Below, one piece after another: positions 1-50,710 of a stretch of 50,710 nucleotides of DNA; the stretch's first letter is position 1; every line of letters begins with the position of its first letter. The DNA lies in IMG/VR virus record IMGVR_UViG_3300028610_000533, positions 1 to 50,710 of that record, one strand, 5' to 3'. The position numbers were made by a program, and so were the translations under genes. The notes under the pieces were generated by a model, which saw nothing but the letters and a program-made list of their open reading frames with translations, did not search any database and was not told where the DNA came from. This stretch comes from a virus.

Positions 1-144
1 ACAGACAAGGCATGGAGCAGCGACAATAGGCGCGGTGCTGGGCGGGGATTCTATATTGTATATTGAGCGAGGCTCCCGTAATGTCAGGGAATTTGGGTTT
101 CAGCTTCAATTCGACAAGTATCTCAGCCCCGATCTCAGCATTTT
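1..144. repeat. Direct terminal repeat, left copy (144 bp)
   Basis: The first 144 bases are identical to 50567-50710. The reading frame of the tail gene continues exactly in phase across the join: a start at 49215 enters position 2 of the window in frame and ends at 1198. This shows the contig closes on itself. Whether the virion DNA has a physical repeat, or the overlap only marks a circularly permuted or circular assembly, cannot be told from sequence alone. Confidence 0.97.
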
Positions 145-1198
145 ATCACCGGAGATAACAGATAGCGGAATCAAAGACGTGGCGTTTCAGCTAAGACCGG
201 ACCCGATTTTGTGGTGCGTGCTAAACGACGGAGAAATAGCTACGCTTACTTATCGCAGGGACCAAAGCGTAACTGCGTGGACCAAGCAGATTACAGATGG
301 TGATTTCGAGAGCGTGGCAGTTATTTCAAGTGGTGAGGATGAGGACGAGGTGTGGGTTTCTGTGGAGAGAGTGATTGACGGAACCACTTCACGGTGTATC
401 GAACAGTTCCAGCCGCAGGATTGGGGCGATCAGGAGGATGCGTGGTTTGTTGACTCAGGGGCTACGTCGGATTTGGGCGCAGCAGTAACAGTGACCGGAG
501 CAACTCAGGCGGACCCTGGCGTAATAACCGCAGTAGCGCATGGTTTCAGCAATGGCGAACAAGTGGTATTTCAGGACATAGGGGGGATGATTGAATTAAA
601 TGGCAATGTCTACTCTGTAGCCGCCTCCGCAGCGGACACATTCGCACTGAAAGACGTTACAAATACTACGGATTACGATACGACTAATTTTACAGCTTAT
701 ACTTCGGGTGGAACTGTCCAGCAGGTAGACAACACCTACACGGGATTAGAGCATCTTGAGGGTGAAACCGTGGCTGTTTTTGCAGACGGGATTGTGCAGG
801 AAAGCGAAGTTGTCTCAGGCGGGTCGGTTACGATTGATATATTTTCCAACGTCACTACCGTAGGGCTGCCGTATACTGCAAAGCTTGAAACCCTGCCTAT
901 AAGGGTTGATCCGCAAGATATGACAGTAAACAAGAAGGTACAGCGGCTATGGATAGATTTTTTCCAAACAGGTGACGCGAGTTTTGGCAACGGGGCGAAT
1001 AGTGACTTGTCTGAAGTATCGTTTTTTGAACAAGCATCCGTTACAGCTTTTCAGGAGTTCTTCACAAGCACTGTAAAGCTAAAGCAGTTCGCTTTTCCTT
1101 ACAGTGGGTCTATTAAGCAGTCTGTATATCTGGAAAGCAGTAAACCAGTACCTTTAGGCGTGAGAGCAATAGTGCCAGACATTGAGATAAGAAGATGA
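2..1198 (+). CDS. Tail hub / tail tubular B-like protein, C-terminal part (continues from 49215)
   Basis: This is the 3' portion of the gene that starts at 49215; joined through the terminal repeat it encodes 849 residues. The visible part has a short domain with the pattern VAHGFSNGEQVVF and LNGNVYSV, like small beta domains common in phage tail proteins. It is followed by the conserved YTGLEHLEGETVAVFADG segment and VGLPYTAKLETLP, both typical of podovirus tail hub or stabilisation proteins that form the tail tube below the connector. It ends 4 nt inside the next gene (ATGA overlap at 1195), so the two are translationally coupled. Role assignment is by family resemblance; the family is variously named in annotations. 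Confidence 0.8.
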   Translation, partial: QTRHGAATIGAVLGGDSILYIERGSRNVREFGFQLQFDKYLSPDLSILSPEITDSGIKDVAFQLRPDPILWCVLNDGEIATLTYRRDQSVTAWTKQITDGDFESVAVISSGEDEDEVWVSVERVIDGTTSRCIEQFQPQDWGDQEDAWFVDSGATSDLGAAVTVTGATQADPGVITAVAHGFSNGEQVVFQDIGGMIELNGNVYSVAASAADTFALKDVTNTTDYDTTNFTAYTSGGTVQQVDNTYTGLEHLEGETVAVFADGIVQESEVVSGGSVTIDIFSNVTTVGLPYTAKLETLPIRVDPQDMTVNKKVQRLWIDFFQTGDASFGNGANSDLSEVSFFEQASVTAFQEFFTSTVKLKQFAFPYSGSIKQSVYLESSKPVPLGVRAIVPDIEIRR

Positions 1199-1632
1199 AC
1201 ATAAGGCCAATACAAACAGGTGATCTTGAATATGTAAGGCAGAATCCTTACCAGGAATCGGTGAAGGATATGCCCAACATCCCTATGCCCATCAACGCAT
1301 TTGCTTGTGAGCATGACGATGAGGTTATCGGTATTGGTGGCATCAATATTCTGTACCCCGGCGTCGGTGAAGCGTGGTTGATGTTGACAAAACATGCGAA
1401 CAAGGAAACCATCTTCGGGTTCAGGAAGTTCTGCAAGATACGAGAAACTATGGACGCCATTATTGCGGAGAATGGTTTATGGCGGGTGGAGGCGCAAGCA
1501 AGAGTAGATTCCTTGGAATCAATTCGCCTTATTAAAGTGTTGGGTTTTGAACAAATATGCGTCAGGAAGAAATATTGCCCTGATAAGACGGACATGGTTT
1601 TATTTGAGAAACTAATAGATGAACCCGTTTGA
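1195..1632 (+). CDS. GNAT-like phage protein (DUF2833 / T7 gp13-type)
   Basis: A 145-residue protein starting with MNIRPIQTGDLEYV, the typical beginning of a GNAT fold, with central VIGIGGINILYPGVGEAWLM and a C-terminal ESIRLIKVLGFEQ like the alpha4-beta6 region of acetyltransferases. Small GNAT-like proteins of this size sit after the tail hub in many podoviruses; T7 gp13, an internal head protein, belongs to the same group. A virion or assembly role is therefore more likely than metabolic acetylation. It overlaps the upstream stop by 4 nt and the downstream start by 14 nt. Confidence 0.65.
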   Translation: MNIRPIQTGDLEYVRQNPYQESVKDMPNIPMPINAFACEHDDEVIGIGGINILYPGVGEAWLMLTKHANKETIFGFRKFCKIRETMDAIIAENGLWRVEAQARVDSLESIRLIKVLGFEQICVRKKYCPDKTDMVLFEKLIDEPV

Positions 1633-2263
1633 TATAATATACAAGATCGAAAAGAATGGTAAGGTATTCTTGCTTCATTGGAAGTATAGATTCGATCCCT
1701 TGACATTATCCCTTGCCGCCGCTGGCGCAGGAACAGCGGTTTCTATAGCCGGCACTCTACAACAAGGCAAACAGGCGGAGGAAATCGCAAATGAACGCGC
1801 TGCTATTGACGAAAAAAATGCCGCCGCCGTGCGAGATGCCAGTGTTGAAGCGGCCACTATCAAGGGCGAGAGAGGTCGTAGATTACTGGCTGCCCAGAAG
1901 TCTCAGGCCGCCGCAGGTGGTATCAGGATAAACGTGGGCTCACCTTTGGTTATCGCCGCAGAGACTCGCGCTGCTATTGCCAAAGATATAGGATTCGGAC
2001 TTGAGCGGGGCAGGGCGGAAGAAGAAGCCTTACTGTCGAGTGCAGCCCTTGAGAGGAGAACGGGAGAGCAGATTAGAAAGCGCTCGGTATTCAATGCAAT
2101 CTCTCAGGGACTGTCGGGATTTGGGTCAATCGCATTCATGGGTACACAAGCAGGGATATTCAAGAAGACAACCGCCCCCACAAGAGCGATTGCGTCCACA
2201 AGAGCAACTTCGCCCTCTGCCGGGTTTGGGATACCCACCCGCACGGGAGGGTTCCTTACATGA
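1619..2263 (+). CDS. Internal virion protein, T7 gp14-like
   Basis: A 214-residue protein. After about 28 residues comes a hydrophobic Ala/Gly segment (LSLAAAGAGTAVSIAGTLQQ), then a long Ala/Glu/Arg-rich helix (residues about 45-150) and a low-complexity Thr/Ala/Pro tail. This order, one membrane-like helix then a long amphipathic helix, matches ejection proteins of podoviruses that leave the capsid and build a channel across the envelope. It is placed directly before other internal virion candidates. The start at 1619 lies inside the previous gene; an internal start is possible. Confidence 0.6.
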   Translation: MNPFDIIYKIEKNGKVFLLHWKYRFDPLTLSLAAAGAGTAVSIAGTLQQGKQAEEIANERAAIDEKNAAAVRDASVEAATIKGERGRRLLAAQKSQAAAGGIRINVGSPLVIAAETRAAIAKDIGFGLERGRAEEEALLSSAALERRTGEQIRKRSVFNAISQGLSGFGSIAFMGTQAGIFKKTTAPTRAIASTRATSPSAGFGIPTRTGGFLT

Positions 2264-4293
2264 AGAAACTGATATTCATTCTACTGGCATTGACCTCTGT
2301 TGCGTCGGGGTACTTCGAGATATCGAATGATGTGCCCAGTATATTCTCTGCAAGTTCAGATCAGCAATGGCGATTGTGGTCGGGTGGTGATTTGGCGGCT
2401 GAGTTATTTAACAACTCCAGCGGCATTTTGTTTGATGAAGAATTACAGATTGTTGTTATAGGCAAATTTACGCCTGGAACAGCACAAACCTTAACTACCA
2501 CGGTAGGCTTCAATGCAGGGCTTGACCATTTAGTTGGCGGGACTACATCCCTTGGGTTTTTTGCAGGATTTATGAATGCTGGTGTCGATGCTGTTTCCGT
2601 GGGTGATAGGTCGGGCGAACATAATACTGGTGCTTCAGCAACAGGAATTGGCCCTTTTGCTTCATTTCAGAATACGGGGTTGGATTATGCCGGAATAGGG
2701 AATCTTTCCGGGCAATTTAATGATGGCAACCAGAATACCGCACTGGGTTCGCGTTCGTTTACAACATGGACAGCGGACACGGGAAGCGCAAAAGCGATAG
2801 CCAGTGTCGATGTCCCTAATCAACAGGTAACAATAACGGCGGGGGGCGGGCATGGCTTTGGTAGTGCCGGGGAATATCTTAATCTGCGAATGACTACTAC
2901 TGGAACGCTACCTGCTGGCATGAACGCCACAAGTAATATCTGGAAAGTAATAGATGCGACTACGATGGAATTGTATTCTGGGAGAATAACTTTCACGGAT
3001 ACAGGCACGGGGACACACACACTCACCCCGCAAGTCATTTATGATAATTCCACCGCAGTAGGCTTCGACGCCGAACCAACCGCCTCGAATCAGGTTGTAT
3101 TGGGTGACGCATCCGTAACATCAATATTGACCACGGGTGCATTTGAATCGCCTCTGAAAGTCACTAACTCAACCGGCACTGATGCAGTCATTACAATGGA
3201 CGGCACAAGCACCAATCCTGCTGATTTCACCTATGAGAGCGATAACAGTGCGTTCGTGATTGGTGCGTTTGACTTTATTGTTGATGCGGCAGGTGGCCCC
3301 ACGCTGGTTGTCGATGCGGTGGGGGATACTGTTAATGGGGCGGTGTTCTTTGGGGATGCTAGTGATAACGTGTCATTTGGAACCTCAACTACTTTAGGAA
3401 GCCTGACAACGGGATCAAATAATGTTGCACTGGGTGATGGAGCGCTCCAGACTTGTACTGAGGGTATCAATAATTTTGCTCTCGGCGATCTCTCGATGGG
3501 GGACTTGACAACGGGAGACAGAAATGTTGGAATTGGTATTTTAACTCTACAACGAAATCTCGTAGGGAATAACAATATAGCCATAGGTGAGGCTTCTTTA
3601 CGAAACAATAAAAACCAAAGCAATGTTGCCATAGGAAGCAATGCAATGGTGTTTCAAACAACCGGCGACCGCAATACCGGCATAGGGGGTTTCACTGGTT
3701 ATCGAAATGTGACTGGTGACGACAATGTATGTATAGGGTATAAAGCAGGGCAGGGTATTACGGGCAACTCGTTTAGTTTTAATACTTATGTAGGAAAAGA
3801 ATCAAGCACTTTAATCGAAACCGGCAGCAGTAACGTATCCCTTGGTTATCAGGCTGGCTTTAACCAAACCACATTGAGTGATCGCCTCATCATTGACAAT
3901 CAGGACAGAGGTAGTGCGGCAGCAGAAATAACCGATTGCCTGATTTATGGTATCTTCGATGCCACGCCCGCCAATCAATCCTTGCGAATCAATGCCACAG
4001 TCAAGGCTACAGGTTACATAGTTGAAACCTCAAGGGTAACATCTTCTCCTTATGCAGTCCTCGCCACAGACGACAATATATTCGTAGATACTGACGGCGG
4101 GGCGATAACGGTTAATCTGCCTGCTGGTATCGACGGCAAGCAGTACAGGATTATAAACGTCGGCACATCTGGCAATGATGTGACGCTTGCTCCGGATGGG
4201 GCAGAGTTACTTAATGGCACAAATGCAAACATTAGTATTTTCGATGGCGAAAAGCTTATCTTTGTATACGAAGATACAGAAGGGTGGTTTTGA
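2260..4293 (+). CDS. Fibre-like protein with signal sequence and YadA-head-type repeats
   Basis: A 677-residue protein opening with MKKLIFILLALTSVASGY, a textbook Sec signal sequence. From about residue 85 and again from about 385 to 510 it has repeats of the form TGxxNVAIG and NTGIGG, each followed by a short aliphatic stretch. Such repeats make the left-handed beta-roll of trimeric autotransporter heads and of many phage fibres. The C-terminal 90 residues (VDTDGGAITVNLPAG...) resemble a terminal beta domain of tail fibres. A receptor-binding or adhesin role is inferred. It overlaps the previous gene by 4 nt. A signal sequence on a fibre is unusual. Confidence 0.6.
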   Translation: MKKLIFILLALTSVASGYFEISNDVPSIFSASSDQQWRLWSGGDLAAELFNNSSGILFDEELQIVVIGKFTPGTAQTLTTTVGFNAGLDHLVGGTTSLGFFAGFMNAGVDAVSVGDRSGEHNTGASATGIGPFASFQNTGLDYAGIGNLSGQFNDGNQNTALGSRSFTTWTADTGSAKAIASVDVPNQQVTITAGGGHGFGSAGEYLNLRMTTTGTLPAGMNATSNIWKVIDATTMELYSGRITFTDTGTGTHTLTPQVIYDNSTAVGFDAEPTASNQVVLGDASVTSILTTGAFESPLKVTNSTGTDAVITMDGTSTNPADFTYESDNSAFVIGAFDFIVDAAGGPTLVVDAVGDTVNGAVFFGDASDNVSFGTSTTLGSLTTGSNNVALGDGALQTCTEGINNFALGDLSMGDLTTGDRNVGIGILTLQRNLVGNNNIAIGEASLRNNKNQSNVAIGSNAMVFQTTGDRNTGIGGFTGYRNVTGDDNVCIGYKAGQGITGNSFSFNTYVGKESSTLIETGSSNVSLGYQAGFNQTTLSDRLIIDNQDRGSAAAEITDCLIYGIFDATPANQSLRINATVKATGYIVETSRVTSSPYAVLATDDNIFVDTDGGAITVNLPAGIDGKQYRIINVGTSGNDVTLAPDGAELLNGTNANISIFDGEKLIFVYEDTEGWF

Positions 4294-4294
4294 T

Positions 4295-5698
4295 ATGAAG
4301 TTGAAAGTATTTGTAGCAGCAGTTTTGATGAGTCTTGCCTCGCTTTGTGTTTACGACTTATTGAGGCCGGCAGAAGCTTCACTTATCCGAAATGTATTCA
4401 TCACAGACTCCTCTACAGGAGATACAGCAAGTGTAAACTCTGAAGGCCAGTTGCATGTAGTACAGGAAGGAAAGGTTGACCCGGCTAATTCTACGACCAC
4501 CGTACTTGATCCCGGTGGAGTTAATGTATTTACCGGCACTGCTGTCAATACTTTAGAATTTGCAGTTATACAAGTAAGTGTCTTTGCCAGCCATGCAAGC
4601 GCTACGGATGGCTTGTCGGTTGAGTTTTCGACAGATGGTACGAACTGGGACAATACCGATGAATATACAATTCCAGCGGCTAAAGGGAAGACCTTTTCAT
4701 TCCAACCATCCGGCATGTTTTATCGGGTGGTCTACACCAATGGCGGGACATTGCAAACGGCATTCAGACTACAATCACAGCTTAAAAAAACATACATAAA
4801 ACCATCGAGCCATAGAATACAGGATTCTATTATTGGCGACGATGACGCTGAATTGCAAAAAGCTGTACTTACAGCAAAAGACCCTGATGGAGTATTTGTC
4901 AATATCCAAGCTACGTCTTCCGAGAATCTCAGGGTGTCGGAAGCAGAGAACGGGCTTGCGATAGCGAAGGGTGATGTTATTGGAACGACATTCATTCATA
5001 AATTCGGGAATGCTCCTGACTTCGATATTGGCGATGGATTTGTAACGGTATGGGACGGAGCCAATGATGGCGTGGCTGATGCAATGCAATATACATATTC
5101 TGCGACTGCGAATATAGATAGTATTTCGAGTAGTATTAACGGCGACACGGTTGATATTGAGATACAGGGACTTGATACAAATTTCGATGAAGTTACTCAG
5201 ACCGTAACATTAACAGGGCAAACAACAGCCACGCTGGGAACTTCGCTTATTCGTGTATTCCGAATGATGAATGTGGGAGCAACTGATCTCGTCGGTACTG
5301 TTTATTGCTATATAAATGGTGCTACGGTCGTAGCGGGTGTCGCTACTGTGGCAACTGAAATCAGAGCTATAATTACAATAGGCAACAATCAGACCCTTAT
5401 GGCTATCTACACGATTCCATTGGGCAAAACTGGTTATATGCGTGATTGGTATTGTTCGGCTGCTGGGGCTAAGAAAACTGCTGTAAATGAAGTCCATGTA
5501 GAAGCAAGACCTTTTGGGCAGGTATTCCAAACTAAACATATTTCGAGCATTATTGCTGTTGGCACAAGTTACATCCAGCATAAATATGAGGAACCGGAAA
5601 TTTTTGCGGCAAAGACAGATATAGAAATACACTCTAGTACCAGCGAGGATATAGCGGCGGTATCTGCTGGATTCGATATTGTTCTGGTAGATGATTAG
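4295..5698 (+). CDS. Virion-associated protein with signal sequence, function unknown
   Basis: A 467-residue protein. The start at 4295 follows the upstream stop by one base and gives the N-terminus MKLKVFVAAVLMSLASL, then a possible cleavage after AEAS. An earlier in-frame start at 4187 would lie inside the fibre gene and was not used. The rest is beta-rich with few charges (FSTDGTNWDNTDEYTIP, TATLGTSLIRVFRMMNVG), as in phage tail or decoration proteins. Its C-terminal half resembles proteins seen beside phage fibres (YTIPLGKTGYMRDWYCSAAG). The family is not recognised; a structural role is inferred from position. Confidence 0.6.
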   Translation: MKLKVFVAAVLMSLASLCVYDLLRPAEASLIRNVFITDSSTGDTASVNSEGQLHVVQEGKVDPANSTTTVLDPGGVNVFTGTAVNTLEFAVIQVSVFASHASATDGLSVEFSTDGTNWDNTDEYTIPAAKGKTFSFQPSGMFYRVVYTNGGTLQTAFRLQSQLKKTYIKPSSHRIQDSIIGDDDAELQKAVLTAKDPDGVFVNIQATSSENLRVSEAENGLAIAKGDVIGTTFIHKFGNAPDFDIGDGFVTVWDGANDGVADAMQYTYSATANIDSISSSINGDTVDIEIQGLDTNFDEVTQTVTLTGQTTATLGTSLIRVFRMMNVGATDLVGTVYCYINGATVVAGVATVATEIRAIITIGNNQTLMAIYTIPLGKTGYMRDWYCSAAGAKKTAVNEVHVEARPFGQVFQTKHISSIIAVGTSYIQHKYEEPEIFAAKTDIEIHSSTSEDIAAVSAGFDIVLVDD

Positions 5699-5708
5699 GA
5701 GAAGCATT

Positions 5709-6113
5709 ATGAAGAAGTTATGGTCAGAAATACGTACAGAGTGGCGTGGCTTAATATTAGTAACTTGCGCCGTGGCTTGTGCTCACATCGCTTTCTATGC
5801 AATGGCTGCCGCAAAAGCTTCACCGCCCCCACCTCCCGGCGATGTGGTAATTAGCATCCCTCTTCCTGCTGCGAAGGTGGCTAAGATCAAGGCAACTTTC
5901 CTTGCGAAGATCCCGCACGAAATGATTGACGATCCGGCATGGGTGTATGATCCGAACGCACCCGATGAATACGCGCCCCAGATACAGAAGCGTACTGACA
6001 AGGGGCATATCCGTTTTTGGATGATAAAGGAATTGCGGAAAGTTTGTCGGAATGGCGAAAGTATTTTGGCAGAACAGAATGCAGTACACGACCCGAACAT
6101 GATACCAGAATAG
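5709..6113 (+). CDS. Small membrane-anchored protein, unknown
   Basis: A 134-residue protein. The start at 5709 is preferred because AGGAGAAG lies just upstream; an ATG at 5691 would add six residues. Residues about 12-37 are hydrophobic (LILVTCAVACAHIAFYAMAA) and end in AKAS, so it is either a signal sequence or a membrane anchor. A short proline run (PPPPPG) follows, then a charged domain with DDPAWVYDPNAPDEYAP. It has no recognised family. It sits between the signal-sequence protein and the internal virion protein, so an ejection or envelope role is possible. Confidence 0.6.
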   Translation: MKKLWSEIRTEWRGLILVTCAVACAHIAFYAMAAAKASPPPPPGDVVISIPLPAAKVAKIKATFLAKIPHEMIDDPAWVYDPNAPDEYAPQIQKRTDKGHIRFWMIKELRKVCRNGESILAEQNAVHDPNMIPE

Positions 6114-6120
6114 GAATAGT

Positions 6121-7749
6121 ATGGCAAAAATAAAGCTATTCGATAGAACAGAACTGCCCCCAACAAGAGTGGGCAAGGTCAAGCCGCCTCTTGCATTAGC
6201 GGAGGGTGAAGGACTGGCGCAGGTAGGCGCGGGGCTTGCTAAGTTTGCAGGTGCGATATTTGAAGACCTCAAGAATGCCAAAGCCGCAATGGAGATATCT
6301 ACATTCCACGGTGAAGTTAATACCGAAATGGAGAAATTCAGCACGTTCGTTGCAGCTAATCCGGCGGCAAGTTTCGAGGAGCTTCAAACAGAACGCGACA
6401 GTATGATGAGCCGCCTTGAAGCGTCGGGCCAGACATCAACTACCACGGCGGCAAAGAGAAATAACGCTAACTGGTTCGCCAGAAACAAGACTAACATTCA
6501 CGCCCAGACCCAGACCTCGATGGAAGGTATCAGGGCAAGACAGCAACTTGCAACCTATGGAGAACTCCAACAGAACAATATCGCCAGACTCGACAAGGGT
6601 GCTTATATTGCACTCAAAAATGATGCACTTGCGAGCAACTTGCTTGAAGCTAACCGTGCCGATGCCCAACAGGTTCAGGACTTTGCTGTGATCGACAGGG
6701 CAGAGAGTACGATAGTTGTGGACAATGCTTCCGGTCTGGGGTTTGAGGCATGGCAAGAGAGAGGCGACTTGCAAGATGCGTTCGATATTATAGATGCCCT
6801 GCCGATAACCGGAGAGGAAAAGGAGCGGGCCGAAAACTCAGTAGTCCGCAGGGTAAGGAACCGTGAAGCACAGGCTGCAACCGAATTAGAAGCGAACCGC
6901 GAAGAAACAAGAAATGAGATAGTTGACAGGTTTGTTAATAAGAACTTTGTCGAGATTGAAGAATTTATAAACAACAGTGTTCTGGATGGGGCAGAAAAAG
7001 AGTTGTGGCTGACTAAATCAGAAGCAAGGGCGGAGGCTGTTGCTAAAGGTGAGGATGATCCGTTTCTTGACACCGATTTTGCTTTCCAGGCTTCGCTTCT
7101 CAGGCGTGGAGATTATACGAAAGCCGATCTTGATGCAGCATTGGGCAAGGGCAAGAATAGAGGCTTGAGCATCGCTGTCTACAACTCTATGCTAAAGAAC
7201 ATAGCAGGAGGCCCGAGAGCAAGAGACGCAGCATACAAGCAGGGTACGCAGGTCCTTACCCAAAACTTACAGGACAACTTCTACATACCATTGCTTCGTA
7301 TAGGCGACAAAGACCCTGTGACCGGCAAAAAGGCGACAGCAGAAGATGTGGCTCTCGCTAAAGGGGATAATTCCCTTGAATGGTCAAAAGCTCAGGCCCG
7401 GTTTGATAAGTGGTATGACGATTACTTGGGGAAGTTTGGATTCACCCCGGACATTACAAAGATCAATGATTGGCTCGCGCAGGATATGTTCCCTGTTATG
7501 GTAGAAACAATAAACAGAAGTTTCATCCAGAGAAGTGCCGGTGTTCTTGGTTTATTCACAAGCCCCGGAACTGTACCGCTTGACTTAATTGCTCCAAGCA
7601 ATGCAGCCGTCCAAGCCGAGGTGGACAGAGTGAATGCGCAAATTCAAGCCTTGTCATTCGAGGACAAAGCAGCATTGGAGAAACTTGCTGGCGATGGTGT
7701 TGTAGATTTGGCAACAGCACGGAAATTCCTTGAGGAGCGGAATAAATAA
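6121..7749 (+). CDS. Internal virion (ejection) protein, coiled-coil rich
   Basis: A 542-residue protein, mostly helical, rich in Ala, Glu, Arg and Lys, with no signal sequence. It begins MAKIKLFDRTELPPTRVG, then a conserved-looking ALAEGEGLAQVGAGLAKFAG segment that is common near the N-terminus of podovirus internal proteins. Long amphipathic helices follow (about 50-330). This and the next gene overlap by one base (TAATG). By position and composition it matches the middle-sized ejection protein, comparable to T7 gp15, without clear sequence identity to it. Confidence 0.6.
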   Translation: MAKIKLFDRTELPPTRVGKVKPPLALAEGEGLAQVGAGLAKFAGAIFEDLKNAKAAMEISTFHGEVNTEMEKFSTFVAANPAASFEELQTERDSMMSRLEASGQTSTTTAAKRNNANWFARNKTNIHAQTQTSMEGIRARQQLATYGELQQNNIARLDKGAYIALKNDALASNLLEANRADAQQVQDFAVIDRAESTIVVDNASGLGFEAWQERGDLQDAFDIIDALPITGEEKERAENSVVRRVRNREAQAATELEANREETRNEIVDRFVNKNFVEIEEFINNSVLDGAEKELWLTKSEARAEAVAKGEDDPFLDTDFAFQASLLRRGDYTKADLDAALGKGKNRGLSIAVYNSMLKNIAGGPRARDAAYKQGTQVLTQNLQDNFYIPLLRIGDKDPVTGKKATAEDVALAKGDNSLEWSKAQARFDKWYDDYLGKFGFTPDITKINDWLAQDMFPVMVETINRSFIQRSAGVLGLFTSPGTVPLDLIAPSNAAVQAEVDRVNAQIQALSFEDKAALEKLAGDGVVDLATARKFLEERNK

Positions 7750-10700
7750 TGGTCGTAGTCGTAGATGACAAAACCAGAACTCAGGTAAGGAGCAGGCTTC
7801 AAGAATTACAGGCACGTTCCGAAGTCGAGCAGAAGATACAGGGCGGTTCCATTATCAGTGACGCTGACCGTGAGGCTTTCCCCGACCTTGCCCAACAGCA
7901 AGATGATATCAATGAGATCAAGGGCAGGATAAAGCCAAGGGAACCGTTTGTAGTCCCTGACCTTCCCGAAAGTTTTATACCAGACCATACAGGCATAATC
8001 ACCGAAGATGTAATGAACGACCCCGATCCCTTCGGAACAAACGCTATGGGTTTTGAGCCTATCTTTGATACAGACGAATTGAAGAGAGCGTTCTGGTTCT
8101 CACAACAGTTCGGGTTCCCGCTCGAAACTACAATGCCTTTAACCGACCCGCTTGTGGAGAAATACGGTGATCCTGTCAAGATGCCGGATAACCAGCGTGG
8201 GTTTCTGGCGAATATAAAAGAGTCTGCTATCCGTGGACATGAAACAGTTGCCAGTGATGTTGCAATATACAACTCGGTTTGGCTGGGGCAAGGTGATTCA
8301 AGGGCAACACTTGATGCCCGAAGGAAACTCAATGAGGAAATCGCATTAGACCCAATTGAAGGTTCTTTGATTGCTGAGATAGTTTATGGTGGCGCTAATG
8401 TGGCGACTGGGTGGCTTACCAGTTCGGTCGAATCTCTGCCGGAAATGGCAGCGGGCGGACTCGTTGGTACGGCGGCAGGGGCAGTGGTGGGTGCGCCTGC
8501 TTTCGGTGTCGGTGCATTGCCGGGCGCAGTAATAGGCGGAAGAATAGGATTGAAGGCGGGCTATGTTGCCGGGACAGTTGATTTCTGGTACAGGCAAGGC
8601 GCAGGGGCGATGTATGCAGAAATGACCGACGAAGGTACTGACCCGGAAGTTGCACAGTGGGCAGCAAGTATCGCGGCGGTCCCCTATGCGGCGATTGAGT
8701 TGTCCCAGATATCCAGACTAACTCCCGGACTCAGAAGAACCGCACAGCAGGGCGTTAAAAAAGGCGTAATGAAGGTCATCCGTGAGGCCATTAAACAGTA
8801 CGGTAAGACGTGGAGTGCGGAGGTATTTGAAGAAGTCCAGCAGAAAATAGTCACCGAAACAGCCGGAGAAATGGCAGGGGCGATTGATGCTGTAAGAAAA
8901 CTTCTTGATACAGATGCACCCGTAGAAGTACAGGAAGAACGCCGCAGACTTGCAGAGGAAGCTATCGAGGAAACAGCCGCGTTATTCGATCCGACCGCAA
9001 TGTCGCCAGAAGACAAGGCAAGACGGGACGAGGCACTTCAAGGATACAAGGAAAGTGTTCTTGATTCTGTTGAAACCCTTACTGTAGAGGCTATTGAAGC
9101 GGCGAAGTCTCTTGCTCTTTTGCCGGTTGGTAATGTGGCGGTTGATATAACAACCGGAACAAGGGAAGTATTGGATGCTAAGAAACGTGCAGATGTCAAT
9201 GCCAAGCTGGATGCCGACAAGACGGCAGCTTTCACCGCTTCGGAGAAAACAGATATCAGTGACGCAGCCAAGGCCACAATAGAGATTATAGAGGACAAGG
9301 GACCATTAGCACCAGCCGAATCACAGAAACTGGACTTCCTGAAAGCCAACCAAAATAATCCGAACAATCTCATTCTCGGTTTCGGGATGGAACATGAACC
9401 GACTACCTCTTTGGAATTGACGGGGGACGTGCTTGAAGATACAGTTTCAGGTAAATTAGAGTCATTGGTGGCGGAATTCGTGAATGTCGAACCGGACCCC
9501 GACGGAACCCGCAGGCTTGTATTCCAGACAGCCGCAGATGCTCAGAGCGCTGCTCAATCCTTGGGCGATAGGATGGACCAGCAAGGCGAAGATATCAGTA
9601 TGCACATTAACGGGAACATCCTTGATATCACTGTATCGCCAGAGCAAGAGGCTGAGTTGACAGGAGAGCCCGTAACACCCCCGACAGAGGCCCTTGCTGT
9701 TGCGCCAGTGGCCGAACCCGTCACGGAGGCAGCAAAGGCGGTCCCGGAAGCAGAGGCCATACAGCCTCCCGTAGAGGTTCCTGAGGCAGAGTTGCTTGAG
9801 CAAGCAAGGGAAATACCGGAAGCACCGGAAGCTGTGGAGCAGGTTGAAGTTCCTGAGACGGGCGAGATTATTGAGCCAAGCGAAAAAGAACCATTTGAAA
9901 TGACACGGGCAGAATTTCAAGAAGCTGCGCCCGTGGCGGACAAACCTAATGATGTGTTTTTTGTGAAGATTGGCAATAAGGATGTTGAGGTTATCCAGAA
10001 TCCAACATCGAGCGATAGAAGGCAGTTATCGAGAGAGGTAAGAGATGAATTTCCCGATTTACAAAGGGATGAACCAACAACACGTTCAACAAGGGACATT
10101 GCAGGAAATGAATTTATATGGAAAGCTGGGGATGCTATTCATGTAACAATAGAACCATTGATAACAGAGAGAATCGGAGAATCTGTCGGACAGAACCTTG
10201 AAAGACCGACTCATCAACGGGTAGTCTTCGATGCGGTTAAAGCTGGGGAAAGTGTACCACTGAATGTTCTGCAAGAATTTGAAGGCCAAGAATTTGCAGA
10301 TGAGGCAATCGCGGAACTTCAACGCGAAGAAATCCCCACAGGAAAACGCATAATCACACAAGAGGCTTTCGATGCGGCGTTGAAGCGGTTTACCGATCAA
10401 AGCAAGGTCACGACTGGCATCGACCCACAACAGTTGAAAGATGCAGTTATTATCGGTGCGTTTCATTTCGAGTCGGGTATCCGCAGATTCGGTGCATGGT
10501 CAAAGCGAATGATTGCCGACCTCGGCGAAAGTATCCAACCCCACTTACGGGAAGTCTGGACAGACATGCGGGCGGCAATAAAAGAGGGTGAATCGCTTCG
10601 CAGGCAAGTCCGTGGCGAAAAGAAAGCTGCCGCTGTCGGATTCAAGGCTGGCGAAAGAGCATCAAGAGAAAAGGCAAAGGTCGCGGTACAGAAATTGAAG

Positions 10701-13436
10701 CAAGCCCAGAGAATTACCGAAGCCCGTAAGCAAGAAGCAGCAGAACTCGTCAAAGCCTTTGCCCCCAAAGAACAAAGGGCCGATTTCCTGAAACGTGTCG
10801 CGGCGGTTAAGACTCCGAAGAACTTAGAGAAGATTATCGAGGCTATCGAAAAGGGTATTACCCGTGCCGAGAAGCGAGAATCTATCGGCAGACTCAACAA
10901 GGCAGTCAAGGCCATTAAACCCAAGAAGATGTTGCCTGAATTCAGGGATCAGGCCCAAAGCCTTGTAGACAGTTTGCAAGCAGGTAAACTCAGACCGGAA
11001 TCTGTTGTGCGTAATGATGACCTGAAAGATATGGCCCAACAGGTACTCGATCAGACACCGGAGGGGGTGGATTCAGCGGCATCGTTCGCAGCAGAAAGAA
11101 TCCTTGCCGAACTCAGAAGCAAAAAGGCCAAGACGTTTGAAGTCAATAAGCTGTCCGTAGAAGCTATTGACCAGATTGCCGACTCATTGACTGCCCTGCG
11201 GTTCCTTAACGAACAGGATACTATTGCGGCGAAATTCCAACAAGCCAAAGAAGCTATTCGCCGACAGAAGGAAATCAAAGAATCCGTAACCACGCCACCC
11301 AAAGGCACGGAACTTGTCAGGAAAGTTAAAATAATCCACGACAATATCGAGTCGGTTTCGGATGCCATATCAGGAGCAAGGCCCGGCACATACGATTTAT
11401 GGTTGAGAACCAAACCCATTATGACTAAGTATGTCTATGATGTTCTGGATGCAGGTGTTGATGTTCAATACAGACATGCCCAAGAAGCCAAGCGGGTCAT
11501 GTTACAGATACTCGCTGATAATAATGTAAGTCCCAACGAGATTGTTTCATGGTCGGCACGCCCCAGCTTGAAGAACACTATCAAGGAAAAGCTCGGTTTC
11601 AATCCCAATATAGTTGTTCACACATTCACCTTAGAGGATTCACAAGGGAATACAACAAAGTATGATTTCACCACAAACGAACTCATGGCAATCTTCATGC
11701 ACGCCCGCAATAGTCATAACTTCGCTGTCCTGCTGAATGATGGTGTCAACAGATTTGTTGGTGGGCAGAAGCAGAAGATTCGCGGATTCACAGTTGAGAT
11801 AGTCGATGATATGATTGCGGAGTTGACTACCCAACAGAAGAGCGTAGCCCGCCAGATCGGGTCTAAGTTGTTGGATGGTTTCAATCGGGATGCGATCAAC
11901 AAGACTTCTGTTGAGTTAGAGTTTTATGAAATTGCCAGAGTAGAGAACTACTTCCCCGCCCCCAGATCGATCACAAGAACTCTCAGGGGCGAACAAATGA
12001 GGCCATACATAATGCTTCTTGAGAGTATGGGTATGCTCAAAGAGAGAACCGGCATCAATAATCCCCTCCGGCTCACGGGATTCTTTGAAACTGTGTATGG
12101 TTCTAATAAGAACGCAGCAGCTTATGTTGGGTTGGCAAAACCACTTAGAGAAGTGAAGTCTGTACTAACACAAGATGTCACTGAGGCAATGGAGGATGCA
12201 GGCAGAAAAGCAGAGTCCGACAGATTACAGGATTTACTCACGCAGTTCGAGAACACAAGCCCTATCATCCAGCCGCTCGATAGAGCATTATTCAGGGCGT
12301 TGGGGGGCTTTGCAAGGTCGAAATTATTCCTTAACCTCAAAATCGCACCACGGCAGCAGATATCATTCACTCTCGTAACTGCCTACGTTGACCCGAAATA
12401 CATGACGGCGGCCAGAGGCATAGCCACAAAAGATGTTCAATCGCAGATTGACGCTATATCACCTCAGTATGGTACGGCACGCTCAGAAGGGTTACAGTTC
12501 GACAGGGATGTAGGTGATGCGTGGGCGCAGAACGAAATGCTCAACTACCTCACAGGGCAGGCGTCGATTGTAGACAAGGCTGCTCTGCCGATGCGGTTCT
12601 TCGACACAAACGCAATCCACGACATATTCAGGGTGGCAAAGGCCGAAGTAATTGGCGAGAATCCCAACATCGATATCAATAGCCGCGAAGGGCAGGCGTT
12701 GCTGAAAGACCGTTTCGATTGGTTAGTTCGCCACACCCAACCAATATGGCATGTTAAAGACAGGTCACTTCTTGGTGGGCAGAAGACAAACGCCCTTCTC
12801 AGGGCAGCGACAATGTTCATGTCCCAGAGAGAGCAGCTTATGCGCATGCAGATTAACGCAATCTCTGAGTTCTCGCAGAGCAAGAAGACTACAGCGGACA
12901 AGCTTCGCCTCGCAAGGGTTATGGGGACAGTGGGCTTGAACATGGCAGCGTTTACGCTCTACAACTTTGCATTCGCCACATTGGTACAGAGAAAAGACAG
13001 GGATATTTTAGACCTGATTCGCAACTTCTTCTCCGACATGATATCCTTGCCGTTCTTCGGCAACTGGTTTGCACGTTTGTTTGAGGCCATGTTCAATACT
13101 ACAGCAGGCAAGCCCTCGTTTCGGGACTTAGGCGAAACGGCGATTGAGTCGATAGCCAAAGATATTCTAATTGACGGGCTGTTGAATTACTGGAAATCCG
13201 CAAACCATTTCATCGAAGGTGACGATAGATGGGAAAGAGAGTTGCTTGTCGCTATAGATTCCACAGCCGAAGGGGTTGCGGCATTAACCGGATTACCTTA
13301 TTATGGGGCGAAAGAAGCGGTTAAGATTATTGATGCACAGATCAAGAGATTAGAAGAAACACCTGCACCCAGAGGGCGGCGGCGTCCGGCTACCAGACGA
13401 AGGAGTAGGCGACCAACCAGGCGAAGGAGCAGATAA
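7749..13436 (+). CDS. Giant ejection / polyvalent internal virion protein (1,895 aa)
   Basis: The largest gene. Residues about 230-275 form a Gly/Ala-rich hydrophobic stretch (AAGGLVGTAAGAVVG), like pore-forming or glycine-zipper segments of ejection proteins. Residues about 640-730 are a Pro/Glu/Val linker. The second half contains long charged helices and segments such as SGIRRFGAWSKRMIADLG that recall polyvalent phage and plasmid proteins. A late helical domain (about 1500-1800) ends in an Arg-rich tail of four RRR or RRS clusters. Large multi-domain proteins in this slot are injected with the DNA (T7 gp16-like). No lytic transglycosylase motif was confidently located. Confidence 0.65.
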   Translation: MVVVVDDKTRTQVRSRLQELQARSEVEQKIQGGSIISDADREAFPDLAQQQDDINEIKGRIKPREPFVVPDLPESFIPDHTGIITEDVMNDPDPFGTNAMGFEPIFDTDELKRAFWFSQQFGFPLETTMPLTDPLVEKYGDPVKMPDNQRGFLANIKESAIRGHETVASDVAIYNSVWLGQGDSRATLDARRKLNEEIALDPIEGSLIAEIVYGGANVATGWLTSSVESLPEMAAGGLVGTAAGAVVGAPAFGVGALPGAVIGGRIGLKAGYVAGTVDFWYRQGAGAMYAEMTDEGTDPEVAQWAASIAAVPYAAIELSQISRLTPGLRRTAQQGVKKGVMKVIREAIKQYGKTWSAEVFEEVQQKIVTETAGEMAGAIDAVRKLLDTDAPVEVQEERRRLAEEAIEETAALFDPTAMSPEDKARRDEALQGYKESVLDSVETLTVEAIEAAKSLALLPVGNVAVDITTGTREVLDAKKRADVNAKLDADKTAAFTASEKTDISDAAKATIEIIEDKGPLAPAESQKLDFLKANQNNPNNLILGFGMEHEPTTSLELTGDVLEDTVSGKLESLVAEFVNVEPDPDGTRRLVFQTAADAQSAAQSLGDRMDQQGEDISMHINGNILDITVSPEQEAELTGEPVTPPTEALAVAPVAEPVTEAAKAVPEAEAIQPPVEVPEAELLEQAREIPEAPEAVEQVEVPETGEIIEPSEKEPFEMTRAEFQEAAPVADKPNDVFFVKIGNKDVEVIQNPTSSDRRQLSREVRDEFPDLQRDEPTTRSTRDIAGNEFIWKAGDAIHVTIEPLITERIGESVGQNLERPTHQRVVFDAVKAGESVPLNVLQEFEGQEFADEAIAELQREEIPTGKRIITQEAFDAALKRFTDQSKVTTGIDPQQLKDAVIIGAFHFESGIRRFGAWSKRMIADLGESIQPHLREVWTDMRAAIKEGESLRRQVRGEKKAAAVGFKAGERASREKAKVAVQKLKQAQRITEARKQEAAELVKAFAPKEQRADFLKRVAAVKTPKNLEKIIEAIEKGITRAEKRESIGRLNKAVKAIKPKKMLPEFRDQAQSLVDSLQAGKLRPESVVRNDDLKDMAQQVLDQTPEGVDSAASFAAERILAELRSKKAKTFEVNKLSVEAIDQIADSLTALRFLNEQDTIAAKFQQAKEAIRRQKEIKESVTTPPKGTELVRKVKIIHDNIESVSDAISGARPGTYDLWLRTKPIMTKYVYDVLDAGVDVQYRHAQEAKRVMLQILADNNVSPNEIVSWSARPSLKNTIKEKLGFNPNIVVHTFTLEDSQGNTTKYDFTTNELMAIFMHARNSHNFAVLLNDGVNRFVGGQKQKIRGFTVEIVDDMIAELTTQQKSVARQIGSKLLDGFNRDAINKTSVELEFYEIARVENYFPAPRSITRTLRGEQMRPYIMLLESMGMLKERTGINNPLRLTGFFETVYGSNKNAAAYVGLAKPLREVKSVLTQDVTEAMEDAGRKAESDRLQDLLTQFENTSPIIQPLDRALFRALGGFARSKLFLNLKIAPRQQISFTLVTAYVDPKYMTAARGIATKDVQSQIDAISPQYGTARSEGLQFDRDVGDAWAQNEMLNYLTGQASIVDKAALPMRFFDTNAIHDIFRVAKAEVIGENPNIDINSREGQALLKDRFDWLVRHTQPIWHVKDRSLLGGQKTNALLRAATMFMSQREQLMRMQINAISEFSQSKKTTADKLRLARVMGTVGLNMAAFTLYNFAFATLVQRKDRDILDLIRNFFSDMISLPFFGNWFARLFEAMFNTTAGKPSFRDLGETAIESIAKDILIDGLLNYWKSANHFIEGDDRWERELLVAIDSTAEGVAALTGLPYYGAKEAVKIIDAQIKRLEETPAPRGRRRPATRRRSRRPTRRRSR

Positions 13437-13846
13437 TGGCAAAAGAACAATGGAAAGCAATTGGAGTTATTGCAACCTTAACCAGTTTAATGATAATCAT
13501 TGTAGGCATAGCGTGGTCTGGCGGTGGTAGAGTTACAGGTGTCGAAAAAGACATTGATAGTGTTAAAGAAAATGCTGTTGAGGACAGGAAGTCCATTGGT
13601 GACGTGTCTGCGGTAGTATCTGCGATTAAAGATAAGCAGGCGTCCGATTACAAAGAACTGAAACAAGACGCCAACGATGCTAAGTTACGCGACGAGAGGC
13701 AGTCTACCCAATACACCGCAATCCTGAATCACATGCAACAGCAGACAAGTCACAACGAGAAAGCCGAAGAATCTATCTCGGAAATGAAAACAGATATAGG
13801 CAAAATGCAGGTGAAGATGGAAACCTTAACAAAGGATGAAGAATAA
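13436..13846 (+). CDS. Membrane protein with coiled coil; holin or spanin candidate
   Basis: A 136-residue protein with one N-terminal membrane helix (about 9-28, IGVIATLTSLMIIIVGIAW) and a long charged coiled coil (about 35-136). It lies at the end of the late operon. This topology fits an inner-membrane spanin or a small type II/III-like holin partner, but no family was recognised. It overlaps the neighbouring genes on both sides by one base (TAATG), so it is translated as part of the late operon. Confidence 0.55.
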   Translation: MAKEQWKAIGVIATLTSLMIIIVGIAWSGGGRVTGVEKDIDSVKENAVEDRKSIGDVSAVVSAIKDKQASDYKELKQDANDAKLRDERQSTQYTAILNHMQQQTSHNEKAEESISEMKTDIGKMQVKMETLTKDEE

Positions 13847-13911
13847 TGGCAAAAGTCAAACGCAAGAAACATAAAGTAAGGCGGAAGAAAAACAAAGTCA
13901 AAAAGAAATGA
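13846..13911 (+). CDS. 21-residue highly basic micropeptide
   Basis: ATG at 13846 shares its first base with the stop of the preceding gene and runs to TGA at 13909-13911. Of 21 residues, 14 are Lys or Arg (starting MAKVKRKKHK), with one His. A similar basic micropeptide lies at 39008. It could bind DNA or RNA, or membranes. The overlap with the upstream stop supports translation by coupling. It could also be a chance frame in an A-rich stretch. Confidence 0.5.
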   Translation: MAKVKRKKHKVRRKKNKVKKK

Positions 13912-13933
13912 ATGTTTTCTCCCTCCTCCTACG

Positions 13934-13968
13934 GCAAGTCTCGTTGAAAAGCGGGGCTTGCTTTATTT
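13934..13968 (+). terminator. Intrinsic terminator of the late operon
   Basis: GCAAGTCTCG (13934-13943) pairs with CGGGGCTTGC (13952-13961), 10 bp with two G-U pairs and an 8-nt loop, followed by TTTATTT. It separates the rightward late operon from the convergent leftward operon, whose last stop codon is at 13963. Confidence 0.75.
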
Positions 13969-14241
13969 AGCCCCCGCCTCTGGCTGGATAAGCCATGCCC
14001 CGAAAGCTACAAGAGTTGACGAGCCAATCTGCATAACATCGTGATATGCTTCTTCTGGATCGTCGCTGTTCCAATCACTTATCATCTTGCACAACGAATC
14101 CTTTTCTTCGTCGGGCCACCCCTCAAAATCGGATTCGTTCAAATCCTCACATCGCTGGGACAATTCATAACCGCTCGCCTGTCCCACATAGGAGGCTATC
14201 AGCCCTCGCTGGTTGGATGTTAGGTCTTGTAGGGCTATCAT
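13963..14241 (-). CDS. Small acidic hypothetical protein
   Basis: A 92-residue acidic protein, last gene of the long leftward operon. It contains LTSNQRGLIASYVGQASGYE and an Asp/Glu-rich middle (DSLCKMISDWNSDDPEEAY). It overlaps the upstream lipoprotein gene by 4 nt. No family recognised and no membrane segment. Confidence 0.6.
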   Translation of the reverse strand: MIALQDLTSNQRGLIASYVGQASGYELSQRCEDLNESDFEGWPDEEKDSLCKMISDWNSDDPEEAYHDVMQIGSSTLVAFGAWLIQPEAGAK

Positions 14242-14489
14242 TCCCCCGCCCCCTCTCTCGGTACAAACTTTACATCAACAGGCTCAAGCCCCATTGGTCC
14301 GAGTCGATAGAGCGGCATATTGGATTCCTGTCCGCCCATTTTGATCTTGCCCAGCGTCGGGTTCTCGATTTCCAAGCTGTTGATTTTCTGGTCGCCGATA
14401 CGAACGTATTCCATGTCCTTTGTTTTGATACGGACACAGCCACCCAGTACGATCATTAGCACGATTGCGATAAGCGTTTTAGTTTTCAT
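14238..14489 (-). CDS. Small lipoprotein
   Basis: An 83-residue protein with a type II signal sequence: basic start MKTKT, hydrophobic core LIAIVLMIVL, lipobox LGGC with the lipidated Cys at residue 18. The mature part is short and charged. Small phage lipoproteins act as outer spanins or in superinfection exclusion; which applies here cannot be told. Unlike classical Rz1 it is not nested in another gene and is not Pro-rich. Its presence supports a host with a lipoprotein-bearing envelope. Confidence 0.7.
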   Translation of the reverse strand: MKTKTLIAIVLMIVLGGCVRIKTKDMEYVRIGDQKINSLEIENPTLGKIKMGGQESNMPLYRLGPMGLEPVDVKFVPREGAGE

Positions 14490-14511
14490 TTGATTCCTTC
14501 CAGATTAAGAT

Positions 14512-14991
14512 TTATTCTTTGAACGCTACCCATCCAAGAGTAGCAGGTTTGAATCCTTCCTGTAACTCAGTAATAGTCACACTGTACAGTAATATGTCAT
14601 GCTTTTGTGAATAGAACGCTAGTAATGCGTTCATTATAACACCATCCTTCTCCTTAAACACGCCGCCGACACAACCGTAACCAATTGCGTATTCAATGCC
14701 TTCTTTCCTTCCGTCCTGTTTCTTAAACCACCACTTTCCACTTGTTGCTTCAAAGGCTTCATGCAGCACATACCCCGGAAATACAGGCGTGTCCGGTTTG
14801 GGCTGGTAGTCTTCGTGGATGCGATATCGGTTAGTTGGTATTTGCCCACTATCAGCCATTACCCACGCCCCGAAACTGTCCATGTATAATTTGTATTCCG
14901 AGGGTATGGCATCATATACAGCCTGCTCTTCCTGTGTCAGTCTGTGATAGACTGCCAAATTCTTTTTCAACTTCTTAATTATGTCTTTCAT
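14512..14991 (-). CDS. Hypothetical protein
   Basis: A 159-residue protein with a basic N-terminal helix (MKDIIKKLKKNLAVYHRLTQ) and a globular aromatic-rich remainder (FGAWVMADSG, GKWWFKKQDG, IEYAIGYGCVGGVF). It has no membrane segment and no recognised family. A leftward ribosome-binding site of the type GAAAGGGAATC precedes the start. Confidence 0.6.
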   Translation of the reverse strand: MKDIIKKLKKNLAVYHRLTQEEQAVYDAIPSEYKLYMDSFGAWVMADSGQIPTNRYRIHEDYQPKPDTPVFPGYVLHEAFEATSGKWWFKKQDGRKEGIEYAIGYGCVGGVFKEKDGVIMNALLAFYSQKHDILLYSVTITELQEGFKPATLGWVAFKE

Positions 14992-15037
14992 TTGATTCCC
15001 TTTCAGATTTACGATTCCTTTGTCATTGCAGCGGCGA

Positions 15038-15547
15038 TTAGGTAGTGGTGCATCGCGGCTGTATTATATTTAGTCTCGCAAACTCACCAAAAGCCTCCGA
15101 CGCAGCTTTATTGTATGTACCGGCGGCTCGCATCGGGCAGATATGACATCCAAGGTTAAGGTTTTTACCATCTACGGTTATTTGTGCAACGAATTTACTT
15201 TGGTTACTTTTCCATGATACACCTTTGAATCCGGTCTTGTTGGTACTTCTTGTCTTTTGATTACGAATATTCTCTTTTGTGGAACATGCTCTTAAATTGT
15301 GCCTCTGATTATCGCACCCATTACCGTTTTTGTGGTCGCCTAATTCTCCGTCTGCTAATCCCATTATGATGCGGTGCATGTGCAATATAGCCTGCTTGCC
15401 GCCTACGACGAGTCTGCGTTCAGCATAGATAGTGCCATGTTTTTCGTGCGCTGACCATTTGTGCCGAGCGAGATATGTATAATCAGCATTGTCTACGAGA
15501 GCGAAAGTGTTTGGGTGTTTAGGTGTTGATATATCGATCAGCTTCAT
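15038..15547 (-). CDS. HNH endonuclease with AP2-type DNA-binding domain
   Basis: A 169-residue protein from ATG at 15547, with AGGAGATAG just upstream; a longer upstream frame lacks a good start. HNH motif: MHRIIMG (57-63) and DHKNGNGCDNQRHNLR (71-86). A C-terminal AP2-like domain begins at KTGFKGVSWKSNQSKF (104-119) and closes with AAGTYNKAASEAFGEFA. HNH-AP2 proteins are free-standing homing endonucleases of phages that cut DNA and promote their own spread. The gene interrupts a run of closely packed genes, with about 120 nt of structured leader upstream, consistent with insertion. Confidence 0.85.
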   Translation of the reverse strand: MKLIDISTPKHPNTFALVDNADYTYLARHKWSAHEKHGTIYAERRLVVGGKQAILHMHRIIMGLADGELGDHKNGNGCDNQRHNLRACSTKENIRNQKTRSTNKTGFKGVSWKSNQSKFVAQITVDGKNLNLGCHICPMRAAGTYNKAASEAFGEFARLNIIQPRCTTT

Positions 15548-15584
15548 GTTACTATCTCCTATAATAGTTAATCCTAATAATATT

Positions 15585-15640
15585 GGGGCAGCAGGACAGT
15601 TAGGATGCCTGTCTTTTCGGTCGCTAAACCTATCTGCCCC
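15585..15640 (-). other. Nested inverted repeats upstream of the HNH gene
   Basis: GGGGCAG (15585-15591) is the exact inverse complement of CTGCCCC (15634-15640), and between them GACAG and CTGTC can pair as well. The structure lies in the leader of the HNH gene transcript. It may regulate expression of the nuclease or mark the edge of the mobile unit. No U-run follows, so it is not a classical terminator. Confidence 0.35.
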
Positions 15641-15667
15641 GCATTGTAACACATCACATACCATCTG

Positions 15668-16138
15668 TCAATCACTTTCCCAATCAAGCAAAGCCTCTTT
15701 CATGGCGTGTTCTTCGATAAATTCCTCCAACTCCTTAATCCGCTTCCGCAATTCGGGAACATCAGTTCTGCCCTTATACACATCTTCGTAGACTTCCAAC
15801 TCCGTTATCCGCTTGTCTTTGTCTGCGATTTCCTGCTTCACGGGCTTTAATAATATCTCTACTGCATCATTGAAATTGCCCGCCAGTGCGCCTTTCAACT
15901 CTGCGATTTCCCTGTCGGCGGATTCAAGGCGAATGCCCACTTCACAAATAGCTTGGGCTATGCTCTCGTCCATGTCGTTGTCAATTAACCCGACCAAACA
16001 GTATTCTTGTTCGTCGGCCACAAACACAACCATCTGCCCGTCAACTCTCCGACAATATGGCTTTTCGCCACATCCGTTTGTTAATCCTAATACTACTTCC
16101 GCATGTGTCATTTCAACCTTTTTCGTGGCTTCACTCAT
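15668..16138 (-). CDS. Coiled-coil protein, unknown
   Basis: A 156-residue acidic protein. The N-terminal third is globular (VVLGLTNGCGEKPYCRRVDG); from about residue 70 to the end it is a heptad-rich coiled coil (DREIAELKGALAG, KDKRITELEVYEDV, RKRIKELEEFIEEH). Phage accessory proteins with this plan are common and mostly uncharacterised. It overlaps the Lar-like gene by 8 nt. Confidence 0.6.
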   Translation of the reverse strand: MSEATKKVEMTHAEVVLGLTNGCGEKPYCRRVDGQMVVFVADEQEYCLVGLIDNDMDESIAQAICEVGIRLESADREIAELKGALAGNFNDAVEILLKPVKQEIADKDKRITELEVYEDVYKGRTDVPELRKRIKELEEFIEEHAMKEALLDWESD

Positions 16139-16529
16139 CTTTTACCTCGCTTTCGATAAGTTCGATAGACTTGAATAGGCGTAATGCGTATTTCACATTT
16201 CCAACAGCAAGACACCATGCAAGAGTAATGTCGCAATATGCGATTGTTCCAGTATGGGGAACAGTGAGGTTGGGCGAACACTTTAATGGGACACACCTCA
16301 CCTCATCCCCCGCAAACACGGCCTTCCCGTTCTTGTCGTCTGTGACATAGCGGCGGTTCCATGCGGCGATAAGTATTGCCCTTACCTCTTCATTAGTGAC
16401 TTTACCCGGAAACACCATCGTGCTTGACGCATTGCACTCAAAGCAACATACAAACCACCCATCTACCGCAATACTTCCATCTTGCATTTCCGCTTCGCCC
16501 CCGCAGTACGGGCATCTTTCAATTTCCAT
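16131..16529 (-). CDS. Lar-like zinc ribbon fused to YopX-like domain
   Basis: A 132-residue protein. Residues 1-60 form a zinc ribbon of the Lar restriction-alleviation type: CPYCGGEAEM at the start, CCFEC in the middle, and EEVRAILIAAWNRR at its end. Residues about 61-132 (DDKNGKAVFAGDEVRC..., then GTIAYCDITLAWCLAVG) look like a YopX-type phage domain. Lar proteins modulate type I restriction in Rac prophage, but most phage relatives are untested. The join of the two domains in one chain is inferred from the uninterrupted frame. Confidence 0.55.
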   Translation of the reverse strand: MEIERCPYCGGEAEMQDGSIAVDGWFVCCFECNASSTMVFPGKVTNEEVRAILIAAWNRRYVTDDKNGKAVFAGDEVRCVPLKCSPNLTVPHTGTIAYCDITLAWCLAVGNVKYALRLFKSIELIESEVKDE

Positions 16530-17319
16530 GCTCTATCCTTTCAAACGAAGTTTTCCATACGAATGGATTCCCCCGCACATACCACGGCAGTCCCTTGTGC
16601 TCTCTGGTTTCAGTTCCTTCCGCCCACGGGTAGGATTCGTAATGGGTGATTACCCCTTTGCGGCGGCGGGGGCTTGGTTTTGAGTAGCAGGCGCCCCAGA
16701 GTCTCGCGTAAGCCACAAACGGCTTAGTAGTCCAGAACCCATCCCCGCACGAGTATTCGGTGAGTTCCGGGTAAACATCGCCACACCGCTGCAAAATTCC
16801 TTCTGCCTCAATATCTGCGTCACTTATATCCTGCACCCGCTCCACCCCATCCCCTGTTACTTTAAGCCATGTACGGGCATCTTTTTTGGGCATGTGGATG
16901 GAGGGGCGCCATTTAATATCTGCCGCAGTTATATCAACATCGTCTCCGTGCTCAGTGTCTTTGGCATCCCAGTGCAGCGGCATATCAGCCCTATACAGGC
17001 AATATCCCAGAGCTTCCCCGCTACAGTGATCCTGCCACGTCTCCCGACAATAAAGTAAATCTCCGACAGAGCCGAGAGGGTTTCTGATTAGCGTGCAGTG
17101 TTGTGATTTGGGTCCGCGATTATTACCCCAAAACATATCCCGCCATACCATGTTTTCTGGGGGGCAACGGAATTGCAATACGCCTGCGTCACTTAATCTG
17201 CCTTCTGTATTGGGCAGTGTGTGACAGTCAAGCTTAATCGGTCTCCGCGTCTGCGTCTTTCGGTCTTCCAGTACAGCCAGATTCATCGGGCCGTTGAAAA
17301 GTACGGGTCGCTCTTTCAT
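16519..17319 (-). CDS. ASCH-like phage protein
   Basis: A 266-residue protein, start chosen at 17319 (MKERPVLFNGPMNLAVLEDR). The opening with KTQTRRPIK, the central GDLLYCRETWQ and RPSIHMPKKDARTWLKV, then VQDISDADIEAEGI and a C-terminal NPFVWKTSFERI are the conserved blocks of a widespread phage family related to ASCH/PUA-like folds. A nucleic-acid or modified-base binding role is suggested for the family, not proven. It overlaps the next gene (Lar-like) by 11 nt. Confidence 0.7.
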   Translation of the reverse strand: MKERPVLFNGPMNLAVLEDRKTQTRRPIKLDCHTLPNTEGRLSDAGVLQFRCPPENMVWRDMFWGNNRGPKSQHCTLIRNPLGSVGDLLYCRETWQDHCSGEALGYCLYRADMPLHWDAKDTEHGDDVDITAADIKWRPSIHMPKKDARTWLKVTGDGVERVQDISDADIEAEGILQRCGDVYPELTEYSCGDGFWTTKPFVAYARLWGACYSKPSPRRRKGVITHYESYPWAEGTETREHKGLPWYVRGNPFVWKTSFERIEHGN

Positions 17320-17552
17320 ATCGTTTTCCCCAATTTCTCTATCAATGGTTTCATCTGACATCCGACATAGTGTCCTTTATCTGTTTGTTTCACTAAACTG
17401 TTGAGAATCTGTGTTGCTATAGGATTATTGCAAGCTTCATAGTTCCAGTTAGCTTGCGCCCATGCGACCGGACACGGTTCTTCACCGAGGAGACAATTAG
17501 AACACTCATCGTCGAATACCATGCCTTCGCTGCCATTACTGAAATATGCCAT
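17316..17552 (-). CDS. Small Cys-rich phage protein
   Basis: A 78-residue protein from ATG at 17552 (MAYFSNGSEGMVFDDECSNC). The pattern CSNCLLGEEPCP, NWNYEACNN, ATQILNSLVKQ and a late Cys is a familiar uncharacterised phage family. The four cysteines suggest a metal site or redox role. The start is preferred over an upstream ATG at 17615, which would overlap the neighbouring gene extensively. It overlaps the ASCH-like gene by 4 nt. Confidence 0.6.
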   Translation of the reverse strand: MAYFSNGSEGMVFDDECSNCLLGEEPCPVAWAQANWNYEACNNPIATQILNSLVKQTDKGHYVGCQMKPLIEKLGKTI

Positions 17553-17553
17553 A

Positions 17554-17991
17554 TCAAATCCTTTCCGCCTCAATCTCGTCAACAAGCCATTTATGGTTAG
17601 GCCAGTTACCTGCATATTCTTTTCGGGCTTCCAGTGTCTGTCCCCGTAACCATTTGCCTACATTTTCCCTGTCTATGTCACGCTGCTTGTCCTGTCGCTT
17701 GCGCATTATCTCTTGCGGGTCTGTAATCGCTGCACCGAATTCCAGTGTCCAATATGAGTTATATACCCATGATTTGAAGTGTTTCCACGGGGGCACGAAA
17801 TCTGTAGCGTTCTTGCGGTGGGCTATCTGCTTCTTTATGGCTGGAACGAGCAGGGGGATGATTACCGAACGGTTGCCGTTAAATCGTTTCAGGCTCATAA
17901 AATATTCCCATTCGATAACCGGACCTCTCTTTGTGCCAGGGTAGATATATCTTGCTGCCTCGAAACGTATCTTCATATCAAGCTTGTCCAT
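17554..17991 (-). CDS. Possible replication-accessory protein
   Basis: A 145-residue basic protein. The block ATDFVPPWKHFKSWVYNSYW followed by a charged helix resembles the short C-terminal domain of phage replication proteins that reads PHPATWLNQRRWxD. No helicase-loader or DNA-binding domain precedes it, so function remains open. It shares one base with the methyltransferase stop upstream and lies 1 nt before the Cys-rich gene. Confidence 0.45.
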   Translation of the reverse strand: MDKLDMKIRFEAARYIYPGTKRGPVIEWEYFMSLKRFNGNRSVIIPLLVPAIKKQIAHRKNATDFVPPWKHFKSWVYNSYWTLEFGAAITDPQEIMRKRQDKQRDIDRENVGKWLRGQTLEARKEYAGNWPNHKWLVDEIEAERI

Positions 17992-18743
17992 TACTTCTCT
18001 CCAAATAAGGCATATTTGTCACGTTCGTCCTGTATCCGCTTCTCTGCTATCTTGCAGTAGTCGGGGCTTATCTCTATGCCTATGAAGTGACGGCCCATAC
18101 GGACAGCGGCAACACCTGTTGTGCCGGAACCACACGTAAAATCCAGAATAGTATCGCCCTCATTGGTGTATGTCTTGATTAGATATTTCATTAGGGCTAC
18201 CGGCTTTTGCGTGGGGTGCGCGGAGTTATTTTCTGATGCTATACTTATAAGGTTGAAGGGGTACTCCTCCCCGTTGTTACTTTTGCTTAAAGCCGTGTGT
18301 TTTCCGTATCCCTCAAACTCGCCGCTCCTGCTCACAAACCTCTCTCTCACCTGTTTCATCTGTGGGTTGTAGTTTGCCTGTTTACCGTAAAACACAACGA
18401 TATCTTCGGTAGTACGCAAAGGTTGTCTTTTAGCGTTCAAGAAACCAGTCTTACGGCTTTTCTCCCACACCCAACAATACGCAAACATTTTCATGTTAGA
18501 CGCTATTAGGGTTGTAGTGAATGGCTGCGAGGCCATCAAGACAATAGCACTGTCAGGTTTTGCTATGCGGCGCAACCTGTGCCACATTGGTTCAATAGGA
18601 ATCACATAATCCCATTTACATTGAGTTGTCCCATAAGGCGGGTCAGTCAGAACCAAATCCACACAGTTATCCGGCAATTGCTTCATAACCTCAAGGCAGT
18701 CCCCACAGATGACGGTATCAAGAATATCATTCACGTCAATCAT
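17991..18743 (-). CDS. DNA N6-adenine methyltransferase (beta class)
   Basis: A 250-residue enzyme with all key motifs: catalytic DPPY at 34-37, HPTQKP at 176-181, and the S-adenosylmethionine loop DFTCGSGTTG at 201-210 followed by GRHFIGIEIS. The order, catalytic motif before the cofactor motif, defines the beta class, which methylates adenine N6 or cytosine N4. No cognate nuclease gene is next to it, so it is an orphan methylase, probably protecting phage DNA from host restriction or marking it. Target sequence unknown. Confidence 0.9.
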   Translation of the reverse strand: MIDVNDILDTVICGDCLEVMKQLPDNCVDLVLTDPPYGTTQCKWDYVIPIEPMWHRLRRIAKPDSAIVLMASQPFTTTLIASNMKMFAYCWVWEKSRKTGFLNAKRQPLRTTEDIVVFYGKQANYNPQMKQVRERFVSRSGEFEGYGKHTALSKSNNGEEYPFNLISIASENNSAHPTQKPVALMKYLIKTYTNEGDTILDFTCGSGTTGVAAVRMGRHFIGIEISPDYCKIAEKRIQDERDKYALFGEK

Positions 18744-18752
18744 GCTATTTCT

Positions 18753-18971
18753 CTATTCAAAATACTTCTTATAGTACCCGTTCAGTCTTGCCCATTGCTC
18801 AATAGCGTCAGGGCGGGCCTCAAGTGCCTCCCTGGTCCTATCGTCACTCGTTTGGCATATACCCTTCACGAACGCCGTAAGATGATTGTCGCCCGCCCTC
18901 TTAGCTATCTTCCAATGAGCGGTGAAGGCTGCTATTTGGAACTTGTCGCGTAATGTGGCGGGATTGCTCAC
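18753..18971 (-). CDS. Small helical hypothetical protein
   Basis: A 72-residue protein (MSNPATLRDKFQIAAFTAHW...) with a charged helical body and ending in LNGYYKKYFE. It lies 9 nt upstream of the methyltransferase and overlaps the preceding gene by 4 nt. Family not recognised; similar small proteins sit beside phage methylases. Confidence 0.55.
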   Translation of the reverse strand: MSNPATLRDKFQIAAFTAHWKIAKRAGDNHLTAFVKGICQTSDDRTREALEARPDAIEQWARLNGYYKKYFE

Positions 18972-19153
18972 GTCGGTATCCTCACTTGGAAATTTCTACC
19001 TTTTGCCAATTCCAATACCTTCTCATGCAGCTTCTCCGATATCTCAGGGGTTATCAGGAATCCGCAGTCGGACACCTCAAGCCCGATGTGTGTACCGTGG
19101 TTAGTTAGCCAGAGTTTATCCTCGTCTTCGTCTGTGAAAGTGTGTGTTTTCAT
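18968..19153 (-). CDS. Small hypothetical protein
   Basis: A 61-residue protein from ATG at 19153 (MKTHTFTDEDEDKLWLTNHG), with GGGAGC just upstream. Compact alpha/beta-looking sequence ending in GRNFQVRIPT. It overlaps the NinG gene by 4 nt. Unknown function. Confidence 0.55.
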   Translation of the reverse strand: MKTHTFTDEDEDKLWLTNHGTHIGLEVSDCGFLITPEISEKLHEKVLELAKGRNFQVRIPT

Positions 19154-19605
19154 TTCAATTGCTCCCAAATCTCTCTTAAATCAGAAATGTACAACGTCAC
19201 GGTTTTGGCATTCTCGTGTATCAGTTCGTCAATTACCCCATCACCATAGGTTTTCTGCATGAATCGGGTATAAGCAATCAGTTCTCCCCCGTGGTACATA
19301 TTGCACTGCTCACACTGGGCGTGTACGTTCCTCAGATTGAACAGGGCGCTATGTCGTCTCCCTTGGATGAAATGCCCCGCTTGCAGGTCTTTCGTGCTCC
19401 CACAGGTCACACAGGCCCCGTCGCGGCGAATTACATAGTCATGTAAAGCCTCAAGACACCATTTGAGCCATTGCTTCTTCAGATAGGCTTTCAGCGGGGT
19501 TGCCAGTACGTCAAGGTTTTTGGCAATATCGCCAACATCTTGCCCTCGCCGACTCATCTTCCCAGCCATGATCTTAATGCTACGGGTTAGTTTCTTGTTT
19601 CTCAT
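19150..19605 (-). CDS. ninG: NinG/Rap-like recombination nuclease
   Basis: A 151-residue protein. CVTCGS (65-70), AGHFIQGRRHSALFNLRNVH (76-95) and CEQCNMYHGG (98-107) are the conserved zinc and HNH-like blocks of lambda NinG (Rap), a structure-specific endonuclease that resolves branched DNA. The start at 19605 follows AAGGAG; a longer frame would consist of unrelated sequence. The length is close to the lambda protein minus its N-terminus. It supports a recombination module together with the SSB-like gene. Confidence 0.85.
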   Translation of the reverse strand: MRNKKLTRSIKIMAGKMSRRGQDVGDIAKNLDVLATPLKAYLKKQWLKWCLEALHDYVIRRDGACVTCGSTKDLQAGHFIQGRRHSALFNLRNVHAQCEQCNMYHGGELIAYTRFMQKTYGDGVIDELIHENAKTVTLYISDLREIWEQLK

Positions 19606-19963
19606 TATTCTCCTTTGGCTTGAGCATGTCGGCGGCCTGCTGCATGGCCTCAAGCTGGTCTTTGTCAAGATTACCGCTGTTCCTGAACTCGTTAAATAGT
19701 CTCTCCAACGCCTCCCGCAGCCGTGTATTGTCGTCCAATAGGTCGGGGGTGTCTTGGCGGGCGTGGGCGATGAAGGTCCTGTCATTTTCAGGGAACGCCC
19801 CACCTTCCGGCTCAGCATAAACGCTTTGTGTACGACTGGTTTTTGCGATTAAGACCCGATGGCAAAATCCTTCCGGATCATCCTTAGGGCTTGTTCCGTC
19901 CAGATACCACGGCCCTTCCGTCGCCGCCTCGCACCGCTTCCTGATGGCGTCTAAGTCAATCAT
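19580..19963 (-). CDS. Ea22-like phage protein
   Basis: A 127-residue protein. The blocks RCEAATEGPWYLDG, NDRTFIAHARQDTPDLLDDN and TRLREALERL match a very common lambdoid family (Ea22-like) with no known function. The C-terminal tail is a charged helix. It overlaps the ninG start by 26 nt and the upstream gene by 8 nt. Confidence 0.7.
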   Translation of the reverse strand: MIDLDAIRKRCEAATEGPWYLDGTSPKDDPEGFCHRVLIAKTSRTQSVYAEPEGGAFPENDRTFIAHARQDTPDLLDDNTRLREALERLFNEFRNSGNLDKDQLEAMQQAADMLKPKENNEKQETNP

Positions 19964-20219
19964 GGTTTGCCTCCAGTCCTACAATCCAATAGCTATCAAC
20001 CCAATACTCCTTGCCCGTCTGTATACTTATCAAACGCACACGCAGGTAGTCAGAAGATACGTGAGTAATTCGCCCTGTGTAAATCGGGCCACTATCCACG
20101 CGCCGATACTTGATCTCGTCTCCAACGTAAAACAGATCAGCGAACTCGGCGGACAGTTTGGCTCTTACGTTGTCCATTCTTTTCCGCAAACTCTTATACG
20201 TTCTCGTATCTTTTCTCAT
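19956..20219 (-). CDS. Hypothetical protein, SH3-like beta segment
   Basis: An 87-residue protein: a basic N-terminal helix (TYKSLRKRMDNVRAKLSAEF) then a beta-rich half, LFYVGDEIKYRRVDSGPIYT and GRITHVSSDYLRVRLI, that reads like a small SH3/KOW-type barrel. Possible nucleic-acid binding is inferred only from composition. It overlaps the adjacent genes by 4 and 8 nt. Confidence 0.55.
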   Translation of the reverse strand: MRKDTRTYKSLRKRMDNVRAKLSAEFADLFYVGDEIKYRRVDSGPIYTGRITHVSSDYLRVRLISIQTGKEYWVDSYWIVGLEANHD

Positions 20220-20278
20220 TCTTTTGCATCCTTACCATCTAATCGTTCGCCTCTGTATTTGCCTATATCTCTATTCAT
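20216..20278 (-). CDS. 20-residue charged micropeptide
   Basis: ATG at 20278 overlaps the end of the 79-residue gene, and the stop overlaps the start at 20219 (ATGA). The peptide begins MNRDIGKYRGERL and is strongly charged. Coupling on both sides makes translation plausible; the same frame extended upstream (to 20587) has hydrophobic, unnatural composition and is rejected. Confidence 0.35.
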   Translation of the reverse strand: MNRDIGKYRGERLDGKDAKE

Positions 20279-20510
20279 TGGGGGAGTCCTTAAAGGCTTT
20301 CCTGCACTCCGGGCAATAAGATTTTCGCCCACGAAACAACCAACCTTCTCGCACGGCCTCTTCTTTGTAAGCCTTTTTTGTTTCGTGGCCTGAATCGCCG
20401 CCATGAGCCTCACTGTATTCCATGCGGCCAGAAACACTATTGAGCCATGCACATGTGCAATTCTCACTGTTGCTGTCACAATACAAATAAACTTGTGCGA
20501 CAAGACCCAT
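20271..20510 (-). CDS. Small zinc-binding hypothetical protein
   Basis: A 79-residue protein with Cys at positions about 11, 18 and 20 and a C-terminal CPECRKAFKD motif. The spacing suggests a metal site. It starts directly after the stop of the preceding gene. Unknown function. Confidence 0.55.
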   Translation of the reverse strand: MGLVAQVYLYCDSNSENCTCAWLNSVSGRMEYSEAHGGDSGHETKKAYKEEAVREGWLFRGRKSYCPECRKAFKDSPNE

Positions 20511-20861
20511 CTAATCCACCTCCAAAATACTCGCAACCCGATAAGCCTCAGACCCGTGCCCGTCACAAACATAAGCATCCAGAGCAAAATCCGTGTGAGG
20601 TCCGTAATCGCCGTCTGCGTCGAGCTTGTTGCCGTCCTCGTCGCGGTAGTCCAGCTTATTCAGTATCTCTTGCATTGTCTCGATGGTCTTGTACTTGCCG
20701 TCGAAGTCGAGAAAGTAGATGGCCGGGGCGGTTTGATGGGATGGAATTGGAGGAGGAACCGCCGCCGACCTTGAAGTGCGAATCATCAATGACCCTGTAA
20801 TTACCGAGCCGCATACGAACGCTATTGTTATTGCTATGAATGCCTTATAGTTATCTTTCAT
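20511..20861 (-). CDS. Membrane-anchored protein with peptidoglycan-binding-like repeat
   Basis: A 116-residue protein from ATG at 20861 (MKDNYKAFIAITIAFVCGS) with CAGGAG upstream. One N-terminal membrane helix (about 7-26) is followed by a Pro-rich linker and a segment MQEILNKLDYRDEDGNKLDA then DGDYGPHTDFALDAY, which resembles the DGxxGxxT core of PG_binding_1 domains. This is the only cell-wall-related motif noticed in the genome and could serve lysis, but no catalytic domain is attached. Confidence 0.55.
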   Translation of the reverse strand: MKDNYKAFIAITIAFVCGSVITGSLMIRTSRSAAVPPPIPSHQTAPAIYFLDFDGKYKTIETMQEILNKLDYRDEDGNKLDADGDYGPHTDFALDAYVCDGHGSEAYRVASILEVD

Positions 20862-20880
20862 TTTGGTTCTCCTGCAATAA

Positions 20881-21048
20881 TTAAGCAACTTGGAAGAATT
20901 CAAAGTTGCCGTAATCATCATCATAACTGAGGTCTTCGTCTTCGATAGAATCTAAAACCTGTTGCTTTGTTGGTTCTGTGTCCCACTCGCAATGAAAGAC
21001 ATAGACTTCTTCCAATTCTCTGTGAACTTTAATGCAATATAACGCCAT
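20881..21048 (-). CDS. 55-residue acidic protein
   Basis: ATG at 21048 to TAA at 20881 with AGGAATTG upstream. The peptide starts MALYCIKVHRELEEVYVFHC and is acidic toward the end (SIEDEDLSYDDDYG). It lies directly downstream of the large non-coding RNA block. Unknown function. Confidence 0.5.
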   Translation of the reverse strand: MALYCIKVHRELEEVYVFHCEWDTEPTKQQVLDSIEDEDLSYDDDYGNFEFFQVA

Positions 21049-21065
21049 CTTTCAATTCCTTTCCC

Positions 21066-21821
21066 AAATTAAGCGAGAAGCGGGCAGGATTGCGAATCCC
21101 ACTTGGACATTGTTGAGACAAGTCCCACAAACACAACTCACGGATGCGTGCCGTATACTACAATGGTAGTTCCATAGCGTGCCAGTTCCACCGTCAGCCG
21201 GAGCCAACGGGCCGCGTATCGGCTATTAACCCACTTCTTTGGCGTGTCGCACCACACCGCCGCTTCTCGCTATTTACTTTTCAAATAATGCCCGCTTAAA
21301 AGCTGCTGAGCACAATTCCACGGGCTTACTAAATTGTTATCGCTCTGGATTGACGGGATTCACTCCACGTTTCGCAGACCTTCGTTGGCTTTCGCCTATT
21401 GCCTCCGACCGGAATCGAACCGGCACGCTACGTCTGGGTCTTTCGACTTACTCGCTTGCTCTACCAATATGAGCTACGGAGGAACCTTTGCGGCATATTC
21501 CTGTCATTACTTGCCCTCGGCTACGGTTTAACACAGGACCGGAGCAAGTGCCGCATTTCCACAGCCACGAGGTAGATACCTGCTGATGGGCTGTGTAGTC
21601 AGGAGGGAACGGGCACCACGCTGTTACACGGCGACGGCATAGCTACATTATCCTTACCTGCCGAGACGTTGTTCACCCGTTCCCATTATTCTATTTCTAA
21701 AGAGCAACTAATCGCCGAGCCCGATGTGGATTTGCAAAACACTATTTAGCAGGTTCATCGTATTCCTCCGCAAATTTAACAATCATTTACAGTGGTACTC
21801 GTTATGCCCGGCGATTAGTTT
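21066..21821 (-). ncRNA. Giant structured non-coding RNA candidate (GOLLD/ROOL-like)
   Basis: About 750 nt without a credible long gene, starting 1 nt after the stop at 21822 and ending before the gene at 21048. Perfect inverted repeats tile it: 21706-21717 with 21809-21820 (12 bp), 21605-21613 with 21676-21684 (9 bp), 21560-21566 with 21589-21595 (7 bp), 21489-21495 with 21549-21555 (7 bp), 21290-21294 with 21321-21325 (5 bp) and 21072-21083 with 21260-21271 (12 bp). A tRNA-like element sits at 21400-21483. Size, phage location and embedded tRNA recall the giant RNAs GOLLD and ROOL; membership is inference, no consensus search was possible. The strand is set by the tRNA-like element and the surrounding operon. 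Confidence 0.65.
21400..21483 (-). tRNA. tRNA-like element, atypical anticodon arm (84 nt)
   Basis: Reading the minus strand: 5' acceptor TCCTCCG pairs with CGGAGGC over six bases (position 1:72 is T-C), D arm GCTC/GAGC with loop ATATTGGTA, and a canonical T arm GCCGG-TTCGATT-CCGGT, then A73. The 32 nt between D and T arms do not give a normal 5-bp anticodon stem with T33. Instead GTC-GAAA-GAC makes a small GNRA-capped hairpin and ACG-TAG-CGT a mini variable arm. It is therefore a tRNA-like domain or a degenerate tRNA rather than a clear decoding tRNA. No isotype assigned. Confidence 0.55.
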
Positions 21822-22304
21822 TCATTTAGCCTGACGTTTCTGTGTAGCCCACATCTGACTGAGCTTGCGGATGAATTCGTTAATAGAATCGGGTTCAATG
21901 ACAATCTTTTCTATGGCATCCTTAATAACCAAGCATCCCACTCCACTCCAATAGCCTGTATATTTGCCAAGATCAAACTCCGTCACCTCTTCCTGTAATG
22001 CCTTGAGGTCGTCGAAGATGTTGCCAAGGCGATATTTAGATGGAATATGCTCATCGGCCCGTCGTTGCCCGCCTTGATCGGCATAAAATGCCTTTGGGCT
22101 ACCAACTAAAGTAGATTGTTCTGCCACCACAAACCGCTCATTGGTTTCGTCTATTCCATAATCCCCATGCCGCAGCTTCGGATTCTCGGCTTCGGCTATC
22201 TGAGCATTAATCTTCCCTAATGCCTCGTCAAACTTACTGTCAATGCCGTTCATGGCGAGTCTGTGGTCACGGACAAGCTGCTCTCTTTGTTCTTTAAGGT
22301 TCAT
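21822..22304 (-). CDS. Hypothetical protein with N-terminal coiled coil
   Basis: A 160-residue protein: charged coiled coil at 1-40 (MNLKEQREQLVRDHRLAMNG), then a globular part with YGIDETNERFVVAEQ and WSGVGCLVIKD. It lies 8 nt downstream of the next gene upstream and directly before the large structured RNA. Unknown function; possible partner of the RNA only by position. Confidence 0.55.
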   Translation of the reverse strand: MNLKEQREQLVRDHRLAMNGIDSKFDEALGKINAQIAEAENPKLRHGDYGIDETNERFVVAEQSTLVGSPKAFYADQGGQRRADEHIPSKYRLGNIFDDLKALQEEVTEFDLGKYTGYWSGVGCLVIKDAIEKIVIEPDSINEFIRKLSQMWATQKRQAK

Positions 22305-22312
22305 GTTATCTC

Positions 22313-22639
22313 CTATGTGTGTGAGAAATATCTAAATACAGACTGGCATCCATTCAATTCATTGTAAATGCCCCGCAACTTCTCGATAGTGATCTTATAC
22401 ACACCCTCTGCTTCAAATTTTGCAATCAGGGCCTCATTGCATTCTCCCTCGGCAAGCTTATTGCAAATAGTGGCTGGCTCTCCCTTAGCACGCAACTTGA
22501 TTAGGGCAACCTGAAACTCGCGGGCATATCTACCATTTGCCCTCGCCATAGCAGTTACCAGCGACGGTAATGTATCCCGACACTTCTTGGCATCTTCAAT
22601 CTTACGATCAATTTGCCTTGCTCTATCAATTAGTTCCAT
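22313..22639 (-). CDS. Hypothetical helical protein
   Basis: A 108-residue protein, mostly helical (MELIDRARQIDRKIEDAKKC...), with two Cys in TICNKLAEGECNEAL. It sits between the SSB-like gene and the coiled-coil gene in the leftward operon. No recognised family. Confidence 0.55.
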   Translation of the reverse strand: MELIDRARQIDRKIEDAKKCRDTLPSLVTAMARANGRYAREFQVALIKLRAKGEPATICNKLAEGECNEALIAKFEAEGVYKITIEKLRGIYNELNGCQSVFRYFSHT

Positions 22640-22652
22640 TGGTCACTCCATG

Positions 22653-23282
22653 CTAAAAAGGAATATCGTCGGCGGGCGGAGCATCAGGATGGTCGCCCAC
22701 GTAATCAGGATTGTCACCGAATACTTCCTGCCCCCTCGCCATTGCTTGATGTTCTTGCGATGCAAGGATGATTTTCTTGATGCCGTCTGAAATGTCTGGC
22801 GAAATATTGCCTTGATGCTCAGTGATAGAATATTTGAGAATCTTATGCTCCGGTGATTTCTTTGGCATACCCGTCATTAGCGGCGTCACAGTTGCAACCT
22901 TCGCCTTGCCTTTTTCGTCATGGATGATTTGCAGTTGGCAATTGGCGGTAAGGATATTGAACAGGTCGAATTCAAGCAATTCCTCTTTAGTGAAATTCCG
23001 ACCCCGCCATGTAATCAGGTCTTTGTATAAGTTCGCCTTTTCATTAAGTGACAGGGTATAGAACTTAGACTGAGTTGCAGGCATGTTGATTTGCTCTCCG
23101 TCTTTGTCGTATTCCATTCGCTCATTCGGCAATTCCCATATAACGAGAACTTGACTTTGCTCGTTGCCAAATTTCTCGTTATAGTGTGTGCCCAACTGAA
23201 TCACAGCATAACATACCGCATGATGTGTTCCAGCCGGAGCAGGCTTAAAATCACCTCCTGTTTGACTTACTGGTAGTCCCAT
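22653..23282 (-). CDS. Phage single-stranded DNA-binding protein
   Basis: A 209-residue protein from ATG at 23282 (MGLPVSQTGGDFKPAPAGTH). Conserved blocks of a common phage SSB-like family: AVCYAVIQLGTHYNEKFG, VIWELPNERMEYD, FYTLSLNEKANLYKDLITWR, GRNFTKEELLEFDLFNIL. The acidic C-terminus ends in DDIPF, the same type of tip as bacterial SSB (DDIPF), which recruits replication and repair proteins. It likely coats phage ssDNA in replication or recombination and is the best-defined DNA-metabolism gene here besides NinG. Confidence 0.8.
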   Translation of the reverse strand: MGLPVSQTGGDFKPAPAGTHHAVCYAVIQLGTHYNEKFGNEQSQVLVIWELPNERMEYDKDGEQINMPATQSKFYTLSLNEKANLYKDLITWRGRNFTKEELLEFDLFNILTANCQLQIIHDEKGKAKVATVTPLMTGMPKKSPEHKILKYSITEHQGNISPDISDGIKKIILASQEHQAMARGQEVFGDNPDYVGDHPDAPPADDIPF

Positions 23283-23391
23283 TCTGTTTCCCTTTCTTAA
23301 TAGGTTCCATTGCGTCCCATGTTTCATCCGGTTTACGTTCCGAATTAGTTAAGTCTATGCCGTCTGCTTTGGCAAGTTCAATCTGTTGCAT
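23251..23391 (-). CDS. Possible 46-residue peptide overlapping the SSB start
   Basis: ATG at 23391 to TGA at 23251 in a frame different from SSB, overlapping its first 32 nt. Sequence begins MQQIELAKADGIDLTNSERK and ends with NRR. It fills a gap between two genes, but no good ribosome-binding site was seen and the overlap is long, so it may be spurious. Confidence 0.3.
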   Translation of the reverse strand: MQQIELAKADGIDLTNSERKPDETWDAMEPIKKGKQNGTTSKSNRR

Positions 23392-23527
23392 TGGTTTGCG
23401 TACCATCGGCTAATTCCCAACTGACATCATCATCTAATAAATATGGGCATCTATGTGGCGTGCTGGGGCCATTACTTTCCAACTTGCACGGGTCATCTTT
23501 GCCACATTCGTCACATATCCATTTCAT
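23378..23527 (-). CDS. 49-residue zinc-ribbon micropeptide
   Basis: ATG at 23527 to TGA at 23378. It begins MKWICDECGKDDPCKLESNG and has four Cys (CDEC, C, C) plus His, typical of phage zinc micropeptides. The start overlaps the stop of the next upstream gene by 4 nt, supporting coupled translation. Unknown partner. Confidence 0.5.
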   Translation of the reverse strand: MKWICDECGKDDPCKLESNGPSTPHRCPYLLDDDVSWELADGTQTNATD

Positions 23528-23691
23528 TCGTTCACCTCTACCATCTTCTTAACCAAATCCCATACTATTTCAACCTGACAATGCTCTAAGTGGGGTAACT
23601 GCTGTTCGATATACTCCTCTTGCTCCATTCGCTCGGCGGCTATGTTATTCCTGGCACTGTCTATTATGGATTGGATTGCAGTTTTAGTCAT
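23524..23691 (-). CDS. 55-residue helical peptide
   Basis: ATG at 23691 to the stop at 23524; MTKTAIQSIIDSARNNIAAE opens a fully helical, acidic peptide ending in VWDLVKKMVEVNE. It overlaps the neighbours on both sides by 4 nt (ATGA). A longer frame to 23802 belongs to sequence used by the next gene in another frame. Unknown function. Confidence 0.5.
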   Translation of the reverse strand: MTKTAIQSIIDSARNNIAAERMEQEEYIEQQLPHLEHCQVEIVWDLVKKMVEVNE

Positions 23692-23843
23692 ACTGTACAC
23701 CCGCAATGCTGAATTGTATAAACATGCCTGTCTTTTGGATTCGTTGGTTTTACGGTTAGTTGTCGCTGTCGCCACGTCACAAAATACCCACAAATAGGGC
23801 ACTCGTCATAGAATATCATATACCAATGTCGTTTATGTTTCAT
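23688..23843 (-). CDS. 51-residue zinc-ribbon protein
   Basis: ATG at 23843 to TGA at 23688. Contains CPICGYFVTWRQRQLT and a C-terminal HCGCTV, giving two Cys pairs for a metal. Small proteins with this CPxCG...R...C.C plan are frequent in phage early regions. It overlaps the next gene by 4 nt and lies 1 nt after the previous one. Confidence 0.55.
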   Translation of the reverse strand: MKHKRHWYMIFYDECPICGYFVTWRQRQLTVKPTNPKDRHVYTIQHCGCTV

Positions 23844-23844
23844 T

Positions 23845-24159
23845 TCAACCTCTCAATCTGTCATAAAACTTCGCCAGTGCAATCGGGGACGAATTATTTA
23901 GTGCTGATTCCAGTTCATCTTCGGTACAGTCAAAACACATATCATTCGGATATAATAGTACGCTCTCTTTTCCACACCCCCCACAGTCACCGCCCATTGT
24001 CCCTGCATCGTAAATTGCTTTCATCGCATCTTTCCGCTTTAGGGCTATAGTTGGCAGGGGAGCAATAGGTACTCTGCCGTCACGCCCCGCGAGGTAATCG
24101 TCATAGGCTTCTTCGCGGTCCCTGTCTGCTTCTGTTCGGGCTGTGGTGTATTGGTACAT
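23845..24159 (-). CDS. Hypothetical protein with two Cys pairs
   Basis: A 104-residue protein: acidic N-terminus rich in Asp/Arg (EADRDREEAYDDYLAGRDG), then a putative zinc knuckle CGGCGKES...MCFDC, then an Ala/Ser-rich helix. It lies 0-1 nt from its neighbours in the leftward operon. Function unknown. Confidence 0.55.
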   Translation of the reverse strand: MYQYTTARTEADRDREEAYDDYLAGRDGRVPIAPLPTIALKRKDAMKAIYDAGTMGGDCGGCGKESVLLYPNDMCFDCTEDELESALNNSSPIALAKFYDRLRG

Positions 24160-24438
24160 TTAGCCTGCCTCCGGCATTGGTATTGTTGCCAATTCATCTT
24201 CTGGTATGAACAGTGAGTCCCACCGGCCTTCCGTTCCCATACACGCATTCCATCCACGGGACATATTCTTTTTGGTATATCTCATGCTTTCGTAACCCGT
24301 AACGCCACCGTCCACTATAGAAAACCATAACCCATCAAGGCCAGGGTATGGTTTTATTTCTACAGTGATATCTACGAACGTTTCCGCCTTTGTTGTGTGG
24401 TGTCCACGGATAGCTTTAATCTGGAACTGTGTTTTCAC
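24160..24438 (-). CDS. Hypothetical protein
   Basis: A 92-residue protein beginning MKTQFQIKAIRGHHTTKAET, beta-rich at first (FVDITVEIKPYPGLDGLWFS) and ending in an acidic tail. It overlaps the upstream DnaJ-like zinc protein by 4 nt. No recognised family. Confidence 0.5.
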   Translation of the reverse strand: MKTQFQIKAIRGHHTTKAETFVDITVEIKPYPGLDGLWFSIVDGGVTGYESMRYTKKNMSRGWNACMGTEGRWDSLFIPEDELATIPMPEAG

Positions 24439-24845
24439 GGTTTCACCTCCGCCAAAGCAAGAGCGGCCTTGGATTCATAGCACCATTGGCATTGAGTCGG
24501 CTCGCCGTGGTTGTCGTAATAACCACCAGAACCATCACAGCAAGGGCATTTCGCAGCCTTTAGCATTTCCACCAACGCATCATGGCTGTTATGCTCAAGC
24601 ACGATCCGGGCGGCAATTTCAGGAGTGGTACAACTTGCAATTGGGCCACTATTAGCAGTACAAATATAACAAGAGGTTTCGGTAAGTAATTTCCATTTCT
24701 CAGCCGTTTGGTGTTCAAGCCCGTTGCAATTGTTTACAATATCGCAAGGGATATTATGTTCTCCACAGATGGGTTGTGCGAGTAGTTTCGCGGCGGCGTC
24801 TGTGTGCCGACATAAATTGCAACGCTTACAAATCTCACGATCCAT
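24435..24845 (-). CDS. Zinc-binding protein with DnaJ-like CxxC repeats
   Basis: A 136-residue protein with two metal clusters: N-terminal CKRCNLC and later C...C pairs, and C-terminal CPCCDGSGGYYDN followed by CQWC, the CxxCxGxG knuckle of DnaJ-type zinc fingers. The middle (IAARIVLEHNSHDALVEMLK) is a block common in phage accessory proteins. Likely a protein- or nucleic-acid-binding adaptor; role unknown. Confidence 0.55.
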   Translation of the reverse strand: MDREICKRCNLCRHTDAAAKLLAQPICGEHNIPCDIVNNCNGLEHQTAEKWKLLTETSCYICTANSGPIASCTTPEIAARIVLEHNSHDALVEMLKAAKCPCCDGSGGYYDNHGEPTQCQWCYESKAALALAEVKP

Positions 24846-25344
24846 TATTATCCCTCCACTTCTCGATTGCCTTTTGCATAGTCTCGTCTGATATATCGTC
24901 GGGGGTAGCGTCTTTGTCGTTGATCTTAATTGTTATCTCGATCTCCGGCTTGCGGATGGGGCGGGCGTATTTGAATGCGCTCCTTATACAAATAACAGGC
25001 CATGTGCTACCCGGAGCATAACCACGGAAAATATTCTTTTTCCAATCCTGCCCGGAACTATCCCGCACTTCTATCTCCTCGCCCCACTCGAAGGCATAGC
25101 CGAGAATCATTTCGTCAACAATGGTAAACCGCTCCTTGTTGGGCAACACTGACTTGTAAGCCTCCGTGCTATAGGGCTTTAGCTCAAGTGTCCTGTCTGT
25201 TCCTTGTAATGCGAATTCCATTTCAGGAGTAAAATGGATTATCTCTACCCCGCACACAATATGGCCCGTATCATCCAGCCCATACTTCTGCTCCATCAAT
25301 CCCCACGGCTTAATTACAACCTCGTCACCTTTTTTGTATTTCAT
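24835..25344 (-). CDS. Hypothetical protein, beta-rich
   Basis: A 169-residue protein. It starts MKYKKGDEVVIKPWGLMEQK, a KOW/SH3-like opening, contains GEEIEVRDSSGQDWKKNIFRG, and ends with a helical segment (DISDETMQKAIEKWRDNNGS). Possible small barrel; no known family. It overlaps the next gene by 11 nt and shares one base with the upstream stop. Confidence 0.5.
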   Translation of the reverse strand: MKYKKGDEVVIKPWGLMEQKYGLDDTGHIVCGVEIIHFTPEMEFALQGTDRTLELKPYSTEAYKSVLPNKERFTIVDEMILGYAFEWGEEIEVRDSSGQDWKKNIFRGYAPGSTWPVICIRSAFKYARPIRKPEIEITIKINDKDATPDDISDETMQKAIEKWRDNNGS

Positions 25345-25547
25345 TATTCTATCCTCACAAAATTAGCTGCGTTTTCCATTTCTTCTATCTTTGCCGTACA
25401 GCAGTCCCAATCTCTCAGATACTCCCACGCGTCGTCAGCCCGCTTCTGGCAGTCTTCCGTGCTTTGGTGGGGGTCAAGCACTGCAATTGCTCTTTCCCAC
25501 CTTATACGGGCGTCTACGGCGTCTGCTTTTAGCTGGACGTAGGTCAT
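25344..25547 (-). CDS. 67-residue helical protein
   Basis: MTYVQLKADAVDARIRWERA opens an all-helical, mildly acidic protein with Cys at about 33 and CC near 50. It overlaps the upstream gene by 4 nt. Unknown function. Confidence 0.5.
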   Translation of the reverse strand: MTYVQLKADAVDARIRWERAIAVLDPHQSTEDCQKRADDAWEYLRDWDCCTAKIEEMENAANFVRIE

Positions 25548-25927
25548 TTACTCACCATTATCTTACGGGCCTTTTTCATGTTACGGATTAACTCTCGGAT
25601 TGCTTGGCGGACAGGGGCGATGGGGCCGCCGTCGATTAGCCCGTGTATTGCGGTTCGTGTATTACCCCATCCTTGTTTTGAGCAGTGTGTTTCACCATGA
25701 GCCCAAATGGGACATTTACCGCACTGCGTTACCCCGTGCCTATCCCTTCCAACATGGATGCAACAAGCGCAATAATGACACCAGATATAATCTATGCTCG
25801 TCCGTTCAAATTTCGCCCGCAATGCTTTCGCGGGGGCTTTGAGCATCTGTGTATACTTCTCAATACAGTTATCCAATGCCGCCAATGGTCCCTTTTTGGC
25901 AGCCCGCTCTACTTCTGTTTTTGTCAT
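25544..25927 (-). CDS. Cys-rich hypothetical protein
   Basis: A 127-residue protein from ATG at 25927 (MTKTEVERAAKKGPLAALDN). The middle has HYCACCIHVG and CGKCPIWAHGETHC, a dense metal-binding pattern, flanked by basic helices (RELIRNMKKARKIMVSK). Nucleic-acid binding is possible. The longer frame upstream overlaps the membrane micropeptide and is not used. Confidence 0.55.
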   Translation of the reverse strand: MTKTEVERAAKKGPLAALDNCIEKYTQMLKAPAKALRAKFERTSIDYIWCHYCACCIHVGRDRHGVTQCGKCPIWAHGETHCSKQGWGNTRTAIHGLIDGGPIAPVRQAIRELIRNMKKARKIMVSK

Positions 25928-25932
25928 CCACT

Positions 25933-26022
25933 TCACAGCACACCCCCAAACAAAGCCCATAGTATCAGGCCACCTACAAAGATAGCAGAAGCACATTCCA
26001 GAATGTCTTTTGTCTTACACAT
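25933..26022 (-). CDS. 29-residue single-pass membrane micropeptide
   Basis: ATG at 26022, preceded by TTGGAG, to TGA at 25933. After MCKTKDILECAS it is one hydrophobic helix (AIFVGGLILWALFGGVL). Such peptides act as regulators or small holin-like proteins. It lies immediately downstream of the hairpin at 26040-26072, so its expression may depend on read-through. Confidence 0.5.
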   Translation of the reverse strand: MCKTKDILECASAIFVGGLILWALFGGVL

Positions 26023-26029
26023 GATTATC

Positions 26030-26072
26030 TCCAAAAATTGGCCCAGACAGGAATCGGAACCTGTGCTGGGCC
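26030..26072 (-). terminator. Hairpin terminator with T-arm-like loop
   Basis: Minus-strand GGCCCAG pairs with CTGGGCC (26066-26072 with 26040-26046) and ACAGG with CCTGT (26060-26064 with 26047-26051), coaxial with a 1-nt bulge, loop TTCCGATT, followed by AATTTTT. It lies 3' of the gene at 26176-26466, so it can terminate or attenuate the leftward operon. The loop and stem also mimic an acceptor plus T-arm minihelix of a tRNA; the U-run favours a terminator. Confidence 0.6.
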
Positions 26073-26101
26073 GTCTCCATGAGAGGAGGTGTGATGTTTG
26101 T

Positions 26102-26129
26102 GTTCCGATTCATTCCGATTACTCCGATT
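26102..26129. repeat. Triple TCCGATT repeat
   Basis: TCCGATT occurs at 26104-26110, 26114-26120 and 26123-26129, spaced about one helical turn. The inverse copy AATCGGA lies in the loop of the hairpin at 26040-26072. The longest match is GTTCCGATTC (26102-26111) against GAATCGGAAC (26051-26060), 10 bp. The repeats could be a protein site or alternative partners of the hairpin loop in RNA. Confidence 0.55.
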
Positions 26130-26175
26130 TAATTAGCTTACAATAGACCCTAACCTATTTTTGGGCAAAGTCAAA

Positions 26176-26466
26176 TTATTTCTTCCCGCCCAATGCTTTT
26201 TTGATCTGGGGATTGGTAGCCTCGATATACTTTTTCATCTCAGCCTCAGAAGCAATAGCCATAGCCATGCGGAACTCTACTGCCCCCCTGTGCATCATTG
26301 TCTGGCGGTTCTTTGCCACTGCCGACATCATCTTAACGGCAATCTTAACCTTGTCGCTATCCGCGTCGATCTGGTCGCTCAGGGCTTGCTGGATGATATC
26401 CATAGACCTGTTCTCAATTGCGCTCATTTTGTCCGCTTTTGCTTCTGTCATCGTTAAAGTGTTCAT
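26176..26466 (-). CDS. Small helical hypothetical protein
   Basis: A 96-residue all-helical protein from ATG at 26466 (MNTLTMTEAKADKMSAIENR), with AAAGGAAATG upstream. It is Met/Ala/Lys-rich with no Cys and ends QIKKALGGKK. Its start codon lies at the downstream border of the 5-nt periodic region, whose rhythm runs into its leader. Whether it binds that region is unknown. Confidence 0.6.
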   Translation of the reverse strand: MNTLTMTEAKADKMSAIENRSMDIIQQALSDQIDADSDKVKIAVKMMSAVAKNRQTMMHRGAVEFRMAMAIASEAEMKKYIEATNPQIKKALGGKK

Positions 26467-27185
26467 TTCATTTCCTTTCTCATATGGTCTGTTCATTTCG
26501 CCTTGCTTTCGTCTCGAATCAAATCGTGTCCGCTTCTCTCATCTACAATCAGCTTGTTTTCGCCTCAAGTCTTGTCCATTTCACTCAACTCAACTCAAAT
26601 TGCTTTCACTTCAACTCACATCTTTTTTCATCAAGCCAACTCATCGCTATTTGTTTTCAATTCAAGTCACATTTCATCTCTTCCATTCACATTGATTCGA
26701 TTCGCGTCCCGTTGTTCTCGCTTCAAATCTAATCCTCGCCTATCAAATCACTTCTCATGGCCTCACTTTGCTTTCAAGTCAAATCTCATCGTGTCCGTTC
26801 TCGTCCCATCATTTCCGCTCCACTTGATTTCAACTCTAATCTCATCCACTCGGCTTTATTCGGATTCTCTCCGTTCTCATTGTTTTCAACTCCAATCGCT
26901 TATCCTGCCTTCGCTTCTTGTGTCCTCTGTTCAGCTTGTTTTCAGTTCACATCCAATTCTCTCGGCTCTGGTCCAATCGACTCCGATCTCGTTGCTTTCA
27001 GATCTAAACAAATCATGTCTACTCAAATCGAGTGCCATCATATCAGCTTGCTTTCGTTTCTGCTCACGTCAATTCGCCTTCCATCGTTTCCATTCGTGTC
27101 CTATCACGTCTGATCATCTTGTTTTCAAATCTTCTCCCGTTCTCTCTTTACTGATCAGTTCAAATCACTTTGCTTTCCATTCTTT
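26463..27185 (-). repeat. Pentanucleotide-periodic non-coding array with 13 anchors
   Basis: Read on the plus strand the sequence is a chain of 5-nt words that mostly begin TC (TCNNN); on the minus strand, the operon's coding strand, this is NNNGA. Thirteen anchors TTGYTTTC (two variants, TTGTTCTC and TTGATTTC) begin at 26503, 26554, 26600, 26651, 26712, 26768, 26824, 26880, 26936, 26992, 27048, 27119 and 27170. Intervals are 51, 46, 51, 61, six of 56, 71 and 51, all 5n+1, because each anchor carries one 6-nt word. Stops fill all minus frames. The region lies between two leftward genes and is not protein-coding; function unknown. Confidence 0.9.
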
Positions 27186-27722
27186 CACAACGAACCGCCC
27201 GAATGTAGGCCCGTACACGCCCAGCCCGCAACGCATCCCTGCTACATCGTACATGGCATGAATGATATCTTCGGCTACTGAGTCGTCTGTTACCTGAACT
27301 TTGAAGCTACAGGCCCACGGGGTATTCAGAACGGGACGCTCACACGTCGCCCTGCTGTTGCTGGCATTGATGAATGACCGGATATCAATGTCATCGTGCT
27401 TTGTCCGCTTTGGCGTAAAGTACACCTTGCCGTTATCACCCATAACCCACACACACGCCTTGCAGAAATTGAGATACTTCGTGCCCTTCTTTGACTCGAC
27501 CTCGGAACCGTAAATCTTCGCCGCACCCGGACGGAACCTGTTGCCGATCAAGAGCATTCGGAGATTGTCGGTCGGGATGTAGACCCCCTTTTTGTCAATC
27601 CACATCTTTTCGGGGATGGTCTGCTTCTTCTGTTTCTTTGTATCGCCGGGCTTCTCAGGCAGGGGGAATCTGCTGAACATGATCGGAACGATACCTTCAA
27701 TCTTACATTCTACTTCATACAT
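27165..27722 (-). CDS. First gene of leftward operon; conserved phage protein, possibly RAMP-like
   Basis: A 185-residue protein from ATG at 27722, preceded by ATAGGAG. The order is a beta-rich start (MYEVECKIEGIVPIMFSRFP), a Lys-rich loop, YIPTDNLRMLLIGN, and a C-terminal Gly motif RCGLGVYGPTFGRFVVKEWK. The pattern, a small domain ending in a Gly-rich GxGxxxPxFGRF loop, is a known uncharacterised phage family and reminds of RAMP/Cas7-type ferredoxin folds; that link is speculative. It is the promoter-proximal gene and lies right next to the periodic array, into which its last 7 codons run. Confidence 0.6.
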   Translation of the reverse strand: MYEVECKIEGIVPIMFSRFPLPEKPGDTKKQKKQTIPEKMWIDKKGVYIPTDNLRMLLIGNRFRPGAAKIYGSEVESKKGTKYLNFCKACVWVMGDNGKVYFTPKRTKHDDIDIRSFINASNSRATCERPVLNTPWACSFKVQVTDDSVAEDIIHAMYDVAGMRCGLGVYGPTFGRFVVKEWKAK

Positions 27723-27742
27723 GACACTACTCCTATAGATAG

Positions 27743-27818
27743 AACCCTCCCCCAAACGGAGAATCTGCTAAGATACTGAGGTGTCGGGGGAAGGTTAGAA
27801 TGTTTTTTGTATCTTAGC
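27743..27818 (-). promoter_or_regulatory. Leader of leftward transcript with interleaved stems
   Basis: In the predicted RNA, GCTAAGATAC (complement of 27809-27818) pairs with GTATCTTAGC (27767-27776), 10 bp. AACCTTCCCCC (27786-27796) pairs with GGGGGAGGGTT (27743-27753), 11 bp with one G-U. The arms alternate, so together they form a pseudoknot, or exclude one another. The second arm ends about 9 nt before the AGGAG of the first gene. Role may be antitermination, RNA stability or translational control. Confidence 0.6.
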
Positions 27819-27822
27819 ATGT

Positions 27823-27833
27823 CTAAAGTATAG
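27823..27833. promoter_or_regulatory. Operator-like repeat, left copy
   Basis: CTAAAGTATAG overlaps the -10 element of the leftward promoter. An identical 11-mer lies at 27895-27905 over the -10 region of the rightward promoter. Matching sites on two divergent promoters suggest a shared repressor, though part of the match is -10-like sequence itself. Confidence 0.45.
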
Positions 27834-27854
27834 CACAGAATCGGCCCTTGTCAA
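27827..27854 (-). promoter_or_regulatory. Leftward early promoter (sigma70-like)
   Basis: Minus strand TTGACA (27849-27854), 16-nt spacer, TATACT (27827-27832). Both boxes are near consensus. It would start a transcript near 27820 that begins with the interleaved leader and serves the long leftward operon. Confidence 0.75.
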
Positions 27855-27873
27855 ATTCTTTTTTTATTTTAGC

Positions 27874-27901
27874 TTGACATTCGGGAAAAATTCGCTAAAG
27901 T
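27874..27901 (+). promoter_or_regulatory. Rightward early promoter (sigma70-like)
   Basis: TTGACA (27874-27879), 16-nt spacer, TAAAGT (27896-27901); an overlapping TATAGT begins at 27901. It drives the short rightward operon starting with the leader peptide. It is divergent from the leftward promoter with about 20 nt between -35 boxes. Confidence 0.65.
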
Positions 27902-27905
27902 ATAG
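27895..27905. promoter_or_regulatory. Operator-like repeat, right copy
   Basis: Second exact copy of CTAAAGTATAG, 72 bp from the copy at 27823, overlapping the rightward -10 region. Confidence 0.45.
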
Positions 27906-27954
27906 TATCTGATTAAGAGTAATGCTCTTTGGTATTTATTTACGGAGGTGTCTC

Positions 27955-27975
27955 ATGTGGCCATTTGATTGGTAG
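27955..27975 (+). CDS. Six-codon leader peptide MWPFDW
   Basis: ATG TGG CCA TTT GAT TGG TAG, preceded by a strong GGAGGTG (27944-27950). Two of six residues are Trp. It lies in the leader of the rightward transcript, before the interleaved stems at 28013-28089. A good ribosome-binding site on a peptide this short suggests a regulatory leader peptide. Confidence 0.5.
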   Translation: MWPFDW

Positions 27976-28011
27976 ATTGAGAACTTAACCCAGTATTTAG
28001 GAATGACTTTA

Positions 28012-28098
28012 ATGAACCGTGACCAAGAAAAGTACGATAACCACCCAACAGGTGTCAACTTCACGGTTCAGCCTCTGGGTGGTTTTTTTGTGGAGTAA
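28012..28098 (+). CDS. 28-residue small ORF overlapping the leader stems
   Basis: ATG at 28012 (AGGAATG upstream) to TAA at 28096-28098, starting MNRDQEKYDNHPTG. It covers both stems of the leader structure, so its translation would melt them. This could be a gene or part of the regulatory device; it ends 3 nt before the next gene's start at 28102. Confidence 0.35.
   Translation: MNRDQEKYDNHPTGVNFTVQPLGGFFVE
28013..28089 (+). promoter_or_regulatory. Attenuator-like interleaved stems with U-run
   Basis: TGAACCGTGA (28013-28022) pairs with TCACGGTTCA (28061-28070), 10 bp. AACCACCC (28039-28046) pairs with GGGTGGTT (28077-28084), 8 bp, whose last two T's open a run of seven T (28083-28089). 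Arms alternate, so the terminator-type stem and the first stem either compete or form a pseudoknot. With the leader peptide upstream this has the parts of an attenuator or of an antitermination RNA. Confidence 0.6.
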
Positions 28099-28101
28099 AT
28101 T

Positions 28102-28272
28102 ATGAATATTCACGATGCGTATGAAATGGAAATGGAACGAATCGACGCTTGCGACGAATGGAGCGAAGAAGAAAAGCAAGAGGAGCGGATGGCCGTTGAG
28201 GAACAGGCAAGAGAAGCAGAATACGCAAGGCAGGCAGAGCATGAGAATGTAGAACGGCGATATGGATATTAA
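28102..28272 (+). CDS. 56-residue acidic coiled-coil peptide
   Basis: ATG at 28102 with TGGAG upstream, to TAA at 28270-28272. It begins MNIHDAYEMEMERIDACDEW and about a third of its residues are Glu, arranged as one amphipathic helix. First full gene of the rightward early operon. Acidic small early proteins often inhibit host enzymes, but nothing specific is seen. Confidence 0.55.
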   Translation: MNIHDAYEMEMERIDACDEWSEEEKQEERMAVEEQAREAEYARQAEHENVERRYGY

Positions 28273-28273
28273 T

Positions 28274-28324
28274 ATGCCCACCTTTGATTATACGCCTGTC
28301 GGGGCTATTGTGAGGGCGGGATGA
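28274..28324 (+). CDS. 16-residue micropeptide
   Basis: ATG at 28274, TGA at 28322-28324 overlapping the next start (ATGA at 28321). It begins MPTFDYTPVGAIV. It may serve only to couple translation to the next gene; no clear ribosome-binding site. Confidence 0.3.
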   Translation: MPTFDYTPVGAIVRAG

Positions 28325-28509
28325 CCAAAGACAATGCTAAAGGCAAGGATGTTTGTGATAACTGCGAGGGCTTTGAATACGAAGAAACAACTGCGCAAGG
28401 CTACTGCAACGACCCCCAGAGCGACCATTTCAGGCATGTATTCATGTTCTTTCACACAGCCTGCGACCGGCTGCATAAAAGAGAACCAAATAAATTTGAA
28501 CCAAAGTGA
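28321..28509 (+). CDS. 62-residue Cys-rich protein
   Basis: Starts MTKDNAKGKDVCDNCEGFEY. Cys at CDNC, a later Cys in GYCNDP and one in TACDRL, together with His (HFRHVFMFFH), suit a zinc fold. Coupled to the preceding micropeptide. Unknown function. Confidence 0.55.
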   Translation: MTKDNAKGKDVCDNCEGFEYEETTAQGYCNDPQSDHFRHVFMFFHTACDRLHKREPNKFEPK

Positions 28510-28517
28510 GATTTTTC

Positions 28518-28546
28518 TTGACAAAACAATAAGGTGACTGTAGGAT
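28518..28546 (+). promoter_or_regulatory. Internal rightward promoter (sigma70-like)
   Basis: TTGACA (28518-28523), 17-nt spacer, TAGGAT (28541-28546). It would give a transcript starting near 28553 that opens with a structured leader of about 135 nt before the gene at 28690. Confidence 0.6.
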
Positions 28547-28553
28547 AACTTCA

Positions 28554-28675
28554 TGCATAGTGAAGATAGACAATTGAGTAGTTACAAATCCCCGCGAGGC
28601 GTTTCGTCGTCTCAACTATGCAAGCGGGCCAATATAAGGGTTTCCCGCCTTCACAGGCCGGAGCCCTTACTTTTT
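28554..28675 (+). promoter_or_regulatory. Structured leader RNA candidate
   Basis: TGCATAGT (28554-28561) pairs with ACTATGCA (28615-28622), 8 bp. CCCGC (28591-28595) pairs with GCGGG (28624-28628), interleaved with the first. A hairpin AAGGG...CCCTT (28636-28668, inner GCCT/AGGC) follows and then a TTTTT run at 28671-28675, a terminator-like unit. The arrangement repeats the leader style of the two early promoters. Confidence 0.45.
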
Positions 28676-28689
28676 GCGCTGAGGTGGGG

Positions 28690-28983
28690 ATGAGCAAGAC
28701 AGGATCAGGACCATCAGGAGGACAGGCAGGGTTTTTGGGCAAGCATGGGAAGTTTGTCACTTGCGACCCCGCAGAGCACGAATCATCCACAGACACCATA
28801 ATTATAGACCTGTTGAAGCATTACCTCAAGCAACTGTCGAAATGGGAGATAACTTTTCTGTCTGATATCTACAGCAACGCCCCATTATCGAGAAAACAGC
28901 ACATAAAAGTAAATAAGATCAAAAAACGAATAGAAAAACTGAACAGTCCGCCGGTGGATGTAGCGGCAGGGTCGAGTACCTGA
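28690..28983 (+). CDS. Hypothetical protein with replication-type C-terminal helix motif
   Basis: A 97-residue protein from ATG at 28690, preceded by GAGGTGGGG. The N-terminus is Gly/Ser-rich (MSKTGSGPSGGQAGFLGKHG), the C-terminal half reads LKQLSKWEITFLSDIYSNA, PLSRKQHIKVNKIKKRIEKL. The pattern 'L-W-E-x-x-F-L-x-x-I ... L-S-x-K-Q' occurs in short tails of phage DNA-metabolism proteins. No catalytic domain; function unknown. Confidence 0.5.
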   Translation: MSKTGSGPSGGQAGFLGKHGKFVTCDPAEHESSTDTIIIDLLKHYLKQLSKWEITFLSDIYSNAPLSRKQHIKVNKIKKRIEKLNSPPVDVAAGSST

Positions 28984-29238
28984 CCGGACAGGCATGATAG
29001 ACGGCCTGAGAGCGTCTTGAGTACGAATACAGGGTGTTTTATTAAGTCCTATAGCGATTCCCCCAGTTATAGGCCATTTATGCGATTGCGAACTTATATC
29101 TCGATACGGCTGACCCGGCAAAGTACGTTATAAGAGGGGCGATACTGCATACGGACTTATACCGCAGATATCGAACTCCTGAGCATTCGTGCTTAGGGGT
29201 TCTCTGCGCCGTCCTAACCCGCAGACAGGAAACGAGCA
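28984..29238 (+). other. 255-nt gene-free stretch with inverted repeats
   Basis: No supported coding frame. Short perfect stems occur in series: CCTATA/TATAGG (29048-29053 with 29068-29073), CTTATA/TATAAG (about 29093 and 29131) and CGATA/TATCG further on. It precedes the DUF559-type nuclease gene, which could indicate a mobile RNA or intron remnant, but group I intron core motifs were not recognised. It may simply be a long leader. Confidence 0.35.
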
Positions 29239-29928
29239 ATGTACAACAGAAACGGAACAAGCTACTACCGCGTAAAAACTGGTAAGTGCAAGAAAAAGAA
29301 GTGCAGGAGTAAGGCTAAGTGGTGTATTGGTAAGGATTTGTGGTGTCAAAAACACGCGAATCGATGGTTCAAGAAAAACCCCGGCCCACCAAAGGAAAAC
29401 AAGTATCTGACTGTGAAGGACAAAAGGAGAACCTGCACAAAGCGAATTATGGCCTTGCGCAAAAAAGCTACTCCTGCCGAGTTGTGTTTTAAGAAGAAAC
29501 TGAGCAAATTCGATATTAAATTCAAGTTTCAGCGTGGGTTCATCAAGGGCAACGGTTACGCTATTGTAGATTTTTACATTCCACGGTACAAGTTGTGTAT
29601 TGAGATCGACGGCGGATACCATAACACGCCGGCACAGCGAAGCAAGGATAAATGGCGAGATAATTGGTTGCGAACCATGCGGCATGTGGAAGTTGTTCGA
29701 TTTACTAATGAGCAGGCTTTCGATATAAGCAACGAAGAATTAGGCCTCTTTCTTGACGAATGCGACCGTAATCACCAGATTCGGCTAAAGGCCACTCTTT
29801 TGACCCGCAAGTCAGAGCAGGCTGAAGCTCTCATGGTGAGGCTGACGGCGGCTGAATGTCGTGCTTATCGGCGGCGCATGCGCGACTTGAAAGAGCAGGC
29901 AAGAGTGGAAAAAGCATTGTTAAGTTAA
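29239..29928 (+). CDS. DUF559/Vsr-type endonuclease
   Basis: A 229-residue protein. A Cys-rich basic N-terminus (C17, C22, C29, C36) may bind zinc and DNA. The nuclease core reads KKATPAELCFKKKLSKFDI, then FQRGFIKGNGYAIVDFYIP and YKLCIEIDGGYHNT, with D111, E122 and D124 as the likely metal ligands and H128 beside them. This is the PD-(D/E)XK-like fold of DUF559 and very-short-patch-repair-like enzymes, many of which are homing endonucleases in phages. A C-terminal basic coiled coil follows (about 185-229). Confidence 0.8.
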   Translation: MYNRNGTSYYRVKTGKCKKKKCRSKAKWCIGKDLWCQKHANRWFKKNPGPPKENKYLTVKDKRRTCTKRIMALRKKATPAELCFKKKLSKFDIKFKFQRGFIKGNGYAIVDFYIPRYKLCIEIDGGYHNTPAQRSKDKWRDNWLRTMRHVEVVRFTNEQAFDISNEELGLFLDECDRNHQIRLKATLLTRKSEQAEALMVRLTAAECRAYRRRMRDLKEQARVEKALLS

Positions 29929-29963
29929 CAGAACATAACAAAAAGGCTTTAGGGTAAAGGGAA

Positions 29964-30200
29964 ATGAAAAAACCAAACGGATGGTATGGGTTTCACTGGG
30001 AGTGCGATTTGTATGAAAATTGGGGTAGCAATATGAGCCCCGAAAGCAAACATCATTACTGCAAGCGCAAAGACAGACAGGGCAAGGACAGGCCACGTTA
30101 TGATATGCTCCGTTGCCACTGGAACGTATGCCCAAAGCTCAAACAGCACATATACCCACCATCTCCGGACTCACCTTTGGCCGCAGGGGCTTGGGGATGA
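29964..30200 (+). CDS. 78-residue Cys/His/Trp-rich protein
   Basis: Starts MKKPNGWYGFHWECDLYENW with an AAAGGGAAATG-type site upstream. Cys at about 14, 33, 51 and 56 with several His suggest a metal site. The tail is Pro-rich. Function unknown. Confidence 0.5.
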   Translation: MKKPNGWYGFHWECDLYENWGSNMSPESKHHYCKRKDRQGKDRPRYDMLRCHWNVCPKLKQHIYPPSPDSPLAAGAWG

Positions 30201-30242
30201 GCAAGCTAATGTGATTGCAGATAATAAGGCAGAAAGGAAAGA

Positions 30243-30473
30243 ATGGACTACTGCGCAGAACTAACCAGGGACACTTATCATTCATTGTTGGAGGTTGTGG
30301 GTGTATCACCGGAGGCAGCTTTGACAGAGTTCGAGCAGAAGCTGAAAACCTTTAACTTTGTCGAGTCCCTGAACGAAACAGCAAGAGACATGAAGTTCTG
30401 GTTTGACGTGCATTTTCCCAACAAAGATAGTGTATATGAAGGAACACCCAGTAAGACTAACTTGAGGGGTTAG
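30243..30473 (+). CDS. 76-residue acidic protein
   Basis: MDYCAELTRDTYHSLLEVVG, helical with one Cys; last gene of the short rightward operon, preceded by AGAAAGGAAAGA. Its 3' end overlaps the end of the convergent gene at 30457 by 17 nt, where CTAAC and GTTAG form a small hairpin that could end transcription in both directions. Confidence 0.5.
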   Translation: MDYCAELTRDTYHSLLEVVGVSPEAALTEFEQKLKTFNFVESLNETARDMKFWFDVHFPNKDSVYEGTPSKTNLRG

Positions 30474-30768
30474 CTTTGGCAACTGCGGCTTCAATCGCTT
30501 CTATCCACCCGTCATCGTCGCCGTGTTCGACATTATCAATAGCTCTCTTGCAAGCCTCATATAAATCAGGGGCAGCGGCGATAAGGCGGGCGTTGGCTGT
30601 AGTATTATGTTCGTCTGGTTCGCCTGTTTTACCACAAGATATACCGCCAAAATGTCCATCTACTCTGCAAATTATATGCGATCCCGAATCTTTTACATAG
30701 ATATGGCGCATGCCCTCCATGTCTAATGGGTGATCGGACACCCACGGTCCTTTTGTAAACTTACTCAT
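30457..30768 (-). CDS. Conserved phage accessory protein (TANARLIAAAPDL family)
   Basis: A 103-residue protein. FTKGPWVSDHPLDMEG at the start and TTANARLIAAAPDLYEACKR near residue 60-75 are hallmarks of a very common phage family without known function, often duplicated in early regions and related in style to the protein at 19580. The C-terminal part is acidic. It overlaps the upstream 54-residue gene by 4 nt. Confidence 0.7.
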   Translation of the reverse strand: MSKFTKGPWVSDHPLDMEGMRHIYVKDSGSHIICRVDGHFGGISCGKTGEPDEHNTTANARLIAAAPDLYEACKRAIDNVEHGDDDGWIEAIEAAVAKANPSS

Positions 30769-30929
30769 AATATCTCCTTCAATTCCAATAAATGTACCCG
30801 ATCATAATCATCGTCAAGCAACATTTCAGCCTTCACCGCCGATTCTGCCTCAACCTCGACAGTCATCACCGCAGATGTCTCTGAGCAGCCATAGGCGCGC
30901 GATGTGAAGGTTATCAGGTATCGGTGCAT
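30765..30929 (-). CDS. 54-residue hypothetical peptide
   Basis: ATG at 30929 to TGA at 30765-30767, overlapping the next start (ATGA). Begins MHRYLITFTSRAYGCSETSA and continues as an acidic helix. Family unknown. Confidence 0.5.
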   Translation of the reverse strand: MHRYLITFTSRAYGCSETSAVMTVEVEAESAVKAEMLLDDDYDRVHLLELKEIL

Positions 30930-30932
30930 GGT

Positions 30933-31241
30933 TTACCCCTTTAGGGCAGCTTCGATAAACTGGACAACTTCTCGGACATCAACACCGGCTGCAAACATGA
31001 AGGGCTTGCCAATGGTAGCTTGTGCGATAGGGTTATTTGCCGATTCTATGCCGCCCCCGAAAGTACGGAATTTAAGCCCCACAAGGCGAACAATGTCGTC
31101 GGTGCGGTTGCCGGACATAGTTGCTTGCGTGTAACATTGAGCAGAACAATATTTGTTAAGCCACGGAGTATCACCGTAAACTCGGCAGGCTTCACTGAAA
31201 TCATACTCTTTATCGCATTGTTGACAGGTTATGTTTTCCAT
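30933..31241 (-). CDS. Hypothetical protein with zinc-binding N-terminus
   Basis: A 102-residue protein from ATG at 31241 with TGGAG upstream. It starts MENITCQQCDKEYDFSEACR, then WLNKYCSAQCYTQ, a likely metal site; the rest is a globular domain (FRTFGGGIESANNPIAQATI). A TTG start at 31301 would add a hydrophobic helix (LFAALAIGAGIYLW) and make it a membrane protein; no ribosome-binding site supports that. Confidence 0.5.
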   Translation of the reverse strand: MENITCQQCDKEYDFSEACRVYGDTPWLNKYCSAQCYTQATMSGNRTDDIVRLVGLKFRTFGGGIESANNPIAQATIGKPFMFAAGVDVREVVQFIEAALKG

Positions 31242-31309
31242 AATACATCTCCATAAATAGATACCCGCCCCAATCGCCAACGCAGCGAAAAGGGCAGGCA
31301 AAGGGGTTA

Positions 31310-31642
31310 TTATTGTACCGAAAAATGCTCTGAGTCCAGAACGCTGTTACAGACATATTTTGCGTGCATATCGTCACCGGCAATCGGGTCGGTATAGTTG
31401 CGAAACAAGCCCTTTATCATATCGTCACGAACCGGCACAGCGTCATCGGGTATTGTGTCGACCTTCTCAAACATCCGATAACAGCAATGGTCGAATGGGA
31501 ACAGCAACCCATCGCGGGCTTCAACTTTGCCGTAAAAGCTAAGACCGTCCGAGCATTGGCCGAGGTGCGTAGGCTGTAACTTGACAATATCGCCCGCGTC
31601 GATTAGCTGTCCTTTTGAGTCTGTAATAATTAACTGCAACAT
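31310..31642 (-). CDS. Hypothetical protein, weakly YopX-like
   Basis: A 110-residue protein from ATG at 31642 with GGGGAGGTG upstream; the longer frame to 31903 is antisense-like shadow sequence within the next gene. Beta-rich: LIITDSKGQLIDAGDIVKLQ, LSFYGKVEARDGLLFPFDHC, which loosely recalls YopX-type phage domains. The tail is acidic and helical. Confidence 0.5.
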   Translation of the reverse strand: MLQLIITDSKGQLIDAGDIVKLQPTHLGQCSDGLSFYGKVEARDGLLFPFDHCCYRMFEKVDTIPDDAVPVRDDMIKGLFRNYTDPIAGDDMHAKYVCNSVLDSEHFSVQ

Positions 31643-31643
31643 C

Positions 31644-31937
31644 TTACACCTCCCCATTCGATACACATGCACGCTTGAGTCCGTCCGAAACCGTGAAGAT
31701 AACCGGATAGCCGTTATCTCTATTGTAGCATATCGGCGGTGTGTCTTTTGGCGATTCAATCCAGCCCGCGCTTTCCATCGCCTCGAACGTTGACTGCTCA
31801 TACTGTGAGCCGTAGCCGTATTGAAACGGTGCGACACAAACAGCTTCATCCGAGTGTCGGATAATACGGACAGAATGATAAGTGTTGCCGTTGACCTTAT
31901 CAAACCACTTTTTAACGACTGCTGTGTACTTCTTCAT
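31644..31937 (-). CDS. Conserved small phage protein (NTYHSVRI/YGYG family)
   Basis: A 97-residue protein: MKKYTAVVKKWFDKVNGNTY, HSVRI, then APFQYGYGSQYEQSTFEAME, a pattern found in many phage early regions. Lies 1 nt upstream of the next gene. Function unknown. Confidence 0.65.
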   Translation of the reverse strand: MKKYTAVVKKWFDKVNGNTYHSVRIIRHSDEAVCVAPFQYGYGSQYEQSTFEAMESAGWIESPKDTPPICYNRDNGYPVIFTVSDGLKRACVSNGEV

Positions 31938-32016
31938 TTCGTAACCCCTTTTTAAAAATATATTGATATTACACGCCCGTTAGTTTATAATTGGGCGTTC
32001 TTTTGTAAGTTAAGAA

Positions 32017-32223
32017 TTATTGCGGGTAACATACAGAGCGAATCAAATCTTGAACTTCGGCCAAAGTGGCTCTGCATGACGGGGCTTGTTGCAGCAAAAT
32101 ACCACAAACTTTTTTACACAATGCGCCGTCTTGTTGGGTTTGGCTGAGCATATCCCAACCTTTACCCCACTCCTTAACCGCTTCTTTCCTGAACAGCTTT
32201 GTTTGCTCTACACTCCACGCCAT
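32017..32223 (-). CDS. 68-residue hypothetical protein
   Basis: MAWSVEQTKLFRKEAVKEWG starts a helical protein with three Cys and ending SVCYPQ. Part of the short leftward operon. No family recognised. Confidence 0.5.
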   Translation of the reverse strand: MAWSVEQTKLFRKEAVKEWGKGWDMLSQTQQDGALCKKVCGILLQQAPSCRATLAEVQDLIRSVCYPQ

Positions 32224-32254
32224 AATTATACCCCTTTACAATAAAGATTAACGG

Positions 32255-32431
32255 TTAGATATAAATGCTGGTTTCGGGCATTTTGGCGCGGCCGGCGATA
32301 CGGTGCAAGTATCGGCATAGACGGATAGAGACTTCTGAGTAGTATAAGGTTTCAAAAGCTTCTTCGATGTCTTGTGTGATTCCTGATTGAACAACAGTTA
32401 TCATATAGTCTACCCATTGTTGCTTATCCAT
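32255..32431 (-). CDS. 58-residue hypothetical protein, first gene of the second leftward operon
   Basis: ATG at 32431 with GAGGTG upstream (MDKQQWVDYMITVVQSGITQ). Helical, with AFETLYYSEVSIRLCRYLHR. A terminator-like hairpin lies just before it at 32452-32495, so its expression may be attenuated. The longer frame to 32524 runs through that hairpin and is not used. Confidence 0.5.
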   Translation of the reverse strand: MDKQQWVDYMITVVQSGITQDIEEAFETLYYSEVSIRLCRYLHRIAGRAKMPETSIYI

Positions 32432-32442
32432 AATACACCTCA

Positions 32443-32495
32443 TAAAGAAAAAGACCCGCCCAGAACAAGCTTGCGGGGAAGTTCCGAACGGGTCT
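32443..32495 (-). terminator. Terminator-like hairpin in the leader of the second leftward operon
   Basis: Minus-strand AGACCCG (32489-32495) pairs with CGGGTCT (32452-32458), with an inner GAAC/GTTC stem, followed by TTTTCTTT. As no gene lies upstream on this strand before the divergent late promoter, it most likely acts as an attenuator of the operon below it. Confidence 0.6.
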
Positions 32496-32584
32496 GAGTG
32501 AAAATCGAATTTTGAAGGTTGCAAGCCATACTAAAACCTTGCAAATATATCAGAGAAGTCAAATGCAAAAATAACGAGACAAGG

Positions 32585-32613
32585 CATAAGTGCAGTAAAA
32601 ATAGACACTTATG
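32585..32613. repeat. 8-bp inverted repeat CATAAGTG / CACTTATG
   Basis: CATAAGTG (32585-32592) and CACTTATG (32606-32613) are perfect inverse complements 13 nt apart, between the two divergent operons and about 40 bp upstream of the late promoter. Possible operator or RNA hairpin. Confidence 0.45.
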
Positions 32614-32642
32614 GGCGAAAAAAAATATAATAAAGATTATAC

Positions 32643-32670
32643 TTGCTATTTCAACCAACTATGATACAAT
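32643..32670 (+). promoter_or_regulatory. Candidate late promoter
   Basis: TTGCTA (32643-32648), 16-nt spacer, TACAAT (32665-32670) with TG one base upstream (extended -10). It is the only promoter-like site seen before the first late gene at 32713 and would drive the entire structural operon. Confidence 0.5.
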
Positions 32671-32712
32671 GAGCTCGTAAAAATAACATGACAGAAATGT
32701 TCAAGAGGTTAG

Positions 32713-33972
32713 ATGCGTAAACTGTTACTGATATTCTTATTGTTCGCTTCCCCCCTATTCGCTCAGGAGCTTGTGAGGTATGGCACTTTTGAGTTGAATA
32801 CAGATTTCCCTAATTTATTGACAACTAACCCCGATTTCTCAGATTGGTCGGGTGGCGATCCTGTAGGGTATACAGTAACGGTCAATGGTGATGGTGATGT
32901 AAGCGAGGTAGGGCAGGGGCTGTTTAATGGGGGTGGGGGAACCGGGGCGGCCAATTTATTCCACTCAGCCCCCGCAAACTCAGGGCAATTCAACACAGCA
33001 AACTTCCTAGACGCCACAACTCAGTATAATATAGATATTGATTATTGGCAGAATGTCGGCTCTGATGATACTGATTTTCAATTTGCATCCGGCGGGGACA
33101 CGATAGCAACTCTGAACGCTTCGGCACATTGGGCGGTAGAGGGTACTACCGGGGCACAAGCTGAGAAGTTAGGGTGGATTCGAGCCAACCCCGGAAACAC
33201 AATGGACGCCACCTACGACAATATATTCGTCCGGGCTTTGGGTGTTACGGGATGGTTATGGGTTGATGAGTGGAACCTTACAAATGATGCAGATGCAGTA
33301 TGGGAAGCATTAGCAAATGGTACAAATAACGTTCTGAGACAGGCAATCGCCGGAAGTGCAGAGAATGACGTTTTCAGGTGCAGGTTCACGGTGTCGGGCA
33401 TAACCTTCGACGCTGATACCTTCTTAAATGTAACAATGGACCAAGCGGACGGACTACAACCGGGTGCAAGGATAATAAATGATGGCAGTTACGATATTTA
33501 CGTCAAAGCCGGGGCAAGTGGAACGGGGATCATATTTCAGGTGATAAACGGTGACACTGGCGACACAATGACACTCGAAAGCGTATCTTTAGTTGACCCG
33601 ACCATAACCACTGACCAGATAGTAACTTACGGTCCAGGAGTAGTACAAAATGGTCTTGCCAATGAGGATATAGGACCTGTAGGGGTATATAGCCGGACAG
33701 GAACACACAATAGTAAGGATTATTACAAATCAGACATAACTCACCCAGACGGAGCAGGGGGAGTGACAAACTGGTTTATATGGTGGGATAACGTGGACTC
33801 ATGGATAACAAGCACAGTTCTGGGCACGAATGGCACAAACTATTGGAAAAGAACCAACGCAGAGCCGGCAGGGGACTATACAAACCAGGGTAACGCAGCG
33901 GGGACAATAACAGCAGAGGCAGGGGATGAAGTAGCAACAAACCGCAGGAGAAGGTATAAGGGGCGTAGATAA
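32713..33972 (+). CDS. Signal-peptide virion or secreted protein, unknown
   Basis: A 419-residue protein, first gene of the late operon, preceded by AAGAGG. MRKLLLIFLLFASPLFAQ is a signal sequence with a clean cleavage site. The mature part has two jelly-roll-like segments (YGTFELNTDFPNLLTTNPDF, and near 200-300 FRCRFTVSGITFDADTFLNV) resembling carbohydrate-binding or fibre domains, and an Arg-rich end (NRRRRYKGRR). It may be a virion adhesin or decoration. It shares its last base with the terminase start. Confidence 0.55.
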   Translation: MRKLLLIFLLFASPLFAQELVRYGTFELNTDFPNLLTTNPDFSDWSGGDPVGYTVTVNGDGDVSEVGQGLFNGGGGTGAANLFHSAPANSGQFNTANFLDATTQYNIDIDYWQNVGSDDTDFQFASGGDTIATLNASAHWAVEGTTGAQAEKLGWIRANPGNTMDATYDNIFVRALGVTGWLWVDEWNLTNDADAVWEALANGTNNVLRQAIAGSAENDVFRCRFTVSGITFDADTFLNVTMDQADGLQPGARIINDGSYDIYVKAGASGTGIIFQVINGDTGDTMTLESVSLVDPTITTDQIVTYGPGVVQNGLANEDIGPVGVYSRTGTHNSKDYYKSDITHPDGAGGVTNWFIWWDNVDSWITSTVLGTNGTNYWKRTNAEPAGDYTNQGNAAGTITAEAGDEVATNRRRRYKGRR

Positions 33973-34325
33973 TGCCAAAGGAAGTAAAGAGGAAAGTAGG
34001 TAGGCCAAAGCGGGTATACACCGAAGATGAGATAGCAAGCGTAACACGATACGCCCGCATGGGCTGTCATACGCTTACAATAGCCAATGCAACGGGTATT
34101 CCAGAGTCTAACCTGAGACAGAATTTTAGTGAAGTAATGCTTAAACAAAGGGCTTTGCATAAAGTAGACCTGAGAAAAGAACAGGGGAAAGCCTGCAAGA
34201 ACGGTAATCCAGCCCTATTGATATTCCTCGGCAAGAACATACTTGAGCAGAAGGACAAGGTAGAGACGGACGTAAACCACCATGTAGCGGATTTGGCGAC
34301 ATTTCTGAAGGCTATGAAGACATGA
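33972..34325 (+). CDS. Terminase small subunit
   Basis: A 117-residue basic protein: N-terminal GRPKRVYTEDEIASVTRYAR and a helix-turn-helix-like TLTIANATGIPESNLRQNFS, then ALLIFLGKNILEQKDKVETD, typical of small terminases that recognise packaging sites. Directly upstream of the large subunit region. DNA recognition is inferred; the exact family is not established. Confidence 0.75.
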   Translation: MPKEVKRKVGRPKRVYTEDEIASVTRYARMGCHTLTIANATGIPESNLRQNFSEVMLKQRALHKVDLRKEQGKACKNGNPALLIFLGKNILEQKDKVETDVNHHVADLATFLKAMKT

Positions 34326-34873
34326 AGATATGCAAGAAACAGGACTGTGTGAACGTATTGACGGGCAAGGCTGTTTATTGTTCTGATCGGTGCAGGCAGC
34401 AGGCGTCACGGTTGAGGCGAAGTGTGACAAAGGCACCTGTGACAAGCAAGTGTGACAAGCAACCCGTGACAGACCATAATCCACTAACCCGTGACAACCC
34501 GCCAAATAAAGAGCCTCAGATTGACTCAGGATCGACGAACTCGGACAAGGTGGTACTACAGCACCCCCCAAATCGGGGAATCTTAAGCGTAGATGAAATA
34601 GAGCGGGCTGTTAAGAAAGTCAAGGCAGAGCGCGAAGGTTGCCCCAATGATTGGCTCGATAGAATCAACTCATTACCAGTGGGTGTGGTTCGCCCCCTGT
34701 TTGGTGTAACTGGCGAACTAAGAGACAGGACACATCAACAACTACAATCCTCGATGCCCCGAACAAGTTGGCAGTCAAGCCAGGAGTATGCCGAGGTTAT
34801 CTATCGTCTACTCTATTGGGCCGACGAACAGTTGAGGGGTGTGTTTATCCCATCATGGAGGGCAGCGGCTTAA
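34322..34873 (+). CDS. Zinc-binding protein between terminase genes
   Basis: A 183-residue protein with an N-terminal zinc knuckle (CKKQDCVNVLTGKAVYCSDR, CRQQ), a low-complexity Thr/Asp/Pro linker that coincides with the GTGACAA repeats at DNA level, and a helical C-terminal domain (LSVDEIERAVKKVKAEREG...). Possibly a replication or packaging accessory protein. It overlaps the small terminase by 4 nt and the large subunit by 1 nt. Confidence 0.55.
   Translation: MKICKKQDCVNVLTGKAVYCSDRCRQQASRLRRSVTKAPVTSKCDKQPVTDHNPLTRDNPPNKEPQIDSGSTNSDKVVLQHPPNRGILSVDEIERAVKKVKAEREGCPNDWLDRINSLPVGVVRPLFGVTGELRDRTHQQLQSSMPRTSWQSSQEYAEVIYRLLYWADEQLRGVFIPSWRAAA
34424..34497 (+). repeat. Five GTGACA repeats, possible packaging site
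   Basis: GTGACAA at 34424, 34439, 34452 and 34491 and GTGACAG at 34466, all on one strand, spaced 13-15 nt (25 for the last). An inverse CGTCAC lies at 34414. They fall inside a coding region next to the terminase genes, where pac sites of headful phages commonly lie. Confidence 0.45.
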
Positions 34874-36342
34874 TGCCTAAATCAGACCAACAACTATTCC
34901 TCGACAAGTACAAGCCCGACCCGATAGGGTTCGAGTGTGAGGTGCTGGACGTCAAGCGAGAACACATCTGGCATAAGATGGTAGAGGTAGCGGAAGGTGT
35001 AAGGGACCATCAGAAGACTTGTGTATTCGCAGGGCACGGAGTATCGAAGACATTCAATCTTGCCAGAATAGCATTGTGGTTCTTATACACCCATATCCCC
35101 AGCACGGTAATAACCACAGCCCCGATATTCGACCAGGTAGAGAAGCTTCTCTGGAAGGAGATGCACACAGCCCATTCACAGGCCCGTATACCTTTGGGCG
35201 GCAAGATGACCAAAACCCAGCTTGATGTAGACCCTGAGGCTAAGTGGTTCGCCTACGGGTTCAGTACGAAGGCTGACACGGTAACAGGTGAAGCAACGAG
35301 GATGCAGGGCTATCATAATAAGTATGTGCTGATTATCTTCGATGAGGCTGCTGGTATTCCCTCTGCGATATGGAAGGCATCCGATCATCTGCTCACTAAC
35401 CCCAATTGCAAGATAGTAGCGGTTGGCAATCCTACTGCTTCACAAGGTTCTTTCGCTGAGTGTGAAGATGACCCAACATGGCACTTCATCCGGATAAGTG
35501 TTAAAGATACCCCCAATTTCAAGGAGGATAAGGAGGTCATACCGGAGGTGTCAGGCAGGTCGTATGAGGAAATGATACGCCGGAAGTACGGGGAGGAATC
35601 TATTGAGTATGGGGTTAGGGTAGATGGCAGGAAACCGGAATACACACAAGGGACGTATCTGGGTAAGTGGTTGAGTGAGATAGAGGATAAGGGACAGGTT
35701 GGTTCTATCTCCCACGAGCCGGGGGCAAAGGTTTTCACAATATGGGATTATGGCAACGTATATAATGCGATATGGTTCGTGCAGCTTATCCGAGAGCAGA
35801 TACGATTGATTGACTTCTACTTTGACGGTGAGGGATTGGGGTTGCCTAAGTATGCCCTTATCCTCAAAAATAAACCCTACATCTATGACGACAACTTTGC
35901 AGGGGCTGATATGTGGGGTTCTAACGCAAAGAGCGGTCAGACAGGACTGAACACGGTTGACGTTGCTAAAGAGCTCGGTATCAATTTCAGGATGGTCCCC
36001 GATGTGTCTGTGAGGGACCGCATCGAGGCGGCGCGTGGTATAATTCACAAGTGCTGGTTCTCCGAAGAAGCGAGGGAGGGCTTTGTGGGCTTGAAGAACT
36101 GGCGACAGCGCAAGAATGAAGCATTGAGCACACCCGACAAGCCTGTGTACTTCCAGGAGGCGGTAAAGGACTGGACCCGGCATGTAGGGGACGCTTTCAG
36201 TCATTTGGGAGTAGTGTATCGGTATATGTCTGTGTTGGGTGAGACGTTCGGGCAGACTTCAAAAGACTTACCAGTACAGCAATCACATAGCAGTTACGAC
36301 AACTGTGTTCTAACCCGTGGACTCGGAAGGAGGACGGCATGA
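34873..36342 (+). CDS. Terminase large subunit
   Basis: A 489-residue packaging motor. Walker A-like AGHGVSKT at 53-60 (a variant of GxGxGKT), Walker B IIFDEAAG with D157/E158, coupling motif VAVGNPTASQG at 182-192. Nuclease domain: FTIWDYGN with D292, then IDFYFDGE and a later acidic DDNFAGADMWG. It cuts and pumps the genome into the prohead with the portal. The start at 34873 overlaps the previous stop by one base; an earlier in-frame ATG at 34768 would lie inside the upstream gene. Confidence 0.9.
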   Translation: MPKSDQQLFLDKYKPDPIGFECEVLDVKREHIWHKMVEVAEGVRDHQKTCVFAGHGVSKTFNLARIALWFLYTHIPSTVITTAPIFDQVEKLLWKEMHTAHSQARIPLGGKMTKTQLDVDPEAKWFAYGFSTKADTVTGEATRMQGYHNKYVLIIFDEAAGIPSAIWKASDHLLTNPNCKIVAVGNPTASQGSFAECEDDPTWHFIRISVKDTPNFKEDKEVIPEVSGRSYEEMIRRKYGEESIEYGVRVDGRKPEYTQGTYLGKWLSEIEDKGQVGSISHEPGAKVFTIWDYGNVYNAIWFVQLIREQIRLIDFYFDGEGLGLPKYALILKNKPYIYDDNFAGADMWGSNAKSGQTGLNTVDVAKELGINFRMVPDVSVRDRIEAARGIIHKCWFSEEAREGFVGLKNWRQRKNEALSTPDKPVYFQEAVKDWTRHVGDAFSHLGVVYRYMSVLGETFGQTSKDLPVQQSHSSYDNCVLTRGLGRRTA

Positions 36343-36506
36343 AGTGTTATATCTGTAAAAGTAAGCTTACATCTCAAAGGGCTAAGTGTGAGGGCTATAA
36401 GGGTCATGTATGCGAGAATTGTGACAAACCTGTACCTTTCAGAACATGCAGAGGATCGGGCACTTATTTAGCGGTGTATAAAAGTATGGTTATCCAGATA
36501 GCATGA
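36339..36506 (+). CDS. 55-residue zinc-ribbon peptide
   Basis: ATG at 36339 overlaps the terminase stop (ATGA). MKCYICKSKLTSQRAKCEG and later VCENCDKPVPFRTC give CxxC pairs of a zinc ribbon. Preceded by GGAAGGAGG. Unknown role; such peptides commonly fill the gap between terminase and portal. Confidence 0.55.
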   Translation: MKCYICKSKLTSQRAKCEGYKGHVCENCDKPVPFRTCRGSGTYLAVYKSMVIQIA

Positions 36507-36516
36507 GGACAGTATA

Positions 36517-36678
36517 ATGGTAGGTGTATTTGTTGGGATATTTGGCACGATGATGGTTCTAGGTGTTTATCTCGGGCACCAGATTGACAAGCTAAGACGG
36601 AGGGTGAAACATTTAGAGAACCAGTTGTGGCAGGAGAATATGCCCGTGGAAGATGATATTAGAAGGCGGACGGCATAG
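36517..36678 (+). CDS. 53-residue membrane peptide with coiled coil
   Basis: ATG at 36517 to TAG at 36676-36678. One hydrophobic helix (MVGVFVGIFGTMMVLGVYLG) then a basic coiled coil (KLRRRVKHLENQLWQEN). Similar in plan to the protein at 13436. A role in lysis or membrane regulation is possible. Confidence 0.5.
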   Translation: MVGVFVGIFGTMMVLGVYLGHQIDKLRRRVKHLENQLWQENMPVEDDIRRRTA

Positions 36679-36679
36679 A

Positions 36680-36823
36680 ATGGCGTGTACAAGATGTAGC
36701 AGGTTTATGATGTTCATGGCGAGGCACTTCGGCAAGAAGCATGTCTCCATTGATGACGGATATGAGTGCGTGACTTACTCATTCAGAGGCCAGATGTATG
36801 TATGGAAGTTCAATAAGATATAG
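36680..36823 (+). CDS. 47-residue hypothetical peptide
   Basis: ATG at 36680, 1 nt after the previous stop, to TAG at 36821-36823. MACTRCSRFMMFMARHFGKK, with CxxC and a third Cys. Unknown function. Confidence 0.45.
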   Translation: MACTRCSRFMMFMARHFGKKHVSIDDGYECVTYSFRGQMYVWKFNKI

Positions 36824-36832
36824 GGAGGCCAA

Positions 36833-37102
36833 ATGGAAACGAGCGATGACCCCAATACATTGTTAGCTGGTTTATTCAGTAAAGGCGGTGGATTACTGCA
36901 AGGTGCTGGACGTGACCTGTTCGGTGGTGACGAAAGACCGCCCGTAGCCACCGCAGAGCCCGAAACACCAACAAGAACAGCCACTGCCCAGCCCCAGTTA
37001 TCAGAACAGGCAAGGAGAAACCGCAGGCGGCGCAGTGCTTCGGTATTGTCACAGAACTTTGCTCCTCCGACACTCGGTACGGGCGGACAGTTAGGGATAT
37101 AG
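36833..37102 (+). CDS. Small conserved phage structural-module protein
   Basis: An 89-residue protein, preceded by AGGGAGG. Low-complexity Gly/Pro/Thr middle; the conserved end RRRRSASVLSQNFAPPTLGT recalls a tail motif (RRxxASVLT...PPTLG) seen in small proteins before the portal in many podoviruses. Probably an assembly or accessory protein. Confidence 0.55.
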   Translation: METSDDPNTLLAGLFSKGGGLLQGAGRDLFGGDERPPVATAEPETPTRTATAQPQLSEQARRNRRRRSASVLSQNFAPPTLGTGGQLGI

Positions 37103-37103
37103 C

Positions 37104-38879
37104 ATGAGTATAACTGCATGGCAAAACAGAAAGCTATTCGACCGGATATTTGATCGGTGGAAAGAAAAGGACCATGATTACGGCACAGCAAACCGTAACC
37201 GTGAGACAATCTCCACGTTCTTCCGAAGTGACGAGATCATTGAAACAGACGATAAAGGGCGGTTGGTGGGGCAGGAGATATTCAACGGCAGCGGTTCGTG
37301 GTTCTCCCGTATGATGGCGAACGGCTTTCAGGGTTCTCTGGTGTCGAAGAATATATCATGGATTCGTTACCAGATGGAACAGTTTGAGTTGAAGGGTGTC
37401 GATCAGCTTGACGCATGGTTGCAGCGTGTCAAGAGGTATATGGCGGATGTTTACCAGCGGTCGAACTTTTACGACATTCAGCCCCAATTCACTCACGATG
37501 GAGTAACTACAGGGAGCCCGGTCATATTCGGGGAGGAGAACATTCTTGAGCAAAGGATAATGTGGCAGCCCCAGCATTTCAAGAATGTGCGGGTTTACTA
37601 TAACAAATGGAACCTCGCCGAAGGCGTGATAGTCCGTGACAGGACGTGGACCGCAAAGCAGTTGATGGATGAATTTGTAGGTCCCGACGACGAAGCGGGT
37701 ACTAAGCGAAAAGAGATTCTAAGCCAGAACGCCAACTCGTCCATCAACGCAGGACAGCTTGACGACCTGTTTACAGTCTACAGGGCGGTGTTTAAGAGAA
37801 CCGATCCTATTTGGGACGGGCGGGGCGAGGGAGCTTTTAAGCGTCCGCAGGGGGACCATGAGTGGCTGACTGCATGGTTTGAGGATTTGGTGGACGCAGA
37901 CGCCCGAAAGAAAGACCGACCATTGAATGAGAATATGGGCGACTTCTCACAACCGTTCTCTATATGGAACTTCGACAAGAAACCGTGGGAAGCCACAAGC
38001 AGGACACCCGCATTTTACGCACTATGGGACAATCTGAGCTTACAGCAACTCGACAAGAACTACATCGAAGACATGCAAACCCAAAACAGAAGACCCGTGA
38101 TAGCAATGAAGACCATGAACGGCAGACTAAAGTTGGGGCCAGAAGGTGAAATGTTTGTGAGCGAGGCAGAATATGATCGCCCACCCAAACCCATTGACCG
38201 TATCAGCGGCCTACAGTTCAATCTTGACTGGATGGAGAATAAAGAGGAAGCTTTACGCAGGTGGTTCTTTGTGGATATGTTCCAGATGTTCTCCCAACTG
38301 GCGACGGACAACAAGCAGCCCGTAAGTGCCCAGCAGATATGGCGGATGGCGGGCGAGAAGTCCACGCAGTTAAGCCCCGCCGTAGAAACTCACAGCGCCC
38401 ATCTTGAAACAAGCGACGCCCGCATGATCGATATAGAAGCCCGTGCAGGCAGGGGTCCTTTTGCTCCCGATGAGATGGCGAACGTGACGGATATTGTGGT
38501 TAGCCAGCTTGGAAGAAATGCCCGCACAATTGGTATCCAGCCCGTATTCATAGGTCCTCTTGCCCAGGCCCAAAAAGTCAGCCAGGCACTCGAACCCATC
38601 CAGACGGGACTTGAAGCCGCCCGACCTGTTATAGAGATATTCCCAGAGGCCCGTCACGCTTACCGTCCTTACAAGATCATAGAACTGCAAAACGAGGCGA
38701 TTGACTTCCCCCAGGAAGCGGTTGTACCAGAAGAAGAGTGGCAAAAGATCGTACAATCCGAGAGACAGGCTCTCGCCCAACAGCGACAGGCGGAACTGGC
38801 TATTGAAATGGCAAAGGCTGCTCCGAGTGTAAGCGGTGAAGTGAATGAGAGCAGTATTTTAGCGAAGGTGGCGGGATGA
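37104..38879 (+). CDS. Portal (head-tail connector) protein
   Basis: A 591-residue protein. The N-terminus (LFDRIFDRWKEKDHDYGTAN) and blocks such as QEIFNGSGSWFSRMMANGFQ, FYDIQPQFTHDGVTTGSPVI, VRVYYNKWNLAEGVIVRDRT and later LQFNLDWMENKEEALRRWFF match the podovirus head-to-tail connecting protein family. Twelve copies would form the packaging ring at the capsid vertex. The C-terminal helical region (about 480-591) probably forms the barrel. Length is typical for the family. Confidence 0.85.
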   Translation: MSITAWQNRKLFDRIFDRWKEKDHDYGTANRNRETISTFFRSDEIIETDDKGRLVGQEIFNGSGSWFSRMMANGFQGSLVSKNISWIRYQMEQFELKGVDQLDAWLQRVKRYMADVYQRSNFYDIQPQFTHDGVTTGSPVIFGEENILEQRIMWQPQHFKNVRVYYNKWNLAEGVIVRDRTWTAKQLMDEFVGPDDEAGTKRKEILSQNANSSINAGQLDDLFTVYRAVFKRTDPIWDGRGEGAFKRPQGDHEWLTAWFEDLVDADARKKDRPLNENMGDFSQPFSIWNFDKKPWEATSRTPAFYALWDNLSLQQLDKNYIEDMQTQNRRPVIAMKTMNGRLKLGPEGEMFVSEAEYDRPPKPIDRISGLQFNLDWMENKEEALRRWFFVDMFQMFSQLATDNKQPVSAQQIWRMAGEKSTQLSPAVETHSAHLETSDARMIDIEARAGRGPFAPDEMANVTDIVVSQLGRNARTIGIQPVFIGPLAQAQKVSQALEPIQTGLEAARPVIEIFPEARHAYRPYKIIELQNEAIDFPQEAVVPEEEWQKIVQSERQALAQQRQAELAIEMAKAAPSVSGEVNESSILAKVAG

Positions 38880-39004
38880 AGAAACATGACTGGCAGGCGC
38901 AAAGAGATGATAAGAATCCCGGTTATATTAAATGGGTTTGTTTGGTCTGCGGTATAGAAAAAAGAGGGATGAGTACACGAGTTGATGGTAAGTGTAAGGA
39001 GTAA
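38876..39004 (+). CDS. 42-residue zinc-type peptide
   Basis: ATG at 38876 overlaps the portal stop (ATGA). MKKHDWQAQRDDKNPGYIKW, then VCLVCGIEKR and a final Cys. Unknown role. Confidence 0.45.
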   Translation: MKKHDWQAQRDDKNPGYIKWVCLVCGIEKRGMSTRVDGKCKE

Positions 39005-39007
39005 ATA

Positions 39008-39097
39008 ATGCCAAGGCACACAAAAGCAAAAAGAGCGGAGAACCGAAAGAACCGGAAGGCTGCAAAGAAAGCTGTGCGGAAGGCAAGGCGTAAATGA
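39008..39097 (+). CDS. 29-residue highly basic micropeptide
   Basis: ATG at 39008 to TGA at 39095-39097, overlapping the next start at 39094. Fifteen of 29 residues are Lys or Arg (start MPRHTKAKRAEK). It is a single basic helix, like the 21-residue peptide at 13846, and is coupled on both sides, which supports translation. DNA or RNA binding is likely but unproven. Confidence 0.5.
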   Translation: MPRHTKAKRAENRKNRKAAKKAVRKARRK

Positions 39098-39408
39098 TCC
39101 AATCCAACTTCAAACCCAACTTCACAAGTAAGCAACTGAAACGCAGAGCCAGGGACCAGCAGAGGCAGGTTCAAGAGGTTAAGCAGATGACCATGAATGC
39201 TGTATTGTGGCAGATCATCATGGAACACGCTAAACCGGAAGATGGTGAAGAGGGTGTACTCACAGTGCCTTGTGATGAGATTAAGGGTGTACCCCTGAAT
39301 TTCAGCCTGGACGTACAGAGTGAGCCGGATTCAACTACTGTTCAAATAGTGGCTTCGACAATGAAACCAAAGAGTAGTATTGTTGGATTGGACGGGAAGG
39401 CTTTGTGA
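39094..39408 (+). CDS. Hypothetical protein
   Basis: A 104-residue protein. Basic N-terminal helix (FTSKQLKRRARDQQRQVQEV) and a beta-rich end (GVPLNFSLDVQSEPDSTTVQ). Between portal and scaffold genes. Family not recognised. Confidence 0.5.
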   Translation: MIQSNFKPNFTSKQLKRRARDQQRQVQEVKQMTMNAVLWQIIMEHAKPEDGEEGVLTVPCDEIKGVPLNFSLDVQSEPDSTTVQIVASTMKPKSSIVGLDGKAL

Positions 39409-39677
39409 CCAGAGGCGAACACATTACAAGGCTATACGTAGCAGGTGGGCCGAACCTTCTCGCCTACAGGCTCGGCCACATCTTTACGCGCATTGAGAAT
39501 GATGAACAGCGAGCCCTGCACAATGACGCATTGGCCGAGGTGCTGGAAATGACCAACGGCAAGGAGACAAAGCTGTTGCAGTTTATCAGCGAATCACTGG
39601 TATATCAGAAGCCCCGCCGCAAGAGGTTTCTGTTTCGGGTAGCTGAGAAGATATTGGAATTAGGACGGACGAAATGA
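39405..39677 (+). CDS. Hypothetical helical protein (GTG start)
   Basis: A 90-residue protein starting at GTG 39405, overlapping the previous stop. Begins with TRGEHITRLYVAGGPNLLA and ends with a basic helix (KPRRKRFLFRVAEKILELGR). Unknown function. Confidence 0.5.
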   Translation: MTRGEHITRLYVAGGPNLLAYRLGHIFTRIENDEQRALHNDALAEVLEMTNGKETKLLQFISESLVYQKPRRKRFLFRVAEKILELGRTK

Positions 39678-40027
39678 CTGAGAATAATGTTATCAAATGG
39701 GCCATGTGCGATATACAGGGCTCAAGTGCGATATCATTAAATCGTGACCGACCTTATGATGGTCAATCTCATACGGAAGTCGGAGAGCGGGGCAAGCAGG
39801 AAGTTTCTGGTGTAACAATGAGAGATGTTTCAGATTGTATCGTGCGAGCATTTCTGAGTTGCGGCGGCATTGATAGAGAGTGCCCCATCCGAGACGATAT
39901 TTATACTATCGATCTAAACGAAATAGACCCCGGTGCTGTAATAAAAAATACAGTCTGCAACATTGAAAGATTAATGGGTATTTACCCGAATGTTCCTGGA
40001 TTAGACTTAGGAGAGGTAAGGCCATGA
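39674..40027 (+). CDS. Hypothetical protein
   Basis: A 117-residue protein with blocks VTMRDVSDCIVRAFLSCGGI and DLNEIDPGAVIKNTVCNIER, resembling uncharacterised proteins in podovirus structural regions. It overlaps neighbours by 4 nt on both sides. Confidence 0.5.
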   Translation: MTENNVIKWAMCDIQGSSAISLNRDRPYDGQSHTEVGERGKQEVSGVTMRDVSDCIVRAFLSCGGIDRECPIRDDIYTIDLNEIDPGAVIKNTVCNIERLMGIYPNVPGLDLGEVRP

Positions 40028-40221
40028 ACGGTAACGGTGTAAGTAAAAAAGTAACTATTCTCATGCTGGCTATAAATTCCGTCGTAGGTTTGGCGGGAAG
40101 CGCAGAGGATAAATGGCCTTACGCAATTGTAGTAGGGGTCATGTTCATTGCATACGTGACGATAAGAGCATTTACTGAAAGGAATACAAGTGGCAAAGAA
40201 ATCGAAACCCCAGTGCGGTAA
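40024..40221 (+). CDS. Small membrane protein with two helices
   Basis: A 65-residue protein with two hydrophobic helices (VTILMLAINSVVGLAG and WPYAIVVGVMFIAYVTIRAF) joined by a short acidic turn, and a charged tail. This hairpin topology fits a small class II holin, although a lysis gene among head genes would be unusual. Confidence 0.5.
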   Translation: MNGNGVSKKVTILMLAINSVVGLAGSAEDKWPYAIVVGVMFIAYVTIRAFTERNTSGKEIETPVR

Positions 40222-40402
40222 TTGCACATACTCGCGGACTGTCGTGAATCCGAGTTACAAGGCGGCGGGCGTAGAATGTCACCGTTACCCCCCACAACAG
40301 GAAGAGTCTTCGCAAAGGCCGGGACCGTGCCCCTTCCCCGTGGTAAGTCCGGAACAATGGTGTGGTGAACATAAGGAGAAGAACGATGTCAAGAAAGAGT
40401 AA
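40190..40402 (+). CDS. 70-residue Cys-rich protein (GTG start)
   Basis: Starts at GTG 40190 (preceded by GGAATACAA), overlapping the membrane gene by 32 nt. CGNCTYSRTV, ECHRYPP, CPFPVV and WCGEH form a zinc or Fe-S-like pattern shared by small phage proteins. Unknown role. Confidence 0.5.
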   Translation: MAKKSKPQCGNCTYSRTVVNPSYKAAGVECHRYPPQQEESSQRPGPCPFPVVSPEQWCGEHKEKNDVKKE

Positions 40403-40844
40403 GCCAAAAACGCAGGACAAGCAGGAAATCCCTGCGGGGTTGTACGACCGGGCGAGAAAGAAAATCGGAATGGGTCTTGTCCAGATAAAGCAGTTCAAAA
40501 ACGCTGCGTCGCTCAAGATGTACTGCGATAGTCTTTCGCCGCAAACAAACCCGGACGCTCGACCGAAGAAGGGCAAGGTTGCCGAAGCGCCAAAGGTTGA
40601 TAACTCAATGCCCGACAGGTTTGAAATCGATTCCAAAATGGAAACGACTGTCATACGAAACCGGGCACAGTTCGACGAGGCAAACAAACAGGTAGAGCTT
40701 TGCAGGATCAGGCGGGTATATGGGAGGGTTGAGCCTGTTAGGATCATATCCGATTCGTGCATGGTCCCGGTTCATGGCAAGAATAAACTTAAACAAAATG
40801 CAAGATTGCTTGTAACACACTATACAATTATTATGAGGGAGTAG
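40386..40844 (+). CDS. Hypothetical basic protein
   Basis: A 152-residue protein; start at 40386 after AAGGAGAAG; an upstream start at 40362 is possible. Lys-rich N-terminus (MSRKSKPKTQDKQEIPAGLY), then QFKNAASLKMYCDSLSPQTN. No known family; lies just before the scaffold region. Confidence 0.5.
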   Translation: MSRKSKPKTQDKQEIPAGLYDRARKKIGMGLVQIKQFKNAASLKMYCDSLSPQTNPDARPKKGKVAEAPKVDNSMPDRFEIDSKMETTVIRNRAQFDEANKQVELCRIRRVYGRVEPVRIISDSCMVPVHGKNKLKQNARLLVTHYTIIMRE

Positions 40845-40848
40845 ACGG

Positions 40849-41163
40849 ATGGGGCGATACCGAAAAAAACCGGTAGTTATCGAAGCATGGCAATGGTTGT
40901 TTTCTGACGAACAAGAAGAATGTCCTGAGTGGGTTAATGCCGCTGCTATTAAATGGCCAGAGCAAGGCAGTTTATGTTTTGAGCCCAACCATAGCTATGG
41001 AGCAAGAATAAGTATTTGTACACTTGAGGGAGTTATGTGTGCAGTGCCCGGAGATTTTATAATCCAAGGGGTGCAGGGAGAGATATATCCCTGTAAGCCG
41101 GATATTTTTGAACAAACTTATGAATTGGTACATGAAGGAGAAATGGTATGCCGGAATGGGTAA
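40849..41163 (+). CDS. Conserved small phage protein (PGDFIIQGVQGEIYPCKPDIF family)
   Basis: A 104-residue protein. KKPVVIEAWQW at the start and the C-terminal block VPGDFIIQGVQGEIYPCKPD are characteristic of a very widespread phage family of unknown function. It overlaps the scaffold start by 16 nt. Confidence 0.75.
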   Translation: MGRYRKKPVVIEAWQWLFSDEQEECPEWVNAAAIKWPEQGSLCFEPNHSYGARISICTLEGVMCAVPGDFIIQGVQGEIYPCKPDIFEQTYELVHEGEMVCRNG

Positions 41164-41942
41164 ACGAATTTGAACACTCCGCTATCACAGTGGATAACAG
41201 GGAAGCTTTCAATACGTCGATGGAGAAGTTCCAGACCGTCAATGATGCGGCTGTGGGATACATGGAACTACAGAAATCCGCAGGTAAGCCGTTCAAGATG
41301 CCGGATAGCATGGACAAACTGCCCGATGACGCTTCGCGGGCTGATTTCCGATCACAGGCACACAAACTGATGGGGACCGCGCCAATCAAGAGCATCGACG
41401 AACTGGCCGATATGAACTTCAAAGAGGGCCTCGGTGACGATGCGGTTGTCAATCAGGATTTCGTAACTCTGTTCAAAAAGTGGGGCGTTGAGTCTGGCAT
41501 GACCAAACCGGCGTTAGCCCAGATGGTCAAGTTCTACAACGGGCAACTCGCCGACTTCTCAGGCGGGGTTCAAGAGACACAGGCAAAGAAAGCCCTTGAG
41601 GACAAGCAGGCGACCATCACCGCAACCAACGAAGCAATGAAGACCCACCTGGGCGGTGCGGATAAACTTGAGGAGCAGACCGTTTTGCTCCACAGGGCCC
41701 TGCTGAATAACGTCGGAGCCACGGCGGAAGAAGCCGAAGGGTTGGCGACGTTTATGAAAGAAGGCGAAGGGGCGACTAATGCGGTTCTTCGGAGAACGCT
41801 GTTTAAGGTTCTCGCTCCTCTTGCCGCTGAAACAGGCAGTAAAAAAGCAGGTGAAGGCGGAGAACCGCCAGCACAGATAGACCCCGACGCCGGATCGCCT
41901 TCTTACATAGCTTTAGGTTGGAGTGAAAAAGCATCCGCGTAG
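41148..41942 (+). CDS. Scaffolding protein
   Basis: A 264-residue, helix-rich acidic protein placed directly before the major capsid gene, preceded by GAAGGAGAAATG. It has typical scaffold composition (many Ala, Glu, Lys, Asp, Met; no Cys), with blocks DSMDKLPDDASRADFRSQAH and FVTLFKKWGVESGMTKPALA, and a short Gly/Pro/Asp linker near the end. It would guide capsid assembly and leave the prohead. Confidence 0.75.
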   Translation: MPEWVNEFEHSAITVDNREAFNTSMEKFQTVNDAAVGYMELQKSAGKPFKMPDSMDKLPDDASRADFRSQAHKLMGTAPIKSIDELADMNFKEGLGDDAVVNQDFVTLFKKWGVESGMTKPALAQMVKFYNGQLADFSGGVQETQAKKALEDKQATITATNEAMKTHLGGADKLEEQTVLLHRALLNNVGATAEEAEGLATFMKEGEGATNAVLRRTLFKVLAPLAAETGSKKAGEGGEPPAQIDPDAGSPSYIALGWSEKASA

Positions 41943-42113
41943 GCGGGCAATGCTCTTAATAAAAAAAATTGAGATAACATAGTCATTGACTGTGCCTTGC
42001 GACAGCCGGAAAGACGGCGACGCACAGCAAGCGTATTGCAAGGTGGAAGCCCGGAACATCGGACAACTTCTCCCGAAATAATCGAAACAATTATTTATTT
42101 CAGGAGAACAACA
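41943..42113 (+). promoter_or_regulatory. Leader of the major capsid gene
   Basis: A 170-nt gap with small stems: GCCG/CGGC with a 6-nt loop and flanking TGCG/CGCA near 42000-42030, and an A/T hairpin AAATAAT/ATTATTT near 42076-42097, just before the AGGAG of the capsid gene. No clear promoter consensus. An in-frame extension of the capsid gene here is Arg-rich, lacks a good start and is not used. Confidence 0.4.
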
Positions 42114-43199
42114 ATGGCAACAAGAACGACTGCGACCATAGGCAACATTTTCGACTTACTGAAAGTGAAATTGCCTGATGGTTCCGCAATAGACTCAATT
42201 GTAAACGCCCTGAGTGAGCGCGATGATTTCATGCGCTTTCTTCCAGCACTCCCGGCCAACAACGGCCTGACCCATCACGGGGTAAGGACTGTTTCGCTTC
42301 CTACCGGATTCCTGGTGGATATAGGCGGAAGTTGGAAGGCGTCCAAATCCCAGAGAGAGCCTTTCGTAGAAGGTCTGGCAACAATCCGCTCCACATTTCA
42401 GGCCCCAAGGGATACGTTTACCACGGAGAAACCGGAAGTAGGAAAGACGCTTCTCCGGTCGGAAAAAATCAACCACGTTATGACCCTTAATCAGAATTTG
42501 AGCAATCTCATGCTCAATGGCAGCAGTACCACGTCGAGTCAGGTTCTTACCTCTGGTACGAATCAGAGCAGTATCGTCGGCATAGCCGAACGTGACCCAT
42601 ATCTGACCATTGATAACAAGTTCACATTCGATGTCGGCGGTTCGGGTACGAATCTGAGAAGTGCATGGCTGATGAAGCCGGGAGTTGACACACTTCACAT
42701 GCTGTTCAACCCCAACCACCCAACCCTCGGTATCGAGCAAGAGGATATGGGGCTTGTTCATATTGATGGCCTTGGCACAAGCAATGATGAGCACCGATGG
42801 GATATTGTCATCGAGTTCGCTTTACAGAAGGGTATTTTCATCCGTGACCAGCGAGCCCTCAAGAGGATTGCAAATGTGCCGGTAGGCCCGACAGATATTC
42901 CGGGTGCGGCCATGATTGAGCAGATTATCAATGCCAGTATTATCAATGCCCCCACTGGTGGGGTAATGCAGGTAGAGGCCGAAGGTCGTAAGACCGACAC
43001 GCCCGCCCCGTGGCTGCTCATGTGTGACGAGCGGTTGTTTGCGAAGCTGGTCATTGAGGCAAATAACAAACTCATGGTATTCAGGTCCCCGGAAAACATC
43101 TACCGGACAGACCTTCCGATGATCGGGCACAATATCATTATCGCCCGGTGGGATGCTCTGAATCGTGATCTTTCAGACGGCGAGGCTCCGGTATCTTAA
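42114..43199 (+). CDS. Major capsid protein
   Basis: A 361-residue protein starting MATRTTATIGNIFDLLKVKL after CAGGAG. It has a HK97-fold capsid look for podoviruses: N-terminal helix, ALSERDDFMRFLPALPANNG, then GVRTVSLPTGFLVDIGGSW, VEGLATIRSTFQAPRDTF, NPNHPTLGIEQEDMGLVHID and the end NIYRTDLPMIGHNIIIARWD. Order scaffold-capsid-cement agrees with BPP-1-like and related phages. No protease gene is evident upstream, so the capsid protein is probably not proteolytically matured by a separate enzyme. Confidence 0.85.
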   Translation: MATRTTATIGNIFDLLKVKLPDGSAIDSIVNALSERDDFMRFLPALPANNGLTHHGVRTVSLPTGFLVDIGGSWKASKSQREPFVEGLATIRSTFQAPRDTFTTEKPEVGKTLLRSEKINHVMTLNQNLSNLMLNGSSTTSSQVLTSGTNQSSIVGIAERDPYLTIDNKFTFDVGGSGTNLRSAWLMKPGVDTLHMLFNPNHPTLGIEQEDMGLVHIDGLGTSNDEHRWDIVIEFALQKGIFIRDQRALKRIANVPVGPTDIPGAAMIEQIINASIINAPTGGVMQVEAEGRKTDTPAPWLLMCDERLFAKLVIEANNKLMVFRSPENIYRTDLPMIGHNIIIARWDALNRDLSDGEAPVS

Positions 43200-43239
43200 T
43201 CGGGGTTTAACAACTTTTTAATCTAAAGGAGTAATCGAA

Positions 43240-43740
43240 ATGATTATACCAGCATTAGGAAAACTGTCGGTCGCACAGGCAATCACAGCAGCCGACGAAG
43301 ATAGTACCAATGTAATCCAGTTGCCCGCAGCGGATTATATCGGTTTTACTGATTTGTGGTGGGTTGTCGATACCGCCGTTATCGCAGCGGGCGATGGGTC
43401 GGATACGTTTGCGTTTTCCCTGGTAATGTCACAGGAAGCTGCACTGACCACGAACAAGGTCATTGCATCTGTGAGTATTACCGGCATTGCCGACTTGCGC
43501 CTTGCAACGATAGGCAGGCATATTGTCGCCCTGAACGTAGGGACGATGATCGCCAACATGCTCGACACAGACGCATCTGACTTCCCGTTCATCGGGCAGA
43601 TAAATGTTCTGTCGGCAGGTGCGACTGTCTCAATCAACAGCGTACTGTCTACCAGTTACCCCAGAACAGAGCCTCACAGAATGGTAGTGGATTCAAATGT
43701 GACTGTTCCGGAAGTAGCTTCGGCGGGATCAGGATTCTAA
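43240..43740 (+). CDS. Bbp16-like capsid cement protein
   Basis: A 166-residue beta-rich protein directly after the capsid gene, preceded by AAAGGAG. The pattern of YIGFTDLWWVVDTAVIAAG, TFAFSLVMSQEAALTT and LNVGTMIANMLDTDASDFPF is that of the Bordetella phage Bbp16 family, which forms the stabilising cement on the capsid surface. It starts inside the usual scaffold-capsid-cement order. Confidence 0.7.
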   Translation: MIIPALGKLSVAQAITAADEDSTNVIQLPAADYIGFTDLWWVVDTAVIAAGDGSDTFAFSLVMSQEAALTTNKVIASVSITGIADLRLATIGRHIVALNVGTMIANMLDTDASDFPFIGQINVLSAGATVSINSVLSTSYPRTEPHRMVVDSNVTVPEVASAGSGF

Positions 43741-43747
43741 CAATGTT

Positions 43748-43779
43748 GAGGGTGGCCTTCACCGGCCCCCTCGTTTTTT
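43748..43779 (+). terminator. Hairpin with T-run after the cement gene
   Basis: GAGGG-t-GGCC pairs with GGCC-CCCTC (43748-43757 with 43764-43772) around a 6-nt loop, then TTTTTT at 43774-43779. It likely reduces transcription into the next genes and keeps capsid and cement mRNA abundant. The ribosome-binding AAGGAG follows at once. Confidence 0.7.
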
Positions 43780-43791
43780 AAGGAGCACAAA

Positions 43792-46179
43792 ATGAAAAAG
43801 TGGATTATTTTACTGATAGGGATTGTATGTCTGGGCGCTGCTATTGCAGACACACTCACATACGGTCCCGATAACTATTTGAGGAACAGGCAAAGCGCAT
43901 TGTCGGGCAGCACTACCCGTGATCCGTTCTGGCTGTTCATTAACGAGGTGGACGACACGTTTGGCGGAACGGAGAGCATTGATTTGCTTCTGTTCAACTC
44001 TGCCGGCGCAGACCCTTCGGCACTGGCTACAGGTCAGTTCTGGTTTGACACGGCAGCGAACACCATGAAGTTCACCAACAACGCAGGCTCGGCAACATCG
44101 CTCGCGGCGGCTGCTGGCAACAGCCTGGATCAATCGTATGACGCGGGTATTGCTATTACGGTGGATGCGGGTGCGGTTGCGCTTACGGCCACCGATGCCG
44201 CGAACAACGTAGCTCTCGCAATTGCCCAGTCTGATACCGGAACCACCAAGGCTGTCACAATCACAAACGCCGGTACAGGTAACGGGCTCGATTTTCAGGC
44301 TGCACAAGCAGGTTTGGACGCCGAAGGAACCGACGACACTTGGAACATATCGACTATAGGCACGTTCAATGGCGAAATCGTCACGGGCAAAACCAATGGG
44401 CAGGCTATCGTATTCGATACCAACGCAGAGATTCAGTTTGGCGATGCGGGCGAAGATGTTGCTATGGTGTTCACCGCTAATACGGTGACATGGGCAACTG
44501 ATACGTCAGTTGCCCAGATGGCGTTTGGTGTGGTTGACAATCTGACCGGCATTGCTGATATTACGTTTGACAATACTGCGACATCAGCAATCAGCAAGAC
44601 ATCGACTGGCGGAGCAGAAGACCTTACTATTGAACAAGCTGGCGATGTGGATTCGAGCATTTTCATCTTGTCGTCCGGTACGGGTGCGGATGCGATTGTG
44701 CTCAATTCGACTGCCGGCGGGGTTGATATTTTATCCGGTGGTGCAAGTCTGGATATCGATATCGACGCAAGTGCGGCTTCCGTGAATATTGATAGTGGTG
44801 AGGCTGCGGCTGACGATGCTATTGTTATTGTGACGACGGGTGCAGGCAGTGGTATACAGATCACATCACTTGCCGATATCGATATTACCACGACAGGTGC
44901 AGCTACCGAGGATATCACAATAGACAATAATGGTGGCTCAATCAATATTGTCGCTGATGAAGCTCAGGCAAATAGCATTGTCATAGATGCTGAAAACGCT
45001 GGCGGCGGCATGGACATCGACGCAGGTACAGCTAGTATTGACATTGACTGCACGGGTGGCGACATTACGCTCGATAACGATGGTGCAGGCAAAGATATCA
45101 CGCTCACCTCCGACGCTGGCAGAGTCCAGTTGAAGGGTGAGGAAGCGGCGGATAACGCTATTACCTTAGTGTCCGCTGCCGGTGGCATCGATATGGATTC
45201 CGCCCTGAGTACGGTCATTACCTCATCCGAGGCGACTGGTGATGCCATTGTTATTAACACGTCCGACGCTGCTGGCGGTATCGATATCACGTCAGGTACT
45301 GGCGATTTGGCATTAGTAAGCACTGATGATATTACACTAACGGTTGCAACTGCCGCGACAGATGCTATTGTATTCACCAATACCGCAGGAACAAATATTA
45401 CCGAAGATTCTATGGCTATAGAGGTCAGGGCTACGGCTGGCGGCATAAACATTCAGTCCGATGCTTCTCTTGATGGCGATACGGTTGTCCTTCGGGTTGA
45501 TGGTGGTGCAACAGCAGATATCTTGCTTCACAATGACGCAGGGACCGGATTGGATTCTATCGAGGTGGTTTCCGATGAAGGTGGCATTCTGGTTGATGCT
45601 GGCGCCGACGATGCTATTACGCTCACTGCAGGCACTGGCGGAGTTGTGTTTACCAACGGACAAACTCGCAAGGTAATTTATATGCCCGGCGATGTAGTTC
45701 TCGACCCGTCAGAACCTCCGGGGACCACCAACATTGGAACCACAGAGCAGGCGTATTTTGAGACGCTGAACTTCGATGCAAATCCCAATGCTACTGGCGA
45801 TGACGTGGTTTTTGTTAATTGGGTTGTACCTCCGGGGTACATAACAGACTCGGCTTCTTTGAGTATCTATTGGACTCATTCCAATGCCGAAGACGCAGCG
45901 GACGAGATCGATATCGACGGGACAGTAAACGCCATTGCACCGGGCGAAGCTATTGACGCGGCGGGCACTGCTATGGTTGCTGTGACATCGGTTATCGCGG
46001 ACGCAAGTGCGAACGCGGGATTGCTGGTCAAGACATCTCTTGACATCGAAGTGGAAACGATTGAAGTCGGGGACTTGGTATGTATATTATTCTTCGTCGA
46101 TGAGTCAGCATCTTTAATGGCGGCTTCCGGTACTGCTGACGTCCACTATTTTGAAATCGAATATGAGTCGAGTGAGTAA
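43792..46179 (+). CDS. Beta-solenoid virion protein with signal sequence
   Basis: A 795-residue protein. MKKWIILLIGIVCLGAAIAD is a signal sequence. Residues about 110-590 are degenerate tandem units of the type DxxxI-x-I-x-xx-A-x-GGI-x-I (e.g. GGIDITSGTGDLALVSTDDI), rich in Asp, Gly, Ala and Ile and nearly devoid of Lys, Arg and aromatic residues: a beta-helix or beta-roll, possibly calcium-binding. The last 140 residues (FETLNFDANPNATGDDVVFV...) look like a jelly-roll cap. It lies between cement and connector genes; likely a head or tail appendage. Confidence 0.6.
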   Translation: MKKWIILLIGIVCLGAAIADTLTYGPDNYLRNRQSALSGSTTRDPFWLFINEVDDTFGGTESIDLLLFNSAGADPSALATGQFWFDTAANTMKFTNNAGSATSLAAAAGNSLDQSYDAGIAITVDAGAVALTATDAANNVALAIAQSDTGTTKAVTITNAGTGNGLDFQAAQAGLDAEGTDDTWNISTIGTFNGEIVTGKTNGQAIVFDTNAEIQFGDAGEDVAMVFTANTVTWATDTSVAQMAFGVVDNLTGIADITFDNTATSAISKTSTGGAEDLTIEQAGDVDSSIFILSSGTGADAIVLNSTAGGVDILSGGASLDIDIDASAASVNIDSGEAAADDAIVIVTTGAGSGIQITSLADIDITTTGAATEDITIDNNGGSINIVADEAQANSIVIDAENAGGGMDIDAGTASIDIDCTGGDITLDNDGAGKDITLTSDAGRVQLKGEEAADNAITLVSAAGGIDMDSALSTVITSSEATGDAIVINTSDAAGGIDITSGTGDLALVSTDDITLTVATAATDAIVFTNTAGTNITEDSMAIEVRATAGGINIQSDASLDGDTVVLRVDGGATADILLHNDAGTGLDSIEVVSDEGGILVDAGADDAITLTAGTGGVVFTNGQTRKVIYMPGDVVLDPSEPPGTTNIGTTEQAYFETLNFDANPNATGDDVVFVNWVVPPGYITDSASLSIYWTHSNAEDAADEIDIDGTVNAIAPGEAIDAAGTAMVAVTSVIADASANAGLLVKTSLDIEVETIEVGDLVCILFFVDESASLMAASGTADVHYFEIEYESSE

Positions 46180-46184
46180 CGCGA

Positions 46185-46214
46185 CAGGGTGGGTTTCGGC
46201 TCACCTTGTTTTTT
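46185..46214 (+). terminator. Hairpin with T-run after the beta-solenoid gene
   Basis: CAGGGTG (46185-46191) pairs with CACCTTG (46202-46208) with one G-U, followed by TTTTTT at 46209-46214. Second terminator-like element within the late operon, again placed immediately before an AAGGAG ribosome site and a signal-sequence gene. Confidence 0.65.
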
Positions 46215-46230
46215 CTTAAGGAGCTTTATA

Positions 46231-47112
46231 ATGAAAAAGATATTTATGTGGCTGATGGTTATCCTGTTGGCCTCAACTTCTTTCGCACAGCGAACAGGCA
46301 AGTCGCTAACGAAAGTCCGGGTCGTTGACGGTAACGTGGTCCACACTATCCAATCGGGTTGGGTGATAGCAGAAAGTGAAAATTCCGCTGATACCCAAAC
46401 TGATGCTCTTGGTGTGACAGAGCGCACAAAGAAGCGACTCGATACAGTGATTGCGGCTAATGCTAATGAAGAAGAATTCATATCCATATTCCTCATCCCG
46501 CCTGAATGGAATGTAATGAGAGGCAGGGGTGTAGGAATAACGGACGGCGACCAGTTTACGCACCAACTCTATCTCGGCACATTGGATGAGGATTTGGATT
46601 GTGAGTTTACGTATACTGCACAGTTTCTATGGACAGTAGGAACCCAATCGTCTATCTACGACCAGATTGGTTTTACTTTAGGCGGTGCAGGGAATGAGAC
46701 TGTACCGCGAGTAGGCGACAATGTAACTGGTAATACCAGCGGTGAAACAGCAACCATCGTGTCCATATCAGCTTTGTCCAGCGGCGCATGGGCGGACGGT
46801 GACGCGGCTGGGACGATTACATATAAGTCTGCATCAGGTACTTTCACAGGTTTAGAGACTGTGACTATTGCCCGTGCCGGTATAAATCTGACGACGAACG
46901 GCTTCACCCATGCCAATTCGGACCTTATTGATTTTGAAATGGCCGACACTCTCACAACAACTGCGAAGTCATGGGGGGGCACAATAACAACTACTTCGCC
47001 TGTGGGCAATACGAATGCGGAATTTGAAGTAGATGTGAAGGGTTCAAATATCGCAATTGTGGTGACTACCGCCACAACGTCCGACAGCAAATTACTTCTT
47101 ACGGGGTTCTAA
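46231..47112 (+). CDS. Signal-sequence structural protein, unknown
   Basis: A 293-residue protein starting MKKIFMWLMVILLASTSFAQ, with AAGGAG upstream. The N-terminal third is globular (IPPEWNVMRGRGVGITDGDQ), the middle carries a short beta module GDNVTGNTSGETATIVSISA...GLETVTIARAG that is common in tail and appendage proteins of metagenomic phages. The rest is beta-rich. Function not assigned; position suggests a virion protein. Confidence 0.55.
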   Translation: MKKIFMWLMVILLASTSFAQRTGKSLTKVRVVDGNVVHTIQSGWVIAESENSADTQTDALGVTERTKKRLDTVIAANANEEEFISIFLIPPEWNVMRGRGVGITDGDQFTHQLYLGTLDEDLDCEFTYTAQFLWTVGTQSSIYDQIGFTLGGAGNETVPRVGDNVTGNTSGETATIVSISALSSGAWADGDAAGTITYKSASGTFTGLETVTIARAGINLTTNGFTHANSDLIDFEMADTLTTTAKSWGGTITTTSPVGNTNAEFEVDVKGSNIAIVVTTATTSDSKLLLTGF

Positions 47113-47113
47113 G

Positions 47114-47878
47114 ATGCCTTCTGAAACTCAAATAGCCAATCTTGCTCTGGGAAAAGTAGGCGGCGCAGGCGAGGTTGAGGGTGGTAATGCTTTCATCACC
47201 TCTATTGACGGCACAGATAAAGTGTCGTCATGGCTGAATCTGCTTTTCCCTCGAGCGCGCAGGAAAGTGATAGTAGACCTTGCGGCTTTACAGTGTCCCT
47301 TCAGGTCAACTATTCGCTTTAAGGACTTAGGCCCAGAGCTTGCTTCGACACCGGAAATAGGGCAATACGAACATGCCTTTAATCTGCCAGCCAACTGTCT
47401 TGAAGTAGTCAGTCAGTTCGACGAAAACCAGATGGCTACCCGTGCCCGTAGAGGGACTTCGGTTGCGGAAGTGCAATGGGAAACTGTGGCTAATGCAAGT
47501 GGTACGGGTAAAATCCTGCTCACGAATTTCTTTACAAACCTCGACGGGACAAGTGCTTTCATCGAATACGTTATCGACACGCCAAATACAAAGGGATTCA
47601 CCGAAGGTATGATAGACTGCATAGCCACACTTCTCGCATCGGGAGTAGTCCCTGTTATTGCTGTGGACAGGGAATTGAGCAGGACCATGCTGGCCGAATA
47701 CATAACAATTGCGATACCTAACGCACAGGCGGAAAACCAGAGAGGCTTTAACGCCACAGTGAAGCCCATTCCTGATTTTTCAGGTGGACGTAGTTTAGGA
47801 AGTATTTTCCCTGCGGTAGCGACGGATTTGGGAACTTTTTTCACAGCAGAGGGCGATAGGCGCGCAATCTTTCCTTAG
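47114..47878 (+). CDS. Head-tail connector / tail tubular A-like protein
   Basis: A 254-residue protein. MPSETQIANLALGKVGGAGE, then a helical block (DKVSSWLNLLFPRARRKVIV), a beta region (FNLPANCLEVVSQFDENQMA) and a C-terminal segment FTEGMIDCIATLLASGVVPV are the usual blocks of T7 gp11-like and related adaptor proteins that sit between portal and tail hub. Unlike its neighbours it has no signal sequence. Confidence 0.75.
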   Translation: MPSETQIANLALGKVGGAGEVEGGNAFITSIDGTDKVSSWLNLLFPRARRKVIVDLAALQCPFRSTIRFKDLGPELASTPEIGQYEHAFNLPANCLEVVSQFDENQMATRARRGTSVAEVQWETVANASGTGKILLTNFFTNLDGTSAFIEYVIDTPNTKGFTEGMIDCIATLLASGVVPVIAVDRELSRTMLAEYITIAIPNAQAENQRGFNATVKPIPDFSGGRSLGSIFPAVATDLGTFFTAEGDRRAIFP

Positions 47879-47887
47879 GAGAATATT

Positions 47888-49213
47888 ATGAAAAAGTTAA
47901 TGTTGATTGTTCTTTTGTTTGCAACACCTGTATTTGCAACCGTACCCGCAGGCGAGTCAATCAGGGAATACTTTACATTGGGCGCGGCGACGACAGAGTT
48001 TCTTTTCACTAATCCGGCCAATTCGTCGGATGATATTCTGGTCTTCAAGCGGGACGTAGAAACCGACTCCGATACAATAGGGCTTGAAACGGCACTTGTG
48101 GAGGATGTTGACTATACCATTGTAGCCACTGGCGGGGATTTCAGAAACGGTGGAACAGTCACAATCAGTCCTGCGCTGGGTGTCAATTTTGAAGTGGTTA
48201 TCGTCCGGGAGATCAAAAAGAGTCAGGAAACCGCACAGGGGGCCATAACCCCTGTTTCTATCGTAGCGGCGCTGGACAAAATTGCCCGCACACTGCAAGA
48301 CCTTGAGGACAGAAATGATCGTTCTATCCACCGACAGGAAAGTGACGCTGAATCCTTTGAAATGGAACTGCCGGGCCTTGCGGATTTGGCTGAAACATTC
48401 CTGTTCTTCAACTCCTCCGGCGAAATGACTTTCGTAGCGAACGTGATCGCCGATACGATCAATGCAAGTGCTTTCGGTACAAGCCTCGTACAGGCCGCCA
48501 ACGCCGCCGCAGGACGTGATGTATTGGAGATGGGCACAACAGACGCCGTACAGTTTGGAGCCTTCACAGCGACAACAGGGACGTTCTCCGGGGCGGTGAG
48601 TACGGCTGCGGTGACAGCCAGCGGTGATGTTACAATGGCAACGGCCAAGGTATTGACGACAGAGATTATCCGGGCCGTTGACTCTACGGGGATTCTCATA
48701 CAAAATGATACCCCCGCGACCGTGATAACAATAGGAGATGGCGGAGGTGCTACACTGGCAGACGGAGCGGTAGCAACAACTCAATCGGCAAGTGACAACA
48801 GTACCCTGATAGCAACCACAGCATATGTTGACGCCCAAGTCACCGCCGCTATCGCAGCTTCAGTATCGTTTAGTTCATATACTAATCAGGATTCAGAAAG
48901 TAATTCAATGCTGCCAACTGTGCCCGGCACGACACATGCTTATCTTGCCGCTTCCGACGGGTTCGTATCAGCAGCAACAGCAGATCTTGACGACGGCGAA
49001 GTTCTCACTGGTCATGTGGACCAGACCAACGATCCTGTTGGGGCGGGTGACTTGATCGCACAGGTGGAATCGGATGCAGCAAACAGTCTTCAGTCGATAT
49101 TTTTCGCTGTCAAGAATGGTGAATACTTTGAAGTAAGCCATACGCGAGATACCACAGTTAATATACGCTGGATGTCGAAGGGACCTTTAGCGGAACCTGT
49201 AGATCAGGATTAA
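47888..49213 (+). CDS. Tail fibre-type protein with signal sequence
   Basis: A 441-residue protein. MKKLMLIVLLFATPVFAT precedes a head-binding domain typical of podovirus tail fibres: RDVETDSDTIG, EDVDYTIVATGGDFRNGGTV, TISPALGVNFEVVIVREIKK, then PVSIVAALDKIARTLQDLED. The second half is Thr/Ala-rich, fibre-like (FGAFTATTGTFSGAVSTAAV) and ends in a small globular tip. Likely fixed to the tail hub. In T7 gp17 the homologous N-terminal domain has no signal sequence. Confidence 0.7.
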   Translation: MKKLMLIVLLFATPVFATVPAGESIREYFTLGAATTEFLFTNPANSSDDILVFKRDVETDSDTIGLETALVEDVDYTIVATGGDFRNGGTVTISPALGVNFEVVIVREIKKSQETAQGAITPVSIVAALDKIARTLQDLEDRNDRSIHRQESDAESFEMELPGLADLAETFLFFNSSGEMTFVANVIADTINASAFGTSLVQAANAAAGRDVLEMGTTDAVQFGAFTATTGTFSGAVSTAAVTASGDVTMATAKVLTTEIIRAVDSTGILIQNDTPATVITIGDGGGATLADGAVATTQSASDNSTLIATTAYVDAQVTAAIAASVSFSSYTNQDSESNSMLPTVPGTTHAYLAASDGFVSAATADLDDGEVLTGHVDQTNDPVGAGDLIAQVESDAANSLQSIFFAVKNGEYFEVSHTRDTTVNIRWMSKGPLAEPVDQD

Positions 49214-49214
49214 C

Positions 49215-50710
49215 ATGAAAAGAGTCATACTATTTTTAATATTAATAGCTAACGCCTTTGGGTATTACGGCCCCGTGACCTCTTTTAACTCAGGGCAAGT
49301 CAGTCCCTTGCTCGAAGCCCGTGCTGATTTTGCCAAATACAATTCTTCCTGCCGAACCATTGAAAACATGCTGGTTACGGTACAGGGCCCTGCCCTTAAA
49401 AGACCGGGAACAAAGTTCATCGCAGAAGCTAAGACCGGAACAGTCCGGCTTCTGCCTTTTGAGTTCTCAACTGACGACGCCTATATCATCGAGGCCGGTG
49501 CTTTGTATATGAGGTTCTACCGGAACGGCGGCCAAATCCTTGACCCCGTAAATCCAGTGGAGATAGTAACGCCATACAGTGCAGGTGAATTGTTCACTAT
49601 TCAGCATGTCCAGACAGATAACGACTTGTACCTTGTAAACGGAACCGACCCACCTCAGATTCTAATCAGAGCAGACCATGACGACTGGACAATCGCAGAC
49701 GTGACATTTGAGACAGGCCCGTTTTTGCCGGAGAACGATACAACGACCACGATTACTCCGTCTGGTATCACTGGAGTTATCCGTCTTACCGCAAGCGCAA
49801 GCATCTTTGAGTCCACCACAGGAGCAAGTCACGTAGGTTCCCTGTGGGCTATTGAGCAAGTGAGAGGGACTTCAACTATAGAGGGCACTTTTGATGAGAA
49901 CGAAAACTCCATATCAACCCCGTTCTTTACCGGCAGTTACGGCTTTACAACCAGTAACAATTCGGACGGCACGATAACGCTCCAAAGGAGTACAAATGGA
50001 GGAACATCATGGCGTCCGGCACTAACGGCATTAACTGATACGGACTTTGATAATCCGTCGGAATTCGAGGAGGATGGTGCGATTTATCGTGCGGTGATGA
50101 GTGGCTTTGGTTCGCCCGCAATAAATCCTACATTCACTTTCACGATCACTGACAATGTAAACAAGGGCGTTGTAAGGATAACATCAGTAGCGAGTGGGGT
50201 AGAGGCTTTTGCGGAGGTCGTGACCGCCCTTGTTGACACGTCAGCCACAACTACATGGCGGGAAGGGTATTGGTCGGATTTTCGGGGTTGGCCGAAAACA
50301 GTTGCATTCCACCAACAAAGGCTCGTATACGGCGGGACCACTTCTTTTCCTCAGACAATTTGGTTTGGAAAACAGGACCCCGACGACTATGAGAATTTTC
50401 TTGAAGGGACTCTGGACACATCTGCTTTTATCTTTGCACTTGAAGGACAGAACCCTATTCGATGGTTTCTGTCTCAGGATGTACTCCTGATAGGCACAAG
50501 CGGATCATGCGGAAAGTGGGGCGAGCAGGCGAAACCAGCCACTCCTACATCTCCTAATTATCAGGAACAGACAAGGCATGGAGCAGCGACAATAGGCGCG
50601 GTGCTGGGCGGGGATTCTATATTGTATATTGAGCGAGGCTCCCGTAATGTCAGGGAATTTGGGTTTCAGCTTCAATTCGACAAGTATCTCAGCCCCGATC
50701 TCAGCATTTT
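49215..50710 (+). CDS. Tail hub / tail tubular B-like protein, N-terminal part (continues at position 2)
   Basis: Start of the 849-residue tail hub whose 3' end is at 1198. After a hydrophobic N-terminus (MKRVILFLILIANAFGYY), which again looks like a signal sequence, come the family's hallmark blocks: FNSGQVSPLLEARADFAKYN, NMLVTVQGPALKRPGTKFIA, VRLLPFEFSTDDAYIIEAGA, then QTDNDLYLVNGTDPPQILIR. It forms the tail tube end together with the connector at 47114. The gene is cut only by the linear window ends. Confidence 0.85.
   Translation, partial: MKRVILFLILIANAFGYYGPVTSFNSGQVSPLLEARADFAKYNSSCRTIENMLVTVQGPALKRPGTKFIAEAKTGTVRLLPFEFSTDDAYIIEAGALYMRFYRNGGQILDPVNPVEIVTPYSAGELFTIQHVQTDNDLYLVNGTDPPQILIRADHDDWTIADVTFETGPFLPENDTTTTITPSGITGVIRLTASASIFESTTGASHVGSLWAIEQVRGTSTIEGTFDENENSISTPFFTGSYGFTTSNNSDGTITLQRSTNGGTSWRPALTALTDTDFDNPSEFEEDGAIYRAVMSGFGSPAINPTFTFTITDNVNKGVVRITSVASGVEAFAEVVTALVDTSATTTWREGYWSDFRGWPKTVAFHQQRLVYGGTTSFPQTIWFGKQDPDDYENFLEGTLDTSAFIFALEGQNPIRWFLSQDVLLIGTSGSCGKWGEQAKPATPTSPNYQEQTRHGAATIGAVLGGDSILYIERGSRNVREFGFQLQFDKYLSPDLSI
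50567..50710. repeat. Direct terminal repeat, right copy (144 bp)
   Basis: Identical to 1-144; unique genome length is therefore about 50,566 bp. Confidence 0.97.

Follow-up and report, generated by a model that had tools for sequence, protein, structure and literature searches.

A phage array of five-nucleotide GA-NNN words beside a Cas7-like RAMP gene: a probable VIPR guide locus

Organization of the locus

The window analyzed here is the whole 50,710-nucleotide stretch of IMG/VR virus record IMGVR_UViG_3300028610_000533, which carries phage structural genes, among them a head-tail connector, a GP7-like major capsid protein, and a terminase-like gene. On its minus strand, a gene for a 185-aa RAMP (Cas7-like) protein, here called vipr, is followed by an array of 5-nt words and then by a small gene of 96 aa, here called vap-like, for which family searches of the approximately 95-aa product gave no match (Table 1). 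The array had been described in the initial annotation as non-coding, but the region is not intergenic throughout, since the upstream gene contains the first anchor in its final codons and the array's closing words reach the ribosome-binding site of the next gene. Upstream of vipr stands a promoter-like site that could drive vipr, the array, and the vap-like gene as one operon, although promoter-like sites in the window as a whole are no commoner than in shuffles.

Elsewhere in the window, the minus strand encodes an N6/N4 DNA methylase (PF01555; 17991-18743), an NGO0469-family phage replication initiation protein with relatives in Pelagibacter and Manatee Spring phages (22653-23327), and a phrog_874 protein, some of whose phage matches are annotated as RNA-binding or ASCH-domain proteins (16519-17361).

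Table 1. Features of the putative VIPR locus, with positions in the window.
Feature	Position	Strand	Description or basis
Promoter-like site	27827..27854	-	TTGACA-16-TATACT, TG before -10, upstream of vipr; consensus scan, 11/12 matches
vipr	27165..27722	-	185-aa RAMP (Cas7-like) protein, glycine-rich loop GLGVYGPTFGRF; PDB 36pp match, phrog_4652, predicted fold
Putative guide array	26460..27185	-	13 anchors, 12 candidate guide units between anchors, plus trailing GA-NNN words; anchors, words, phase HMM
First anchor	27170..27177	-	GAAAGCAA; within last codons of vipr, overlap also in several relatives
Candidate guide unit 1	27127..27169	-	9 triplets
Candidate guide unit 2	27056..27118	-	13 triplets
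Candidate guide unit 3	27000..27047	-	10 triplets
Candidate guide unit 4	26944..26991	-	10 triplets
Candidate guide unit 5	26888..26935	-	10 triplets
Candidate guide unit 6	26832..26879	-	10 triplets
Candidate guide unit 7	26776..26823	-	10 triplets
Candidate guide unit 8	26720..26767	-	10 triplets
Candidate guide unit 9	26659..26711	-	11 triplets
Candidate guide unit 10	26608..26650	-	9 triplets
Candidate guide unit 11	26562..26599	-	8 triplets
Candidate guide unit 12	26511..26553	-	9 triplets; codon reading ALDEAHFFD
Last anchor	26503..26510	-	GAAAGCAA; then trailing GA words merging into next gene's ribosome-binding site
vap-like gene	26176..26466	-	96 aa from conserved start MNTLTM; homologue after array in 11/12 related contigs

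Word grammar of the array

Read on the minus strand from 27185 to 26460, the region is one array of 5-nt GA-NNN words. Of its 115 words, 93 preserve the dinucleotide GA, and the N positions, at approximately 0.04 bits apiece (0.02-0.03 after small-sample correction), are near-random. The autocorrelation of TC reaches 2.95x at lag 5, decays, and peaks again at lags 46, 51, and 56, while GA pairs in phase at lags 5, 10, and 15 number 195 against 75 +/- 7 (maximum 109) in 1000 dinucleotide-preserving shuffles. The 5-nt rhythm reported in the initial annotation is thereby confirmed, with the corrections that the meaningful strand is the minus strand and that the word is GA followed by NNN.

The words are punctuated by 13 anchors of a constant 8 nt with the minus-strand consensus GAAARCAA, each of which shifts the register by +1. 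They stand at intervals of 51, 46, 51, 61, 56 (six times), 71, and 51 and delimit twelve units of 46-71 nt. Both the number and the intervals agree with what had been claimed for TTGYTTTC; strictly, that motif occurs at 11 sites, the remaining two being variant anchors, TTGATTTC at 26824 and TTGTTCTC at 26712. When both strands of the 50.7 kb were scanned with a phase HMM that included a background state, this array (minus strand, 27185-26460) was the only one found, and all its phase steps were +1; under equal step penalties, 12 of its 12 steps were likewise +1.

Tandem Repeats Finder did not report the region in the window, which is expected of a grammar rather than a repeat. A search of the region against Rfam returned no family, and the folding of the array RNA was not unusual (z=-0.74).

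The vipr gene and its protein

VIPR (Viral Interference Programmable Repeat) was described in a 2026 preprint as a phage RNA-guided system composed of the Vipr RAMP protein, a vap gene, and vrRNAs of 9-16 YNNGG words, which recognise DNA with one base skipped per word and repress competing phages (PMC13142463). According to the main text of the preprint, there are seven types with words of GGY/NN "or a related consensus," some of them with staggered arrays and overlapping vrRNAs (PMC13142463); a literature search for VIPR or vrRNAs retrieved no further paper.

The 185-aa protein of the window has no Pfam or NCBIfam family, and alone it matches PDB 36pp, the Vipr protein of SUSP1 (E=7e-4). A profile of ten homologues reaches the same entry at 3.9e-7 as its sole significant match, and hhalign against SUSP1 Vipr gives 96% probability across the C-terminal 72 columns. 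All ten homologues as well as SUSP1 Vipr are taken in by phrog_4652, and a plain tblastn search with the L097 homologue retrieves Viprs from LESphi2, Medea1, and SUSP1-type phages. A structure prediction based on five sequences scored low (pLDDT 49); the AlphaFold2 model used in its place was built from 11 sequences (pLDDT 82, pTM 0.76). Its matches include Cmr and Csm chains as well as further RAMP proteins, at a best E of 6e-5 and modest TM-scores of 0.4-0.57, and also a viral entry named "Cas system-associated RAMP superfamily protein." By homology and predicted fold, the product thus qualifies as a RAMP homologue related to SUSP1 Vipr, with a putative RRM core and a glycine-rich loop.

Related contigs and turnover of the units

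Relatives were sought in the viral collection by a scan for the pattern of one anchor together with four GA words and by two scans with Vipr profiles, which together yielded twelve contigs beyond the window, the near-identical L097 and L098 being counted as two and L104, with vipr in two pieces, as one; 11 of the 12 were confirmed jointly with the profile, and L129 was added later. A Vipr profile scan of the genome collection gave no match. In all 12 contigs, the GA-word array adjoins vipr, and the place after the array is held by the vap-like homologue except in L129, which has a RecT-like gene there. The anchor sequence differs by clade (GAACGCCAA, GAATTCAA, and GAACCCAA), and the phase steps remain +1 in 96 of 106 cases under equal penalties.

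Several arrangements within the family vary. The RecT-like gene of L129 directly follows the array, and a second array lies upstream of vipr (L129:2851-3175 and 3132-4193). Extra short GA arrays upstream of vipr are found in L109 (G004), L118, L125, and L129, and in L128/L104 (G011) the vipr frame is split in two pieces while the array and the vap-like gene persist.

The near-identical pair, L097 and L098, shares 574 of 579 positions in vipr and 279 of 279 in the vap-like gene, yet the arrays measure 761 and 607 nt, respectively; the units proximal to vipr differ, and the distal ones are common to both. Within the shared distal units, the two phages differ by two indels, of 5 and 10 nt, and by four substitutions, each of which falls on an N position. 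These differences, together with one duplicated unit in the L092 array, indicate that whole units are gained, lost, or replaced with the grammar retained. Renewal at the vipr-proximal end is seen in L097/L098, a single pair, which cannot establish a general polarity. The +1 steps of the relatives and the 5- and 10-nt indels of this pair bear out the maintained rhythm of the initial annotation; free drift by insertions not multiple of 5, which would have spoken against it, is not what the relatives show.

Two features bear on the position of the anchor within a unit. In L031 and L044, the array closes on an anchor with zero words beyond it, and in L092 the words that directly precede the anchor on its 5' side hardly vary, which suggests that the anchor is a 3' tail like those of the published vrRNAs. 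Counter to this, words run on past the last anchor in the window, L006, and L092.

Possible guide information in the variable letters

If the words are gapped copies of natural target DNA, the bases flanking each GA are expected to behave like neighbours in ordinary DNA. Position 5 of a word and position 3 of the next indeed follow the genomic odds of adjacent dinucleotides (z=3.7, permutation p<5e-4, r=0.85); the fit falls to r=0.71 at lag 2 and is absent at lag 3, the true distance in the array (r=0.25). A generic xGAy context is insufficient as the source (z=1.2), and the signature persists on dropping any single locus. The dinucleotide comparison of skips of 0 and 1 gave a log-likelihood difference of 2.1 +/- 2.3, which does not separate the two.

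In a codon-model test on 88 guides, z was 4.8 when each word was taken to carry three target bases and 3.6 when it was taken to carry four. In simulations, the corresponding values were 7.2/3.0 for three-base guides (5.5/1.7 if position 5 was random) and 2.5/8.4 for four-base guides, so that the observed pattern is nearer to simulated steps of 3 nt than of 4 nt. This signal is suggestive, since it is carried mostly by L092 and is not significant in the clade of the window. Stop-codon and codon-register tests had a mixed outcome by clade.

Searches for natural targets gave no convincing match in four pattern scans of the viral collection and one of the genome collection. A comparison of all guides with all VIPR contigs under ten reading rules found nothing above shuffles except a trivial self match, and concatenated triplets had no match in two BLAST searches of the phage collection. 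Scans of the viral collection with L092 guide 11 and L097 guide 9, position 3 being skipped, found none, in a register that may be wrong. The L100 guide reading TDPPYTVDYY with position 5 skipped had no match among viral contigs, and a widened pattern gave one out-of-context match, in Yersinia. Guide 12 of the window with position 5 skipped had five matches, of which at least three are the thymidine-kinase-like AFDEAQFFD, in frame; approximately two matches are expected by chance on a rough estimate, and the three represent one homologous family, so no target is claimed for it. A likeness to a methyltransferase motif (TDPPYGVDY in L108) was spotted after the fact in guide 2 of L100. Both resemblances are after-the-fact observations and serve as leads only.

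Proposed function and alternative explanations

We consider it highly probable that the locus is a phage VIPR system, made up of vipr, an array of guide RNAs, and the small vap-like gene in an accessory role. Membership of the VIPR family is well supported by the homology of the protein, the predicted fold, the conserved layout, and the type of grammar. The three elements are probably transcribed leftward from one promoter. Along the array RNA, each 5-nt word would be covered by a single Vipr subunit that grips the fixed GA and displays the variable bases. The anchor GAAARCAA may be a minimal tail or processing mark, which would close each guide and start the 5-nt register anew. If the locus works as SUSP1 VIPR does, transcription and processing would then yield a guide-protein filament that binds matching dsDNA of a competing phage or prophage and blocks its transcription, with about three target bases presumably presented per word. 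A ladder for a Cas7/RAMP filament with a 5-nt footprint, with the vipr product as a possible binder, was among the meanings considered in the initial annotation; this part is supported, although the ladder would not be a neutral one because its N letters resemble guide information.

A narrower reading is that the locus belongs to a VIPR branch with two fixed and three variable letters, in which each Vipr subunit presents three bases, the concatenated triplets match a contiguous target, the RNA guide is split every three bases, and the units are renewed mainly proximal to vipr. This is put forward tentatively, as a reading that we find rather doubtful in its full form.

The near-random N positions and the target searches that found none would also suit an array that serves as an RNA scaffold or decoy for a RAMP filament, in autoregulation of vipr or as a sponge for a host CRISPR RAMP, with the N letters unread. 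Unread positions should show neither the neighbour signature across GA nor the codon-model excess, the units turn over as wholes, and in SUSP1 VIPR the array serves as guides (PMC13142463), all of which make the scaffold or decoy improbable. A 5-nt periodicity with two words per approximately 10 bp, and the RecT-like gene that adjoins the L129 array, could point instead to a DNA element, such as a site on which an SSB or annealing protein loads or lines up, an origin, or a phased bend array. With the register stepped by +1 at each anchor, helical phasing is broken every 46-71 bp; the neighbouring gene encodes a protein of predicted RAMP fold; and RecT adjacency occurs in one of 12 contigs. We regard such an element as very unlikely, and neither the SSB loading site or origin nor the phased bending array raised in the initial annotation gained any support.

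Two further explanations are weaker still. The plus strand is pyrimidine-rich with regular TC, as a Rho-utilisation or other termination region on TC-rich antisense RNA would be, an option that had also been raised initially; the linked features (vipr, the vap-like gene, and the promoter-like site) all lie on the minus strand, Rho has no need of a strict 5-nt grid with +1 anchor steps, and in twelve contigs besides the window the array goes together with a RAMP gene, so that this reading has next to no probability. Open plus-strand frames of 252 aa in the window and 460 aa in L092 might be taken for real proteins, but TC words yield few stops, which explains the open frames, and anchor spacings of 46, 51, 56, 61, and 71 keep no reading frame; real proteins here are hardly credible.

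Significance

The GA clade can serve as a natural experiment on which bases of a guide RNA a RAMP filament grips and which it reads, and GA/NNN may give a denser code, with three letters per word rather than two. The head-to-tail array and the vipr-proximal turnover in the single compared pair are CRISPR-array-like, and this layout makes guide acquisition a testable question.

Comparison with known systems

The initial annotation knew of no described element with this grammar; VIPR vrRNAs are in fact arrays of 5-nt words (PMC13142463). Seven annotated Vipr phages examined as controls all have 5-nt arrays beside vipr, five with GG words and two with GC words, and word position 3 is semi-fixed in each of them (0.54-1.71 bits), compared with 0.02-0.29 bits across eleven GA arrays, one of them that of the window (0.03 bits). 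Thus, a word of the GA family consists of two fixed and three free letters, against three fixed and two free in the controls, with a purine bias at position 3 kept in the GA arrays of L118, L122, and L125. The GGY/NN consensus itself does not describe the GA/NNN words of the window, which form a variant of that code; they may or may not fall under the "related consensus" of the preprint, and, the comparison being with its main text, the variant may already be listed there (PMC13142463).

The nearest described system is VIPR type II of Escherichia phage SUSP1 (PMC13142463; PDB 36pp), which likewise has a phage-encoded phrog_4652 RAMP protein and, beside it, an array whose 5-nt words combine fixed letters with hypervariable ones; the small gene of the window would correspond to its accessory gene. 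The words of SUSP1 are GGYNN with T/C at position 3 (1.55 bits), whereas those of the window are GA-NNN; SUSP1 makes separate vrRNAs of approximately 100 nt with long structured tails, whereas the window has head-to-tail units with a putative 8-nt tail, GAAARCAA; and the accessory genes appear to differ. Vibrio phage 1.266 and phiHSIC resemble the window in having a Vipr homologue beside arrays of 5-nt words, in their case GCA-NN with three fixed and two variable letters, another departure from GGY.

With respect to class 1 CRISPR-Cas, CRISPR repeats with contiguous spacers were not found in the window, where 8-nt anchors alone separate the units and no matching tandem repeat occurs, and the guide is interrupted by GA every 5 nt, unlike those of class 1. 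Shared with class 1 are the predicted fold of Vipr, which resembles that of the Csm3/Cmr4/Cas7 RAMP filaments, the constant tag between putative guide units, and the replacement of units at one end in the single compared pair, and VIPR itself has been proposed as an ancestor of CRISPR.
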